Of a stretch of 64,000 nucleotides of DNA, positions 1-64,000 are shown piece after piece. Position 1 is the first letter of the stretch. The number at the start of each line of letters is the position of its first letter. This DNA is from Cliona cf. orientalis. Lineage: Eukaryota; Porifera; Demospongiae; Clionaida; Clionaidae. The DNA is taken from contig OZ005694.1 in the NCBI GenBank assembly GCA_963930775.1, positions 6,565,054 to 6,629,053 on the forward strand. The letters run 5' to 3'. The translations under genes and the position numbers were made by a program. Below the pieces are notes generated by a model, which did not search any database, was not told where the DNA came from, and saw only the letters and a list, made by a program, of their open reading frames with translations.

Positions 1-303
1 AGTGCCAGGAACACGCCCACATGCTTAATTAGGCCTAATTAGCTTTTTTTTTTTTTTAAGTCGTTGCGGTTAATAGTTAAGCAAGAATGCTTTGATCTTG
101 CTTTGATGTGGGCAATTACCGGCCTTTTCTTCAGGGGCCACTTCCGGTCGCTAATTACACGCGCATAATCATCCCTGGCCGATTCTGGACACGCCCACCT
201 TCGACCAAAAGCACTCGTATGGCCTCTTCGGCCACGCCCCTTCACGATTCGCTAATTGAATTAGCCATTCCTGACGCTCACGCCCACGCAATTAAATGGT
301 ACC
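1..303. mobile_element. TTAA-flanked DNA transposon, right end only (cut by window start)
   Basis: This segment is nearly identical to 20106-20419, the right part of the complete element at 19406-20419, including the internal T-run. It ends in the same inverted-repeat tip (GGTACC at 298-303) followed by TTAA at 304-307. The very small number of differences suggests recent movement. No protein is recognisable; it is probably non-autonomous. Confidence 0.75.
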
Positions 304-420
304 TTAACCAGACTTTACGGTATTATCTCATAATTGGTCTGGATCTTCTGTGAATCTTTATTGCTCATGAAGCCATACTTATCGTGACAAAAAAAATTTA
401 ATAATGAATGCACTGGATGT

Positions 421-1486
421 GGGCAGTCTCTATTCAGTGGACTGGACCACTGGACTGGACTACTGGACTGGAATACTGGATTCACCTTTGACCCCAAAAA
501 TAGCATACAAAAGGCTTCATTTAGCCCCCTATAGCTTGGTGGGGCAAGTGGGGCTATAGAATAAGACTAGTGGCTTTATGATCAGATGGCTAAGCAAGCA
601 ATTTACCTCCATTTGAGGTGGGATAGCATGTCCCCAAGTCTCTTGCCGGGAATGATCTGACACTGAATGAATATTATTAACTGATCAGTGAAAAGAATAG
701 GTACCCATGCACTCTTTTAATCATGCTGAGCTGGTGCAATTAGATTCTTCCGAGATAAATAGTCCCCATAACAACGGTATCCTGTCCAGGTGTACTCTGG
801 GGTATTAGCCCCTTCGCAGGCTGGTATATACCCCAGACTAGTTCAGGTGCACGACAGTTGAGTCCAACTTAACGTCAGTAACATACTTGTGTCGTTTTGA
901 ATACATGACACTAATAGTATGACACTACACTCAAAGTGACACAAAATTGATAATAAGATGTCACTTACTCATAACACATGCTAGCTAATATTTTAATTAT
1001 TATTGTATGCTAATCGCAGCTGTGTAGCTAAATTAATAGAGTTACCCCTGTCATGTAGACACAAACATGTTACTGACGTTAAGTTGGACTTGACTGTCGT
1101 GTACTGTTGTTATGGGGACTACGTATCTCGGAAGAATCGTAATTGCACCAACACGATCAAATAAGTGCATGTGTGTCTATGCTATAATTTCGTTTCATTG
1201 ATCAGATAGTTTAACATTCATTCAGTGTCAGATCATTCCCGGCAAGAGACCTGGGGACATGCTATCCCACCTTAAATGGAGATAAATTGCTTGCTTAGCC
1301 ATTTGGCCATAAAGCCACAAGGCCAAAGGCCATTAGGCCGTCTTATTCTATAGCCACATTTGCCCCACCAAGCTATAGGGGGCTAAATGAAGCCCTTTGT
1401 ATGCTATTTTTGGGGTCAAAGGTGAGTCCAGTATTCCAGTCCAGTAGTCCAGTCCAGTGGTCCAGTCCACTGAATAGAGACTGCCC
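421..1486. mobile_element. Foldback element with ~430 bp inverted arms
   Basis: The two halves are inverted copies: about 421-900 pairs with about 1060-1486, leaving a short loop. Tips begin GGGCAGTCTCTATTC. Near each tip is a run of about 10 bp ACTGGACTGG-like repeats. It is flanked by TGGATGT at 414-420 and 1487-1493, a 7-bp duplication (8 if one G is counted). Units 2 (near 28015) and 3 (near 40822) show the uninterrupted site. No coding sequence; non-autonomous, possibly hAT-like from the target length. Confidence 0.8.
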
Positions 1487-1493
1487 TGGATGT

Positions 1494-2482
1494 GAGAATG
1501 CTACTCTGCCAGTTATAATAGGTAGTAGACATCCTTCTGGTTATACTTAAACACATGGAGCCACATGTGACATCACCAGCAAAACTTGCATGCAATGTAG
1601 TGGAAGGGATAACTATATATATGTACACTGGGCTAAGCACATGCAGCAGTCTAATATCACAGACCCTACTTTGATAATTAACCCTCAATTGCCACATATA
1701 CTCTGGTAATTAACCCCTGCCGCATATAGTGTAAGCAGAAGGTAATTACTGTAATTGTTTGGCATTTTTTGTCCGTCCGAACCCTCCTGTGCTAAAATTA
1801 ATGGTTAAGGGTCGTCTGAGAGAAGGTATGCATTCGAGGTATAATTGGTGTAAAGAAATGGTGGTCATATTACAAGTAAGTCCTGCCCAGTGGTGTAGCA
1901 TAATGCTACACACAGACTGGCAACAGCTGCACAATTTATGCAATTGTTGCAAGTCTGTGTTTACATGGCAACTACCTCAGCTAATTGTTACCACTTCCAC
2001 AGGGGTCTGTGATGCTCTAATACAGTTTGGCTGCTATCAACACAGACAAGTGAGAGTGTGTGTGCCCATCCTTGTTAAGCTAAGAACTATCATGATGACC
2101 AATTGCCATCATTCTATGCTTCGCTTGTCAGTTGTCAATGCAATGACAGTGTAAACAGGCAGTGGCTCTCAAGTCATTCTCTGCTCTCTCTCAGCTTCAT
2201 TTGCAATATAATAATTATTATACGATTGCAAATTCGCTGAATCTTTTCGGCCAGACTGCATTACATTTTCAAGATCCTATAATCTGATATTCTCTCTCTC
2301 TTTTCCCCTGTACTTCACACGTCCGGCTATGGTGATCATTTCACCTCTCCCTCTCCCTCCCTCCCCTTCCTCTCCCTCCTATCCTCTCTCTCTTCTTTCT
2401 CTCAATATCACAAATTAATGTATTCTCATTATATAAACACTTCAAGATACACAAATATTGAGTGGGGAACGTACAAATGAAG
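1494..2482. other. Duplicated non-coding 3' flank of the unit 1 gene
   Basis: No gene seen. The stretch is conserved at 28021-28873 and 40829-41618, always just downstream of the SOCS exon. It contains a nested palindrome (1911-1959) and a pyrimidine-rich tract at about 2290-2400. It may include 3' untranslated sequence, but I could not place a clear polyadenylation signal. Confidence 0.5.
1911..1959. repeat. Palindrome in 3' flank, unit 1 copy
   Basis: Arms built around GACTGGCAACAGCTGCACAA face their inverse across a few bases. A second short palindrome, GTAGCATAATGCTAC, lies just before it. The same pair recurs downstream of the genes in units 2 and 3. The unit 1 arm is the most eroded. 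Confidence 0.6.
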
Positions 2483-5400
2483 CTACTTATCAAAATACCA
2501 TTTCAACTTGTCTTTGAGTCTTGTTGGAAGTGGTAGTCTATCAACTTCATCACCACTCTTTAGCCAACTTGATAGTCTTTCCAGGCACAGCTCTTCAAGG
2601 TTGATAGCACCATACTCTGTACATGTAATTGTGGGTGGGTGCATGGCGAGAAAATTAGCATCATGAATATCAAGCCTTGTAATACAGTACTTACAGTACA
2701 TATCCAACAAGTCTCAGCATATTATTATAATTACCCTGCGCACATGTGCAAGGGGTAAAGCAATCGGTTTGTCCATCTGTCATTGTCGTCGTTGTCATTA
2801 TCGTCCTCAGCACGAAACTTGCCAATCTCACCACCTAGGCATCTGTGCGTGCTATAAGCACAATCGGTCGATAGATATCGGTGAAAAACTGATTTATACG
2901 CACTTCAAATTGCTCAAAAAGGCTTACTAGTGCTACAAACGTGCATTTTCTGTTCAGCATGCCTATGGTTTATCAACCATACCCATTCTATTGGCATAAT
3001 TAAATAATAAGTACCGTATCCTCCTGAAAATAAGCCCCCCCCCCTTTTTCAGCAGTAGACATGACCTAGACTGGGGAGGGGGCTTATTTTCGAATATGTA
3101 CTTTCCCTCGAATATAAGCCCCCCCCTGTGAAAGTAACAACGATCACGATCCATTTGCAGTCGCCGTGTGGAAGGACGACACCATCGTTGGTCACGTACT
3201 GCGGGAAATATCCAGAGTTTTCTTCAAAAGAGTGGCAGCGAGATGACTTGCTAAGTAGACAGCAACAGACAACGATCGGCGGTGGGGAAAGGACTTGTTG
3301 TTCCGTGTGTGTACGTCTTCAGAGGAAAGCAAAAGCATATTGACCGGCTCGTAAGTGTCTTCGCCAAGCTAAAAGTGCCATCATAACAGAGTGACTTCAA
3401 AACCGGCTTTTCTAAAAGCCACCACCATACTGTACTCGTAGTCAATTGAAGGGCGGGGTTACGTATGTATACGCTTGCGCACGCGTATATACGTACGTGT
3501 GCAGTCTACTTGGTGGAAGGGGGGCTTATAATCGAGGCAAACATACCTGTACAAGAACTTGAGGGTCAAAGAGGGGAGGGGGCTTATTTTCGAAGGGGCC
3601 TTATTTTCGGGAGGATACGGTATTATGCTGATGCGATTGCTCATGCTCCAAATCAGTGTTGGAAAGGGTCGTCAAATCATAAAACAGTCTGCTGCAGAGT
3701 ATAGAGGGGGCAGAGTACTACACTCACGCTACAGTGGCTACAGAGCGCATGGGGTATGTGCTCTACAGAGCTCTAGTTATAGTATGTCCCTTCATTAGAC
3801 AATATTGATTGGGGAATTAGTGCTTGAGCATCATGAGCATGTGCAAAGCCTAACTGACACTATGCTTGGCTATGGATACAATTAATGTATAATTCATTTC
3901 AATTAATGAGTGAGCCACGAAACATAATTATCATAGAGCTATGCAGAGCTCGAGCGCATGTTTGATCGATCCTGAACTAGACTATGAGCGCTCAACGACA
4001 ACTGAATGGTAGCTACATGTACCAACACTAAACATCGCTTCCTAATCAGAAGGTATATACTCATCGCTACGTGGCCCAAAACAGCCTTCTTTCAATTTTG
4101 TCACTGAGTCAGCTATCTTCAGCATAGATCATATATAGCACATGTCCCAAAGTTAATTGGGGAATTAGTATATTATGATTGACTACATGTATGTGCAGAG
4201 CATAAACACAACAGGCTATGGATATGATCCCTAGTTAATCAAATACAACGCATGATCCAATTTAACGCAATAAATTAGCATTTTACGAAATCTCATAACG
4301 TTTATCTATGGAGCGATTGACGACCTTTACCAGAAAAATGCGCGTTTTTCAAAATTGAAATTATTATCTTTTTTTCTATGCGTAGTATTAGATTAAGTAT
4401 GGTAACGTACATGTACATGTACAATTTACAGTGAGCCACAGACACTACAGGGTCGCCTTCAACAATAGACAAACTAAAATTCTTTTGGCGCAAACTATTA
4501 GCAGTCATAGGTGTGTGTACATACACTAGATGTGACTACTGTAACACTCACCTGCTTTAGTGATAACTGTAGCAACACAGCGGCCATAATGGTCCACAAC
4601 GGCATAGACATCAGTGTCTCTGGTGTAGATGTTCTTCGCTGCTATGCCTTGACTTTCACCATTCACAGTGAACTCCAACACTCCACCTTGGGATAGACGT
4701 AATCCAACACAATCTCCCTCACGAAGATCATATAAATGAACATAGCCATAGTCGGAGTCCTCTCCAGGAGTGACAAGGTTATTGGATAGTGTCTGGCCAG
4801 ACCACACACAATGGTATTCAGCGCCATAGGAATCCTCAGGGATACCAGGACCAGATTTAATCGTTATCCCTCTCTTAGTCCTTCTTATACCCAATCGTAG
4901 TGATCCAGTCCATTTTGCTCCATAATATGTCACCATTTTCACCTCAAACTCTGCCAGTCCTTTAAGTGGTTGTGCTCCATATGCTACACCATCTTCGAAA
5001 TTATCTTCAGGGTTCATCCTCTCAGCTCCTAGTCCATTATTGGAGATTCGAATGTTTTCTCCCGCTGCACTGTGGTAGCCAAATTGAATGTCTTTGTTTG
5101 GTGTTGACTCATCTGTATCTGACTCTGACAGAGGATCTTGTAGTCTTCTGGTTTGGTCTTCCTCCACTAATATACACCCTGATAGTAAAAGAAAATTATG
5201 TACATGTACGAACTTGATGTATGTCCACCCATGACTCTTATCCAGGGGCGGAACAAGTATATTTAAAGTGGTCACAGGGGCTTAGGTATAATAAAAAGTT
5301 TGCGAGCGTAAGCGTGTCGCGAAAATTTTGGATTTGCCACGCCCACTTTTGGAGTTTGAAGGATACAAAATTAATAAGTTCAATATCATTTTAATACAGC

Positions 5401-8400
5401 TATGCATATAAAATTTCAAGCAAACTGCAAGTGTGCCTTGAACTTCGTTCTGTATTAGCTATTTGGTGATCGTTGACTGTGCAAAACTTATAGCGCTTGA
5501 CGATCCTGTACCACATTCATTATGCCCCCATGCTCTGAGAAGCCCCACCAGCCCCACCGTCTGTGCCGCCCTTGTTATCATTAGTTGATTCTGTTAATTA
5601 ATTTTGGGAGGCTTACTCATTAAAAAATTTATTATGCTCCCATAAAAGCCCCTCTCATTTTGATTTGCATAATAATTATGTCCCTTCTTTATTAGATAGC
5701 CAAGCAAAAGCAATACTGCTATTCATTATATGAATAGCTTCTCTCATTTGCTTGTGTGAATATTATTACCCCTCTAAAACGGACTCTATTGGGACCAACG
5801 ATTGTGTCCGCTATAGCAAGGGTGTCCTTAGCTCAGGGTTTAGTGGTTGACCACGCCCCTCCTATAATATTACGGCCAACTATGATAAAACACGACTCTG
5901 GACAATGAAAAACAATGTATTGATGAGAGTTCTGTCAACTGACAGCTTCTAGGCAAGAATTAGGCTTTACTGCAGCTACTAGTCGCTGAAACTGATCAAT
6001 GTTTTATGGTAGGTGTGGCTAATTGTCCGTTATGCGAGGTTATTCACTATTGCGCAGGCTCAAACGGGACCAAAGTAAGTGTCCGTTATACGGAATAGCG
6101 GGGTGTCCGCTGTTGAGGGGTTTGAATATATTGAAGTCTATGGAAATACAATCCTGACATTCAGAATAGTCAGTTATATTGCAGGTGTCCGCTGTTGAGG
6201 TAGTCTCGCGCAGCCAGACTCTCTCTCAGGGAAAAGGGGGAGGGGGAAGGGGAGGGAGAGAGTCTGGTAAAGTGCTATACATCGAGTTGTCCCAGCGCCT
6301 CGTACGAGGCGCGACCAATCAGATTGCACCTTTAGTTTGCGGTGGCATATCCGATTGTGAACGGAGAATAAACACGCGTGCGCAATAGTATCTCGTCCGT
6401 TCACAGTCGGATACGCCACCGCAAACTATGTAATGCCATAAAGATGCAATCTGATTGGTCGCGCCTCATACCAGGCGCTGGGACAACTCGATGTATAGCA
6501 CTTTACCAGACTCTCTCCCTCCCCCTCCCGAGGTGTAAGAGTCTGGCTGCGCGAGACTACTGTTGAGGGGTGTCCATTAAGTGGGGTTCCACTGTATATG
6601 CATACATGACCTGGAGCATTCTTGTGCAGTTCATCAAAATTCTTTGGTATCTTCAATAATTATTAAGAGCATTGTGAAGTAATGCAACTACTGTTATGTA
6701 TATTCCTAGGGAAACCCCCTGACCCTGTGTTTATTTGACAAACTCATCAATAGTAGAATAGAATGAAGCACTAGCAATAGACATTTAGAACTTTCTTTAG
6801 CCGAAATTTCTTTTAACAGATGATTCCAACGTTTTGACACCTATTCGGCGATCGCAGAGTATGCTTGGCAGTGTCAACACCGAATAGACTGGACAGCATC
6901 AGAGGTTCTGGACTCTACAGACCCCTAGAACTTGAGATCTGGTGATTTTCATGCCGACAACAACGACGACAGACAGACAAATCGATTGCTTTACCCCTTG
7001 CGCATGGGGTAATAACAGGAATGTCATTACGTAATATACATTACAGCAGTGGCATGCCTCATCAGAACTCAACACAATATACTTATTATGCTTTCAAAAC
7101 AGGCTATTTTTTGATGTGGGAATGGGACAGGGCCAAAAGCTTTGATAGTAAGTTACGGGTTCCAACCCAGTATGCCTCAGCCTTGGGGATTGGGAGGACA
7201 CTGAGAGTACAAATTAATCATATCTCCAGCCAGGTTGACATGAAATAGTGGTGACATAATGATGATCACCCTAACAAACAGACATACATGTACATGCATG
7301 TAAACGTAGCTTAATACGACGTACATTGTACCTCCTCAGGGGCGTAGCTTAGTTGTTTCCTTGTTGCCCGGAAACCCCCCCTGGCAGTCAGATTCAGTAT
7401 TAATATCTTAGTATGATTTAGCTATCAGGAACCCCCCTTGGTTTCCAGATTCAATGTGCAGGCACTAAAATCTCCTAAAACTTAGCCTAGATCTCCTCCT
7501 TTTGTGCTTTTCTCTGCCAAAATCTCGAGAATCTAGCAAAGTCTTGCTGAAAATGGCGATCGTTAATTAGAGGGCGTGGCCAAAAGTGGGCGTGGTCTTT
7601 AAATTTTTCGCGCGCGTTCCGCGCGCAACTGCTAGGAAACCCCCTCAGAAAATCCTGGCTACGCCCTTGCTCCTACGACAACGAAATAGAGTGTGTCTGT
7701 GTGCACACGTAATTGTTATCTGTATAAACTCATTCATACCATCATAATCAACCTGTGGGTGTATATCCATCATTGAATTATCAGTGCTTCCTTCAAACTT
7801 GATAGTGGGTGGATCAAACCTTGTTCCTCTCATCGTCACCTTGACGTGATAGTCTAGCAGCCGATGTTGCAGGTCTTCATGCTCACTCTCCCTCCAAATG
7901 TCAGAAGCTCTAATCTGTTGAAAAGGGTAAAGAAAATTATTTCATAATATTATTATGATATACGATCGAGGGAGGGAATATGTAGCTAGCCATCCACCTG
8001 CACTTCATCCAATGACATTGTGTCATTGCTAGCAACCTCCCACCGGCCTCTAGGCTTTACCCACAAATTCAGAGTCTATAGGGCAGTATTCATGTTTCAT
8101 GTTTCACTTTTAAATTCCTGACTATATTCCACTGACCACATCAAAGGGAAATGAACACAGGTAGAGTGGTGCAGCGCTGCAGTGCTCTTAGGGAAACACT
8201 TGAACCATTGAATGATCAGCCCCTATTACTGATGCATTAGCTATTTAGACATAATACCGCTAGGACCTATTCATGTGAGCATTCGTAATTTCTCTGTGCT
8301 CTGCCCCTTGCTCCCATCACCCGTCATTATTTTCTTGTCTGTTTTGTCTGTACCAGCTCTGTAATTACTTCCCTACATAGAAACCTGTGCACTCACTGTA

Positions 8401-11400
8401 TACAAGAGCTAACTTTACCTGCTTGCTTGTTGCATGGATTTAGCATCAAATTCGGTATACTACAAATGGACTAGCCAATACCAATCAGATTCTGATATAT
8501 ATATATAGCACCTGTTTAATATTGTGTAGAGGGAAATATTAGAGGGGAAAAATTTTGTAGATCAGTATATAGAAAGTGTGAGAATTTTATGGAGAAAACT
8601 TTTGCGGAATTGTACATGTAAATCAATTGTATAGGTGGGTGGGGCATGCGTAAGTTTTGTGAAGAAAGCTTGTGAAAGCAAAATCATGCAATACTAGTCT
8701 ACTTCTGGGATTGATCTGAACCTATTCACCCCTTTAAATATCAACTCTTACATGTACCATCACCCCTCTTAGTTTTACAACACATTGCTATTGCAACCTC
8801 TAAATTTTCTAAACCGTGACACAAACAGCACCCAATATCTGCTAGCTATCCATTGAGACAAGTTATACCATTCCATCTTCAGGCTCCACTGCAGTGATGA
8901 ATGGGTTCTTCTCTGGCACAATGACTCTTAAAGATCCACCTGAACTGGCCGTTGAAGCAAATCTGAAATTCTTGATAAAGTATTGCTCATCTTCATCGCC
9001 ATAGACTTCGTGTTTGCGTCGCAATTTCAAAATCTACATGTTAAGTAAACAATTCAAGAGACAACTGAGGAATGCTTTACCTTGAGAGCTGTGTAATGAA
9101 AATGAGCATCGATGTAGACTTCATGAATGTCTCCGGATGACTTTACTGACACAGCAAGAGAGTAGAGAGCATCAACACTGGCATCAGCTTGCTGTGGTGG
9201 ACTCTCAACCTGTATGAGAGATACAAACTGATGTTACTCAATTGTGTTTGACAAAGTTTATCACATGTACTGTATAGTAGAAATTTCACCAATTTCGCCA
9301 CCTGCTCTCATTTGCGAAAATTTTCGTTCTATGTTAAATATTGTATTGAGGATAATACTATGGTGACTTTCACCGCATTGGTGAAATTGTGAACTTTTAC
9401 AACACAAAGGTTAATGAAATTTTTATTCAGCAAATAATTATATTCATGTATACATGGTAACAAGAAATGTATGCACGTACAGCTGAAAATGTTGCCTCTT
9501 CAAACTAGGCGACGTTTTAGTGCTGAACTTTAGAGAATCTGATGATTCTGACAAATATCACATTCCTAGTTATTTCCGTTTTAGCTCAATTTTGCACTTA
9601 GAATTCGACACTTTTATTACCTTATCTAGTTATAATTATATAGGCAGTGTGTGCTCTGCGACGGGTGAATCCATGTGTATACAAGTGCACATGCAAACAT
9701 AAACAATACAATAATTATCATCTGTCAGAGTTTCTTCTAGCAACAAAAATTTGGGGTGGGAAGTGTGATAAATGAGTGGGTGCATTTAGCATGCCAAGTT
9801 CCTTGCGACATAATAATATTATTATTAATTTTTCAGGAGAATTTCTCCAGATTATCTTGGGTAACTTTTGATCAAAAATGTATGCTAGTGGTTTGATTTG
9901 ATGTTTTATTGTGATAATAATATTATTATGCAAAACTTGACTACATGCCCAGTACATGTAGCGGCATAATGGTTCATATGGTAAATGGTCGTCAGTATAG
10001 CATGTACACAGTCTGAGCCATATGCACCTCGATGTCAGAATCTGAGACCGACTCTCGACCTCGACACTTACAATTTTCAATCATAGGAGATGAACTTGAC
10101 AAGCCATACAGCTTCTGAACATCGGGTTGGTCGCTGCATGGCACGCACACAGTGTGCGTGCTATATAATATTATAGCATTTATCCACGGATTACGTCAGC
10201 CAAGAGAACGCGTGAAGTTTGGCCAGCGGTACTTGTCAAAGAAAGTAGGACACATCTTGTAATGTATTCACTGGATACATGCGTCAGGTACTCTACATAT
10301 AATATTATACCGATTTTCAAGTCTCAGGAAGGCTCCATGGAGGCCCTGAATTTTCTGGCAATTACCTCATAGATTATACACCATAGGTTTCATCATACAT
10401 AGCACTATAATTACCTCATTGCCACAGAAAAGTAAATAAATTATTGCTACTGAGCATGTAATGAGCAAATTCTTAGATCCCCACTCCCCCGCCCCCCCCC
10501 CCCCCCCCCCCCCCCCCCACCACCGGATGAAACCCTGTCCATTGTAAAGTGTTTCAATAAACACTATCACATTGGGTGGAAGTTATCAATTTAAATCCAC
10601 TTTGCATTAGACGAAAAACTCTTAACAAAAAGGAATCGTCAACTACGGTATGCATGTTACTTACATGAGTGTACATGTATACTGATGAAGGCCCCATAGC
10701 TGAAGAAGATACGTGAGTGTATGCCGACAGAGGCTCTATAGCAGCAGATGATGTCATACATTCAGCTGGGATGTTCCTCTGATACAGTGTCCTCTCACCC
10801 AGCGACAGCTCAAGAATTTGTTCAGTCTGAAGAAATGTCCTGTCCATTAGTCTGAATGCTTCCATTAGCTCCCAAACAACCACAGTGGGTATAAACCACA
10901 CAGCGATAAAAGAGTTGGCAGGTTCCACAGCTACCAGGATGGAAATAGCTACATATTCGGACAGTCGCAGTTCATTATAGAAGCGGTTTTGAAAGGAATC
11001 CAGTTTTTCGAGTGTGTATGACTTGGGATCATCTGCAAACTTTGCCCTCAATATTTTGTGGTCAATACGTGGTACTTTTAAGCCTGGCCAGCAGTCTATC
11101 ACCTCACTGATAGTAGTGATTTTCTTGAACGATTGTACCTTTTCAGCGTATGAAATCATTTCTTGCTTCAAATCTTGACTACCGAATTTTGATATGAGAT
11201 TTTGCAATAATTTGAAATCAATAAACGTGAAGAGTGGATTGAGGCGATTAAAAAGCTGAGAAATAACTCTTCTTTTCTCTAACTTAGGTAGCATCTTCTG
11301 TATTGTACTTTCATACTCCTTCCGGAACGTAACTGGCAATTTTGTCAATACTTGCAACACTTGATCCACCGAAGTACTTCCTTCTGACAATTCATTCACC

Positions 11401-13139
11401 AGGCGTTCATGAAGGCAGTCAAACTGATCCATCAATGCTTCGATCCACTTGGGCACATCCAGAGGGAACACTGCATAGAATAAGTTGATAGGCAAGATAC
11501 GTAACACAATAACAATGAGTAGGTATGTATATACCATCACAATGTCATATTAAAATTAATGTTACTACATGAAGGTCACTAAGAATTGTTTCTACTGTAC
11601 AGCGGGAAACTTTGGAGAGGTTTTAAATTTGGAAATTTGGAAAACTCGGTATAGATTACCCAAATTAGTTTGCGCAACTATGGCAATAATCATTTAGAAT
11701 GCCAAATTTAAAATTCACCAATAGCAATGAAGAGCCATTTTGCCAAATTTAATGCTTGCCACAGTAAACCTGGGTCCAGGGAGGAGCTTATAAGTATGTT
11801 CACCTTGTCTTGATCACGTTATACCATTATAGTGGGAAATTTTTTGAGGGGTCCACTTTTTATAGATAATATAGACTAACCACGAAATTGAATCCCTGTA
11901 CTCTATAATGGAATGTATCAGCAAAAAACTAAAATTTAATGGTAAAGATCACCTACATGTATCTATGAAAATCAAACTTCCCCCTGATTTTCCCGCTAGT
12001 ACGAAAATAGCTGTGGCGGTTGAGCAACAGTAGGCACTTTAATTCATGCATATATGTAGCTAATATAATTATGCTCAGACAATTTTGTAATTACATGTAT
12101 GCACATCAAATGTTTACTGTTGTCAGCTAGTGGTGACTTTCAAAAGGTTTTTTTGATCTCCAAAAAGTTTTAATATTATTACGCTCGGAAATTCATGTGA
12201 GATACGTTAATTAGGTTGTAAAGTCCTATAATGGACAGTTTTGCACTTACGCACCTACTGAGGAACAAACTTAATTGTGAAATGATCCCCCAGGAACTAC
12301 ATGAAATTAACTCATTTTTGCCCCCAAGAACAATTAATTTGTACAGTTCAATCCCCTATATAGGATCAATTAATTTATCGCTCTGGAAATTAACAAGTGA
12401 TTGCTTGACCCCTCCGGAACCTGTATAGGGAACCAGAAAGTACCCCCAAAGATTAATTAAAATCACCAAAAGAGGCCTGTCACGAAATAAATGGTCCCCC
12501 GCTACAAGTGGTCCCCCGGACCATCCGTTTCCACAAAAAATGGTCATCAGTGTCAAGGGTGGACTGCTTGTGGCAAGCACAGATGGTCCGGGGGGACAGA
12601 TTATTCTGGCACCAATGAATGATGGATCGTCATTCAGTGCATGATAGGCTCATAAGAACCAAATAGCCCAATAATTATTCCATACCTGTAGAACTTGATT
12701 CACCCTGGTGCTCTTGAGCCTGGTGATTCTGACCACTTCCAGAAGGTATTTCCCAGTTGGTGACACTTCCTGACAGTGGTACCAGGCTCAACGTCGACTT
12801 AACCTTTATACACAGAAACTCCACGAGATCACAGCGTTGTCGACGGTGCAAAACGCTAGCTAGCTTCAAATACGTGGCTTTCTTGCCCTCCCTCTTGCCC
12901 CAGGTATCCAACAGAGCTATTCTGCAGAGCTCTTGGCTGGAGTTCTCGCGATTTATATCTCTCAGTTTCTCCAAGGTGAACTCGAGGTAACGCCCAGCCA
13001 TCTCCCAGTCGTCAAGCTTGACAGCAACCTCATCTCGGACTCGCTCCGGACACTCCTTGTCCAGATCCGTAGGTTTTAAACCGTGTCGGGACAAAATTTC
13101 CTCCAATTGCAAACTAGGACCTACTTCGATTGACGCCAT
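2483..13139 (-). CDS. Death domain-NHR-SOCS box protein, complete copy (829 aa)
   Basis: Seven exons join in phase: 12686-13139, 10665-11470, 9081-9209, 8869-9033, 7740-7914, 4552-5178 and 2483-2616, totalling 2490 nt. The ATG at 13137-13139 has a good context and starts a Death domain (about residues 28-110, with the DTWGKREGKKAT helix). Residues 152-420 are a helical module of unknown function. Residues 421-577 are beta-rich and unassigned. Residues about 610-785 are a Neuralized homology repeat (FGYHSAAG start, LEFTVNG core, DVYAVVDHYG end). Residues 787-829 read as a SOCS box, with LEELCLERL as BC-box and LPLPTRLKDKL as Cul5-box. By family this implies Elongin B/C-Cullin recruitment, with the NHR choosing the target and the Death domain taking an upstream signal; that role is inferred. 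The intron between exons 3 and 4 is only 47 bp. Confidence 0.85.
2731..3776 (+). repeat. GCGC-ended ~400 bp repeat, interrupted by a MITE
   Basis: One end reads ACCCTGCGCACATGTGCAAG and the other GGGGTATGTGCTCTACAGAG then CTCTAGT. The same element without interruption is at 29111-29525 in unit 2. It lies in the intron between the NHR and SOCS exons. No poly(A) tail or coding sequence is visible, so it may be a MITE or a SINE-like repeat. Confidence 0.65.
3014..3620. mobile_element. CCGTA-ended MITE with TA target, family A
   Basis: Inverted tips CCGTATCCTCCTGAAAATAA and its complement are flanked by TA at 3012-3013 and 3621-3622. G-rich and C-rich segments follow each tip. Unit 2 has the empty site near 29360. 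The TA target fits the Tc1/mariner group. Confidence 0.8.
4232..4403. mobile_element. CCGTA-type MITE, family G, uninterrupted copy
   Basis: This ~172 bp copy lies inverted relative to the MITE at 13753-18432 and lacks the RAG1-like transposon that splits the other copy. Tips are slightly decayed (TTAATC/GATTAA next to the CCGTA-like ends). It serves as the empty-site reference: the join reads CCATAGATAAACG on the complementary strand. Confidence 0.7.
5243..5574. mobile_element. CAGGGGCG-ended MITE with 5-bp target duplication
   Basis: Tips CAGGGGCGGAAC and CAAGGGCGGCAC (complement) face each other. TTATC flanks both sides (5238-5242 and 5575-5579). Unit 2 shows the intact site near 30998. 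It sits in the intron before the NHR exon. No coding sequence. Confidence 0.7.
5769..6594. mobile_element. CAGTGGAACCCC-type (pogo-like) MITE, old copy
   Basis: The right tip GGGGTTCCACTG is intact, but the left tip has eroded to CCCCTCTAAAACGGAC. The same insertion is present in unit 2 (31200-31687), so it predates the duplication. A MULE-type MITE is nested at 6201-6559. Confidence 0.65.
6201..6559. mobile_element. MULE-type MITE with 9-bp target duplication
   Basis: Long inverted arms start TAGTCTCGCGCAGCCAGACT. The 9-bp CTGTTGAGG repeats at 6192-6200 and 6560-6568. A 9-bp duplication is typical of Mutator-like elements. Both arms continue inward almost to the centre, so the whole unit folds. 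Absent from unit 2. Confidence 0.8.
6870..7014 (-). repeat. GCGC-ended repeat, partial copy
   Basis: Only the end carrying CCCCTTGCGCATGGGGTAAT, preceded by the characteristic GACAGACAGACA stretch, is present here. It lies in the intron between the exon at 7740 and the NHR exon. Confidence 0.5.
7337..7669. mobile_element. CAGGGGCGTAGC-ended MITE with 5-bp target duplication
   Basis: Tips CAGGGGCGTAGC and CAAGGGCGTAGC (complement) are flanked by CTCCT at 7332-7336 and 7670-7674. Unit 2 has the empty site near 32467. It ends 70 bp from the exon at 7740-7914. Confidence 0.75.
9726..10536. mobile_element. CAGGGTTTCATC-type element, unit 1 copy with poly-C tract
   Basis: Tips CAGAGTTTCTTC and GGATGAAACCCTG are inverted, and the right end is preceded by a run of about 28 C. 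The same insertion is in unit 2 (34340-35095) and unit 3 (49708-50016), so it predates all three. It occupies the intron between the exons at 9081-9209 and 10665-11470. Confidence 0.6.
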
Positions 13140-13237
13140 GGTATTATGCTTCGTTCGCCACACCCCAAAATCCAAAATCTGATACATACAATCTTGATGA
13201 CCATTTCCTAAATGCACTACTGGGATCGAGTTGCATT

Positions 13238-13590
13238 ATTACCCCGCGCGCATGCGCAAGGGGTAAAGTAATCGTCGTCATCGTTGTCGTTAGCACTCGC
13301 CATATCTCGAGATGTAGGCGTATAAGCGACTCGTATACGTAAGCACAACGAATCAATCGAATTCGGCGAAAAAATAGCTTCAGTGTACGTTAAATCGAGG
13401 GATACGGTCCACGAGCGTCACAAATAGTGCCTATTTGTTGGCCACCGTAGCCACGCCTATCGACAGTGCCCATCGATGCATGTGCTTTCTGCGCACGCGC
13501 ACAACTAACAAGCGCATGACTGGTAAAGATCGTCGATGTTCGAAATAATGCTCGTGACGTCTATAGTGACTGAAATCTGAAGCCCATGGA
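13238..13590 (+). repeat. GCGC-ended repeat just upstream of the unit 1 gene
   Basis: The end ATTACCCCGCGCGCATGCGC begins about 100 bp upstream of the unit 1 start codon, exactly where similarity to the unit 2 upstream region stops. The distal end of the repeat is missing. If the promoter is short, this repeat now borders it. Confidence 0.55.
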
Positions 13591-13845
13591 ACCAGTCAGC
13601 CTCAGAGGCATACAATTAATCGGTGCTAACATCCCTTAGTTTATATCAATTAGGGATGTCAGGGCAAAAAATTCACTTCATCATTAGCATTATTACTCTG
13701 CACCAGTGTGTAGAGTAGGTATAGCTGATCACTCTGATATGTATATGACGTACCGTACTTAATCTAATACTACGCATGGAAATAAAATAATTTCAATTTT
13801 GAAAAACGCGCGTTTTTCGGGTAAAGGTCGTCAATCGCTCCATAT

Positions 13846-16800
13846 CACGGGTGTTTCATCCGCGTACGTTAATGGAAATTTAGTTTAGACCGGAAGTCCT
13901 GTGTAAACTTTTCCTTGCACATGGCAACACCCCCTAGCAACCAGAAGCCATGTCAAAAATGCACTGTCATGCTTCCTGGAGCAAAGCCACGTGATAGGCT
14001 ATGGGATAGCCAAAAAGCGCTTGCCTTGCACTTTCTTATAGTGCAAGTTCTGTGAAAAAAGAACGCACCAAACTTGAGTTATGAGTGTTCCTTCTAGAAA
14101 TCGAAGGGAAGGAGTGTGTTATGGTTTTTTCCTTAGAACTGGAGATCTAGAGTTTTTCTGGACTTTTGGATTTTACCATGACTATTGTTGACAGTAAGTC
14201 TAAGTGTAGCAGTTGTTGGAGTGCTGCTCCTCCTTTTTCTTGATGAGAGAGACAAGCGGTAAGTGTACACAATAAAATACGGGTAAATACGTAGTCAAGG
14301 GGAGATAGTAAGTATAAAAAGGGTCCTAAAGTTGTCTATTCTTCAGGTTCTGCTGTTGATAACTTTCTTCTCTTAATAGGAGGCCTAGCAGTGGTGTTTT
14401 GTGGTGCTATATGTAACAGGTGAGCGGACAGCATACACTTCAGCCTCTTCACTCTGTCAGGAATAGAATTGTATTTCACCCTCAGATTATTAAAAAAGCT
14501 GTGAATACTTTCAGCCCCCTGTTCACCCATTAGGCCAAAGCCTGCCTTCCACTTGTGGATCCACTCCACCATGTGCTCTTCTAGCATGTGAAGTTTTGGT
14601 GTTACACTTGCATGGGGGAATGTTGTGCGATAGTAGGCCATGAAATTCTTAATGTTGTCGGCTGTGAAACAAAATTATGATGGTGTATGTGTGTGGTTGA
14701 CAGTAAAAGACCTTACATAGTTGATCTCGTTCACTCTGAGTCACATGATTCTTTTGGTAGATGTTATGGCATTTGCTGAACAAAGTGAAGGCCTCCCTAA
14801 ATCTATCAGCTATTGCTTGTGCTTCTGGTATCAGAGAGGGACAGTGCTGGCTGGCAAGTGAAGATACAGAGTTGCAAACTGTGTCAATGTTCTTTAACTA
14901 AAATAAGGTGGTACACATGCATGTAAGACAGGAAACTTTTATGAATGAGCATGAACACCTTCAGGCATGAGTGTACGTGGTTCCCAACAAAAGTTCCACT
15001 ATAGTAGGCCTGACGCTGCACATTGAATGAGGCTAGGGCTTGATCTATAGCTCGAACAAACGGCCCATCACTACGCGTGAAAGTCTTCTTAATAGTTTTG
15101 TCAAGTCCTTGTACCTCCTTCTCCTGGATGCACATAGTACTCACCAGTACATCATTGCGCACATATAATATTATAATACCATCTCTTCTATTTTCTTCTT
15201 CCTTGTAGTTACCATCTCTGTGACCTGCTGTATATGGGATTCAGTGCCTGGACTGGAAGAGAGAGTTACAACTGCCAGTGTCAAGAGCTGCTCCAAGCCT
15301 TCCACTTGTGCTCGAGTCCTATCAATGTTATCACGTAAGACTGCTTGGCGCTGAAACTCTGCTGAAAACCGTGTGTATGTGTAACCAACATCACAACTTT
15401 GTAGCTGTAAAACATGCTTCACGTCCAGCTCATGACAGGCATCTTCGAGCAGAGTGAAAAGGCGAAAGAAGATGCCGAGACTGATATGCAGTCCTGGAGG
15501 ACAAACCTAACAGAAAAAGCAAGAAATGGTAGGTATTGATGGCTCTTTCTTTTATCTTACCTGGGTCAAAGGCACGGGAAAGAAGAGTTTCCTTATCACA
15601 TTGTTAAAATTTTTGGCATTCTTTATATTGTTGCCACCCTTTTGAAAACGCTCCAGGTCTGACTTGAGGGAGTTGTCAGTCCGTGGTACTACAGCTCCAC
15701 GGATACGTGGGGGAGACTGAAGAGCGCTAGACTCTATGTGGCACCACAAGCAACAGTGACGGCCTAGGTGTATTTCGATTATGTCGAGGTATGTAATAGG
15801 GAGCGTAATAGACTATTCTTACCACTAGCTCCTGACAATCCCATTGACTTCGTTTCAAATTCATAGTCTCCACTCATGAAAACTCTTATTTTCTTTCCTC
15901 TATATAATTTAACTAATTAAAGTTATGGTAATTTTACTTTTTTCCTTACTTCCAGGTGTGTTCCTCCAGCTTGCCTATTTCTTCGCCAAAGCGGTCGGCT
16001 ACAACCTTGAGGTTAGTCACACTATCTGAAGCTTCAAAGAGGCTAAAAACACAAGTGTTGCTAGGGGAGTTGGGATGGTGTGTATTCACGATCTGGAATG
16101 ACATTTTGAAAGACTTGCCACCCTTATCGCCCCCTAGCTTGAGCCAGATTTCATCTGGAGGGATAATGTCACCATGCCAGTGAAGACAATCATGCCTGGT
16201 GGGAATACCAATAGTTAAGCAGTATAATATGTAGTTAAATAGGTATTACTCGTCATTTTGGTCAAGCATTGACTCAATTTTGTCCCACAGTGATGTGACG
16301 TACGCATAGGGTGCTAAGCGCACTTCCTCACCGCCCTCCTTCAATGAGAAAGTGAAGGGGACATTCTCTGCCTCATATCCATCACCAACAATCTGTAATG
16401 CCTCTTTACGCATTTGCTGCTCGCTGGCGATGGATACTCCCCATGTTTTGAACCACCTATACATTATGCACATTGATGAATTGGCGTAGCATGGCTTATA
16501 TTCATTATTACCTCCTAATTACTCTTAGTTTTGCCCAAGGAATGTTGAGGTCCGCCTTCATTCCCAAGCTTTGCTTGGTACTCACTTCCACCTTGAATCC
16601 ACCCTTTTGAAGCTCCACCAAAAGTAGCTCACGTTCTTCTGTTGTTGTGACTTTTACTTCATCTTGTAGTTGGGTAGAAGTTGCACCTTTGCTGGCAAAG
16701 TTACGGTGTCCACTAAGCTCAGTTGTGCGTGCCCTAACTGTCTTATTAGTCGCCTTATTTGATGATAACCGTGGCTTTGTCACCTTCATGAATGTCAGTG

Positions 16801-18351
16801 GCTATCAATTTACACAATTTTCATTTTGTATCATAGGATTGTATTAATTTTTACCTGTCCTCCTGTCTTGACCGAAAGAATGCCGCTATGGGTGGGATCT
16901 GAAGCCAACTTACGGCGTACAAGACTGGTAGTCAGCTTCAACTCCTGCTCAGTCAAAGGTGAATCAGGAGACTTGGACAAGATGTCATCAACTAGTAGCT
17001 CTCTCTGTTGAAGGATAACTCCCTCCCTACATCCACTGCTAAGATGGTTCTGGTAGGTGGCTACATTAATTTTAATTTAGTACCACTATTATTTATTACT
17101 TTAGCATCACATTACTTATGTACCTAGTGCTATGATAGAATCACATGTTGTGCAGGTAACTTGACGAGCTCCCAGGACTTTCAATAGGGCTGTAGATGGC
17201 TGAACCATTGTGGCATAATCTTGGATGTGAAATCCCTTACAGCATGGACACTGACATTGCTTGGCATCTTCCAAAGCCCTACAAAGACAGCTCATGCACA
17301 CCAGTCTATTACATGTCGTGAGATGAATTGGCCGATCAACAACATGTGAACACAGATCACACTGGAATTCATCATCTTCAGCTGCTGGAGAGTGTGTGAT
17401 TTGTCTGGAGATGCTGTTGGAAAAGAAACTGGGTGGTGCCACGGAATGCAGGTATGTGATCGCAGATTTCACACTTATAGCTTGTGGACGTCCAACTTTG
17501 CACTTTGTAGGTCGTCCACCAGAAGCTATTGTCTGGAAGTGTTCACAAACTCCACAACCACCTTCACTCACATGGGAATGCCAGTTGAATGGACTAACAC
17601 TTGGTTTGTAGGACTTTCCTGTGTCCCTACCATTTCGTGCACGCATCAGGACATTGTAGCATCCATGGCAAAGTTGGTGTGGGTGAACCGCTGGCTCATC
17701 AGTAGCAGTTGTCAAATCAAAGGTATGAATCAGATCTTTACTGAATTTTGCACACTCATACTTCACACGAAACCTTGCTAATTTTCTTGCACAGACTCTA
17801 CAATGCTTTTCCAGCTCTTTCAAATGGAATTCATCCATTGCTAATGTATTCATGGATCATATCAATTTTTGTATTGTGTACAAGTGTATGTAAGGAAAAA
17901 AAATCAATATAAAAACAGGTCCAGGACAGCCAGCAGAAAAGGAGGAGCAGGATTCTAATGCTTTGGAATTGTTGTTCTATTGTAATGTGTGTACTTAACA
18001 GCTAACCTGGTTTCTGGAAAACTCCACAGCCTCTGGAATGTTGATTGCAACAGAGCGGTTTTTCAGCTGCGCGGCTTCGTCCCACAAGTACTATGATTAT
18101 TAGTGCATGTGCAGTGTAGTATAACCGCAGCAGCAGCTGCGCAGTGTGTTTCTATGGATACTTTCATGTGATAGGAGTGTGCTGGAAGCCACTTGATTAG
18201 TGAGTAGTGATTGGTTGGATCTCTGGACAAGGCGCTAAAATTCAAATGTAATGGCGTCTCTCTTGTGTGGTTGCCAACGCGGTTGCTATGTTAAACGCGT
18301 ATATACGGTACGATCTAATTATCGACTAAATTTCCATGAAAAACACCCGTG
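13846..18351 (-). mobile_element. RAG1-like DNA transposon, apparently complete
   Basis: The 4506 bp element begins CACGGGTGTTTCAT and ends with its inverse ACACCCGTG. A second matched block, ATGGAAATTTAGT, lies slightly inside each tip. ATAT flanks both sides (13842-13845 and 18352-18355). Against the empty site near 4310, the duplication is 4 bp. The CAC start recalls RAG signal heptamers and Transib ends, although those systems make 5-bp duplications. The single gene inside is intact, so the copy may be young. Confidence 0.85.
14336..17853 (-). CDS. RAG1-like transposase with RAG1 N-terminal zinc region (980 aa)
   Basis: Eleven exons close in phase (2943 nt): 17124-17853, 16855-17060, 16512-16801, 16250-16456, 15950-16195, 15823-15884, 15561-15763, 15180-15506, 14959-15123, 14717-14897 and 14336-14661. 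Residues 18-85 match the RAG1 N-terminal motif CRVC...HPHQLCHGCYNVL. A CxxC and RING-like cluster follows near residues 170-215, then a finger with YQNHLSSGC. The later part matches the RAG1 core in order: GGDKGG (D501), SGDYEF (D566), a CLWC zinc pair (585/588), KLHMLEEH (H897/H902) and GEQGAES (E919/E923). I infer D501, D566 and E923 as the DDE triad. Family: transposases described from molluscs as N-RAG-TP are the closest I know. Odd point: the RING C-x-H is C-N-R here. Expected activity is cutting and pasting its own element. Confidence 0.88.
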
Positions 18352-18432
18352 ATATATAAACGTTATGAGAATTTGTAAAATGCTAATTTATTGCGTTAAA
18401 TTGGATCATGCGTTGTATTCGATTAACTACGG

Positions 18433-19076
18433 TATATTAATTCCATATTTATGTCTCAATCCTGGGTTAATTCATGTCAACATTTTCCGGAGTAAGCAAT
18501 ACAAAAAATGGCATAATTGGTCTATTACAAGTAATGGTAGTTCTGAAAGTCCACATTGCACAAAGTCAGAAAAACTTGTCTTTGAAGAGAAAAACTATGT
18601 AAACCATCATGTTCAGCACCCAAACTTACCCTATAAGTGGTCTGGGTGCCTCACCCTTGGATCTACAGCATGCACAAACTTACACATCATTTGTGCCATG
18701 TCACTGATATAATATGAGGAGAAAAATTTTTGCGAATCCAGCCTGGCAATGTTTGACATCACTACATCAATAAATAATGTCACTAGCACTTTACTAGATA
18801 AAAACGCTATACTAAAGCTTCAAAAACGCTAGCTAGTTCATTAGTAGCTGCTCACCTGAACGTTTTCATCGCTTTTGAGTGGTGAAGAGAGGAGAGCATG
18901 GGCGATTCTTAATAATGCACACCCAATAACGGGCGAAATGGTGGGTGTGGTCAAGAAAAGTGGGCGTGGCTTCCAAATTTTCGCGCTCGCTTAGCGCGCA
19001 GATCATTAAGCACCCCCCTTTAGATACACCACTGTAGTATGTAAGATAGCTATACCATTATTACAACAGAATATTA
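18433..19076. other. Non-coding stretch
   Basis: I see no gene. Around 18950-19035 are GGGCGTGG motifs and the tail TAGATACACCACTG, which look like an eroded end of a hAT-type MITE. Confidence 0.4.
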
Positions 19077-19314
19077 GGCCACTCCAAATTAATTCATTGT
19101 TTCTCATCCCCCCTGAGCCAAAAAACTGATGCGGGCGGGCGGCTGGAAATGGTCGTTTAATCACAAGTTTGATGGGAAATGGTCGTCAAAACCATAAGTT
19201 CAGCAGTCCAAAAAATCGAGGCGGTATACTTTTGTATTGTGCTGGTGCTGATGGAAATACATGCGGGCGGAAATCAAGGGGGGATGAGAAACAACCAATT
19301 GATTTGGAGTGGCC
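19077..19314. mobile_element. Harbinger-like MITE with TTA target
   Basis: Inverted tips GGCCACTCCAAATTAATTC and complement are about 36 bp long and end in CATCCCCCC. TTA flanks both sides (19074-19076 and 19315-19317). The 3-bp TTA target and GGCC start fit PIF/Harbinger MITEs. Confidence 0.7.
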
Positions 19315-19405
19315 TTATGTGACCGTCCACAAGAAAAACATGCATAAATGCGCTGGATATCAATCTGAGATACAGGCCAAAATGGTCGTACATTAGAATA
19401 CTTAA

Positions 19406-20419
19406 GGTACCATTAAATTGCGTGGGCGTGAGGTGGGGGATGTGACACCTAAACCACATCAAAGTCATTAGTGAGGTGCATGTTGTGTAACCACGCCCTT
19501 TTAATTGCACAGGTCTCAGGGGTGTGGCTGCTAGAGCCGGAAGTGTTCATTTAATATCCTCCATGGACCGGAAGCCGAGCCGGAAGGGAGGGGCCAGGCC
19601 ACGCCCAAAACAGCCCCACCCTGTTCCCCAAGGACCACCATTCTCAATCAAGTGCCTACTAACCACCGGATGTCCACCGGAAACCCACAATCAATCCCAA
19701 TTAAAACACACAGCTTCCTCAAGGCCAAAACACACACAAACACTTGGAGGCCGTTCTGCCACACCGCCCACGCAAGAGCTCACCTCATTTCCTGTGTGGG
19801 CGGAGTAACAACACGTCATCGCAACCACATCCGCTTCAAACCATCGTCAGCTTCCGTCCAGCCGTACAGGCCCCTCGATCGCACCGCCGTACAGTGCCTC
19901 ATTAACAGACATGGCCTCACCTTTGACCTCCTGCCACGCCCCCAAAGCCTCCTCGCGGGGTTCAAAGGTCACCACCGCTTCCGGGACACGCCCACCTATC
20001 GCCGAGGCCAAGTCCCAGGCGCCGATGTCCAAGCACTGGCCCGTGAAGCCACGCCCAATCGGAAGCAATAAAACCTGCATTAACGCACACGCACACACTC
20101 CACACAATGCCAGGAACACGCCCACATGCTTAATTAGGCCTAATAAGCTTTTTTTTTTTTTTTTTTTTTTTTTTTGTCGTTGCGGTTAATAGTTAAGAAA
20201 GAATGCTTTGATCTTGCTTTGATGTGGGCAATTACCGGCCTTTTCTTCAGGGGCCATTTCCGGTCGCTAATTACACGCGCATAATCATCCCTGGCCGATT
20301 CTGGACACGCCCACCTTCGACCAAAAGCACTCGTATGGCCTCTTCGGCCACGCCCCTTCACGATTCGCTAATTGAATTAGCCATTCCTGACGCTCACGCC
20401 CACGCAATTAAATGGTACC
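19406..20419. mobile_element. TTAA-flanked DNA transposon, complete non-autonomous copy
   Basis: Tips GGTACCATTAAATTGCGTGG and complement are about 30 bp. TTAA flanks at 19402-19405 and 20420-20423. This target is used by piggyBac and Kolobok elements. The body is GC-richer than its surroundings and full of CACGCCC motifs. Reading frames of 92-139 residues inside it look compositional, not conserved. A T-run lies at about 20151-20175. The window opens with the right end of a sibling copy. Confidence 0.8.
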
Positions 20420-20447
20420 TTAAAATTAGAGGAAATTCCATGGGTTA

Positions 20448-21145
20448 CCATATAGCTACATTCTAATTACAGCGCCAAAAAAATTTAATTTAGGACACGG
20501 TTTGGCGCTTAAATTAGAATGGGCTAGTACAGTTAATGAAGATACACCCCTGTTGAGGAACACTTTTCCAGTTCCCCTGGAGACATATAATCGGGTAAAT
20601 TTCCCCCCGAAAATGTAATCAAAATAGCGGTAGTGACCCCCAAGATATTGTTAAAATGTACCATTTTACCCCCAGACATCATCAAAATAGCCTCAACACC
20701 CCCCCCCCCAAGACATCATCAAGCCCAGCTACCCCATCAAGATGTAATTATCGTTCCTTTATTAACTGGAATAGCCCAATGCAAAAATTACACTTACGTG
20801 TCTAAATTAGGGTGGTGCTTACTAATTAGAATGAAATTCTGGAGTTAACTTTTTTGTATGCTATCTGTCTAGGATCATGCCTGGCGATTTTGAGGTGAGC
20901 TTTGGTCGCCGGATCTCCCAGCTACCGGAAAATAGTGATGCAGCATCTTCTTGGGGCCTGCAGGTTGTGGATTTATATCAGCCATTGCCAACATGCCATG
21001 CACCAAGCCACATACATTCGTTCTAATTTAAGCGCCGCTTAAATTAATTTAACGCTGCAGCTGGCGCTATATTTTGAGTGATATAATTGTTGTTAACCTC
21101 CAAGTGGCGCTTAATAGGGTGGCGCTGTAATTAGAATGTATACGG
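20448..21145. mobile_element. CCGTA-ended MITE, family F
   Basis: Tips CCATATAGCTACATTC (left) and GAATGTATACGG (right) are inverted, followed inward by the shared ATTCTAATTACAGCGCC arm. TA lies on each side. Two further TTAAGCGCC/GGCGCTTAA pairs are inside, so it may be a compound of related copies. Confidence 0.6.
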
Positions 21146-21838
21146 TATACGTGGGATTGATTTAAGTCAAGGATCCCATGGGTTATTCATAGGACTGAAT
21201 TAAGTCATCTATACTCCATGTGTTATAGCTACATGGGGTTGTTTTAAGTTAGCCTCGTACCCAGGCCCTTATAGAGGAGGAGGAGAAAGGGCCTGGTCAC
21301 AGCAAGAAAGACTTGAGTGCACAAGAGTTCCATGGCTTGTTCACTGAGAGTTTCCACTTTTGTGTTGTAAGGAAACAGCTGACTTGCAGCCTTTGTGCAT
21401 AATGTACTGCAGTATACATCTATACTATACATGTGACTATTCCTGGCTGGATTAAGAGTTAGGGGGCGGGGGAAACGGAGAGGGAGAGAGAAGGAAAGAA
21501 AGAGAGATTCGGGGGGTGGGGGGTGGGGTGTGGGGGATGGGGGGGGGGGGGGAAAGAGAAAGAAAAGAGAGCTTGTATAATATGTATATATAAGTGTAAT
21601 AAAAAAAAACAGGGGTGGGGGCTTTTTGTGCAGAAAGTGTCAACAGCTCCCACTCAGGTTTCTTTCTGCTTAAAATGTTCAATTCCATGCTACGTAACTT
21701 TCGTATACAGTGGTGTGCAATCACAGAGAAAGGAACACATCTATCTGGTCAATTACAGCATTGTTTGTAAGGATGCATGCAACCGCAGTAGTCTGAGAGG
21801 ACACAGGGATGAATAGTGGGACACATGCCAGGATATTA
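21146..21838. other. Non-coding stretch with G-rich tract and orphan MITE arm
   Basis: No gene seen. TAGCCTCGTACCCAGGCCC at about 21250 is a lone arm of the MULE-type MITE family complete at 57068-57573. A purine-rich, G-rich tract occupies about 21461-21552. Confidence 0.45.
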
Positions 21839-22040
21839 CCGTATAGCGGGAAAATTTGGCGAGGTTTTTAATTGGCGAGTTTGCATGTGGAAAATCGCCA
21901 AATTAAAAACCGCCAAACATTGCGACACTGCGTTATGCGTATGCGATCAGTATTGGTCGTCGCCAAATTTAAAACTCGTCAATATGTTCTGAAGACGGAT
22001 TCGTCAAATTTAATGCTCGCCAAATTTTCCCGCTATACGG
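21839..22040. mobile_element. CCGTA-ended MITE, family E
   Basis: Tips CCGTATAGCGGGAAAATTTG and complement; TA at 21837-21838 and 22041-22042. Decayed relatives sit at about 11596-11768 and 36130-36310 in units 1 and 2. Confidence 0.8.
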
Positions 22041-22360
22041 TATGTCAAGGGTGTCCATTAGTCTGAGGGAGAGATGAACTAGAATTCACCCTGACACGTT
22101 AACCCTTCCTTACCCACTCAACCCCCCACCCACGCACACACACATTCACATACACACAGACACACACACACACACACAAAAGAAAATACACTGTTACCCT
22201 TATCACATGGGGTTACCCACAGGCAATGTGTTTTTGAGCTTCCAGAAGATTCTAGTTTGGCCATGTGCTTAATGGGGTGTTAGGAACAGGAAAGGTCAGG
22301 CAATCCAGTTAGGAAACCCATCATGCTAAACATTTCCACTTCTTGGGAGCATCTGGATGG

Positions 22361-22459
22361 TAGCCTCGTTCCCAGACCTAAATTCCCATGTTTTTTCAAT
22401 GTTTCACACGAAAAATCAGGAAATGTTGAGAAACATGGGAAGGTCTGGGAACAAGACTA
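22361..22459. mobile_element. 99-bp MULE-type MITE
   Basis: Tips TAGCCTCGTTCCCAGACCT and TAGTCTTGTTCCCAGACCT (complement). The flanks TCTGGATGG and GCTGGATGG match at 8 of 9 positions. It is a very short relative of the element at 57068-57573. Confidence 0.65.
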
Positions 22460-22813
22460 GCTGGATGGGTGGGGAGAGTTCCCGGGGACAAAAGAATTTT
22501 TCAACCTACCAATCCAGGTTCTCAAGGCTAACGTACCCAGCATCTCAACGCATTCTGTCTTAAGGGTGGTAAAAAGAAGTGTATTTAATAAGATTATCAA
22601 TGGGGAGCAGAATGTCACAGCCTGATTAAAGTAGTTGTGAGCGTATATTCTCCATCCAATCAATGGACAGTGGACAGACGCCGTTCCCAACCCTTTTCTT
22701 TCTCTCTCAAACACACAGTAGCTATAGACTGTGATCAAAAGCTCTTCCGTACATATAACAATGTAAACACACTAGTAAGTTGTTGGAGGAGTAGCTAATA
22801 TTATGGGATGAAT

Positions 22814-23001
22814 CAGTGGCGTAGCCAGGGTATGGCAGAGTGTGGCTCTCGCCACACCAATCTTCACAAGATTATTAGATATTTTGAGCCTGTGTGAATA
22901 ATGCTATTAAAATATCAGCTCCCAAATCTTGGCTATATACAAAATTAAGCATCAACCCCCACTTCAGCCACACCAATGTTCATGGGCTAGCTACGCCCCT
23001 G
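22814..23001. mobile_element. CAGTGGCGTAGC-ended MITE, 7-bp target duplication
   Basis: Tips CAGTGGCGTAGCCAGG and CAGGGGCGTAGCTAGC (complement). GATGAAT flanks both sides (22807-22813 and 23002-23008). Probably hAT-like. Confidence 0.7.
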
Positions 23002-23898
23002 GATGAATGCTATGCATGAGGAAATCCAAACTGGTATCTCATTGATGCATGCATGCATGCATGCATGCATCACTGCAAAAACATAAGGGTTGTTTTTACC
23101 CATTTCGGGATATCTCGGGCTTAAGCTTCACCACCCAGTAGTCAAGATTTGCCTATTATTCTATTCTCAGTTTCCCTAATTTTTTTGCTAATTATTCCCA
23201 CAGAATACGTACCTATTGTTCTTTACAGCAAAGTCGTTCGCTAACTAACCGATTAGCAACTTTTATGCATGATAAGAAGTAATCACATGCAGTGAAACAT
23301 CTTCATTTGACAGTACCTGTTACAGTGAGCGCATGTGCATGTGGTGGCCCTGGTTTACTCTTAGTTTCAACGTGAGTGTTTGCTGTCAGCTGTTTAATAC
23401 TTTGTCCATTGGTGATAAACTTTCATACCACTTTGAACAGCTGCGCTGTATTACAGACCTGGCAATTTTTTCGTGGAGTATTTACCAGGAAGATATAAAT
23501 GTTCAAATATCAGATCAGAAGGTAGCATCATCTGAGCTAATTTCCAGAGTAAGGATTGCATGATTGTATGCACTACAAAGAAGCACATGTTCCACAGTAG
23601 ACTGTGAAGTCTCGACAGCTGTAACTAATTAGGTCCTAAATGGGACGTATCACACTGTAAAAACTTAAGTGGGCAGAGTACACCATTCTACGCCATTCTG
23701 TCTCCGCTATCACACCAACAGTGCGTGTGTCTGTGCATGCGTGCGTCACTGTAAAAACTAAGGTGTTATGACCCTATTAGAGTTGTATGCAGCTGTTAAA
23801 GGCTCACTGTGTCACTGTGTGTGTGTGTATGTGTGTGTGCACTATAAAAACTTAAGTGGGCAGAGTCTACAATTTTGTCTCCGTTATCACTAGCTCTA

Positions 23899-23937
<39 letters not shown>

Positions 23938-24628
23938 ACGCACTGTAAAAGCTAAGGGGTTGATACGTGCACACACAAAGACTCACACGCACACAAGCAT
24001 GTTATTTAATCTACCATTCCTGGTTCTCAAGGCCAGGCATTCAGTGTTGTTTTGTGTACTACAACTAGTAAAGAATGGGATATAATATTACATTATGCCT
24101 ATGGTGAAGTTGGTGGACGCTGACCAAATAGAAGAGCACAATTATAGCCACCTCTCAGTAGACAGCTGACAAATTCCATTTCCAACCCTTTTCCTTTCTC
24201 AAACACACGCAAGATAAAAACAAAGGATGATAGAGCCCATCATTTTGTTTCCCACGGCATACCAAATGGGCAATTATTATTAGTATGATAGCGGAGACAA
24301 AATGGTGGAGTTTGTCCACCTAGGCATTTATAGTGCACATGTATGCACATGCACACATGCACACACACACACACATACACAATATGTCATGCTTTTTGTC
24401 ATGCATAATAATAATGTGTGCCAATGATGAATTACATTCAGTGTTATAATAATTATGGAATAGAGAATAGGTTCCACCGACATAACTGGTGTAAGTGACA
24501 CTAACCATATGTCAGAGCAGGTGTCTACAATCATGTGTGCGATGTAATAAAGACCATGTACGAGTATGGGTGAGTCAGATTTCTGGGTACTACTGTTCAT
24601 CAGTTGTCAAAGGTAATTAAGCTTCGAA
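23002..24628. other. Gene-free stretch with simple repeats
   Basis: Contains a (GCAT)n run at about 23047-23072, a (TG)n run at about 23903-23936 and other GT/CA tracts. A block beginning CACTGTAAAAACTTAAGTGG recurs at about 23653, 23840 and 23938, with an inverted relative near 24290. I see no coding signal; open frames here are short and compositional. Confidence 0.5.
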
Positions 24629-24864
24629 CACTGTAAAAAATGAAGGGTTATTTTAACCCAGTTTGGGTTACCCAGGCTGCATACATAAGGTGCCTGGTGA
24701 TCTCGGAATGCATTTGCAAGTGCAGTCTGTAATTGGATCTGGCGCCATTGATTATCAGAGGCTAAGTGGTTTCCATGGCTGCTTCAAATGCTTGGTGGTC
24801 AGTTAAAATTAATGCAACTGGGGGAACCCAACTGGGTTAAAGTAATCCTTCAATTTTTACAGTG
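24629..24864. mobile_element. CACTGTAAAAA-ended MITE
   Basis: Inverted arms about 40 bp long begin CACTGTAAAAAATGAAGGG and include TTTAACCCAGTT. Target duplication is not clear. The tip is shared with the repeated blocks at 23.6-23.9 kb. Confidence 0.6.
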
Positions 24865-25580
24865 AAGACTGAATCTAGTATGGATACTTCTTTGTAGCCC
24901 AGACATTCAGTATGTCGAATAGAATTTCAGTGGTGTAGCCAAAGTGCTCAGCTAGGCATTGGTGGATTGTGCTGCATAATCGACTGAGGCGAAGCATATA
25001 GTGCATTATGCTGGCATATTATTTCTTTTAATGAGCATAATATGTAATTAAACACTGTACGTATGGAATGCCCAAATTTATGAACACAGTACTGAAACAT
25101 CAAGACAATCCCTATGGCAGAAGGCATCCACACTTACTCAATTGTGTGATTTTTAATGTTATTCACGGCATAGTGTGAGCATAATAGGATTCTTGTGCTT
25201 CTTTGTGGCCATAGCAGCATAGCATAGAGCATTGTTTGCTTGAAGTCACGATAATTATGTATAGCTATGACATTGTGTATAATCATGAGATTTCCAAATG
25301 CAAAGATAGCAGTTTTAGCGTTATGGTATTAAATGACGAGTTGCACAAAGATGTGGACAGGAAATAAAGACAGTGCATATACATAATTTTTGCATCAGCG
25401 TCTGCATGCATTCCTATGTCATATTTTGAGTCTCTAGAATAATCATACAGAAACACTGAGTATTACTTGCATAACTAACTAGTATAAGTAGCTACAAAAC
25501 AAACTGAATGGCTGCTACAGGAATTAAGCTAGATAGCTACAATAGTATGTCCATTACGGTAGATATAGCAGCGCCTCAGA

Positions 25581-26423
25581 TCAGAAAATCATGGCTACAA
25601 TCAGAATCTCGAGGTACAGCATCCAAACTGTCGCGGTCACCACTATGGCAGAGTTTTCAACACAAGGCTTCCCACCAAATGCCATGATCATACGGTCCAA
25701 GGCTGAGAGCACCTGTTGTGTCGTTGGCTCACCATTGTCACATACACCATCTAGACCAATGTTCTCTCCAATTGCTTCTACATCGTTAACTACAAACTCT
25801 CCATTCTGTAAGAAGAAGATCCCCTCGAGGTCACAGATCTGCCGATACACATTCTGGCCTGGACTCATATAATTTCTGATGGTCACGAGACTGCTGGCAG
25901 TGAGTCCAGTCCCGGTGTTTGTGGACTCTTCGACGTCATCAATCAGATCTTCCAGTGTACCTTCAACAATATGATCACGTATACTTTCGAAGTTTCCATC
26001 AACCCCACCAATCACCCATCTCTGTATGTATCCACTGCAATTTGCGCTATCATTCTGACCACACACAATATCGTTTATCTGGGGTAATTTTACCACCACT
26101 GTGGGTACTCCACTGTTCGCAAGTTGGACAAGACTGTTAACTTCAGTCATGATGGCATCATTGCATGGAATGCCATCAACGGTAGGCTGTTTGCAAAGTA
26201 GAAAGCCAACGGTTGGTACTGACTGTATACGGCAAATAAGCTTGTCCGATCCGATAAATATGGTTTGGCAAAAGTCAGTGTAATTTATGTTCGGAGCTGC
26301 TGCATTAATCGCAGCTCGAGCCTCTTCAAAGTCATTCAGTGCTTGGCCTTGGACAACCTTTGTCAAAGCCCCGACAAAGAGGATTCCAATAATCATGGTA
26401 ACCGTGACTTTTATCTGCGACAT
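25581..26423 (-). CDS. Secreted or surface-anchored protein of unknown family (280 aa, single exon)
   Basis: The product starts with a clear signal peptide (about residues 1-27, hydrophobic core MIIGILFVGAL, likely cut near VQG-QA). It ends in a hydrophobic tail of about 20 residues after GGKPCVENS, which suggests a GPI signal or membrane anchor. About ten cysteines are spread through the ectodomain, and N-glycosylation motifs NYT, NDS and NCS are present. The single open frame, Met start and a TATAAA 95 bp upstream support a real gene. I do not recognise the family. It lies between the RAG1-like transposon and unit 2 and shares no sequence with the Death-NHR-SOCS genes. Confidence 0.7.
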   Translation of the reverse strand: MSQIKVTVTMIIGILFVGALTKVVQGQALNDFEEARAAINAAAPNINYTDFCQTIFIGSDKLICRIQSVPTVGFLLCKQPTVDGIPCNDAIMTEVNSLVQLANSGVPTVVVKLPQINDIVCGQNDSANCSGYIQRWVIGGVDGNFESIRDHIVEGTLEDLIDDVEESTNTGTGLTASSLVTIRNYMSPGQNVYRQICDLEGIFFLQNGEFVVNDVEAIGENIGLDGVCDNGEPTTQQVLSALDRMIMAFGGKPCVENSAIVVTATVWMLYLEILIVAMIF

Positions 26424-26516
26424 CTTCAGTCAGTGATATTATTCCAGTGAGACCGCGTGACAAGGAAATACTAATCCACGAGTAGCTATAGCAAGAAGTG
26501 TGCTGCAGTCACTAGC

Positions 26517-26522
26517 TTTATA
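26517..26522 (-). promoter_or_regulatory. TATA box of the single-exon secreted-protein gene
   Basis: TATAAA on the minus strand, in the context CTTCTATAAAGCTAG, lies about 95 bp upstream of the ATG at 26421-26423. Transcription would start near 26490 and leave a short 5' leader. Confidence 0.5.
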
Positions 26523-26785
26523 GAAGCTTCTGGTCTGTGGGTGTGGTCCTGCACGGCATTGGGAGGGGCCTGGGGACGAGGCTCCAGTCCAATAGCATGA
26601 CATGTAGACATTGCTTTATAGTTAATGGGTTTGAATCTCATATAATATATATATATTAGTGACAATTAACTGAGTGAGTATGACATTGAGTACTTGTACA
26701 TCAGCACCACCTGTACCCCCCTAGGACAGCTTTGAAGTGTCCTGATTTGATGAGAATGCAGAAACAAAAAAATGACATGAATAAC

Positions 26786-27178
26786 TAGAGCTCTTTAGAG
26801 CACATACCCCGCGCGCGCTCGGCAGCGTCGATCATAGTCGATGTGAGACAGCTAGAACTCAACCGGCAGTCAGTTGACGATCTTTACCTACAAATTGTGC
26901 CAGGTTGTGCGCATGAGCAGAAAGCACATGGTGGGTAGTGTTGATAGGCGTGGCCAACAAAATGCAGTATTTGCAACGCTCATGGACCTTACCAAATGAT
27001 TTGAAGCATAATGAAGCCAGTTTTTCGACGATATCGACGGATGTGCTGTACTTTCGAGTCATTCAGACGCCTAGATCTCCAGATCTGGCGATTTTTGTGC
27101 TAACGACAGACAGACAGACGATAGACGACAGACAAAACCGATTACTTGACCCCTTGCGTATGCGCGCAGGGGAAATAA
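26786..27178 (-). repeat. GCGC-ended ~400 bp repeat, full-length copy
   Basis: Best uninterrupted example. It opens ACTAGAGCTCTTTAGAGC, continues into ACCCCGCGCGCGC, carries four GACA units, and closes CCCCTTGCGTATGCGCGCAG. The AGAGCTCT core at one end is palindromic. Reading frames inside are not conserved between copies. Confidence 0.7.
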
Positions 27179-27744
27179 TATATTAGAACAAGGGGGAGAT
27201 TTAACAAACATCATGAACAGTGTCGTGCAGTGTGTTCCAATAGCTTTTGTGTGTATGTGGTCGTGGATATTCAACCATATGACCAGGATACAAGATTTAG
27301 TGATGAGTACCAGCTTTGTTGCATGCGGAGGTGCTGCTTGAGCTGTTTTACGGTATATTTGCTTGTGTGCATGCGTGCATGTGTGGAAAATATTCGATGG
27401 TGGGATCTATTTTGAGTGAAAGAATTGAAAAATTCAAGGAAATACTGCGTGTGCGTATTTGTTAGCATAGTAGCACAGTATCATTATGATAGGTACCAAA
27501 TATGATGTGATTAGCTTGAGACAGCTTGACTCCATTCTTGATGCTGCTCTGTACTGTGTCAACAAACCTATTGGAATGTGTATATATACCGGTATTCTCC
27601 ACTACTAGCTATTTGCTCCAATCAAAACACTCGTTGATCACCCAATCCACCAGCGTCACTTGTTTGGATAATCGAAATTGCTCAACTGCCAATTTTGATG
27701 AATTGAAGTGGAATTTAACTAATTGTTTTTGACAATAATGTTTT
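27179..27744. other. Non-coding stretch before a Death-domain remnant
   Basis: I see no gene and no inverted-repeat element that I can define. Confidence 0.35.
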
Positions 27745-27906
27745 TCTTTGTATGGGTAATAATATGCCAGGTGTCCATGCAGTAGGGATACACCCTGCAC
27801 ATCAATATTAAATTCCTGTAGCTGGTTGCATCTTGATTTACGTGTTTTAGCTTGTCCAATGAAAACTCTAAACAAAAACTAATCATTTCCCAGTACACTC
27901 CAAGTA
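27745..27906 (-). pseudogene. Decayed Death-domain exon between units 1 and 2
   Basis: Read on the minus strand from about 27906, VYWEMISFCLEFSLDKLKHV parallels DDWEMAGRYLEFTLEKLRDI of the intact exon. A later MDTWH matches its LLDTWG. Frame is lost between these blocks. The remnant sits just downstream of the unit 2 gene. Confidence 0.55.
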
Positions 27907-28020
27907 GCTATTATACCATAATTGGTCTGAATTTTCTGTGAATCTTTATTGCTCATGAAGCCATACTAATCATGAAGCCATACTAATTTTGACAAAAAAT
28001 TTAATAATGAATGCACTGGA

Positions 28021-28873
28021 TGTGAGAATGCTACTCTGCCAGTTATTATAATAGGTAGTATACAATCATCCTTCTGGTTGTACTTAAACACATGGAGCCA
28101 CATGTGACATCACCAGCAAAACTTGCATGCAATGTGGTGGAAGGAGTAACTACGTACACTGTGCTAAGCACATGCAGCAGTCTAATATCACAGACCCTAC
28201 TTTGGTAATTAACCCTCGCCGGGTAATGTGATCATGATCATTAAATTTGGCAATTTTAGTCTGTCTGAACCCTCCTGCGCTAAAATTAATGGTAAGGGTC
28301 GTCTGATCATATATGAGAGAAGGTATGCATTTGAGGTATAATTGGTATAAAGAAAATTAATGGTGGTCATATTACATGTAAGTCCAGCCCAGTGGTGTAG
28401 CATAATGCTACTGGCAACAGCTGCACAATTTGTGCAGTTATTGCCAGTCTGTGTTTACATGGCACCTACCTCAGCTAATTGTACAGTTGACCAATTTCCA
28501 TCATTCTATGCTTCGCTGGTCAGTTGTCAATGCAATGACAGTGTAAACAGGCAGTGGCTCTCAAGTCATTCTCTGCTCTCTCTCTCAGCTTCATTTGCAA
28601 TATTATATATGATCGCAAACTCGCTGAATCTTTTCGGCCAGGCTGCATTTCATTTTCAAGCTCCTTTCATCTGATATTCTCTCTCTCTTTCCCTTGTACT
28701 TCACACATCCGGCTATGGTGATCATTTCACCTCTCCCTTCCTCCCCTTCCGCTCCCTCCCATCCTCTCTCTCTTCTTTCTCTCAATATCACAAATTAATG
28801 TATGCTCATTGTATAAACACTTCAAGATACATAAATATTGAGTGGGGAATTGTACACAGAAATACAAATGAAG
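28021..28873. other. Duplicated non-coding 3' flank of the unit 2 gene
   Basis: Counterpart of 1494-2482, without the foldback element next to it. It includes the palindrome at 28410-28448 and a pyrimidine tract near 28680-28790. No gene seen. Confidence 0.5.
28410..28448. repeat. Palindrome in 3' flank, unit 2 copy
   Basis: ACTGGCAACAGCTGCACAA faces a near-perfect inverse with almost no loop, next to GTAGCATAATGCTAC. Same place as in units 1 and 3. Confidence 0.6.
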
Positions 28874-29110
28874 CTACTTGTCAAAATACCATTTCAATTT
28901 GTCTTTGAGTCTTATTGGAAGTGGTAGTCTATCAACTTCATCACCACTCTTTAGCCAACTTGATAGTCTTTCCAGGCACAGCTCTTCAAGGTTAATAGCA
29001 CCATACTCTGTAATTGTGGGTGGGTGCATGGCAAGAAAATTAGCATCATGAACATCAAGCCTTGTACTACAGTACTTACAGTACATATCCAACAAGTCTC
29101 AGCATATTAT

Positions 29111-29525
29111 TACCCCGCGCACATGAGCAAGGGGTAAAGCGATCTGTCTGTCGTTGTCGTGGTTGTTGTCGTCATCGGCACAAAACTCTCGCCTCCTAGG
29201 CATCTGTACATGCTATACGCACAATCAATCGATAGATATCGGTGAAAAACTGGTTTGTATGCGCTTCAAATTCTCAAAAAAGGCTTACTAGTGCTACAAA
29301 TCATGCATTTTCTGTTCAGCATGCCTGTAGTTTATCGACCACACCCACTCTATTGGCATATTATAATAATTATTATTATGCTGATGCGATTGTGCATGCT
29401 CAAGCTCAGTATTGGAAAGGGTCGTCAAGTCATAAAATAGTCGGCTGCAGAGTACGGAGGGGGCAGAGTATGTACTATGCTAGCGCTAAAGAGGGAATGA
29501 GGTATGTGCTCTACAGAGCTCTAGT
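29111..29525 (+). repeat. GCGC-ended ~400 bp repeat, unit 2 copy
   Basis: Orthologous to 2731-3776 but without the nested MITE. It starts ATTACCCCGCGCACATGAGC and ends CTCTACAGAGCTCTAGT. It lies in the NHR-SOCS intron. Confidence 0.65.
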
Positions 29526-29639
29526 CATATTATGTCCCTTCATTAGACAGTATTGATTGGGAATAAGTGCTTGAGCATGTGCAAAGCCTAACTGACACTA
29601 TGCTTGGCTAAGGATACAATTAATGTACAATTCGTTTCA

Positions 29640-29790
29640 TTATTACGCTAGGTTCGAATTCCATACCTCTCGAGTTCTGGGTCCCAATAAGCTTTCATGT
29701 GACATTAGTGTTGTCGCTAAAGCGCGGTTGAGCTGCGCCCCGCCGCGCTATAGAACGTGAAAAGGAGTGGGGCTCTAATGTCATGATCCT
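29640..29790. repeat. Unit 2-specific insertion with short inverted ends
   Basis: This stretch has no counterpart in unit 1. GACATTAG near 29702 faces CTAATGTC near 29777, around a GC-rich centre with CGCGGTTGAGCTGCGC. GGTTCGAATTCC at about 29651 resembles a tRNA B box, but no tRNA fold surrounds it. Confidence 0.35.
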
Positions 29791-31199
29791 GCATATATAC
29801 AAGCAATAGCAATAGTACTGAGTACATTACATGTAGAGCATTTGCTAGACAGTGCTAAGTGTGCAGTACAAGTACACAACCACAAATACCTAGCTGTACA
29901 AACCACGAGTAGTGGGCTTTTGTAAACTAGCTGCCCACTACACATGAGCTGCTTCCTACTGCTGTGTATATAGCTTAGCTGCAGACAGTATGATTTTAAC
30001 TACATCTATATACTTGATTTGTAATAATAGCTAAAGGTAAGAATCTTAGTATACCCTTCCCCCCGCTCTATAAAAAAAGTTCTGGCTAGAATACTGCTGT
30101 GTGCTAAACATTTTGAAACAGTTTTAACCGCATTTTCATCATAATTTTATCACATTTCATAATAATTACCTCTACCTCATCGGTCGGCCAAATTGTTTTT
30201 TGTTGATTGGGACTACAGGATGTAATATTGTGGCATAAATTACTGGCAACCAAAACATACATGAGTATGTGTACATACACTAGATGTGACTACTGTAACA
30301 CTCACCTGCTTTGGTGATAACTGTAGCAACACAGCAGCCATAATGGCCCACAACAGCATAGACATCAGTGTCTCTGGTGTAGATGTTCTTTGCTGCTATG
30401 CCTTGACTTTCACCATTCACAGTGAACTCCAACACTCCACCTTGGGATAGACTCAATCCAACACAATCTCCCTCACGAAGATCATATAAACAAACATAGC
30501 CATAGTCGGAGTCCTCTCCAGAGGGGACAAGGTTATTGGATACTGTCTGGCCAGACCACACACAATGGTATTTAGTGTCATAGGAATCCTCAGGGATACC
30601 AGGACCAGATTTAATCGTTATCCCTCTCTTAGTCCTCCTTATACCCAATCGTAGTGATCCAGTCCATTTTGCTCCATAATATGTCACTATTTTCACCTCA
30701 AACTCTGCCAGTCCTTTAAGAGGTTGTGCTCCATATGCTACACCATCTTCGAACTTATATTCAGGGTTCATCCTCTCAGCTCTTAGTCCATTGTTAGTGA
30801 TTCGAATGTTTTCTCCCGCTGCACTGTGGTAGCCAAATTGAATATCTTTGTTTTGTGTTGACTCATCTGTATCTGACTCTGACAGAGGATCTTGTAGTCT
30901 TCTAGTTTGGTCTTCCTCCACTAATATACACCCTGATAGTAAAAGAAAAGTATGTACATGTACGTAAGTTGATTTATGTCCACCCATGACTCTTATCATC
31001 AGTTGATTCTGTTAATAATTTTGGGAGGCTCACTCATTAAAAAGTTCATTATGCTCCCCATACAAGCCCCTCTCATTTTTGATTTGCATAATAATTATGT
31101 CCCTTCTTTATCAGATAGCCAAGCAAAAGCAATACTGCTATTCATTATATGAATGGCTTCCCTCATTTACTTTTGTGAATAATATTATTAATACTGTGA

Positions 31200-31687
31200 T
31201 AGTGGAATCCCTCTAAAACGGACACCATTGGGACTAACGATTGTGTCCGCTATAGCAAGATGATCCTTTGCTCAGGGGTTAGTGATTGACCACGCTCCTC
31301 CTATAATATTGCGGCCAACTATGATAAAGCACGACTCTGGACAATGAAAAAGAATGTATTGATGAGAGTTCTGTCAACTGACAGCTTCTAGACAAGAATT
31401 GGAGACATTTAGGCTTTACTGTAGCTACTAATCGCTGAAACTGATTGATTTCTATGGTGGGTGTGCTAACTATCTGTTATGTGAGGTTATTAATTTACTA
31501 TTGCGCAGGCTCAAACGGGACCAAAGTAAGTGTCCGTTATACGGAATAGCGGGGTGTCCGCTGTTGAGGGGGCTTGAATATAATATTGAAGTCTATGGAA
31601 ACACAATCCGAACATTCAGAATTGTCCGTTACATGTATATCATAGGTGTCTGCCGTTGAGGGGTATCCGTTAAGCGGGGTTCCACTG
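31200..31687. mobile_element. CAGTGGAACCCC-type MITE, unit 2 copy
   Basis: Tips TAGTGGAATCCCTCTAAAAC and GGGGTTCCACTG. It is the same insertion as 5769-6594 in unit 1, without the nested MULE MITE. Confidence 0.7.
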
Positions 31688-34339
31688 ATCTGGAGCATTC
31701 TTGTGCAGTTCATCAAAAAAAAATGCTTTGGTATCTTCAATAATATATATTTTTTTATTATTATACGTACTAAAGAGCATGCATGTGAAGTAATGCAACT
31801 ACTGTTGTGTATATTCCTAGGGAAACCTCCTGACCCTGTGTTTATTTGACAAATTCATCAATAGTAGAATAGAATGAAGCACTATCATAGGAGCATAATT
31901 AGCGGTGTTACAATAGAGTAATAACAGGAATGTCATTACGTAATATACATTGCAGCAGTGGCATGCCTCACCAGAACTCTAGTTGAATTTTCAACCAAAG
32001 GAACACACACACAATATAATATAGTCTAATGGCACATTAAATGATTTCAACATACACTGTTTAAACCACGTAGCACAGCAATAGACACACTCATCAACTC
32101 ACTTACTGAGTGACTACCTACATTGTTAACCCTACGACACATGAACCGAGGGTTGGCAACGTTTTCCTCAGCATGTTAAAAATGAACACAATATACATGG
32201 ACATATTATGCTTTCACAACAGGCTATTTTTTTATGTGGGAATGAAACAGGGCCAAAAGCCTTGATAGTAAGTTACGGGTTCCAACCCAGCATGCCTCAG
32301 CCTTGGGGATTAGGGAGGACACTGAGAGTACAAACTAATCATAATATTATATCTCCAGCCAGGTTGACATGAAATAGTGATAACATAATGATGATCACCC
32401 TAATAAACAGACATACATGCATATAAAGGTAGCGTAATACGACTTACACATGTACATTGTACCTCCCATGACAATAAATAGAGTGTGTCTGTGTGCACAC
32501 GTAATTGTTGTTTGTATAAACTCATTCATACCTTCATAATCAATCCCTAGGTGTATATCCATCATTGAATCATCAGTGCTTCCTTCAAACTTGATAGTGG
32601 GTGGATCAAACCTTGTTCCTCTCATTGTCACCTTGACATGATAGTCTAGCAGCCGATGTTGCAGGTCTTCATGCTCACTCTCCCTCCAAATGTCAGAAGC
32701 TCTGATCTGTTGAAAAGGGTCATATGATATACGATCGAGGGAGGGAATATGTAGCTAGCCATCCACCTGCACTTCCAATGTATCATTGCTAGCAACCTCC
32801 CACCGGCATCTAGGTTTTACCCACAAATTCAGAGTATAGGGTGGCATTAGTTTACCTCTTAAATTCCTGACTACATCTGTTTCAAAGGGAAATGAACACA
32901 GGTAGAGTGGTGCAGCGCTGCAGTGCTCCTTGGGAAACACTTGCAATTGAACCATTGAATGATCAGCCCCTGTTACCGAGTCATTAGCTATTTAGATATA
33001 ATTACACTGCTAGGACCTAGTGTGAATATGTTCAGATCAATCCCAGAAGTAGCCTAGTATTGCTTGATTTTGCTTTCATAAGCTTTCTCCACAAAACTTA
33101 GGCATGCCCTACCCACTTATACAATTGATTTACAAACGTTTTCTCCATTAAGTTCTCACATTTCCTACTGATCTACAAAATATTTCCCTTTACATGATAT
33201 TAACATATTATTATGATATTGTGTAGGAAGTAATAACAGGGCTGGCACAGACAAGACAGACAAGAGAATGATGGTGGGTGATGGGAGCAAGGGGCGGAGC
33301 ACAGAAAAATTACCAATGCTGGCTCACATGAATACACTAGCACAGATAACAGCTGCAATCATAACAATCACTTTAAAATTAATATCAACTCTTACATGTA
33401 ACCATCACCCCTCTTAATTTTACGACATATTGCTATTGGAACCTCTAAATTTTCTAAACCGTGACACCAACAACACCCAATATCTGCTAGCTATCTATAG
33501 AGACATGTTACCATTCGATCTTCAGGCTCCACTGCAGTGATGTGTGGGCTCTTCTCTGGCACAATGATTCTTAATGATCCACCTGAACTGGTTGTTGAAG
33601 CAAATCTGAAATTCTTGATAAGGTATTGCTCATCATCATCACCATAGACTTCGTGTTTGCGTCGCAATTTCAAAATCTACATGTTAACAAACATCAATAA
33701 GTAAACAATTCAAGAGCCAACTGAGGAATGCTACTTTACCTTGAGAGCTGTGTAATGAAAATGAGCATCGATGTAGACTTCATGAATGTCACCGGATGAC
33801 TTTACTGACACAATAAGAGAGTAGAGAGCATCAACACTGGTATCAGCTTGCTGTGGTGGACTCTCAACCTGCATGAGAGATACAAACTAATGTTACTCAA
33901 TTATATAATTATGACTAAGTTTATCATATTATGTACTGTATAATTAATAAATGTAGAAATTTTCACATTTACTATGGTGACCTTCACCGCATTGGTGAAG
34001 TTGCGATTTTTTTCCTTTTACAACACAAAGGTTGGTGAAATTTTATCCAGCAAAAATTTTCATATACATGGTATAATAAAATAACAAGAAACATATGCAT
34101 GTACAGCTGAAAATGTTGCCTCTACAAACTAGATGACATTGTAGTGCTGAATTTTAGAGAATCTGATGATTCTGACAATATCACATTCCTAATTATTTCC
34201 TTTTCAAGCTTAATTTTGCACTTAGGATTCGACATTTTTATTATCTTGTCTAGTTATATATAGGCAGTGTGTGCTCTCTGCGATGGGTGAATCCATAAGT
34301 GCACATGCAAACATAAATAATACAATAATTATCATCTTT

Positions 34340-35095
34340 CAGGGTTTCATCTAGCAGCAGAAATTTGGGGTGGAAGTGCGATAAATGAGTGGGTGTATTT
34401 AGCATGCCAAGTTCCTTCGGATGTATTAATTTTTAGGAGAATTCCTCCGGTAATTTTGATCAAAAACATAGCAATAATTATGCTAGTGGTTTGATTTGGT
34501 GACTTATTGTAATAATATTATGCAAAAAGTGACCACTTGCCAAGTAGCAGCATAATGGTCCATATGGTAAATGGTCGTCAATATAGCACGTACATAGTCT
34601 AAGCCATATGCACACCAATGTCGGTGCTTCAATCGCAGAGATGTCTGAGACCGACTCTCGACCTCAAAACTGACAATTTTTAATCACAGAAGATGAATTC
34701 GACAAGCCATACAGCTTCTGAACATCGGGTTGGTCGCGGCATGGCACACAGTGTGCGTGCTATATATAGTGCAAGGCTATCCACGGGATTATGTCAGCCA
34801 AGAGAATGCGTGAAGTTCGGCTGGCGGTACTTGTCAGAGAAAGTAGCACTCAGCTTCTAATGTATTCGCTGGATACATGCGTCAGATACTCTACCAATTT
34901 TCAAGTCTCAGAAAGGCTCCATGGAGGCCCTGAATTTTCTGGCAATTATCTCAGATTACACCATAGGTTTCATCATACATTATACTATAATTACCTCATA
35001 ACCATAGAAACGTAAATTGCTGCTGGGCAAGTAATGATGCTTAATTCAAATTCTTACGGGGAAGATCCACACTCCCCCCACCGGATGAAACCCTG
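34340..35095. mobile_element. CAGGGTTTCATC-type element, unit 2 copy
   Basis: Both tips are clean here: CAGGGTTTCATC at the left, GATGAAACCCTG at the right. The poly-C tract of the unit 1 copy is only six C long. Intron position is the same as in units 1 and 3. Confidence 0.65.
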
Positions 35096-36832
35096 TCCGT
35101 TGTAAAGTTTTTTTAATAAACACTATCACATAGGGTGGAAGTTATTAATAGACGAAACACTCTTAACAAAAAAGGAATCGTCAATTACGGTATGTATGTT
35201 ACTTACATGAGTGTACATGTATACTGATGAAGGCCCCATAGCTGATGATGATACATGAGTGAATGCTGATAGAGGCTCTATAGCAGCAGATGATGTCATA
35301 CATGTACATTCAGCTGTGATGTTCCTCTGATACAGTATCCTCTCACCCAGCGACAGCTCAAGAACTTGTTCACTCTGAAAAAATGTCCTGTCCACTAGTC
35401 TAAATGCTTCCATTAGCTCCCAAACAACCACAGTGGGTATAAACCACACAGCGATAAATGAGTTGGCAGATTCTACAGCTACCAGGATGGAAACAGCGAC
35501 AAATTCTGACAGTCGTAGTTCATTATAGAAGTGGTTTCGAAAGTAATCCAGTTTTTCGAGTGTGTATGACTTGGGATCGTCTGCAAACTTTGCCCTCAAT
35601 ATTTTGTGGTCAACACGTGGTACTTTTAAGCCTGACCAGCAGTCTATCACCTCACTGATAGTAGTGATTTTCTTGAACAATTGTATCTTTTCGGCATATG
35701 AAATCATTTCTTGCTTTAAATCTTGACTACCGAATTTTGATATGAGATGTTGCAATAATTTGAAATCTATAAATGTGAAGAGCGGATTGAGGCAATTAAA
35801 AAGCTGAGAAATAACTCTTCTTTTCTCTAACTTAGGTAGCATCTTTTATATTGTACTTTCATACTCCTTCCGGAACGTAACTGGCAATTTTGTCAATACT
35901 CGCAACACTTGGTCCACCGAAGTACTTCCTTCTGATAATTCAGTCACCAGGCGTTCATGAAGGCAGTCAAACTCCTCCATCAATGCTTCAATCCATTTGG
36001 GCACATCCAGAGGGAACACTGCATAGAATAAGTTGATAGGCAAGATACGTAACACAATAACAATGGGTAGGTAAGTATATTGCCATCACATATTAAAATT
36101 AATGTTACTACATGAAGCTCACTAAGAAATGTTTCTACTGTACAGCGGGAAACTTTGGAGAGGTTTTATATTTGGGAATTTGAAGAATTCAGTATAGATT
36201 ACCCAAATTAGCTTGCACACATATGGCAATAAACATTTAGAATGCCCAATTTAAATTTCACCAATAGCAATGAAGAGCCATTTGCCAAATTTAATGCTCG
36301 CCACAGAAAACCTGGGTCCAGGGAGGAGCTTATAAGTATGTTCACCTTGTTGATCACGTTATACCATTAAAGTGGGAAATTTGAGTGGTCCACTTTTTAC
36401 AAAATAATAGAATCACGAAATTGAATCCCTGTACTCTATAATGGGAATGTGTCAGCAAAAAATTAAAATTTAATGGTAAAGATCACCTACATGTATCTAT
36501 GAAAATCGAAGTTCCCCCTCAATTTTCCCGCTAGTACAAAAATAGGTATGGCAGTTGAGAAACGGTAGGCACTTTAATTCATGCATACATGTAGCTTCTA
36601 TAATTATGCTCAGACAGTTTAAATTTGTATTTATGCACATTAAACGTTTATTATTGTCAGCTAGTGGTGACTTTCAAAAGGTTTTTTTGATCTCCAAAAG
36701 TTTTTAATTAATATTAATTATTACACTCAGGAATTCATGTGAAATACATTAATTAGGTTGTAAAGTCCTATAATGGACAGTTTTGCACTTATGCACCTAT
36801 TGAGGAAAAAACTTAATTGTGAAATGATCCCC

Positions 36833-37218
36833 CAGGGATTATTTCAAGGGGGAGGCAAGGGGGGGCTATTGCCCCCCCCCCCTGGAAACTTGGTTGCCCC
36901 CCTAGAAATTTAGAAATTACTAGAGAGAAAGAGAGAGAGAGATGTAGCTGAATGATATAACAAAATGGTAGCTAAAAGGTTGTTGTCATCATCATCATAA
37001 TAATATATACTCTCAGAAGCTACCAGAAGCAATCTCAGGGGTTGTAAAATAAAATTTTCTGGGGGTACATGCCCCCAGACCCCCCTAAATGGGCGTGCTT
37101 ATGCACACACTGTGCTGATTCTTTGATTCTTTACACTTGCCCCTCCTAATATTTGGGCGCTAAGCATTCCCCCCACCCTCCCCCCCCCCCCCCGAGCAAA
37201 ATCCTGAAATAAACCCTG
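36833..37218. mobile_element. CAGGGATTATTTCA-ended MITE, unit 2 only
   Basis: Tips CAGGGATTATTTCAAGG and TGAAATAAACCCTG are inverted. Unit 1 has the uninterrupted site near 12290, where a CAGG remains. No target duplication is clear. G- and C-rich tracts lie inside each arm. Confidence 0.65.
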
Positions 37219-38230
37219 AACTATATGAAATTAACTCATTTTTGCCCCTAAGAATAAATAATTTGTACAGTTCAATCCCCTATATAGGATCAATTAATTT
37301 ATCGCTCTGGAAATTAATAAGTGATTGCTTGACCTCTCCGGAATCTGTATAGGGAACCAGAAAGTACCCCCCAAGATTAATTAAAATCACCAAAAGAGGC
37401 CTGTCACGAAATAAATGGTCCCCCGCTAGAAGTGGTCCCCCCCCCCCCCCCCACCCACCCACCCCCCGGAACCATCCATTTCCGCGAAACAATGGTCATC
37501 AGTGTTCAGGGTGGACTGCTTGTGGCAGGCACAGGTGGTCCGGGGGGGGGGGGGGGGACAGATTATTCTGGTACCAATGAATCATGATATGGATTGTCAG
37601 TTGCATGATAGGCTCATAAGAATCAAATAGCCCAATAATTATTCCATACCTGTAGAACTTAATTCATCCTGGTGCTCTTGAGCCTGGTGATTTTGATCAC
37701 TACCAGAGGGTATTTCCCAGTTGGTGACACTTCCTGACAGTTGTACCAGGCTCAACGTCGACTTAACCTTTGCACACATAAACTCCACGAGATCACCGTC
37801 GGGTGGCGTTGTCGACGATGCAAAACGCTAGCTAGCTTCAGATACGTGGCTTTCTTGCCCTCCCTCTTTCCCCAGGTATCCAATAGAGCTATTCTACAGA
37901 GCTCTTCGCTAGAGTTCTCGCGATTTATGTCCCTCAGTTTCTCCAAGGTGAACTCGAGGTAACGCCCAGCCATCTCCCAGTCATCAAGCTTCACGGCAAC
38001 CTCGTCTCGAACTCGCTCTGGACACTTCTTGTCCAGATCCGTAGGTTTTAAACCATGTCGGGACAAAATCTCCTCCAAACTAGGACCTGCTTTGCTCACA
38101 ATAGGACTGATTGACGACATGACATGCTTCGCTCGCCACACCACAAAATCTGAGTTTGGGGGTGTGGCCAGAAATCATCACATACACATACAAATTAATC
38201 TCGACGACCATTTCTTAATGGCACTGCTGG

Positions 38231-38563
38231 GCCATGCATATTAAAAGGACATATATATGTAGGAATAGTACATTTAATTTAATTTTAATAGTAGCACTAC
38301 ATTACTATTATAACAGAAAAACAGTAATGATAGAATGCTTGTATAATAACATTGTGAACATACAAACAATTAATAGCTAGCTATATCTAAGTCATGCAAT
38401 AAATTTTTCATGATTAATTAATTTTCTTGATGATTTAGACCAGTACTAATAATAATTTTATAACAGTGAAACAATAATGATAGTCTGCTTGTAAACATAC
38501 ATACAATAAAAAAAAATACACTGGCTAATCTGTAGTAGCTAACTAGCTATATTAAATATTATG
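38231..38563. other. AT-rich non-coding stretch
   Basis: Nothing recognised. A motif with TAACAGAAAAACAGTAATGA recurs loosely about 150 bp later. Confidence 0.35.
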
Positions 38564-38797
38564 TCATGCTGTGCCGAGGTCAGTCCTCCAGCCTGAGCGA
38601 GCTAGAGTGTCTCCATTATTGTATCTCATCAGATAGTCTATGGATGTTGAAATGCCACTATCCACAATCTGTTTCTGCTCTCTCGTAAAGTGCTCAAAAG
38701 TTTCATGATGCTTCTGCTGAAAAGTGCTGCAGTTGGCAGCCATTCTCTGTCGCAGTTCGTCCTCTCTGTACTCAAAATGCAAGACGTCTAACATCAT
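38564..38797 (-). CDS. Small hypothetical ORF (77 aa)
   Basis: Starts MMLDVLHFEYREDELRQRM and is rich in charged and amphipathic helical sequence (QKHHETFEHFTREQKQIV). It ends RTDLGTA. The composition looks more like protein than neighbouring frames, but there is no second copy for comparison and no recognised family. It lies upstream of the unit 2 gene. It could instead be the last exon of a longer gene, or chance. Confidence 0.3.
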   Translation of the reverse strand: MMLDVLHFEYREDELRQRMAANCSTFQQKHHETFEHFTREQKQIVDSGISTSIDYLMRYNNGDTLARSGWRTDLGTA

Positions 38798-39492
38798 CTT
38801 GACTTAATTGGGTGAGGGTGTCCTGTTTTAGATCGGGGGGCATGTTGTGCAATATTAATGGAAAGTATTAGCAGCTATAGCTACTATAGTTGATTCATCA
38901 ACTCAACTAGCTGAGTAAAGTGGACAGCTAGTAATGAATCGTACTGTAGCCCCAAAGCAATCATGGTTACCTGACCACTAGCACTAGCTGATTTGTTGTT
39001 TCTGTGACCCTCCACCACCCACTCTTGGTAATATGCCTACCACGTACACTGGAAGCTTATACGCTTGATAAAAGACGTCCATGCAACCACCATTTTCACC
39101 TGGAAAGAGAGAGAGAGACAAAGAGGGAGAAGGAAAGAGAGCTAGCCTGAGGTTTTGATCACAACAAAAATGAAAGTTAGCAAACTTAATACCACTTGTA
39201 GTGAAAAAATGTTCCTGTTTGCTATAATATGCGTCATATGCTATTATAATATTATTATTATTATTATTACAATAATTATAATATAATATTATGTAAGTCT
39301 GTTTCTTGAACTGTTCCTACATGTCCAGTGGAGCCTATGTACATGTATTAATTTTATTGCTGCTGTTAGTGTGTATCATGTGCATGTGTTGCTGCGTTGA
39401 GGCGGTTCCACTCAGCGATCAGTACTCTAGCTGTAGGGATTTCAGACAATTATATAGGATCACTGAGCCATAGGCTGGCACATGATATAATA
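38798..39492. other. Non-coding stretch
   Basis: No gene seen. A (TTA)n-like tract lies near 39245-39290 and a GAGA tract near 39103-39140. Confidence 0.4.
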
Positions 39493-39926
39493 TGTGACCT
39501 GCTATGAGAAAAGGGACCACTCGGGATATTTTATAAAAATTGAGTTTTTGGAATGAATTGATAGCTCTATGTGTGCTGAATCCAATGGTGCAGGTTTCAT
39601 GAAAAAAATATTGATCACAAGCCGAGTTATGACCATTTTTATACACTCGGGTAGGTATATTCGTTTTTCGGAAAATGCGCATTTTTAATTGAAATTTACA
39701 TTAATTTATATGCGCCCAAGTATATAATAATGCCCATAACTATAGTTTACATGTTACAACCCTATGAACATAGCATATCACTATGAAGCCAAAAATCTAC
39801 ATTTTCTAAATAGACCAAAAAACAGAAAAGTGAAAAATAATAACCTTAGACACATTTTGGCAATAATATTATTATTAGAAAATGAAAAAATATCCCAAGT
39901 GGTCCCTTTTCTCATAGCGGGTCACA
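39493..39926. mobile_element. TGTGACC-ended MITE with TA target
   Basis: Tips TGTGACCTGCTATGAGAAAA and complement, each continuing into GGGACCAC. TA lies on both sides (39491-39492 and 39927-39928). The TA target fits Tc1/mariner-related MITEs. Confidence 0.75.
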
Positions 39927-39928
39927 TA

Positions 39929-40529
39929 TCATCTCATGACATTGTACATACCAATAATTATTATTGTAAATTATTAGAAGAAGAATGGGGTGTTGGTGGA
40001 AGATAATTCAGATGGTATTCTCTGGGTCTTGATCTTTCCATTGTTGCATGATCCATGAGTATCTGTGATGTGTCGACATCTGTCCATACCATGCACTTTA
40101 ATATGTGATTTGCATTAATTTTCTATGTTTTTACAACTATCACTGCCCCGCTTCGAATGGCCTCACTATTCATTCCGGACACCCTAAGCTAGTCTTGTCA
40201 CAGTATAATATTATGACACCTTTTATGCCAGGACAAGATGACAGATTGATTCTAGAGGGGGGGGGGGGGGGGGGGGGGTGGGAAGAGATTGAGAGAAAGA
40301 GCAAGATCTAGTAAAACTGAGCGAGTACATTGAGATATATCAATACGAAGCAGAATTTAATCCCGTATTTTGCTCACCAGTACGTACATACTCCAGTTGC
40401 TTTCTCTATAGTACGTAGTCCTCTTACCCGTGTGTTTCCAAAACCAGAGGAAGCTGGCTAGAGCCACTACTGCCCTCCTTGTCCCATTGATGAATTAATT
40501 ATTTAAAAGTGGAATTTAATTGACAATAA
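39929..40529. other. Non-coding stretch with a poly-G tract
   Basis: No gene seen. A nearly pure G run lies at about 40257-40278. Confidence 0.4.
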
Positions 40530-40693
40530 TGGGTAATATACCAGGTGTCCATGCAGTAGGGATACACACTGCACATTAATATTCCTGTAGCCAGCTGGTT
40601 GCATAAATAATTCTCTTGATTTACATGTCTTAGCTCGTCCAATGAAAACTCTAAATAAAAACTAATCATTTCCCAGTACACTACCAAGTTCAA
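40530..40693 (-). pseudogene. Decayed Death-domain exon between units 2 and 3
   Basis: Minus-strand translation gives YWEMISFYLEFSLDELRHVN, parallel to the intact WEMAGRYLEFTLEKLRDIN, and later MDTWY against LLDTWG. It is the sibling of the remnant at 27745-27906 and lies in the same relative place, so the remnant was duplicated with the units. The flanking exon sequence is lost. Confidence 0.55.
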
Positions 40694-40828
40694 CAGCGAT
40701 AGCGATAGCGATAGCTATTATCTCATAATTGGTCTGGATCTTCTGTGAATCAAATATCAATCAAATCTTAATTGCTCATGAAGCCATAATTATCATGATA
40801 AAAAATTTAATAATGAATGCACTGGATA

Positions 40829-41618
40829 TGAGAATGCTACTCTGCCAGTTATAATAGGTAATGTACATCCTTCTGGTTATACTTAAACACATGGAGCCAC
40901 ATGTGATATCACCAGCAAAACTTGCATGCAATGTGGTGGAAGGAGTAACTATGTACACTGCATGGGTTAAGCACATGCAGCAGTCTAACTTATCACAGAC
41001 CCTACTTTGGTAATTAACCCTTGCCGCATAGCGTAAGCACAGGGTTACTGTAATCTTTCGGTGATTTTTGTTGTCCAAACCCTCCGGTGCTAAACTTAAT
41101 GGTAGGTATAATCGGTACAAAGAAATGTTGGTCATATTACAGTGGTGTAGCATAATGCTACACACAGCTAGACTGGCAACAGCTGCACAATTTAATTGTG
41201 CAGTTGTTGCCAGTCTGTGTCTACATGGCACCTACCTCAGCTAATAATTGTACTTGACCAATTGCCATCATTCTATGCTTCGCTTCAATGTAATGACAGT
41301 GCAAACAGGCAGTGGCTCTCAAGTCATTCTCTGCTCTCTCTCTCAGCTTCATTTGCTGAATGTTTTCGGCCAGGCTGCATTTTATACATTTTCAAACTCC
41401 TTTCATCTGATATTTTCTCTCTCTTTCCCTTGTACTTCACACATCCGGCTATGATCACCTCTCCCTCCCGCCCCTTCCTCCTTTCCTCTCCCTCCCATCC
41501 TCTCTCCTTTCTCTCAATATCACAAATTAATGTATGCTCATTATATTATATAATATAAATACTTCAAGATACATAATATTGAGTGGGGAAACGTACACAG
41601 AAATACAAATTAATGAAG
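40829..41618. other. Duplicated non-coding 3' flank of the unit 3 gene
   Basis: Counterpart of 1494-2482 and 28021-28873. No gene. Pyrimidine tract near 41410-41515. Confidence 0.5.
41170..41216. repeat. Palindrome in 3' flank, unit 3 copy
   Basis: The best-preserved copy: AGACTGGCAACAGCTGCACA and an almost perfect inverse around a few bases. GTAGCATAATGCTAC lies next to it. Confidence 0.65.
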
Positions 41619-44600
41619 CTACTCATCAAAATACCACTTCAATTTGTCTTTGAGTCTTGTTGGAAGTGGTAGTCTATCAACTTCATCACCACTGTTTAGC
41701 CAACTTGATAGTCTTTCCAGGCACAGCTCTTCAAGGTTGATAGCACCATACTCTGTAGATGGGTGCATGGTGAGAAAATTAATAATTATTGAAAATTATG
41801 CGTGAGAGGGAGTGTGGTCAATATCCTTATGGACTATGGCAGTTCAGCAGTATCCATAGCTATAGTGGCTACGACTCTCAAGCCGAATATTCAGAGTCTG
41901 ATATGCATCATTCGCTCTAGTCCCACCCCCATATCATAAAGTTACAAGACCGTGGCAAAACTCACACTAGTGTATAGCTACTAGTACAATAATAGTACAA
42001 TGTCATGAACATGGAACCGTGTACTACAGTACTTGGCAGTACGTGCCCAATAAGTCTCAGCATAATAATAATTTTTATTATTGCCCTTCGTTAGATATTT
42101 ATTAGTGTCTAAACACTACGGTTGACTATGGATACAACTAACATTATTTTTAATAATAAGAGTGAGTCACAAAACATATATAATATTTGCAGAGTCATCT
42201 TCAGCAAGAATGAAATTTGGCATAAACTATTCACAATCATAGCTAGGTGTGTGTACATACACTACTACTGTAATACTCACCTGCTTTGGTGATAACTGTA
42301 GCAACACCGCGGTCACTATGGTCCACAACAGCATAGACATCAGTGTCTCTGGTATAGATGTTCTTTGCTGCTATGCCTTGACTTTCACCATTCACAGTGA
42401 ACTCCAACACTCCACCTTGGGATAGACGCAATCCAACACAATCTCCCTCACGAAGATCATCTAAATCAACGTAGCCATAGTCAGACTTCTCTCTAGGAGT
42501 GGCAAGGTTATTGAATAGTTTCTGGCCAAACCACACACAATGGTAGTCAGCATCAAAGGAATCAGTAGGGATATCAGGACCAGATTCAATAGGTACGCCT
42601 TTCTTACACCTTCTTATTCCCAATCCTAGTGATTCAGTCGTGGACCATTTTGCTACATATGCCACCATTTTCACCTCAAACTCTGCCAGTCCTTTAAGAG
42701 GTTGTGCTCCATATGCTATAGCATCAAATGATGTATCTTCAGGGTCCATCCTCTCAGCTCCTAGTCCATTGTTGGTGATTCGAATGCATTCTCCCGCTGC
42801 ACTGTGGTAGCCAAATTGAATGTCTTTGTTTGGTTTTGACTCATCTGTATCTGACTGTGACAAAGGATGTTGTAGTCGTCTGATTTGGTCTTCCTCCACA
42901 AACATATCATCTGATAGAAAAATGTATGTACATTTATGTAACTTGATGTGTGTCCACACACATGACTCTTATCTGAATGTGCATCTGTTAACTTGGGAGG
43001 CTCATACGTTCATAAAAATGTATTATGCTCACCATACAAACCCCTCTCATTAAATTTTATTTCTTTATTAGATTGCACCACAAGCAAAAGCAATACTATT
43101 CATTAGCTTCTCTCATTTGCTTATGTGAACTGTATATTATTGTAATATTGTGCATACGTGACAGTACATGTAGTTGTGGTGGTACATGTACAATGTCATG
43201 TACATTCACCCCGTGCGCATGCGCAAAGGGTAAAGTAATCGGTCGTGTCATCGTTGTCATTGTTAGCACAAAAACCGCCATATCTCGAGGTCAAGGCACC
43301 TGAGCGACTAGTAGGTACAATGAATCAGTCGCATTTGGCGAAAAACGGGCTTCAGAGTGCTTCGAATCAAGGGACATAGTCCACGAGCGTCACAAATAGT
43401 GCCTTTTTGTTAGCCTTCGTAACCACGCCTATCAACAGTGCCCACTCAATGCATTATGCATGCAGGCCTTGTGCTTTCTGCTCATGCGCAAACAAATATT
43501 ATTAGGCATGTCAGAATCCCCAAAAAATTGCCTATAAAAAACCTGCACACGTTTAAATATTATGAAGTTTCAGGGATCATAACTACTCACTACAATGTGC
43601 TACAAACACCAAACTTGCACCACAGGCTTCAGCAAAGATAGCACTACACTGCAGTATCCGAAATGTTGGGTTGTAACCACTTCCGGCATTGCAGGGCTTC
43701 AGGAAAACTCCATAAATACCACATACTCAACTACTGTGGCACACAAATATTGCTAATGGATAACTTCAACTTGCTCCATGCTGCTCATTTCTCCAGGGCA
43801 TTTTATGCTTCTAGGGGTTTTTCAAGGTGCTAATTTCAAATTTTTCAGTAGTTTCAACCATTTTTGAAGTGTTCAGTCGAAAATAGCTCAAACAGCATTT
43901 TACTTTGTGTAAAATAGTATGCGTACATACGAGAAAATGTGTTGAAAATGTGAAAAATGAAATTTTTGGCTCAAACTACCCCTACCTAGACCATTTCTGC
44001 CAAAAAATATGCTACATAGAAAGTGCACGCACTTTAAACTCTTTGTTGCTTCTAAGGAACTCGGGGCTTGTCTTATACTTGAAGAACAGATTCCACTTCA
44101 GAAAACAATATTAATATGTGTATAATGTGCATGTACATGTGTGAACATGTGTGTGTACCACTGTGAGAGTTTATGTATGTGTTTGAGCGGACGTCTAAAC
44201 TAGAAATTTCAAAAAATCATGCATGAAGTCAGCTTCTGGAATTCTGAGGCAGTGAAGTATTAGCTACAATAGCAACAAAACAGGTATGCACACCAAATTT
44301 TTTTAATTCATTAATGCATATTAAATTCATCACTAGAATAAGCAGAGAGGTACGTACATGCTATATTTCAAGTTTGGAGTTAATCAGTAGTGTAGTTTTT
44401 GAGTTATAGGCCTCTAAAGCAATCAACATGTTACGTGCCATTCCCCTATTGGAATAGTACACACAAGCCTAGCAGAAAAATTGTGATGTTTAGAAATATT
44501 GAAACAGCCATATCTCCGCAACCACTCAATGAAATTTTACGGAACAAAGACTAAATTGTATCTTGAGGCCTTCATTATTATTATGTGTAGCAAAGAAAGT

Positions 44601-47600
44601 GCAAGGGATAACCTAAAATTTTGATGTAACATGCCTAATATTATGAGCTGGTAAAGGTTGTCAATAATGCTAGTGGCATATGTTTGGCTGCTAGCTATCC
44701 GCAGACTGGAATGCAAAGCCCCATCGAATCAGAATGTAAGATAGACCTATGTCTAGATCTGGTGCAGAGAGTTAGTGATGTGTTTGGCTGATACCACCAA
44801 GAGCCTATAATACAAACTAGGGCTTATGGAGTCTAGATACAATCAAGCAGCATTTCTACTCAATATTTGTTTCCCCATACACACTAAAGCAGATCTATAC
44901 TAATAGATTGCGCAATGTGCGTGCGGGGTATGTGCTCTACAGAGCTCTAGTACATTCAGGTATGCATGTTAGTGTGGGTGATGTTTGTGCTAGATATTGA
45001 CTGATTGCATTTGATTTGCTAGGCTTAAACCTAGCGATATTAAATTCAGGACCTGGTGAAGATCTCGGATGGATGACACCTTATTAGGTATGATCCCCTC
45101 CATCAACAAATTGGAATATTCTTGTGCAATATTATTGATCAAAGCACTCTTATATTTTCAATATACAACACTAAAGAGTGTGGACAACTATTTTTGTGTA
45201 TATTCCTAGGGAAACCCCTGATCCCCCGTTTATTTAACAAACTGATCAATAGTAGAATAGAGTGAAGCACTATCGATAATATAGACCCTCGTAGCTACCA
45301 CAGTGACTATTTACATTCACTACACAAGCCAAGCCAGCATAGCAACATAATATTTATTAGCAATGGTGCAATAGAGTAACAATAGAAATATCATTACATA
45401 TTGCAGCAGTGGCATGCCTCACCAGAACTCAAGTTGAATTTTCAATGAAAGGCACACATACAATACATATCTTCATGAACCACAACCCTCCCAATACCGT
45501 CAAGATGGTGGATAATTTTTGCGGGGTGCTAATTTTCCTTATTTTCGTGGTTGACTTGGCAGTCACGAAATTTTCCCACCCACGAAAAATAATGCCTACG
45601 GTATTAATGCGAGTCCATGATGATGGGCGTGGCCACAAACATCGTGGCAGCATAGCCAACACTTTCCAGTATTAGCAAGCAATAGTAGCCCCTGTTATCC
45701 AGCTGATAGCATCTTCGACACTAATTCTTCTATCTCATGCTATTTGTCCAAGTCTCTGTAGGTATGGCTTAGTAGCAAAGAAGATCGCGAGTGAGATCGA
45801 GTGCGTATACCGATTACATCATTGCTTGTGCAGCAGAGCTACGCCCCTGGACTGGTTGCTATCACGAAATTTAAAGTCACAAAAATTAATTTTGAGGGCC
45901 TTTTCGGACTTTCCATGAAAATTAGCACCCACGAAAATTACTATACATGTAAATCTGGATATGTTCATTATAAAAATATTATTTTCGCAGTCAATGGTGG
46001 CTAATCTTTCGAAAATTAGCGCACGCTATTAACGCTAATGCGGTGAGGGGTTGTTCCTACGAAATTTTTTTATACAAAAATTTATTATACAAAAATTTCG
46101 TTACATGAAAATTTCCAGATCTACAGTACCCACCATATATACAGTATGCTTCAGCCTTGAAGATTACTGAGAACACTGAGAGAGTACAATATCATGTAAA
46201 TTCCTTAAATTATATCTCCAGCCAAGGGTAGTGGTGACTCAATGATGATCATCCTAACAATCACTGCACAAGTGAAATAAATGTACACATAAAGGGAGCT
46301 TAAGCTTACTTACATGTACATTGTACCTCCAAAAACAAATTATAGAGTGCACATCTATATAAATTCATTCATACCCAAAGAATCAATTTCCAGGTTTATA
46401 TCCATCATTGAATCATCTGTGCTTCCTTCAAACTTGATAGTGGGTGGATCAAATCTTGTTCCTCTCATTGTTACCTTGATGTGATAGTCTAGCAGCCGAT
46501 GTTGCAGGTCTTCATGCTCACTCTCCCTCCAAATTTCAGAAGCTTTGATCTATTGAGTACAATAATTACAGCAGATTGGATAAATTTCATACGATATGGG
46601 GGAGGGAGTAACTACCATTGGTTGAGCTTCGAATGCATAGTTAAACGATTACAAATGGTGCTATAAACCCATGATTGTGAATCGCCAAATGGGAAAGCCA
46701 CACCCCATAATAATATTATTATAGAGGTATATGGCTTGTGATGCTGTATGTGGGTGGATGCTAGCTAATAGAACTTAGTCTACTCGAGTGGCAAGATGGC
46801 TAGTCCTTTTTGTTTAAGTGCTGTACATGGTCATCATAATTATTTACTTAACGAAGACTCATAATCAACACCTATACATGTATATGTACAAGCAGAGATC
46901 AAGAATTAACGCGTGCACGTTTGTGATTGCGAGTGTAGTGTGCGCACGCTTGAGCAAAGGGGTATGGTCACGTGAAATAATATTATTGTGTATTCTTTTT
47001 TTCCTATAATTCTTTTGATTACATCTTATATAAACTTGTAATTCACAATCAAAAGAATCTCGCATTCAAAACCCGATCTATGGTATGTGGTAAGCCATCC
47101 ACTTGCACTTTATCCAATATCATTTGATATGTCATTGTTAGCAACCACTCCACAGTTTCACCGGAAATTCAGAGTATAGGGAGGTATTCTTATTCATTTT
47201 TGTCAATGATCAAAGGCTTTCATATTCCTGTATACATTCCACTGACAACATCAAAGGGAAATGAACACAGGTAGAGTGGTGCAGCATCACTTTATTCTGC
47301 CCTAGAGAATCCCTAGACCTTGAAGGATCGCTTACTGATGCATTAGCTATTTAGGCCTACTGCTAAAGTATAATGTAATTGCTATGCTGTAGTATATTCA
47401 TGTGAACCTATAGTCATATTCCCTTGTGCTCCACCTCTTGTTCACATCACCCGTCATTGTTCTCTGGTCCGTTTTGTCTTTGTCTGTGCTAACCCTGTTC
47501 ATTAGTTCCCTACACAGAACCCTGTGCGCTCACTCTATGCAATATTAAACTTGACCTAATTGCTTAAGAACTAACTATTGCCCACTTGTTTGTTGTATGG

Positions 47601-49969
47601 ATTTAGCAGTATACTAGAAATGGATTAGCCAATATCAATCTGATAGCACCTGTTCTAAATGAGCCATGTGACATGCTTCTTAAACAAATATGGCATATAT
47701 AATTTGGGTTCCCATGGAAACATTGAATATCATGCACATGATAGTCTAGCAGCCGATGTTGCAGGTCTTCATGCTCACTCTCCCTCCAAATATCAGAAAG
47801 CTCTAATCTATTGAAAAGGGTAATTATTAACAGCAAAGAAATTATTTCATACAATATACAAGGGAGGGAGTATGTAGCTAGCTATCCACCTGTACTTCAT
47901 CCAATACTTTGATATGCCATTGCTAGCAATCTCCCACCGGCCTCAAGGCTTTTCCACAAATTCAGAGTATAGTATTCTTGTTGATTTTGGCCAAATTAAA
48001 GATCAAAGGCCTTAACATTCCTGACCACATCAAAGGGAAATGACTACAGGTTGAGTGGTGCACCACTGCAGTGCCCCTAGGGAAACCCCAGGAGCATCAA
48101 TTGAAGGGACCAGCCCCTGCTACCGATACATTAACTATTAATTTTAGACGTATACTGCTAGGACCTATCGCTAAAGTGATTGTTATGATTGCAGCTGTTG
48201 TCTGGGCTGTGTATTCATACATGTGAACCAGCAGTCGTGTTTCTCTGTGTTCCGCACCTTGCTCCCATCACCCATCATTATTCTCTTGTCTGTTTTGTCT
48301 GTGCCAGCTCTGTTATTTTATACTTCCCAATTTTATATAGAAACCTGTGTACTCATTGTATACAAGAGCTAACTTTACCTGCTTGTTGTATGGAATTAGC
48401 ATCCACTATAAATTTAATGGACTAGCAAGTACCAATCAGATACATGTAGCACCTGTTTAATACTGTGTATACGTGAAGGGAAACATTCGAATGAAAACTT
48501 TCGTAGATCAGTACGAAGTGAGAATGAAAACTTTCACGGAATGCTATGTATAGGTTGGTGAGGCATGCCTAAATCTGTGGAAAAAACCTTTTGAAGGTTT
48601 TCTCCCATGAAAGTGTCTCACTATACGGTATGCACATACAACTGCTGGGATTGATTTGGGAGCTCCTGATCATGAAAACACATTCACCCCTTTAAATATC
48701 AGTAAATAAATCCATCACCCCTCTTAGTTCCTCGACACATCGACTTTGCGCCCTAGCCTCTAAGATTTCTAAACACAGGTGGCACTTGACATCTACTAGC
48801 TATCCACTGAGACATGTTACCGTTCCATCTTCAGGCTCCACTGCAGTGATGTGTGGGCTCTTCTCTGGCACAATGACTCTTAAAGATCCACCTGAACTGT
48901 CCGTCGAAGCAAATCTAAAATTCTTTATAAAGTATTGCTCGTCATCATCGCCATAGACTTCGTGTTTGCGTCGCAATTTCAAAATCTACAAGTTAAACAT
49001 CAATAAGTAAACAATTCAAGAGCCAACTGAGGAATGCTACTTTACCTTGAGAGCTGTGTAATGAAAATGAGCATCGATGTAGACTTCGTGAATGTCACCG
49101 GATGACTTTACTGACACAACAAGAGAGTAGAGAGCATCAACACTGGCATCAGCTTGCTGTGGTGGACTCTCAACCTGCATGAGAGATACATGTATTTCTT
49201 TTAAAAATTGTATCATCTGATGCTACTCAATATTAGACAAAATTTATCACATGTACTGTATACATAGAAATTTTCACCAATTTCGTCATCTGCTCTCATT
49301 TTAATCCTATGTTAAAACAGAGGATAATATTGTGATGACCTTCACTGCATTTGGCGAAAATTGTTTCTTTTTACAATTCAAAGGTTGGTGAAATTTTTAT
49401 CCAGCAAAAATTTTCACGTACATGGTATAATAAAAATTAATAACAAGAAACGTATGCACATACAGCTGAAAATGTTCCCTCTACAAGCTAGGCGACATTT
49501 TAGTGCTGAACTTTATAATCTGATGATTCTGACAAAATTGTACTGTACATTCTTTTAAGCTCAATTTTGCACCTAGAATTGACACTTGTCAAGTTATAGG
49601 CAGTATGTGCTCTTTGCGACAGGTGAATTCATAACATTGTGTATAATATACAAGTGCACATACATGTATAAGCATAAACAGTGCAATATTATACTATTAT
49701 CATCAGTCAGGGTTTCAAAATTTGGGGTGGAAGCGTGGTAAATGAGTGGGTGTATTTTGCATGCCAAATTCCTTGGGGCATATTAATTTTTTAGGAGAAT
49801 TCCTCCAGATTATCTCAGGTAACTTTTAATCAAAAAGACACGCTATAGTGGTTTGATTTGGTGACTTATGGTGATAATAATAATTATTATGATGCTTAAG
49901 TCAAATTCTTAGGGGGAAGATACATGTAGGGAGTTTGGGGGGAAGCTTCCCCCCGTCCCCCTTCCCCAC

Positions 49970-50001
<32 letters not shown>

Positions 50002-50602
50002 ACTAGATGAAAACCTGTCCATTGAAAAGCTTTTAATAAACATTATCACATAGGGTGGAAGTTATCAAGTAAACCATTCTTATATAGCCATTTTGCATTA
50101 GACGAAAAACTCGTAACAAAAAGGAATCCTCAATTGCTGTACTATGTATGTTACTTACATGAGTGAATGCTGATAGAGAGTCCATAGCTGATGATGTCAT
50201 ACATTCAGCTGCAGTGTTTCTCTGATACAGTGTCCTCTCACCCAGTGACAGCTCAAGAATTTGTTCAGTCCAAAAAAATGTCGTGTTAATCTGGCTGATT
50301 GCTTCTATTAATTCCTGGACAGCCACAGTAGGGAAAAACCACACAGCGATGAACGAGTTGGCAGGTTGCACCAACATAAGGATGGACACGGTAACAAATT
50401 CTGAACGTCGTATTTTGCTGTAGAATCGATTTCGAAAGGAATCCAGCTCCTCCAATGTGTATGACTTGGGATCATCTGCAAACCTCGCTCTCAATATTTT
50501 GTAGTCAATCGGTGGTGCTTCAAGGCCGGGCCAGTGGTTTATCAATTCATCAATAGTAGTAACTTTCTTGAACAACTGCACTTTCCCTGTGTATGATGTC
50601 AT
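41619..50602 (-). CDS. NHR-SOCS protein, unit 3 copy lacking the Death domain
   Basis: Exons with intact splice sites: up to 50602 (50159-50602), 49046-49174, 48821-48985, 46375-46549, 42281-42910 and 41619-41752. From the Met codon at 50600-50602 they give 559 codons with stop, all in phase. Similarity to units 1 and 2 continues a short way upstream (LLQHLVSKFG) and ends near 50660; further upstream the frame hits TGA. The Death domain and first half of the helical module are therefore absent. The NHR (42281-42910) is open but differs from unit 1 in its central part. The SOCS exon ends WYFDE. It could be a working short adaptor or a decaying copy without promoter; I cannot tell. Confidence 0.6.
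43209..44953 (+). repeat. GCGC-ended repeat in unit 3, split by another element
   Basis: It opens CCCCGTGCGCATGCGCAAAG and closes GGGGTATGTGCTCTACAGAG. Removing 43503-44637 leaves a normal-looking copy. Located in the intron before the NHR exon. Confidence 0.6.
43503..44637. mobile_element. TAGGCATGT-ended element inserted in a repeat
   Basis: Tips TAGGCATGT and ACATGCCTA. ATATTAT flanks both sides (43496-43502 and 44638-44644), a 7-bp duplication. A 69-residue frame inside shows no recognised motif. Non-autonomous as far as I can see. Confidence 0.65.
47741..47816 (-). pseudogene. Duplicated fragment of the beta-region exon
   Basis: Repeats the 5' part of the exon at 46375-46549 (SDIWRESEHEDLQHRLLDYHV), but one extra T shifts it out of phase with its acceptor site, and the 3' part is missing. 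It is the exonic piece of the internal 1.2 kb duplication. Confidence 0.6.
49708..50016. mobile_element. CAGGGTTTC-type element, unit 3 copy, internally deleted
   Basis: Left tip CAGGGTTTCAAAATTTGGGG and right tip GATGAAAACCTG. Much of the body present in units 1 and 2 is missing, and a poly-C run of about 25 precedes the right tip. Confidence 0.55.
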
Positions 50603-50660
50603 TTCTTGCTTTAGCCCTTGACTGCCAAATTTCGAAACGAGATGCTGGAGCAGTTGTAGC

Positions 50661-51220
50661 GTGCCGGTGTAGTGGCTCCGTGCTGGAATGGCTCGGCCGC
50701 ATCATTAACTCCGCGATCACGGAATTACCGAATACTTTGACGACCCCTTCCATATGCGTAAACTTAACTGGCAGGAATATTCGCTACGCACATTAAAGAA
50801 GTGCGCAGGAATATTCGCTACGCACATTTAAAAAGTGCGCGCATTTAAAAAAATGTAATAATTATAGCCTGCGTGATGACCACCAGATATAATACAACAA
50901 TGCTTGCTGGAGCATACATAATAATTATATAAATATACATAATAATAATATTATCATAATACATATTACCGGTATTAAAAATCTCAGCTATATTATATCT
51001 GGCTTATACAGCATAAAATAAAGTTCATGATTTACAGTGAATGATGTTCTCTACTGCAGGTTATTGAAGTCACTTTGTCATCAGAAACTGATGTGCATTA
51101 TAATTATCATGAATAGTATAGCTAGTATTACAGTCAAAATAAACATTAAAACACCAGTATGATAATAATATTATAATATTATTATGGTATTATTATATTA
51201 TATAGCTACAACTACATATA
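50661..51220. other. Unit 3 breakpoint and AT-rich non-coding stretch
   Basis: Beyond the break, a 37-bp block with GGAATATTCGCTACGCACAT occurs twice in tandem (about 50773-50850). The rest is AT-rich without a gene. Confidence 0.45.
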
Positions 51221-51831
51221 CAGTGGAACCCCTCTAAAGCGGACACCATTGGGACCAAAAATTTTGTCCGCTCTAGTGAGGTGTCCTTAGCTCAGGGGTT
51301 AGTGGTTGACCATGCCCCTCCTACAATCGCAGCCAGCTATGATAAAGCACTACTGAAGACGACGAAAAAGACCGCATTGATGACAGATCTGTCAACTGTT
51401 AATGTGTTATTTTGTTTGTGTTTACTATTGTTTTGTGCTAGCTAGTGGTAATTTTAAGTGGATACTCGACTTGTATTAGCTATTGCTATTTCTTGTATCC
51501 TATTAAATGTTATATTGGAAACTGACAGCTCCTAAGTAGGAATTTGAGACACTGTAATATTTAGGTTTTACTGTAGTTACTGGTTGCTGAAACCGACCGA
51601 TTTTAATGATGGGTGTGACCTAACTGTCCGTTATGCGAGGTTGTTCACTACTACGCAGGCTCAAATGGGACCAAAATTAGTGTCTGTTATACAGAGTAAC
51701 AGGGTGTCCGCTGTTAAGAGGGTTTGAATATATTATTGAAGTCTATGGAAATACAATCCGGACATTCAGAATTGTCCGTTATATCGCAGGTGTCCGCCGT
51801 TGAGGGGTGTCCGTTAAGCGGGGTTCCACTG
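51221..51831. mobile_element. CAGTGGAACCCC-type (pogo-like) MITE, best copy
   Basis: Tips CAGTGGAACCCCTCTAAAGC and CAGTGGAACCCCGCTTAACG (complement). TA flanks at 51219-51220 and 51832-51833. Internally GTCCGCTNT blocks repeat. The cleanest member of the family also seen in units 1 and 2. Confidence 0.8.
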
Positions 51832-52199
51832 TACATACTAATGGACAAAATGATGCATATCAGAATTAAAATTTAATAATTTTCTCTGCTGAAGGTTATC
51901 AAAGTCAATATGTCATCAGGAACCAGTGTGCCTGTACATTCAAAGATAAAACTATGACAATGTTAACATCAAATAGCTACACATTACATCCCCAGTAGTA
52001 ATTTACTTTTTTGTGATATTAGGTATAATTATGATGAAACCTATAACTCAGAAGTAATTATGAGAAAACTCAGGGCCTCGATGGAGCATATCTATGATTA
52101 AATCTTGAAAATCAAGTGTGTATCTATAAGCTGCATGTTATTATCTCTGGCCAGTTAGGCTGGTCAAACTTCATGCATTCCCTATTAGATCACCTCCAT

Positions 52200-53400
52200 G
52201 CCCAAATGGCTCTATATACACAGTACACATGCTAAGAAATCAGTTCCATGTCCAAATGGCTCTTTGCGTAGCACACATACTAAGATATTAGCTCCATGCC
52301 CAGAATCTGATGGCTCTATATACACAGAACATATGCTAAGAGATCATCTCTTTGCCGCTTCGTAGAATATGCAAAACCAACATCTAACTATTTTGGTAGC
52401 AGTCACTACTGACCCGTTAACATGCATACTAATGACCCTTTATCACCTCTAACTATCCCAAAATTTGGGGTTGAAGATTATGTTGCTATGGTAGCTGCTA
52501 CTGAATGCTAAGAGATCAGCTCCATGCACAAATGGCCCAACTCACAGTACTCATACTAAGAGATCACCTCCATGTTTAAATTGCTCTATATACACAGTAC
52601 GCATACTAAGAGATCAGCTCCATGCCCAAATGGCTCAACACACAGTACACGTGCTAAGAAATCAGTTCCATGTCCAAATGGCTCAACACACAGTACACGT
52701 GCTAAGAAATGAGCTCCATGCCCAAATGGCTCAACACACAGTACACATGCTAAGAAATCAGCTCCATGCCCAAATGGCTCTTTATACACAGTACGCATAC
52801 TAAGAGATCAGCTCCATGCCCAAATGGCTCAACACACAGTACACATGCTAAGAAATCAGTTCCATGTTCAAATGGCTCAACACACAGTACACATGCATGC
52901 TAAGAAATCAAATGGCTCAACACACAGTACACGTGCTAAGAGATCACCTCCATGCCCAAATGGCTCAACACACAGTACACGTGCTAAGAAATCAGCTCCA
53001 TGCACAAATGGCTCAACACACAGTACACGTGCTAAGAAATCAGCTCCATGCCCAAATGGCACAACACACAGTACACATGCTAAGAAATCAGTTCCATGCT
53101 CAAATGGCTCAACACACAGTACACATGCTAAGAAATCAAATGGCTCAACACACAGTACACGTGCCAAGAGATCACCTCCATGCCCAAATGGCTCAACACA
53201 CAGTACACGTGCTAAGAGATCAGCTCCATGCCCAAATGGCTCAACACACAGTACACGTGCTAAGAAATCAGCTCCATGCACAAATGGCTCAACACACAGT
53301 ACACATGCTAAGAAACCACCTTCATGCCCAAATGGCTCTATATAGTTATACTACTAAAAGATCACCTCCATGTCACCAAATGGCTCCTTACACAGAACAC
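52200..53400 (+). repeat. 48-bp minisatellite, forward array
   Basis: About 20 units of a 48-bp repeat whose core is CTCCATGCCCAAATGGCTCA followed by ACACACAGTACACGTGCTAA. Spacing is exactly 48 bp over most of 52870-53329. Shorter units of about 40 and 36 bp at 52870-52910 and 53101-53137 mark two successive higher-order blocks of about 230 bp. Units include CACGTG or CACATG. Because 48 is a multiple of three, open frames of 134-198 residues appear on both strands; I regard them as artefacts. Units become diverged and spaced toward 52200. Confidence 0.8.
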
Positions 53401-53572
53401 ATTCGACAAATTATTTGCACTCTATTATACACACAAACACACAATGTCATAACTATGTAAATATACATTCAAATAAAGGTTTGATCATCTGTTCTGATTA
53501 GAGTATGTCTGCCATTGTATAGCAATATATACCCGGTATAGCAGGAATTGTTTTGGTCCAAATTTTTTATTA

Positions 53573-54017
53573 TCGTATTGCCTCTAATTTAACGGACATC
53601 TCTAATTATCCGGACACCATTTTGAATTATTTGTTTACCTCTAATTACACCGGACAGTCAATGAAGTTTGAATTTTTGTTGTTCTAATTATTATCCGGAT
53701 ATCGTTGGACAGCTCGTGCTAGCGTGGTACTGATCGAGCAAAATTTGCAATGGACAGCTGCTTCTTTGGTGGTACTGAAAGAGGCGAGTTGTTTTCTTTC
53801 CCACCATGAACAGGGAGTTCCAGGTACCGTCTCATTTTCTCAATCTCTACAGCTGCTCGATCGCACATTCATTTGACCGAATGCATGCACATGCGTGAAA
53901 GCGTGTTCTAATTTATCGGACACTTCAAACGCTGACTATTTTCGTGTGCTCTAATTATAGCGGACATTGGCCAAAATAATTATTTTTCTGGTGTCTGTTA
54001 AATTAGAGGTAATACGG
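53573..54017. mobile_element. CCGTA-type MITE, family D
   Basis: Tips TCGTATTGCCTCTAATTTAA and CCGTATTACCTCTAATTTAA (complement), with TA on each side. The motif TCTAATTA...CGGACA is repeated several times inside each arm. Confidence 0.7.
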
Positions 54018-54399
54018 TATACCTAGCCATAAAGCCCACAGAATACAATTTGTATGCTAGAATTACTAGAACACCCATGCAGCTCACCTACATGTATATA
54101 TGGCCTATAGCATAGCATGGTGATCTCTCCAGACTTCTGTTTCGATTAACGACTGATCATAAGCTATTAATAATACACAATTCTAGCTATTATTAAATGC
54201 TAATACAAAACTTTCAGCTACTACGGTGTAAGTTTATACCCCTGCAACCGTCAACATTCATGACCAATCTCCTCCACATCCACAGAATATACACTTTAAA
54301 TATACACAGGCTCAACCATTTTTAATTAAAGCTCACCTTGATTTCGGAAAGAGTCACTTGCTAGTGATCCAGAATATTAAATGGCTGGACGGCAAAAAG
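54018..54399. other. Non-coding stretch
   Basis: Nothing recognised. Confidence 0.3.
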
Positions 54400-54945
54400 C
54401 ATTTGCCGCCTCGTGACAGATAGGACGAGGAGAAAATGGAGGTGGGGGATACACAAATCGGCTTCCTGCATGGCGAGATTCTCGGGAAGACCGCTCAGTA
54501 TGGCTGCCGGCCTGAAGAGCCATCGCCTGACTCACTCCCACCAACGATATCTTCCTCTCGTATATGGCATAGTCGCTATGATAGACTCTATAGCTGGTTG
54601 GTCGAAAATCAAGCTTCAACGAGTGTAGCTAGCAAAACACACTGAGCTAGTGCTGATTGCGCAATGTTCCAAGTTCCCAAGTCTGTGCGCGTGCGCGTGC
54701 GCGTGGGGGTACCCCCGGCCCCTCGCAGGGACTGCGCGCGCAGGATAAAATTAATGGCCATTAATAAACTGTCTACCAGACATGGTATATAGTTAATTAT
54801 TACTTTCAAACTGATGGATGTCACCTGAAATTGTCCATTATTTCCACGGATTGGCACAAATCTATCTTCCGGGGAGCTCGAGGGTATATAATTATAGTGT
54901 TCGGGATTAACATGGCAGAAGATGTTCTTTTTAACGAGGTACCAA
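54400..54945 (+). other. GC-richer island with possible first exons
   Basis: This is less AT-rich than its surroundings and lies between the two opposed minisatellite arrays. Two plus-strand starts look possible. One is ATG at 54436 in a good context (AAAATGG), opening a 69-residue frame that ends SVASKTH. The other is ATG at about 54911, giving MAEDVLFNE directly followed by GTACCA, which could be a donor site. No second exon or homology was found. A GC dinucleotide-rich run GCGCGTGCGCGTGCGCG lies near 54687. It may be a promoter region or nothing. Confidence 0.25.
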
Positions 54946-55349
54946 TACTCATGTCGTAATATTAATTAATATTATGCTTCACTTAGAGCTTCAATATTAT
55001 CAAAGTTCCTTACTTATAATACAGGCAATGGTAACACTTTGCTAATGAAAAAATTTAATCTCCAATATAAAGATTCTAATAGCTTTTCATTTGGAAAGAA
55101 AGTAGCTATATCTGGGGCCTGGGATCAGATTAGGCATTTATAAGAGTTCTGTTTTCTTGATGTTGTTGTTGTTGTTTTTTGCAATTAATCATGATTCTAT
55201 ATATAGAGAGAGCTGGATGAACTATACATGATAATTATTGCTACAGCAGTTTCATTAATAGCTAATTATTTTTACAGAGACACATGTGCCTAGTTTAAAG
55301 TTAGACGAATAGTATAGGCATGCATGGAGGTATTATAATAATATTATTA
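54946..55349. other. AT-rich non-coding stretch
   Basis: Nothing recognised. Confidence 0.3.
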
Positions 55350-56640
55350 TGATTGTATACTGTGTGTTGAGCCATTTGGGCATGGAGCTGAGCTCTTAGT
55401 ATACTTGCAAGTACTTTGTATAGAGCCATTTGGCCATGGAGGTGAATCAGATCTCTTAGTATGTAGTATTATACACTGAGTGTATGGAGCCATTTGGGCA
55501 TGCATGGAGGTATATATAGTCTCTTAGTATTATATGATCGCATAATATTATGTGCATGTATAGAGCCATTTTGGCATGGAGGTGATCTTTTGGTATTACA
55601 TGTATTATTATGATTGTATAATATTATTATTGTGTGTTGCTCGAGCCATTCGGGCATGGAGCTGATCTCTTGGTATTATGATTGTATAGCTACAGTAACT
55701 GTGCATGTGTTAAGCCATTTGGGCATGGAGGTGGTCTCTTGGTATTATATAATTTATTATGATCAGTGGTTTCGCCAGGGGGGTGCATGTGGGTTCATTT
55801 GCACCCAATCCATGCACCTGTGCACCCCATCCTATTCATGACATTGTGTAGTTTTGTTGAGCCTGTCACAGTATGCAAATTTTACTACAGCCAGTGATAC
55901 ATGTAATATGTCATCACTACATATAATAATTTTTTTCTATATAATATAGTACTAGCTGTAACATAGCTATAGGTACTTGTAGTACACTCTTCTGCTAGCT
56001 TTAATTTATGCATCCACCTGTGCGGTTACTTTCGATAACTTGCACCCAGTTAAATAATTGCCTAGAGACGCCACAAATTATGATCGTATAGCTACTGTGT
56101 GTTGAGCCATTTGCGATGGGTATGGAGCTGATCTCTTAGTATAATATTCATTGAGTACTTTGTATAAAGCCATTTGGGCATGGAGGTAATCTCTTAATTA
56201 GTATAAATTAAATATTAATGAGTACTTTATAAGGAGCCATTTGGCCATAGAGGTGATCTCTTATTAATTAGTATGATTGTATTATATAGCTACAGTGTAT
56301 GGAGCCATTAGTATCATTGCATACTGTGCATAGAGCCATTTGGGCATGAATGTGATCTCTTGGTAAACTATGCGTACTGCATATTGAGCCATTTGGGCAT
56401 GGAGGTATAATCTCTTGGTATTATAAATCCTGTGTGTTGAGCCATTTGGGCATGGAGCTGATCTCTTAGCATATTCATGCATGTGTACTTTATATAGAGC
56501 CATTTGGGCATGGAGGTGATATCTTAGCATGTGTACTTTGTATAGAGCCATTTGGGCATGGAGCTGATTTCTTAGCACGTGTACTGTGTATTGAGCCATT
56601 TGGGCATGGAGGTGATCTCTTAGCACGTGTACTGTGTATA
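55350..56640 (-). repeat. 48-bp minisatellite, inverted and loosened array
   Basis: About 15 units with core GAGCCATTTGGGCATGGAGC and GATCTCTTAG, which is the complement of the 52.2-53.4 kb repeat. Here units are separated by variable AT-rich spacers, and a 300-bp interruption spans about 55760-56090. The most regular part is 56380-56640. With the forward array it makes a large inverted structure around 53.4-55.35 kb. Confidence 0.75.
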
Positions 56641-57067
56641 GATATCTCATCTAATGTCTATAATATGCATGCAGACCAACCATGTATAACGAAGATGTAT
56701 ACTGTATAGGCCTAGCTAGTATATAATTAATAGCTATATCTGCTTTGATTGGTATAATTACCGGGTAATCACACACTTCTGAGTACAATTAAGGCAGTAA
56801 TCAGTACTGAGCTCTTATACTTGTACGAGTATGGCCAGTATAAAAGCACGAGTGACAGCGAGTGCTATTTAATTTGGCTATACAAGTACAAGGCTTAGCA
56901 TACGATTATACTGTTGCTGCCCTACTGATTGTACAAGGATTAAAACATGTGATTAATTAGCTGTGACAAATACAGCAATTAATTTTGATTGACTACTGAC
57001 AGGCATCTATATCTCATAGTCACCTAATATACAACCTTTGCCCTCCGGCTCTTAGCAATACAAAGCC
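56641..57067. other. Non-coding stretch
   Basis: No gene or defined repeat seen. Confidence 0.35.
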
Positions 57068-57573
57068 TAGCCTCGTACCCAGGCTCTAGGGGGAGGGAAA
57101 AGGAGAGCCTGGTATCAGTTGCGTGCGCATGCGCTTAATTAAAGCCACGTGACTAAAACAAAAGTTACGTAATCAACAATTGAAGAGCGCTGTATCTCGA
57201 CAGCGAAGCTATTTTATTCAATGGCGTTGTCCAGAGTAGTTTTACGAATTCAAGCAAGCCTCATTGGGCATCTGTCTATCAAGATCAATGCTTACCTCCT
57301 ACTCCTTCGAGCAGTGAAAAACATCCAATGAGGCCAAGAACGCTCAGTAAGCCATTGTAGCACAAACACAGCCCACTCGTTGCCTGAAATACCTTCGTTG
57401 TTAGGTCCTTCTGGTAGTTCTGCTGAACCCTTGCCTGGGTTAAAGGTCAAGTACACGGATAGTATACGGAAAATATCCGATTTTCCCCAGAATCTGGGGA
57501 AATTAAGCGCATGCGCACGCAACTGATACCAGGCTCTCCTTTCCCCTCCCCCTAGAGCCTGGGTACGAGGCTA
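57068..57573. mobile_element. MULE-type MITE with 9-bp target duplication
   Basis: Tips TAGCCTCGTACCCAGGCTCT and complement; arms match for over 70 bp, including CAGTTGCGTGCGCATGCGC. TACAAAGCC flanks both sides (57059-57067 and 57574-57582). No transposase. A relative of 22361-22459 and of the lone arm at 21250. Confidence 0.85.
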
Positions 57574-57598
57574 TACAAAGCCACTATGATCTAAACAC

Positions 57599-57753
57599 GT
57601 GCACTGATGTCACAGTGTTTAGTCGGTTTCTATGTATTTATAGAAGACCTCAGGGCTCTCATATATAGAACCCTCGCTTTGCTTGGGATTCTAGAGTTCT
57701 TCGGTCTTCTAAATCACATAGAAACCTCCTAAACCTAAACATGCAGTGTCTAA
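57599..57753. repeat. Hairpin-forming inverted repeat
   Basis: GGTTTCTATGTATTTATAGA faces an almost perfect inverse ending at about 57726, and weaker pairing (GTTTAG/CTAAAC, CACTG/CAGTG) extends outward. An inner stem pairs GAACCC with GGGATTC. It could be a small MITE; no target duplication identified. Confidence 0.5.
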
Positions 57754-58171
57754 CTCATATTATAGCTAATATAGTATGCTATAGAATTTGCCCTAGGCTT
57801 TAGCAAGAGCTAGTAGCTACCAATTATAGAGTAAGAGTACAAATACAGCTGTAATCCGTACTCTTGCCTATGGGAGTAATTAATGTATTGGGACTGTAAT
57901 CACTATACTATTAATATTAAAGCAGATTGTTAAATGTCACCACATGGAGATTTACACTTGGTCCATAATGATTGATTGAAGAGAAGTTGCAATATCACCA
58001 CATGGAGATTTAAATTTTGTCCATTAATTGAAGAGAAGTTGCAATATCAATTGATGAGCTAACATCGCTAGATCTATTATTATAATCGCGTCTCTTTTTC
58101 CGCGTGCATAATTAGTAATAATTATTGCGATCATAACGTTAAATATTGCGATCGCGCCATTGTGGCATGCT
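57754..58171. other. Non-coding stretch
   Basis: A block with ATGGAGATTTA and TTGAAGAGAAGTTGCAATAT occurs twice in tandem near 57945-58050. No gene seen. Confidence 0.4.
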
Positions 58172-59238
58172 ACAAACGTCATTACGACGTTAACGTTTTA
58201 CCCCCCTCCCCCCCTCTCTTAACGTCACAGCATTTCAACATAGATTCAATACTGAAACTCTGATTCTGCTCCATTTAGCCTAAACATTCGGTATTCACTT
58301 GTATTCTACAGTGCTAGCTATGTCTTCATGGATTCATTGCATACCTGTGCTTCTTATCAGTTTCTTGCTTGCCTGTAGCTACGTGCACACATTTAGCTAC
58401 TTAGTGCTTGATACAGCTGTCACAAATTTACGGTGGCCGAGAAGGACACTGCCGCGGCGGCCAAAGCCGCTGTGGGCCGCCCAAAAGCCGCCGTTGGCCG
58501 CTAAAGGGCCGCCCATCGGCTGCGGCTGGCCGCCGCGGCTCGGCCGCGCCCGCCAATCTGTTTGAAAATCGATTCCCTAGCTTACAACGGGTTAATTAGA
58601 CTATTATCCCGCACGCATGCGCAAGCGGTTAGTTTGTCAGTCAGTCTTTGTACTAACTTACCAGCCCACGCCCACTGCAGCGTTTAAGCGCACGCTTTCG
58701 ATCTCTGCTAAGCACGAAAACGATCACCACTGATAAAGAAAGGGCGGTATAGGTCACATAAACCTTTCTCTCTCGATTATCCCCACCCCATGGCCAGCGT
58801 TTAGTTATTAATAATTATTTTTCTGACAAACACGCGGAGGGCTGAATTCCCGAGTAAACGCAATGATCTAGACCACACCTAACGTTGTCCAGTTAACCAT
58901 TCGTAAATGAATATCGATTTTAAAGTTTTTGGCGGGCGCGGCTGAGCCGCGGCGGCCAGCCGCAGCCGATGGGCGGCCCTTTGGCGGCCAACGGCGGCTT
59001 TCGGGCGGCCTCAACGCGGCTTGGGCCGCCGCGGCAGTGTCCTTCTCGGCCACCGTACAAATTTGACACTGCTGGAGGTGTGTCTATACTTGTTCAACCA
59101 TATTAAAGAATGCATAATTACAACTAAAGCAAAAATCTGCTAACAATGCAGTTGTAAAACATCATGGACCAAGACCCCCTCCCCCCTAATGTCATAATGA
59201 CGTTAATTTTTCCACAAGGACTTTGGACAAGCCCCCTA
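58172..59238. mobile_element. GGGGGCTTGTCC-type element, left tip lost, split by a GC-rich element
   Basis: Matches 62384-62818 on both sides of the insertion at 58430-59056. The right tip CTTTGGACAAGCCCCCT is intact; the left outer arm is missing. Confidence 0.7.
58430..59056. mobile_element. Element with very GC-rich ~130-bp inverted ends, 8-bp target duplication
   Basis: Arms start ACGGTGGCCGAGAAGGACAC and run through repeated GCCGC/GCGGC motifs before a sharp change to AT-rich sequence with ATCGATT. ACAAATTT flanks both sides (58422-58429 and 59057-59064). The sibling element at 62.6 kb gives the empty site. The centre holds a fragment of the GCGC-ended repeat (about 58605-58780). Frames of 61-88 residues in the arms are compositional. 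Confidence 0.8.
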
Positions 59239-59641
59239 ACCCAACCATTCTCTCTTTTCTCCTGTTCACCAGACTAAGCCATACAATATTACAATATTAT
59301 TAAGTAAAACTGTCATGATAATAATTATTATTATTATAGTATTTAATTGGCGATCTCCATAATCATTATTAAAATTTAATGTGCTTTCTGTGCGGCATGC
59401 TAAAATGTTGTAGCTATCCTGTAAATTCTTGCTCAATAGCTTCTTTCATAGGTACTTCAATTATAATTTTCCATCCCTGATCAACTTTCCAGATGCATTT
59501 GAAATGAGCCTAGTACCACCTAATGAATGCCCGAAGCAACTACTCTCTACAGAAGAATCAGTGTACGATCACCCTTGATACAACTGCAAGTAAATCTACT
59601 GGATGTGTTGGTGTACATGTGTCAGCAAGTATATAATAATA
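59239..59641. other. Non-coding stretch
   Basis: No gene or defined repeat seen. AT-rich, with ATTATTATT near 59320. Confidence 0.35.
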
Positions 59642-59996
59642 CCGTAGAATCCCGCGATTACGCCCCCCCCCCTTTGTGCATGCTAGGATTGGGGAGGGGG
59701 CTTATACGCGGGATCCTTACATTTCCGTGTGACGACCATTACCGACCGTCGAATGCCACGTGGGCGCGCGATCTCTGTACTTTCTCTGGCTGTTTGGTGG
59801 GCAAAACTCGAGAAAAACGACAAAGTAAGGCATAATATGACACAAATAGCTAGTTTGCTAGCTGTAGCTGCTGTTTTTGTTGATTTATGGGCTCCATTTT
59901 ACAGTCAGGGAGGGGGGGCTTATACGCGAGACAAAAGTACCTATGCAGGAACTTGAGCTAAAAATGCAGGGGGGGCGTAATCGCGGGATTCTACGG
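59642..59996. mobile_element. CCGTA-ended MITE, family B
   Basis: Tips CCGTAGAATCCCGCGATTAC and complement; TA on both sides. C- and G-runs follow each tip, as in family A. Confidence 0.8.
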
Positions 59997-60007
59997 TAAT
60001 AATAATA

Positions 60008-60193
60008 CCGTAAATCGCGAATATTTCGATGTTATAATATTTTCGGACAGCATGGCTTGTGCGAAAATTAAACGCACGAAATACATGCGCAATATTAACG
60101 ACAATGCGGTACAGGGACGTTTGTCCGAAAATTATTTAATGCGAAAAATTACCGCATGAAATATTTTAGACACGAAATATTCGCGATTTACGG
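60008..60193. mobile_element. CCGTA-ended MITE, family C
   Basis: Tips CCGTAAATCGCGAATATTTC and complement; TA at 60006-60007 and 60194-60195. It lies only 11 bp from family B. A decayed relative may lie at 45.5-46.1 kb (TACGGTATTAATGCG). Confidence 0.75.
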
Positions 60194-60357
60194 TATGCTG
60201 AAAGAGACAGCAAGTACCGTATGAATCGAAATTGGCTAGAATAATCCCAATCCCAAAGCCTAGTAAGACGTTCTGTCAGAAAAAAGGTCCTGCCCATTAA
60301 TTTTGGTCACTGAAACACTTCCATAAACTCCTGAGATTCTATTGCAATAATGGTAAC

Positions 60358-60682
60358 CATAGGCGTAGGAAGATACTGAAGGTTGGAGGGGCTGAATATC
60401 CAATTGCGCGCGAAGCGCGCGCGAAAAATTTATGGCCACGCCCACTTCATGTTAAACCACGCCCATTTTTGCACGATCGAGGCTGCTATCACGAGTTTCT
60501 CGGTGAAAAAAATCACTGTAAGTCGAGTAGAATAGATTTGGTAGCTATTGAGGCATATTTACTCATAATCAGGCCTGGTAAAATTAATGTTTAAAAATCT
60601 TTATTGTAACAATACTGGGCTGGAGAACAATGGGGGCTCTGCCCCCCTTCCTAAAATATTGGGGGGGCTACAGCCCCCTCAG

Positions 60683-60713
<31 letters not shown>

Positions 60714-60726
60714 TCCTACGCCTATG
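60358..60726. mobile_element. CATAGGCGTAGGAA-ended MITE, 5-bp target duplication
   Basis: Tips CATAGGCGTAGGAA and complement; GTAAC on both sides. It ends in a long C run of about 29 before the right tip. Related in tip and target length to 5243-5574 and 7337-7669. Confidence 0.75.
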
Positions 60727-61559
60727 GTAACAAGAGCCCCAACCTCTACATCACCGTTATTGTCGCTGCTGCCAATCATTATCCCCCCCCCCATTCATAA
60801 ATAAACCCTAGAGACTAACCATTGGCAACCCATCCCCACCCCTGCAGCCCCTCCCATCCATACGGCGTATATTATTGTACATCATTGCATTATATACGCG
60901 TGTGATTGCGTCATAAACACGCGCCAATAATCTAATTAGGATCTCTGTACATAACAATTTCGAATATTAAGGCGTCGCGTTTTATTGGCCACGCCTATTA
61001 ACCGCACCCCTTGTGCTTTCTGCTCATGCGTACAATTGCAACATAAGGTACGTAACAGTCGTGATCGTCAATAAGATAAACGAACGCATAATTACCCGGG
61101 GCCACTCATCTCTGCAGAGATAGTTTTCAAGTGTGCACCGTGCAGACACGCCCCATGCAATGCAATATCTATAATAATTTATTATTATTATATTATATAT
61201 TATTATTATTATACAGCCCCACCCCTCCGAGGTTTAGATACTATTTTGTCCCCAACTGAGTAATTTCGTCTCAAAACTCCACATGCACCCTCAAGGAGTA
61301 CTCTTGTGAGCCTGCCCCTCCTATATAGGCTCGTGAGACTACTCAAGGAAGGAAAAGAGTCTGGTGATCACTGATCATGACATTAAATTTTGAGTGCTTT
61401 AGCATTCTTACTTTTGTGAGACTCAGTGTGGGGCTGGGTACGAGACTACCAACTGAGGGGATACAATATAGGCCTACCATTGTGGTTTTGCGCACGCGTA
61501 GTTAGATCTCAGCATAATGTTTTAAAATTTTACATACACAGTGGGACATAATTATATTA
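60727..61559. other. Non-coding stretch
   Basis: No gene seen. ATT/TTA-rich near 61170-61215. CTCGTGAGACTAC (61329) and GGGTACGAGACTACC (61437) look like eroded arms of a MULE-type MITE. Confidence 0.4.
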
Positions 61560-61587
61560 TAGAAAAATGAGGCTAGCTAGCTACTCA

Positions 61588-63549
61588 TCAAAAATATCCT
61601 TTCAACTTGTCTTTGAGTCTTATTGGAAGTGGTAGTCTATCAACTTCATCACCACTCTTTAGCCAACTTGATAGTCTTTCCAGGCACAGCTCTTCAAGGT
61701 TGATAGCACCATACTCTGTAACTGTGGATGGGTGCAAATTAAGAATTACTAAAAATCATGGCATTGCGTGAGAGGGATACTGTATGGTATGATACTAGCT
61801 CATATTGACCATAATAATGATGATAATCACACCCACTAGATTGAAGTCCAGCACAAATCTTTCAATCAGCTGCTGTACGGAACATGATTGAAACGAAAGT
61901 TTAGCCATGTCGAGTTGGCCTTTAGCCAGCGCTGAAAGGTATTAAACTATGAGGTCTATCTGGGAACACGTAGCCGCTGCCATGCCAAGCACACGATGGT
62001 AGCTATACACTCAGTGGGCACCATCTAGCTGTGATACAGGATGGTATTTATCTTTACCTCACTAGGCAGCAGCGCCAAATGAGAACAGCTCAGGCAGCAG
62101 ACGGAAGTACTGGCCTAAGTGCTCTTCAATTCTTGCAGGGCCATATATTGTAATATTATTAATATCTTGCACTGTCACTCAACAGCATTCTGGATCATGC
62201 AATATTTTAGTACGACTGCTATTTGTCTATGTCCCTTCGTTAGACAATTAATTGGGATATTAATACTTGAGTATTGGCAACACTATGCTTGGTTATGGAT
62301 ACAATTAACGTCCAATAATATTAGAGTGAGAAATGAAAAATAACTTGCAAGGTCGTCTTCAACAAAAATGAAATTTAGGTAAGGGGGCTTATCCAGAGTC
62401 CTTGTGGAAAAATTAACGTTATTACGACGTTAACATTTTATCCCCCTCCCACCCCTCTCTTAACGTCACATCATTTCAGCATAGATTCAACACTGAAACT
62501 CTAATTTTGCTCCATTTAGCCTACACATTCGGTATTCACTTGTATTCATATCTGTGCTTCTTTGACAGTTTCTTGCTTGCCTGTAGCTACGTGTACACTT
62601 TTAGCTACGTAGTGCTTGACATAGTAGTCACTAAAATGCAAATTTTGAAACTGCTGGAGGCATGTCTAGACTTATTCAACCACAAGAATGCATAATCACA
62701 ACTAAAGCTAAAGTCTGCTGACAATGCAGTTATAAAACGTCATGGATCAAGACCGCCTCCACCCCCTAACGTCATAATGACGTTAATTTTTCCACAAGGA
62801 CTTTGGACAAGCCCCCTAAACTAGAATAAACTACTCATAACCATTGGACAAGCCCCTATAAACTACTCGCAACCATAGGTGTGTGTACATACACTAGATG
62901 TGACTACTGTGACACTCACCTGCTTTGGTGATAACTGTAGCAACACAGTGGCCATAATGGTCCACAACGGCATAGACATCAGTGTCTCTGGAGTAGATGT
63001 TCTTTGCTGCTATGCCTTGACTTTCACCATTCACAGTGAACTCCAACACTCCATCTCGGGATAGACGTAATCCAACACAATCTCCCTCACAAAGATCATC
63101 TAAATCAACATAGCCATAGTCGGACCTCTCTCCAGGAGTGACAAGGTTATTGGATAGTCTCTGGCCAGCCCACACACAATGGTATTCAGTGTATTCGGAA
63201 TCTTCAGGGATATCAGAACCAGATTCAATGGGCATACCTTTCTTGCACTGCCTCAGTCCTACTTGTATTGATGCAGTGCCAGCCCATTTTGGTTCAAATG
63301 TCATTATTTTCACCTCAATCTCTGCTAGTCCTTTAAGAGGTTGTGCTCCATATGTTACACCGCCATCATACTTATCTTGAGGGTCCATCCTCTCAGCTCC
63401 TAGTCCATTATTGGTGATTCGAATGTTTTTTCCCGCTGCACTGTGGTAGCCAAATTGAATGTCTTTGTTTGGTGTTGACTCATCTGTATCTGACTCGGAC
63501 AGAGGATCTTGTAGTCTTCTGGTTTGGTCTTCCTCCACTAACATATTCC
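61588..63549 (-). CDS. Death domain-NHR-SOCS family, unit 4 copy, 3' part only
   Basis: Two exons are in the window: NHR at 62920-63549 and SOCS at 61588-61715, joined in the same phase as in unit 1. The SOCS exon keeps the BC-box and LPLP motif but ends early as LKGYF because a small change brings in TGA. The NHR differs from unit 1 in its centre (CKKGMPIESGSDIPEDSEYT region) and is closest there to unit 3. Upstream exons lie beyond the window, so completeness is unknown. Confidence 0.75.
62384..62818. mobile_element. GGGGGCTTGTCC-type element, both tips present
   Basis: Tips GGGGGCTTATCCAGAGTCC and GGGGGCTTGTCCAAAGTCC (complement), continuing through CTTGTGGAAAAATTAACGT. Sits in the NHR-SOCS intron of unit 4. 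Target duplication not clear. Confidence 0.65.
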
Positions 63550-63929
63550 CTGATAGTATAAAAGAAAAGTATGTACATGTATGTAACTTGATGTGTGCCC
63601 ACCCACATGACTCTTATCATCTATTAATTGATTTTGGGAGGATTTATTATGCTCCCCATACAAGCCCCTCTCATTTATGATTTGCATAATAATTACGTCC
63701 CTTCTTTATTAGATAGCCAAGCAATAGCAAGACTGTTATTCGAATGGCTTCTCTCATTTGCTTGTGTGAATCGTATTACTATTACACTGTGCATGCGTGA
63801 CAATACATGACAGTACATGCATGTAGTTGTGGTGGTATGTTACATTCAGGTATGTCTGTTAGTATGTGTGATGTTCGTGCTAGAGAGTAACTGTTGATTG
63901 GCTACACTTGAACCTAGTAATATTAAAAC

Positions 63930-64000
63930 ACTAGAGCTCTGTAGAGCACATAATATACCCTGCACGCACACTGCGTAATTAATAGATTTCCTTTCGGTGT
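63930..64000 (-). repeat. GCGC-ended repeat, start of a copy at the window edge
   Basis: Begins ACACTAGAGCTCTGTAGAGC followed by ACCCTGCACGCAC, the same end as 26786. Cut by the window. Confidence 0.5.

Follow-up and report, generated by a model that had tools for sequence, protein, structure and literature searches.

Whether the N-terminal half of RAG1 was already joined to a DDE-type catalytic core before vertebrates is a question raised by a gene in the sponge Cliona cf. orientalis. The gene lies in a stretch of 64,000 nucleotides (contig OZ005694.1, positions 6,565,054–6,629,053), hereafter the window, and the initial annotation had read it as an intact transposase spanning RAG1 N-terminal and RAG1 core-like regions. 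The same question was addressed in 2015, when the Chapa zinc domain and RING were described as joined to the catalytic core in Chapaev transposons, so both this architecture and what it implies for RAG1 are already published (PMC4411706). The features of the unit that carries the gene are given below, with positions counted in the window.

13842..13845, no strand: target site duplication ATAT, left copy (flanks compared with empty sites)
13846..18351, minus strand: complete Chapaev-type DNA transposon of 4,506 bp (empty site, inverted ends and 98% identical sister copy)
13846..13884, plus strand: long end, 39 bp, located 3′ of the gene, CACGGGTGTTT + 17-bp spacer + GGAAATTTAGT
18325..18351, minus strand: short end, 27 bp, located 5′ of the gene, CACGGGTGTTT + 5-bp spacer + GGAAATTTAGT
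18352..18355, no strand: target site duplication ATAT, right copy (flanks compared with empty sites)

Both inverted ends begin with CACGGGTGTTT and have the CAC/GTG termini. The host site is a repeat of ~175 bp with many occurrences in the genome. The flanks fused over one ATAT matched this repeat, and at least 37 further places spanning the junction were found among the 40 scored of 2,419 candidates. The empty site L085 is uninterrupted and could be compared base by base with the window flanks without gaps, and the site was single in all seven empty repeats compared (ATAT in six and ATGT in one). The sister copy on contig C1 sits at another location with a separate duplication, ACCC. An exact duplication of 4 bp was found in 11 of 13 two-ended elements, one of them within an ACGT run, and a 5-bp duplication in none of the 13; the two misses were C1_20155566 (three of four bases) and C1_27009368. 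Beyond these 13, the element C1_34047306 is flanked by ACAT twice, and the flanks of C12 agree at three of four bases. These results together showed that the unit in the window is mobile, has CAC/GTG termini and duplicates 4 bp of its target. Its coordinates leave less than 500 bp beyond the gene on each side, and thus, from the coordinates alone, a RAG2-like gene has no room in the element. Genes with Death and Neuralized domains are among its neighbours.

The transposase gene spans 14336–17853 on the minus strand, and its 11 exons close in phase as the initial annotation had proposed. The open frame has 985 codons from the first ATG and the proposed 980 residues from the second, where two relatives begin (MDD and MDE). 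All ten introns are GT-AG and 50–63 bp in length. The donor of exon 8 is ambiguous, since the exon may end at 15180 or 15213, both in phase and 33 bases (11 residues) apart. The exons, all on the minus strand, are as follows.

17124..17853, minus strand: exon 1, Chapa zinc domain (~aa 17–103), RING (~aa 165–209) and start of the CCHC finger (Pfam RAG1_imp_bd; PDB profile search)
16855..17060, minus strand: exon 2, end of the CCHC finger (C234, C237, H249, C254), YQNHLSSGC
16512..16801, minus strand: exon 3 (in-phase exon model)
16250..16456, minus strand: exon 4 (in-phase exon model)
15950..16195, minus strand: exon 5, first catalytic Asp D501 (16126–16128) and DUF1280 match (codon places from the exon model)
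15823..15899, minus strand: exon 6, second catalytic Asp D571 (15866–15868)
15561..15763, minus strand: exon 7, CxxC zinc pair C590/C593 (15741–15752)
15180..15506, minus strand: exon 8, LH motif with H660; alternative end 15213
14959..15123, minus strand: exon 9 (in-phase exon model)
14717..14897, minus strand: exon 10 (in-phase exon model)
14336..14661, minus strand: exon 11, HxxxxH pair H902/H907 (14573–14590), catalytic Glu E928 (14510–14512) and stop

In relatives with 31–54% identity, gaps of ~50–80 bases part the exon matches, mostly at the places of the window introns; exon-by-exon queries partly fix the ends of such matches, yet in the majority of loci a whole-protein search was interrupted at these residues too. 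The C5-type copies are without the first intron. Between the window element and its sister copy, every insertion or deletion falls outside the exons, and 33 synonymous and 23 non-synonymous changes gave a dN/dS of ~0.19 by simple counting. The coding sequence was therefore under purifying selection. The matching gaps of relatives, the sparing of exons by indels and the dN/dS value together support the frame beyond chance. The window copy has no premature stop, and the full-length sister copy has one at residue 294, so recent activity is not proven.

The claim that the N-terminus follows RAG1 through the YQNHLSSGC finger held well. Exon 1 alone matched the Pfam family RAG1_imp_bd with 26.1 bits (cut-off 23.3), and when a profile of exon 1 from eight loci was searched against the PDB, the top chain was full-length RAG1 (1,040 residues; 7.3e-16), which outranked every other RING protein. 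The match covers residues 102–356 of RAG1 and includes the RING as well as the Chapa zinc domain. Furthermore, a local HMM of residues 1–312 scored RAG1 at 76.2 bits, and none of 2000 shuffles exceeded 8.8 bits; the alignment with RAG1 extends into the finger, where YNHHISSH of RAG1 stands opposite the YQNHLSSGC region. These sequence comparisons support homology of the N-terminal third with the non-core region of RAG1 across the Chapa zinc domain and RING.

The core was a different case. The Pfam family DUF1280 (PF06918) matched all seven cores scanned (alignment A1), and the motifs that had been placed in the initial annotation (Asp, Asp, CLWC, H-x4-H and Glu) were located at D501, D571, C590/C593, H902/H907 and E928. 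The zinc residues and the C(2)C, LH and H(4)H motifs are conserved among relatives, and some decayed relatives have lost catalytic residues, e.g., GGNKGE in the C10 copy. The window core and RAG1 have the motif order D, D, CxxC, LH, HxxxxH, E in common. Their spacings (window/RAG1) are equal for D2-C (19/19), C-C (3/3) and H-H (5/5), near for C-LH (67/65) and H-E (21/20), and unlike for D1-D2 (70/108) and LH-H (242/142). These motifs were dropped as proof of kinship with RAG1 because they are common to a wider group of transposases, for which C(2)C is among the features listed (PMC12730594).

When the core was compared with RAG1 directly, the similarity stayed below significance. With E values up to 1 allowed, a core profile of seven members retrieved no chain of RAG1, RAG1L or Transib from the PDB, and the Pfam scan of the seven cores did not match the RAG1 core. 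The hhalign score of the core with RAG1 was 17.1, against 17.8 for reversed RAG1 and 28.0 for the best of 200 shuffles. Single-sequence matches to ProtoRAG RAG1L had E values of 0.11, 0.024 and 0.099, and in the searches giving 0.024 and 0.099 they were equalled or beaten by carboxypeptidase matches that are surely due to chance. The weak alignment at 0.099 pairs LHMLEEH with LHKVIEH and GAES with GNEA. In local HMMs of six other pieces of the protein, RAG1 did no better than 2000 shuffles. A ProtoRAG RAG1L piece took the top rank with three of the profiles, scoring 6.1 bits with that of the whole core (5.3 for the best shuffle), 10.9 with that of the C-terminal part (10.2) and 11.5 with that of exons 10–11 (7.7), a ranking biased in its favour because this piece had been preselected for its match. 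A search of the genome with Pfam PF12940 (RAG1 core) gave no match, and the controls were silent too. Of the RAG1-like core claimed earlier, the motif order stood, and some spacings agreed as well; likeness by profile, hhalign and single-sequence comparison was not shown.

DUF1280 is described as the Pfam family of Chapaev transposases, and a published tree of RNase-H-like enzymes groups DUF1280 with RAG1 in a single clade (PMC3985635), which does not place the core in an unrelated superfamily without the zinc-binding insertion. The cores of the window protein and RAG1 are therefore likely to share descent on published grounds, with the sequence similarity found here below significance. Of the interpretation as a whole, RAG1 N-terminal homology joined to a DDE-type core was upheld, and the evidence supports the union of both in one protein; a RAG1-like core by sequence was not.

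The hallmarks given for Chapaevs are a 3–4-bp duplication, CAC/GTG ends, the DDE motif, LH and H(4)H (PMC4079192), and the Chapa domain is described in Chapaevs, with RING in two subgroups (PMC4411706). Because of its DUF1280 core, CAC/GTG ends, 4-bp duplication, LH, H(4)H and C(2)C motifs, and Chapa and RING domains, we are confident that the window element is an apparently intact, autonomous cut-and-paste transposon of the Chapaev kind that encodes one transposase, an assignment made through the Pfam family and published descriptions of Chapaevs. It is a new family of the Chapa and RING type of Chapaev published in 2015 and, strictly taken, does not belong to the RAG1-like transposons.

The search for sibling copies in the same genome, suggested with the initial annotation, found many. 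At least 22 stretches matched RAG1_imp_bd (E up to 0.1) and at least 20 matched DUF1280 (E up to 0.01); 50 merged stretches were obtained, and 28 loci, the window included, yielded chained exon matches. An exon 1 match together with at least one of exons 5–7 was seen in 22 of these 28. Among the other six, four stop by exon 4 or are without exons 5–7, one is without exon 1, and the last has an exon 1 match of only 6 residues, which was left uncounted. No relatives were found in viral_contigs (25 pattern stretches) or genome_contigs (46).

The strong N-terminal match, the shared motif order with several equal or near spacings, and the weak ProtoRAG RAG1L alignment, in which HxxxxH and the Glu region line up, would also be expected of a RAG1-like transposon (RAGL, TransibSU or ProtoRAG), directly related to RAG1 over its full length. 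The duplication is 4 bp instead of 5 bp, however, and the Pfam and PDB profile searches gave no RAG1 core match, so strict membership in RAG1/RAGL fails; with the D1-D2 and LH-H distances also unlike and the space for a RAG2-like gene lacking, we consider this reading very improbable. The RAG1 similarity is very unequal between the N-terminal and core parts, as it would be in a recent chimera in which an unrelated transposase captured a RAG1-type N-terminus. The joint is nevertheless carried by 22 of 28 loci at 31–54% identity, and so is old, and it is present in published Chapaevs (PMC4411706); a recent capture thus has hardly any probability left. An open frame, many exons and purifying selection could equally belong to a domesticated host gene that merely retained transposon ends. 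Against this, the ends match, the target duplication is exact, empty sites exist, the sister copy lies elsewhere with its own duplication, and many further copies, both intact-looking and decayed, are present; domestication is accordingly most unlikely.

With the Chapaev reading preferred, the closest known systems are the Chapa and RING Chapaevs (Kapitonov and Jurka 2007; Kapitonov and Koonin 2015, PMC4411706), which share with the window element the Chapa zinc domain, RING, catalytic core, CAC/GTG ends and 3–4-bp duplication. Chapaev3 is a distant Chapaev subgroup with the Chapa domain (PMC4411706) and a 3-bp TWA duplication (PMC4079192), whereas the duplication of the window family is 4 bp without such a consensus. 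N-RAG-TP of Aplysia likewise has a RAG1-like N-terminal region in a transposon; it is described as wholly N-terminal-like (PMC8355894), and by that description, on which the comparison was made, the window protein differs in adding a DDE core. The vertebrate RAG1, ProtoRAG and TransibSU proteins have an N-terminal Chapa domain, RING (in RAG1) and the core motif order in common with the window protein; the 4-bp duplication, the lack of a RAG2-like gene and a core unmatched by sequence set the element apart from RAG1/RAGL.

At each end of the element, a spacer parts the terminal from the internal block. A genome search with the pattern CACGGGYGTTT, 2 to 26 free bases and GGAMAYTTAGT recovered 54 ends, and the reversed pattern none. 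By total length, 19 ends were 27–28 bp, 32 were 39–40 bp, and one each was 42, 45 and 47 bp; none of the 54 was 29–38 bp. A looser pattern (two mismatches) applied to sampled loci brought up in-between lengths of 30 bp (C16_3899560) and 34 bp (C12, with a G run). All 11 pairs in the genome pattern list joined a short with a long end. Seven more elements with a short and a long end were C5, C1_26920131, C1_26779024, C13 (ends paired by position), C1_34047306, C12 and C6_19540 (found through its duplication). Overall, each of the 18 two-ended elements had one short and one long end, and as the families share an ancestor these are not 18 independent events. The difference between long and short was 12 bp in 12 elements, 11 bp in two, 13 bp in two, and 19 and 20 bp in one each.

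In five coding families, the transposases of which are ~44–54% alike, short and long ends differ by 11–12 bp, and wherever the end 5′ of the gene could be placed (16 coding copies), it was the short one. For the C1_17770042 family, the search for ends found none. In ten elements compared, the terminal blocks of the two ends agreed at 9–11 of 11 bases and the internal blocks at 7–10 of 10, the 7 being in C13. The blocks had changed alike at both ends in the C5 family (internal block, GGCCC) and the C1_34047306 family (terminal block, CACTGCT). The 17-base long spacer is identical in length in the window, C5, C1_34047306 and C12 families, with 5–8 of 17 bases common; C5 and C13 have 12 of 17 in common. 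With the families sharing an ancestor, the asymmetry of the ends is an inherited and maintained state, and it may matter functionally.

The RAG recombination signals, 12/23, have a spacer difference of 11 bp, and the short and long ends resemble these signals. In ProtoRAG, too, the CAC ends carry two conserved blocks, and their spacers are unequal; they differ by 4 (27/31), and unequal ends were proposed to be common to RAG transposons (PMC8289069). Asymmetric two-block ends, which the window family has in common with RAG1/RAGL, are not diagnostic. For the published Chapa and RING Chapaevs, paired short and long ends such as those of the window family are unmentioned in what PMC4411706 and PMC4079192 say on ends, and the asymmetry is unreported in the Chapaev literature covered; Repbase Reports lie outside that search and may hold it. 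It is possible, though on balance doubtful, that Chapaevs carry a 12/23-type system in which a spacer parts the CAC-starting terminal block from the internal one; this spacer would be short at the 5′ end of the gene and longer by about one helical turn at its 3′ end, with its length kept better than its sequence.

Transposition of such an element may proceed by binding of transposase molecules to the conserved blocks of the short and long ends, which the transposase would then bring together. Cutting adjacent to CAC would be carried out by D501, D571 and E928 with metal ions, and the freed ends would be joined to target DNA at positions 4 bp apart. Because the RING of RAG1 has ubiquitin ligase activity, that of the transposase is probably also a ubiquitin ligase, which could tune the transposase level or the host response.

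The intact copy and the proven insertion confirm the architecture described in 2015 as the likely source of the N-terminal half of RAG1. The ends may matter more than the protein architecture. If the transposase needs one end of each kind, the short-with-long rule would predate the RAG transposon and, together with Chapa and RING, would belong to the ancestor of Chapaev, Transib and RAG1. Should the asymmetry recur in other Chapaevs and be required by the enzyme, it would become possible to test outside RAG how the 12/23 rule arose.

The Chapaev transposon was found nested inside a repeat of ~175 bp, the two halves of which flank it. Dozens of copies of this repeat were found, one of them in the window, and the segment C6:6752422-6752744 of the same genome matches the outer flanks but is without the repeat. 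In addition, both ends of the element contain a subterminal AGCAAC/GGCAAC pair with members 12-13 bp apart, and this pair is displaced by 13-14 bp between the two ends, much like the internal block. The window also carries repeated gene units throughout, three of them with a Neuralized or Death domain, and the features are as follows.

Features of the window
13751-13845 and 18356-18434, repeat halves flanking the element
4222-4418, further copy of the repeat
13923-13941, subterminal AGCAAC/GGCAAC pair, one end
18270-18287, subterminal AGCAAC/GGCAAC pair, other end
4526-5281, Neuralized domain ORF
12675-13235, Death domain ORF
37752-38174, Death domain ORF

The ORFs at 30283, 42246 and 62897 were similar, by eye only, to the Neuralized domain ORF. 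Long open frames at 52495-53457 and 56285-56650 encode a short repeated peptide, and those at 52495-53457 are open on both strands; these frames are probably a tandem DNA repeat.

The intron 1 of the transposase gene was absent from C5-type copies, and some relatives (loci L047 and L054) seem to have an extra intron dividing exon 1 between its Chapa and RING parts. Four elements of ~1.4 kb (L004, L010, L013 and L018) have the end type of the Chapaev transposon of the window together with 4-bp duplications, and they look like non-autonomous partners of Chapaev elements. The Chapaev relatives are crowded onto contig C1, which makes up 17% of the genome: among the matches listed in the genome profile searches, it carries 14 of 22 for RAG1_imp_bd (E up to 0.1) and 13 of 20 for DUF1280 (E up to 0.01), the genome totals being at least 22 and at least 20, respectively.
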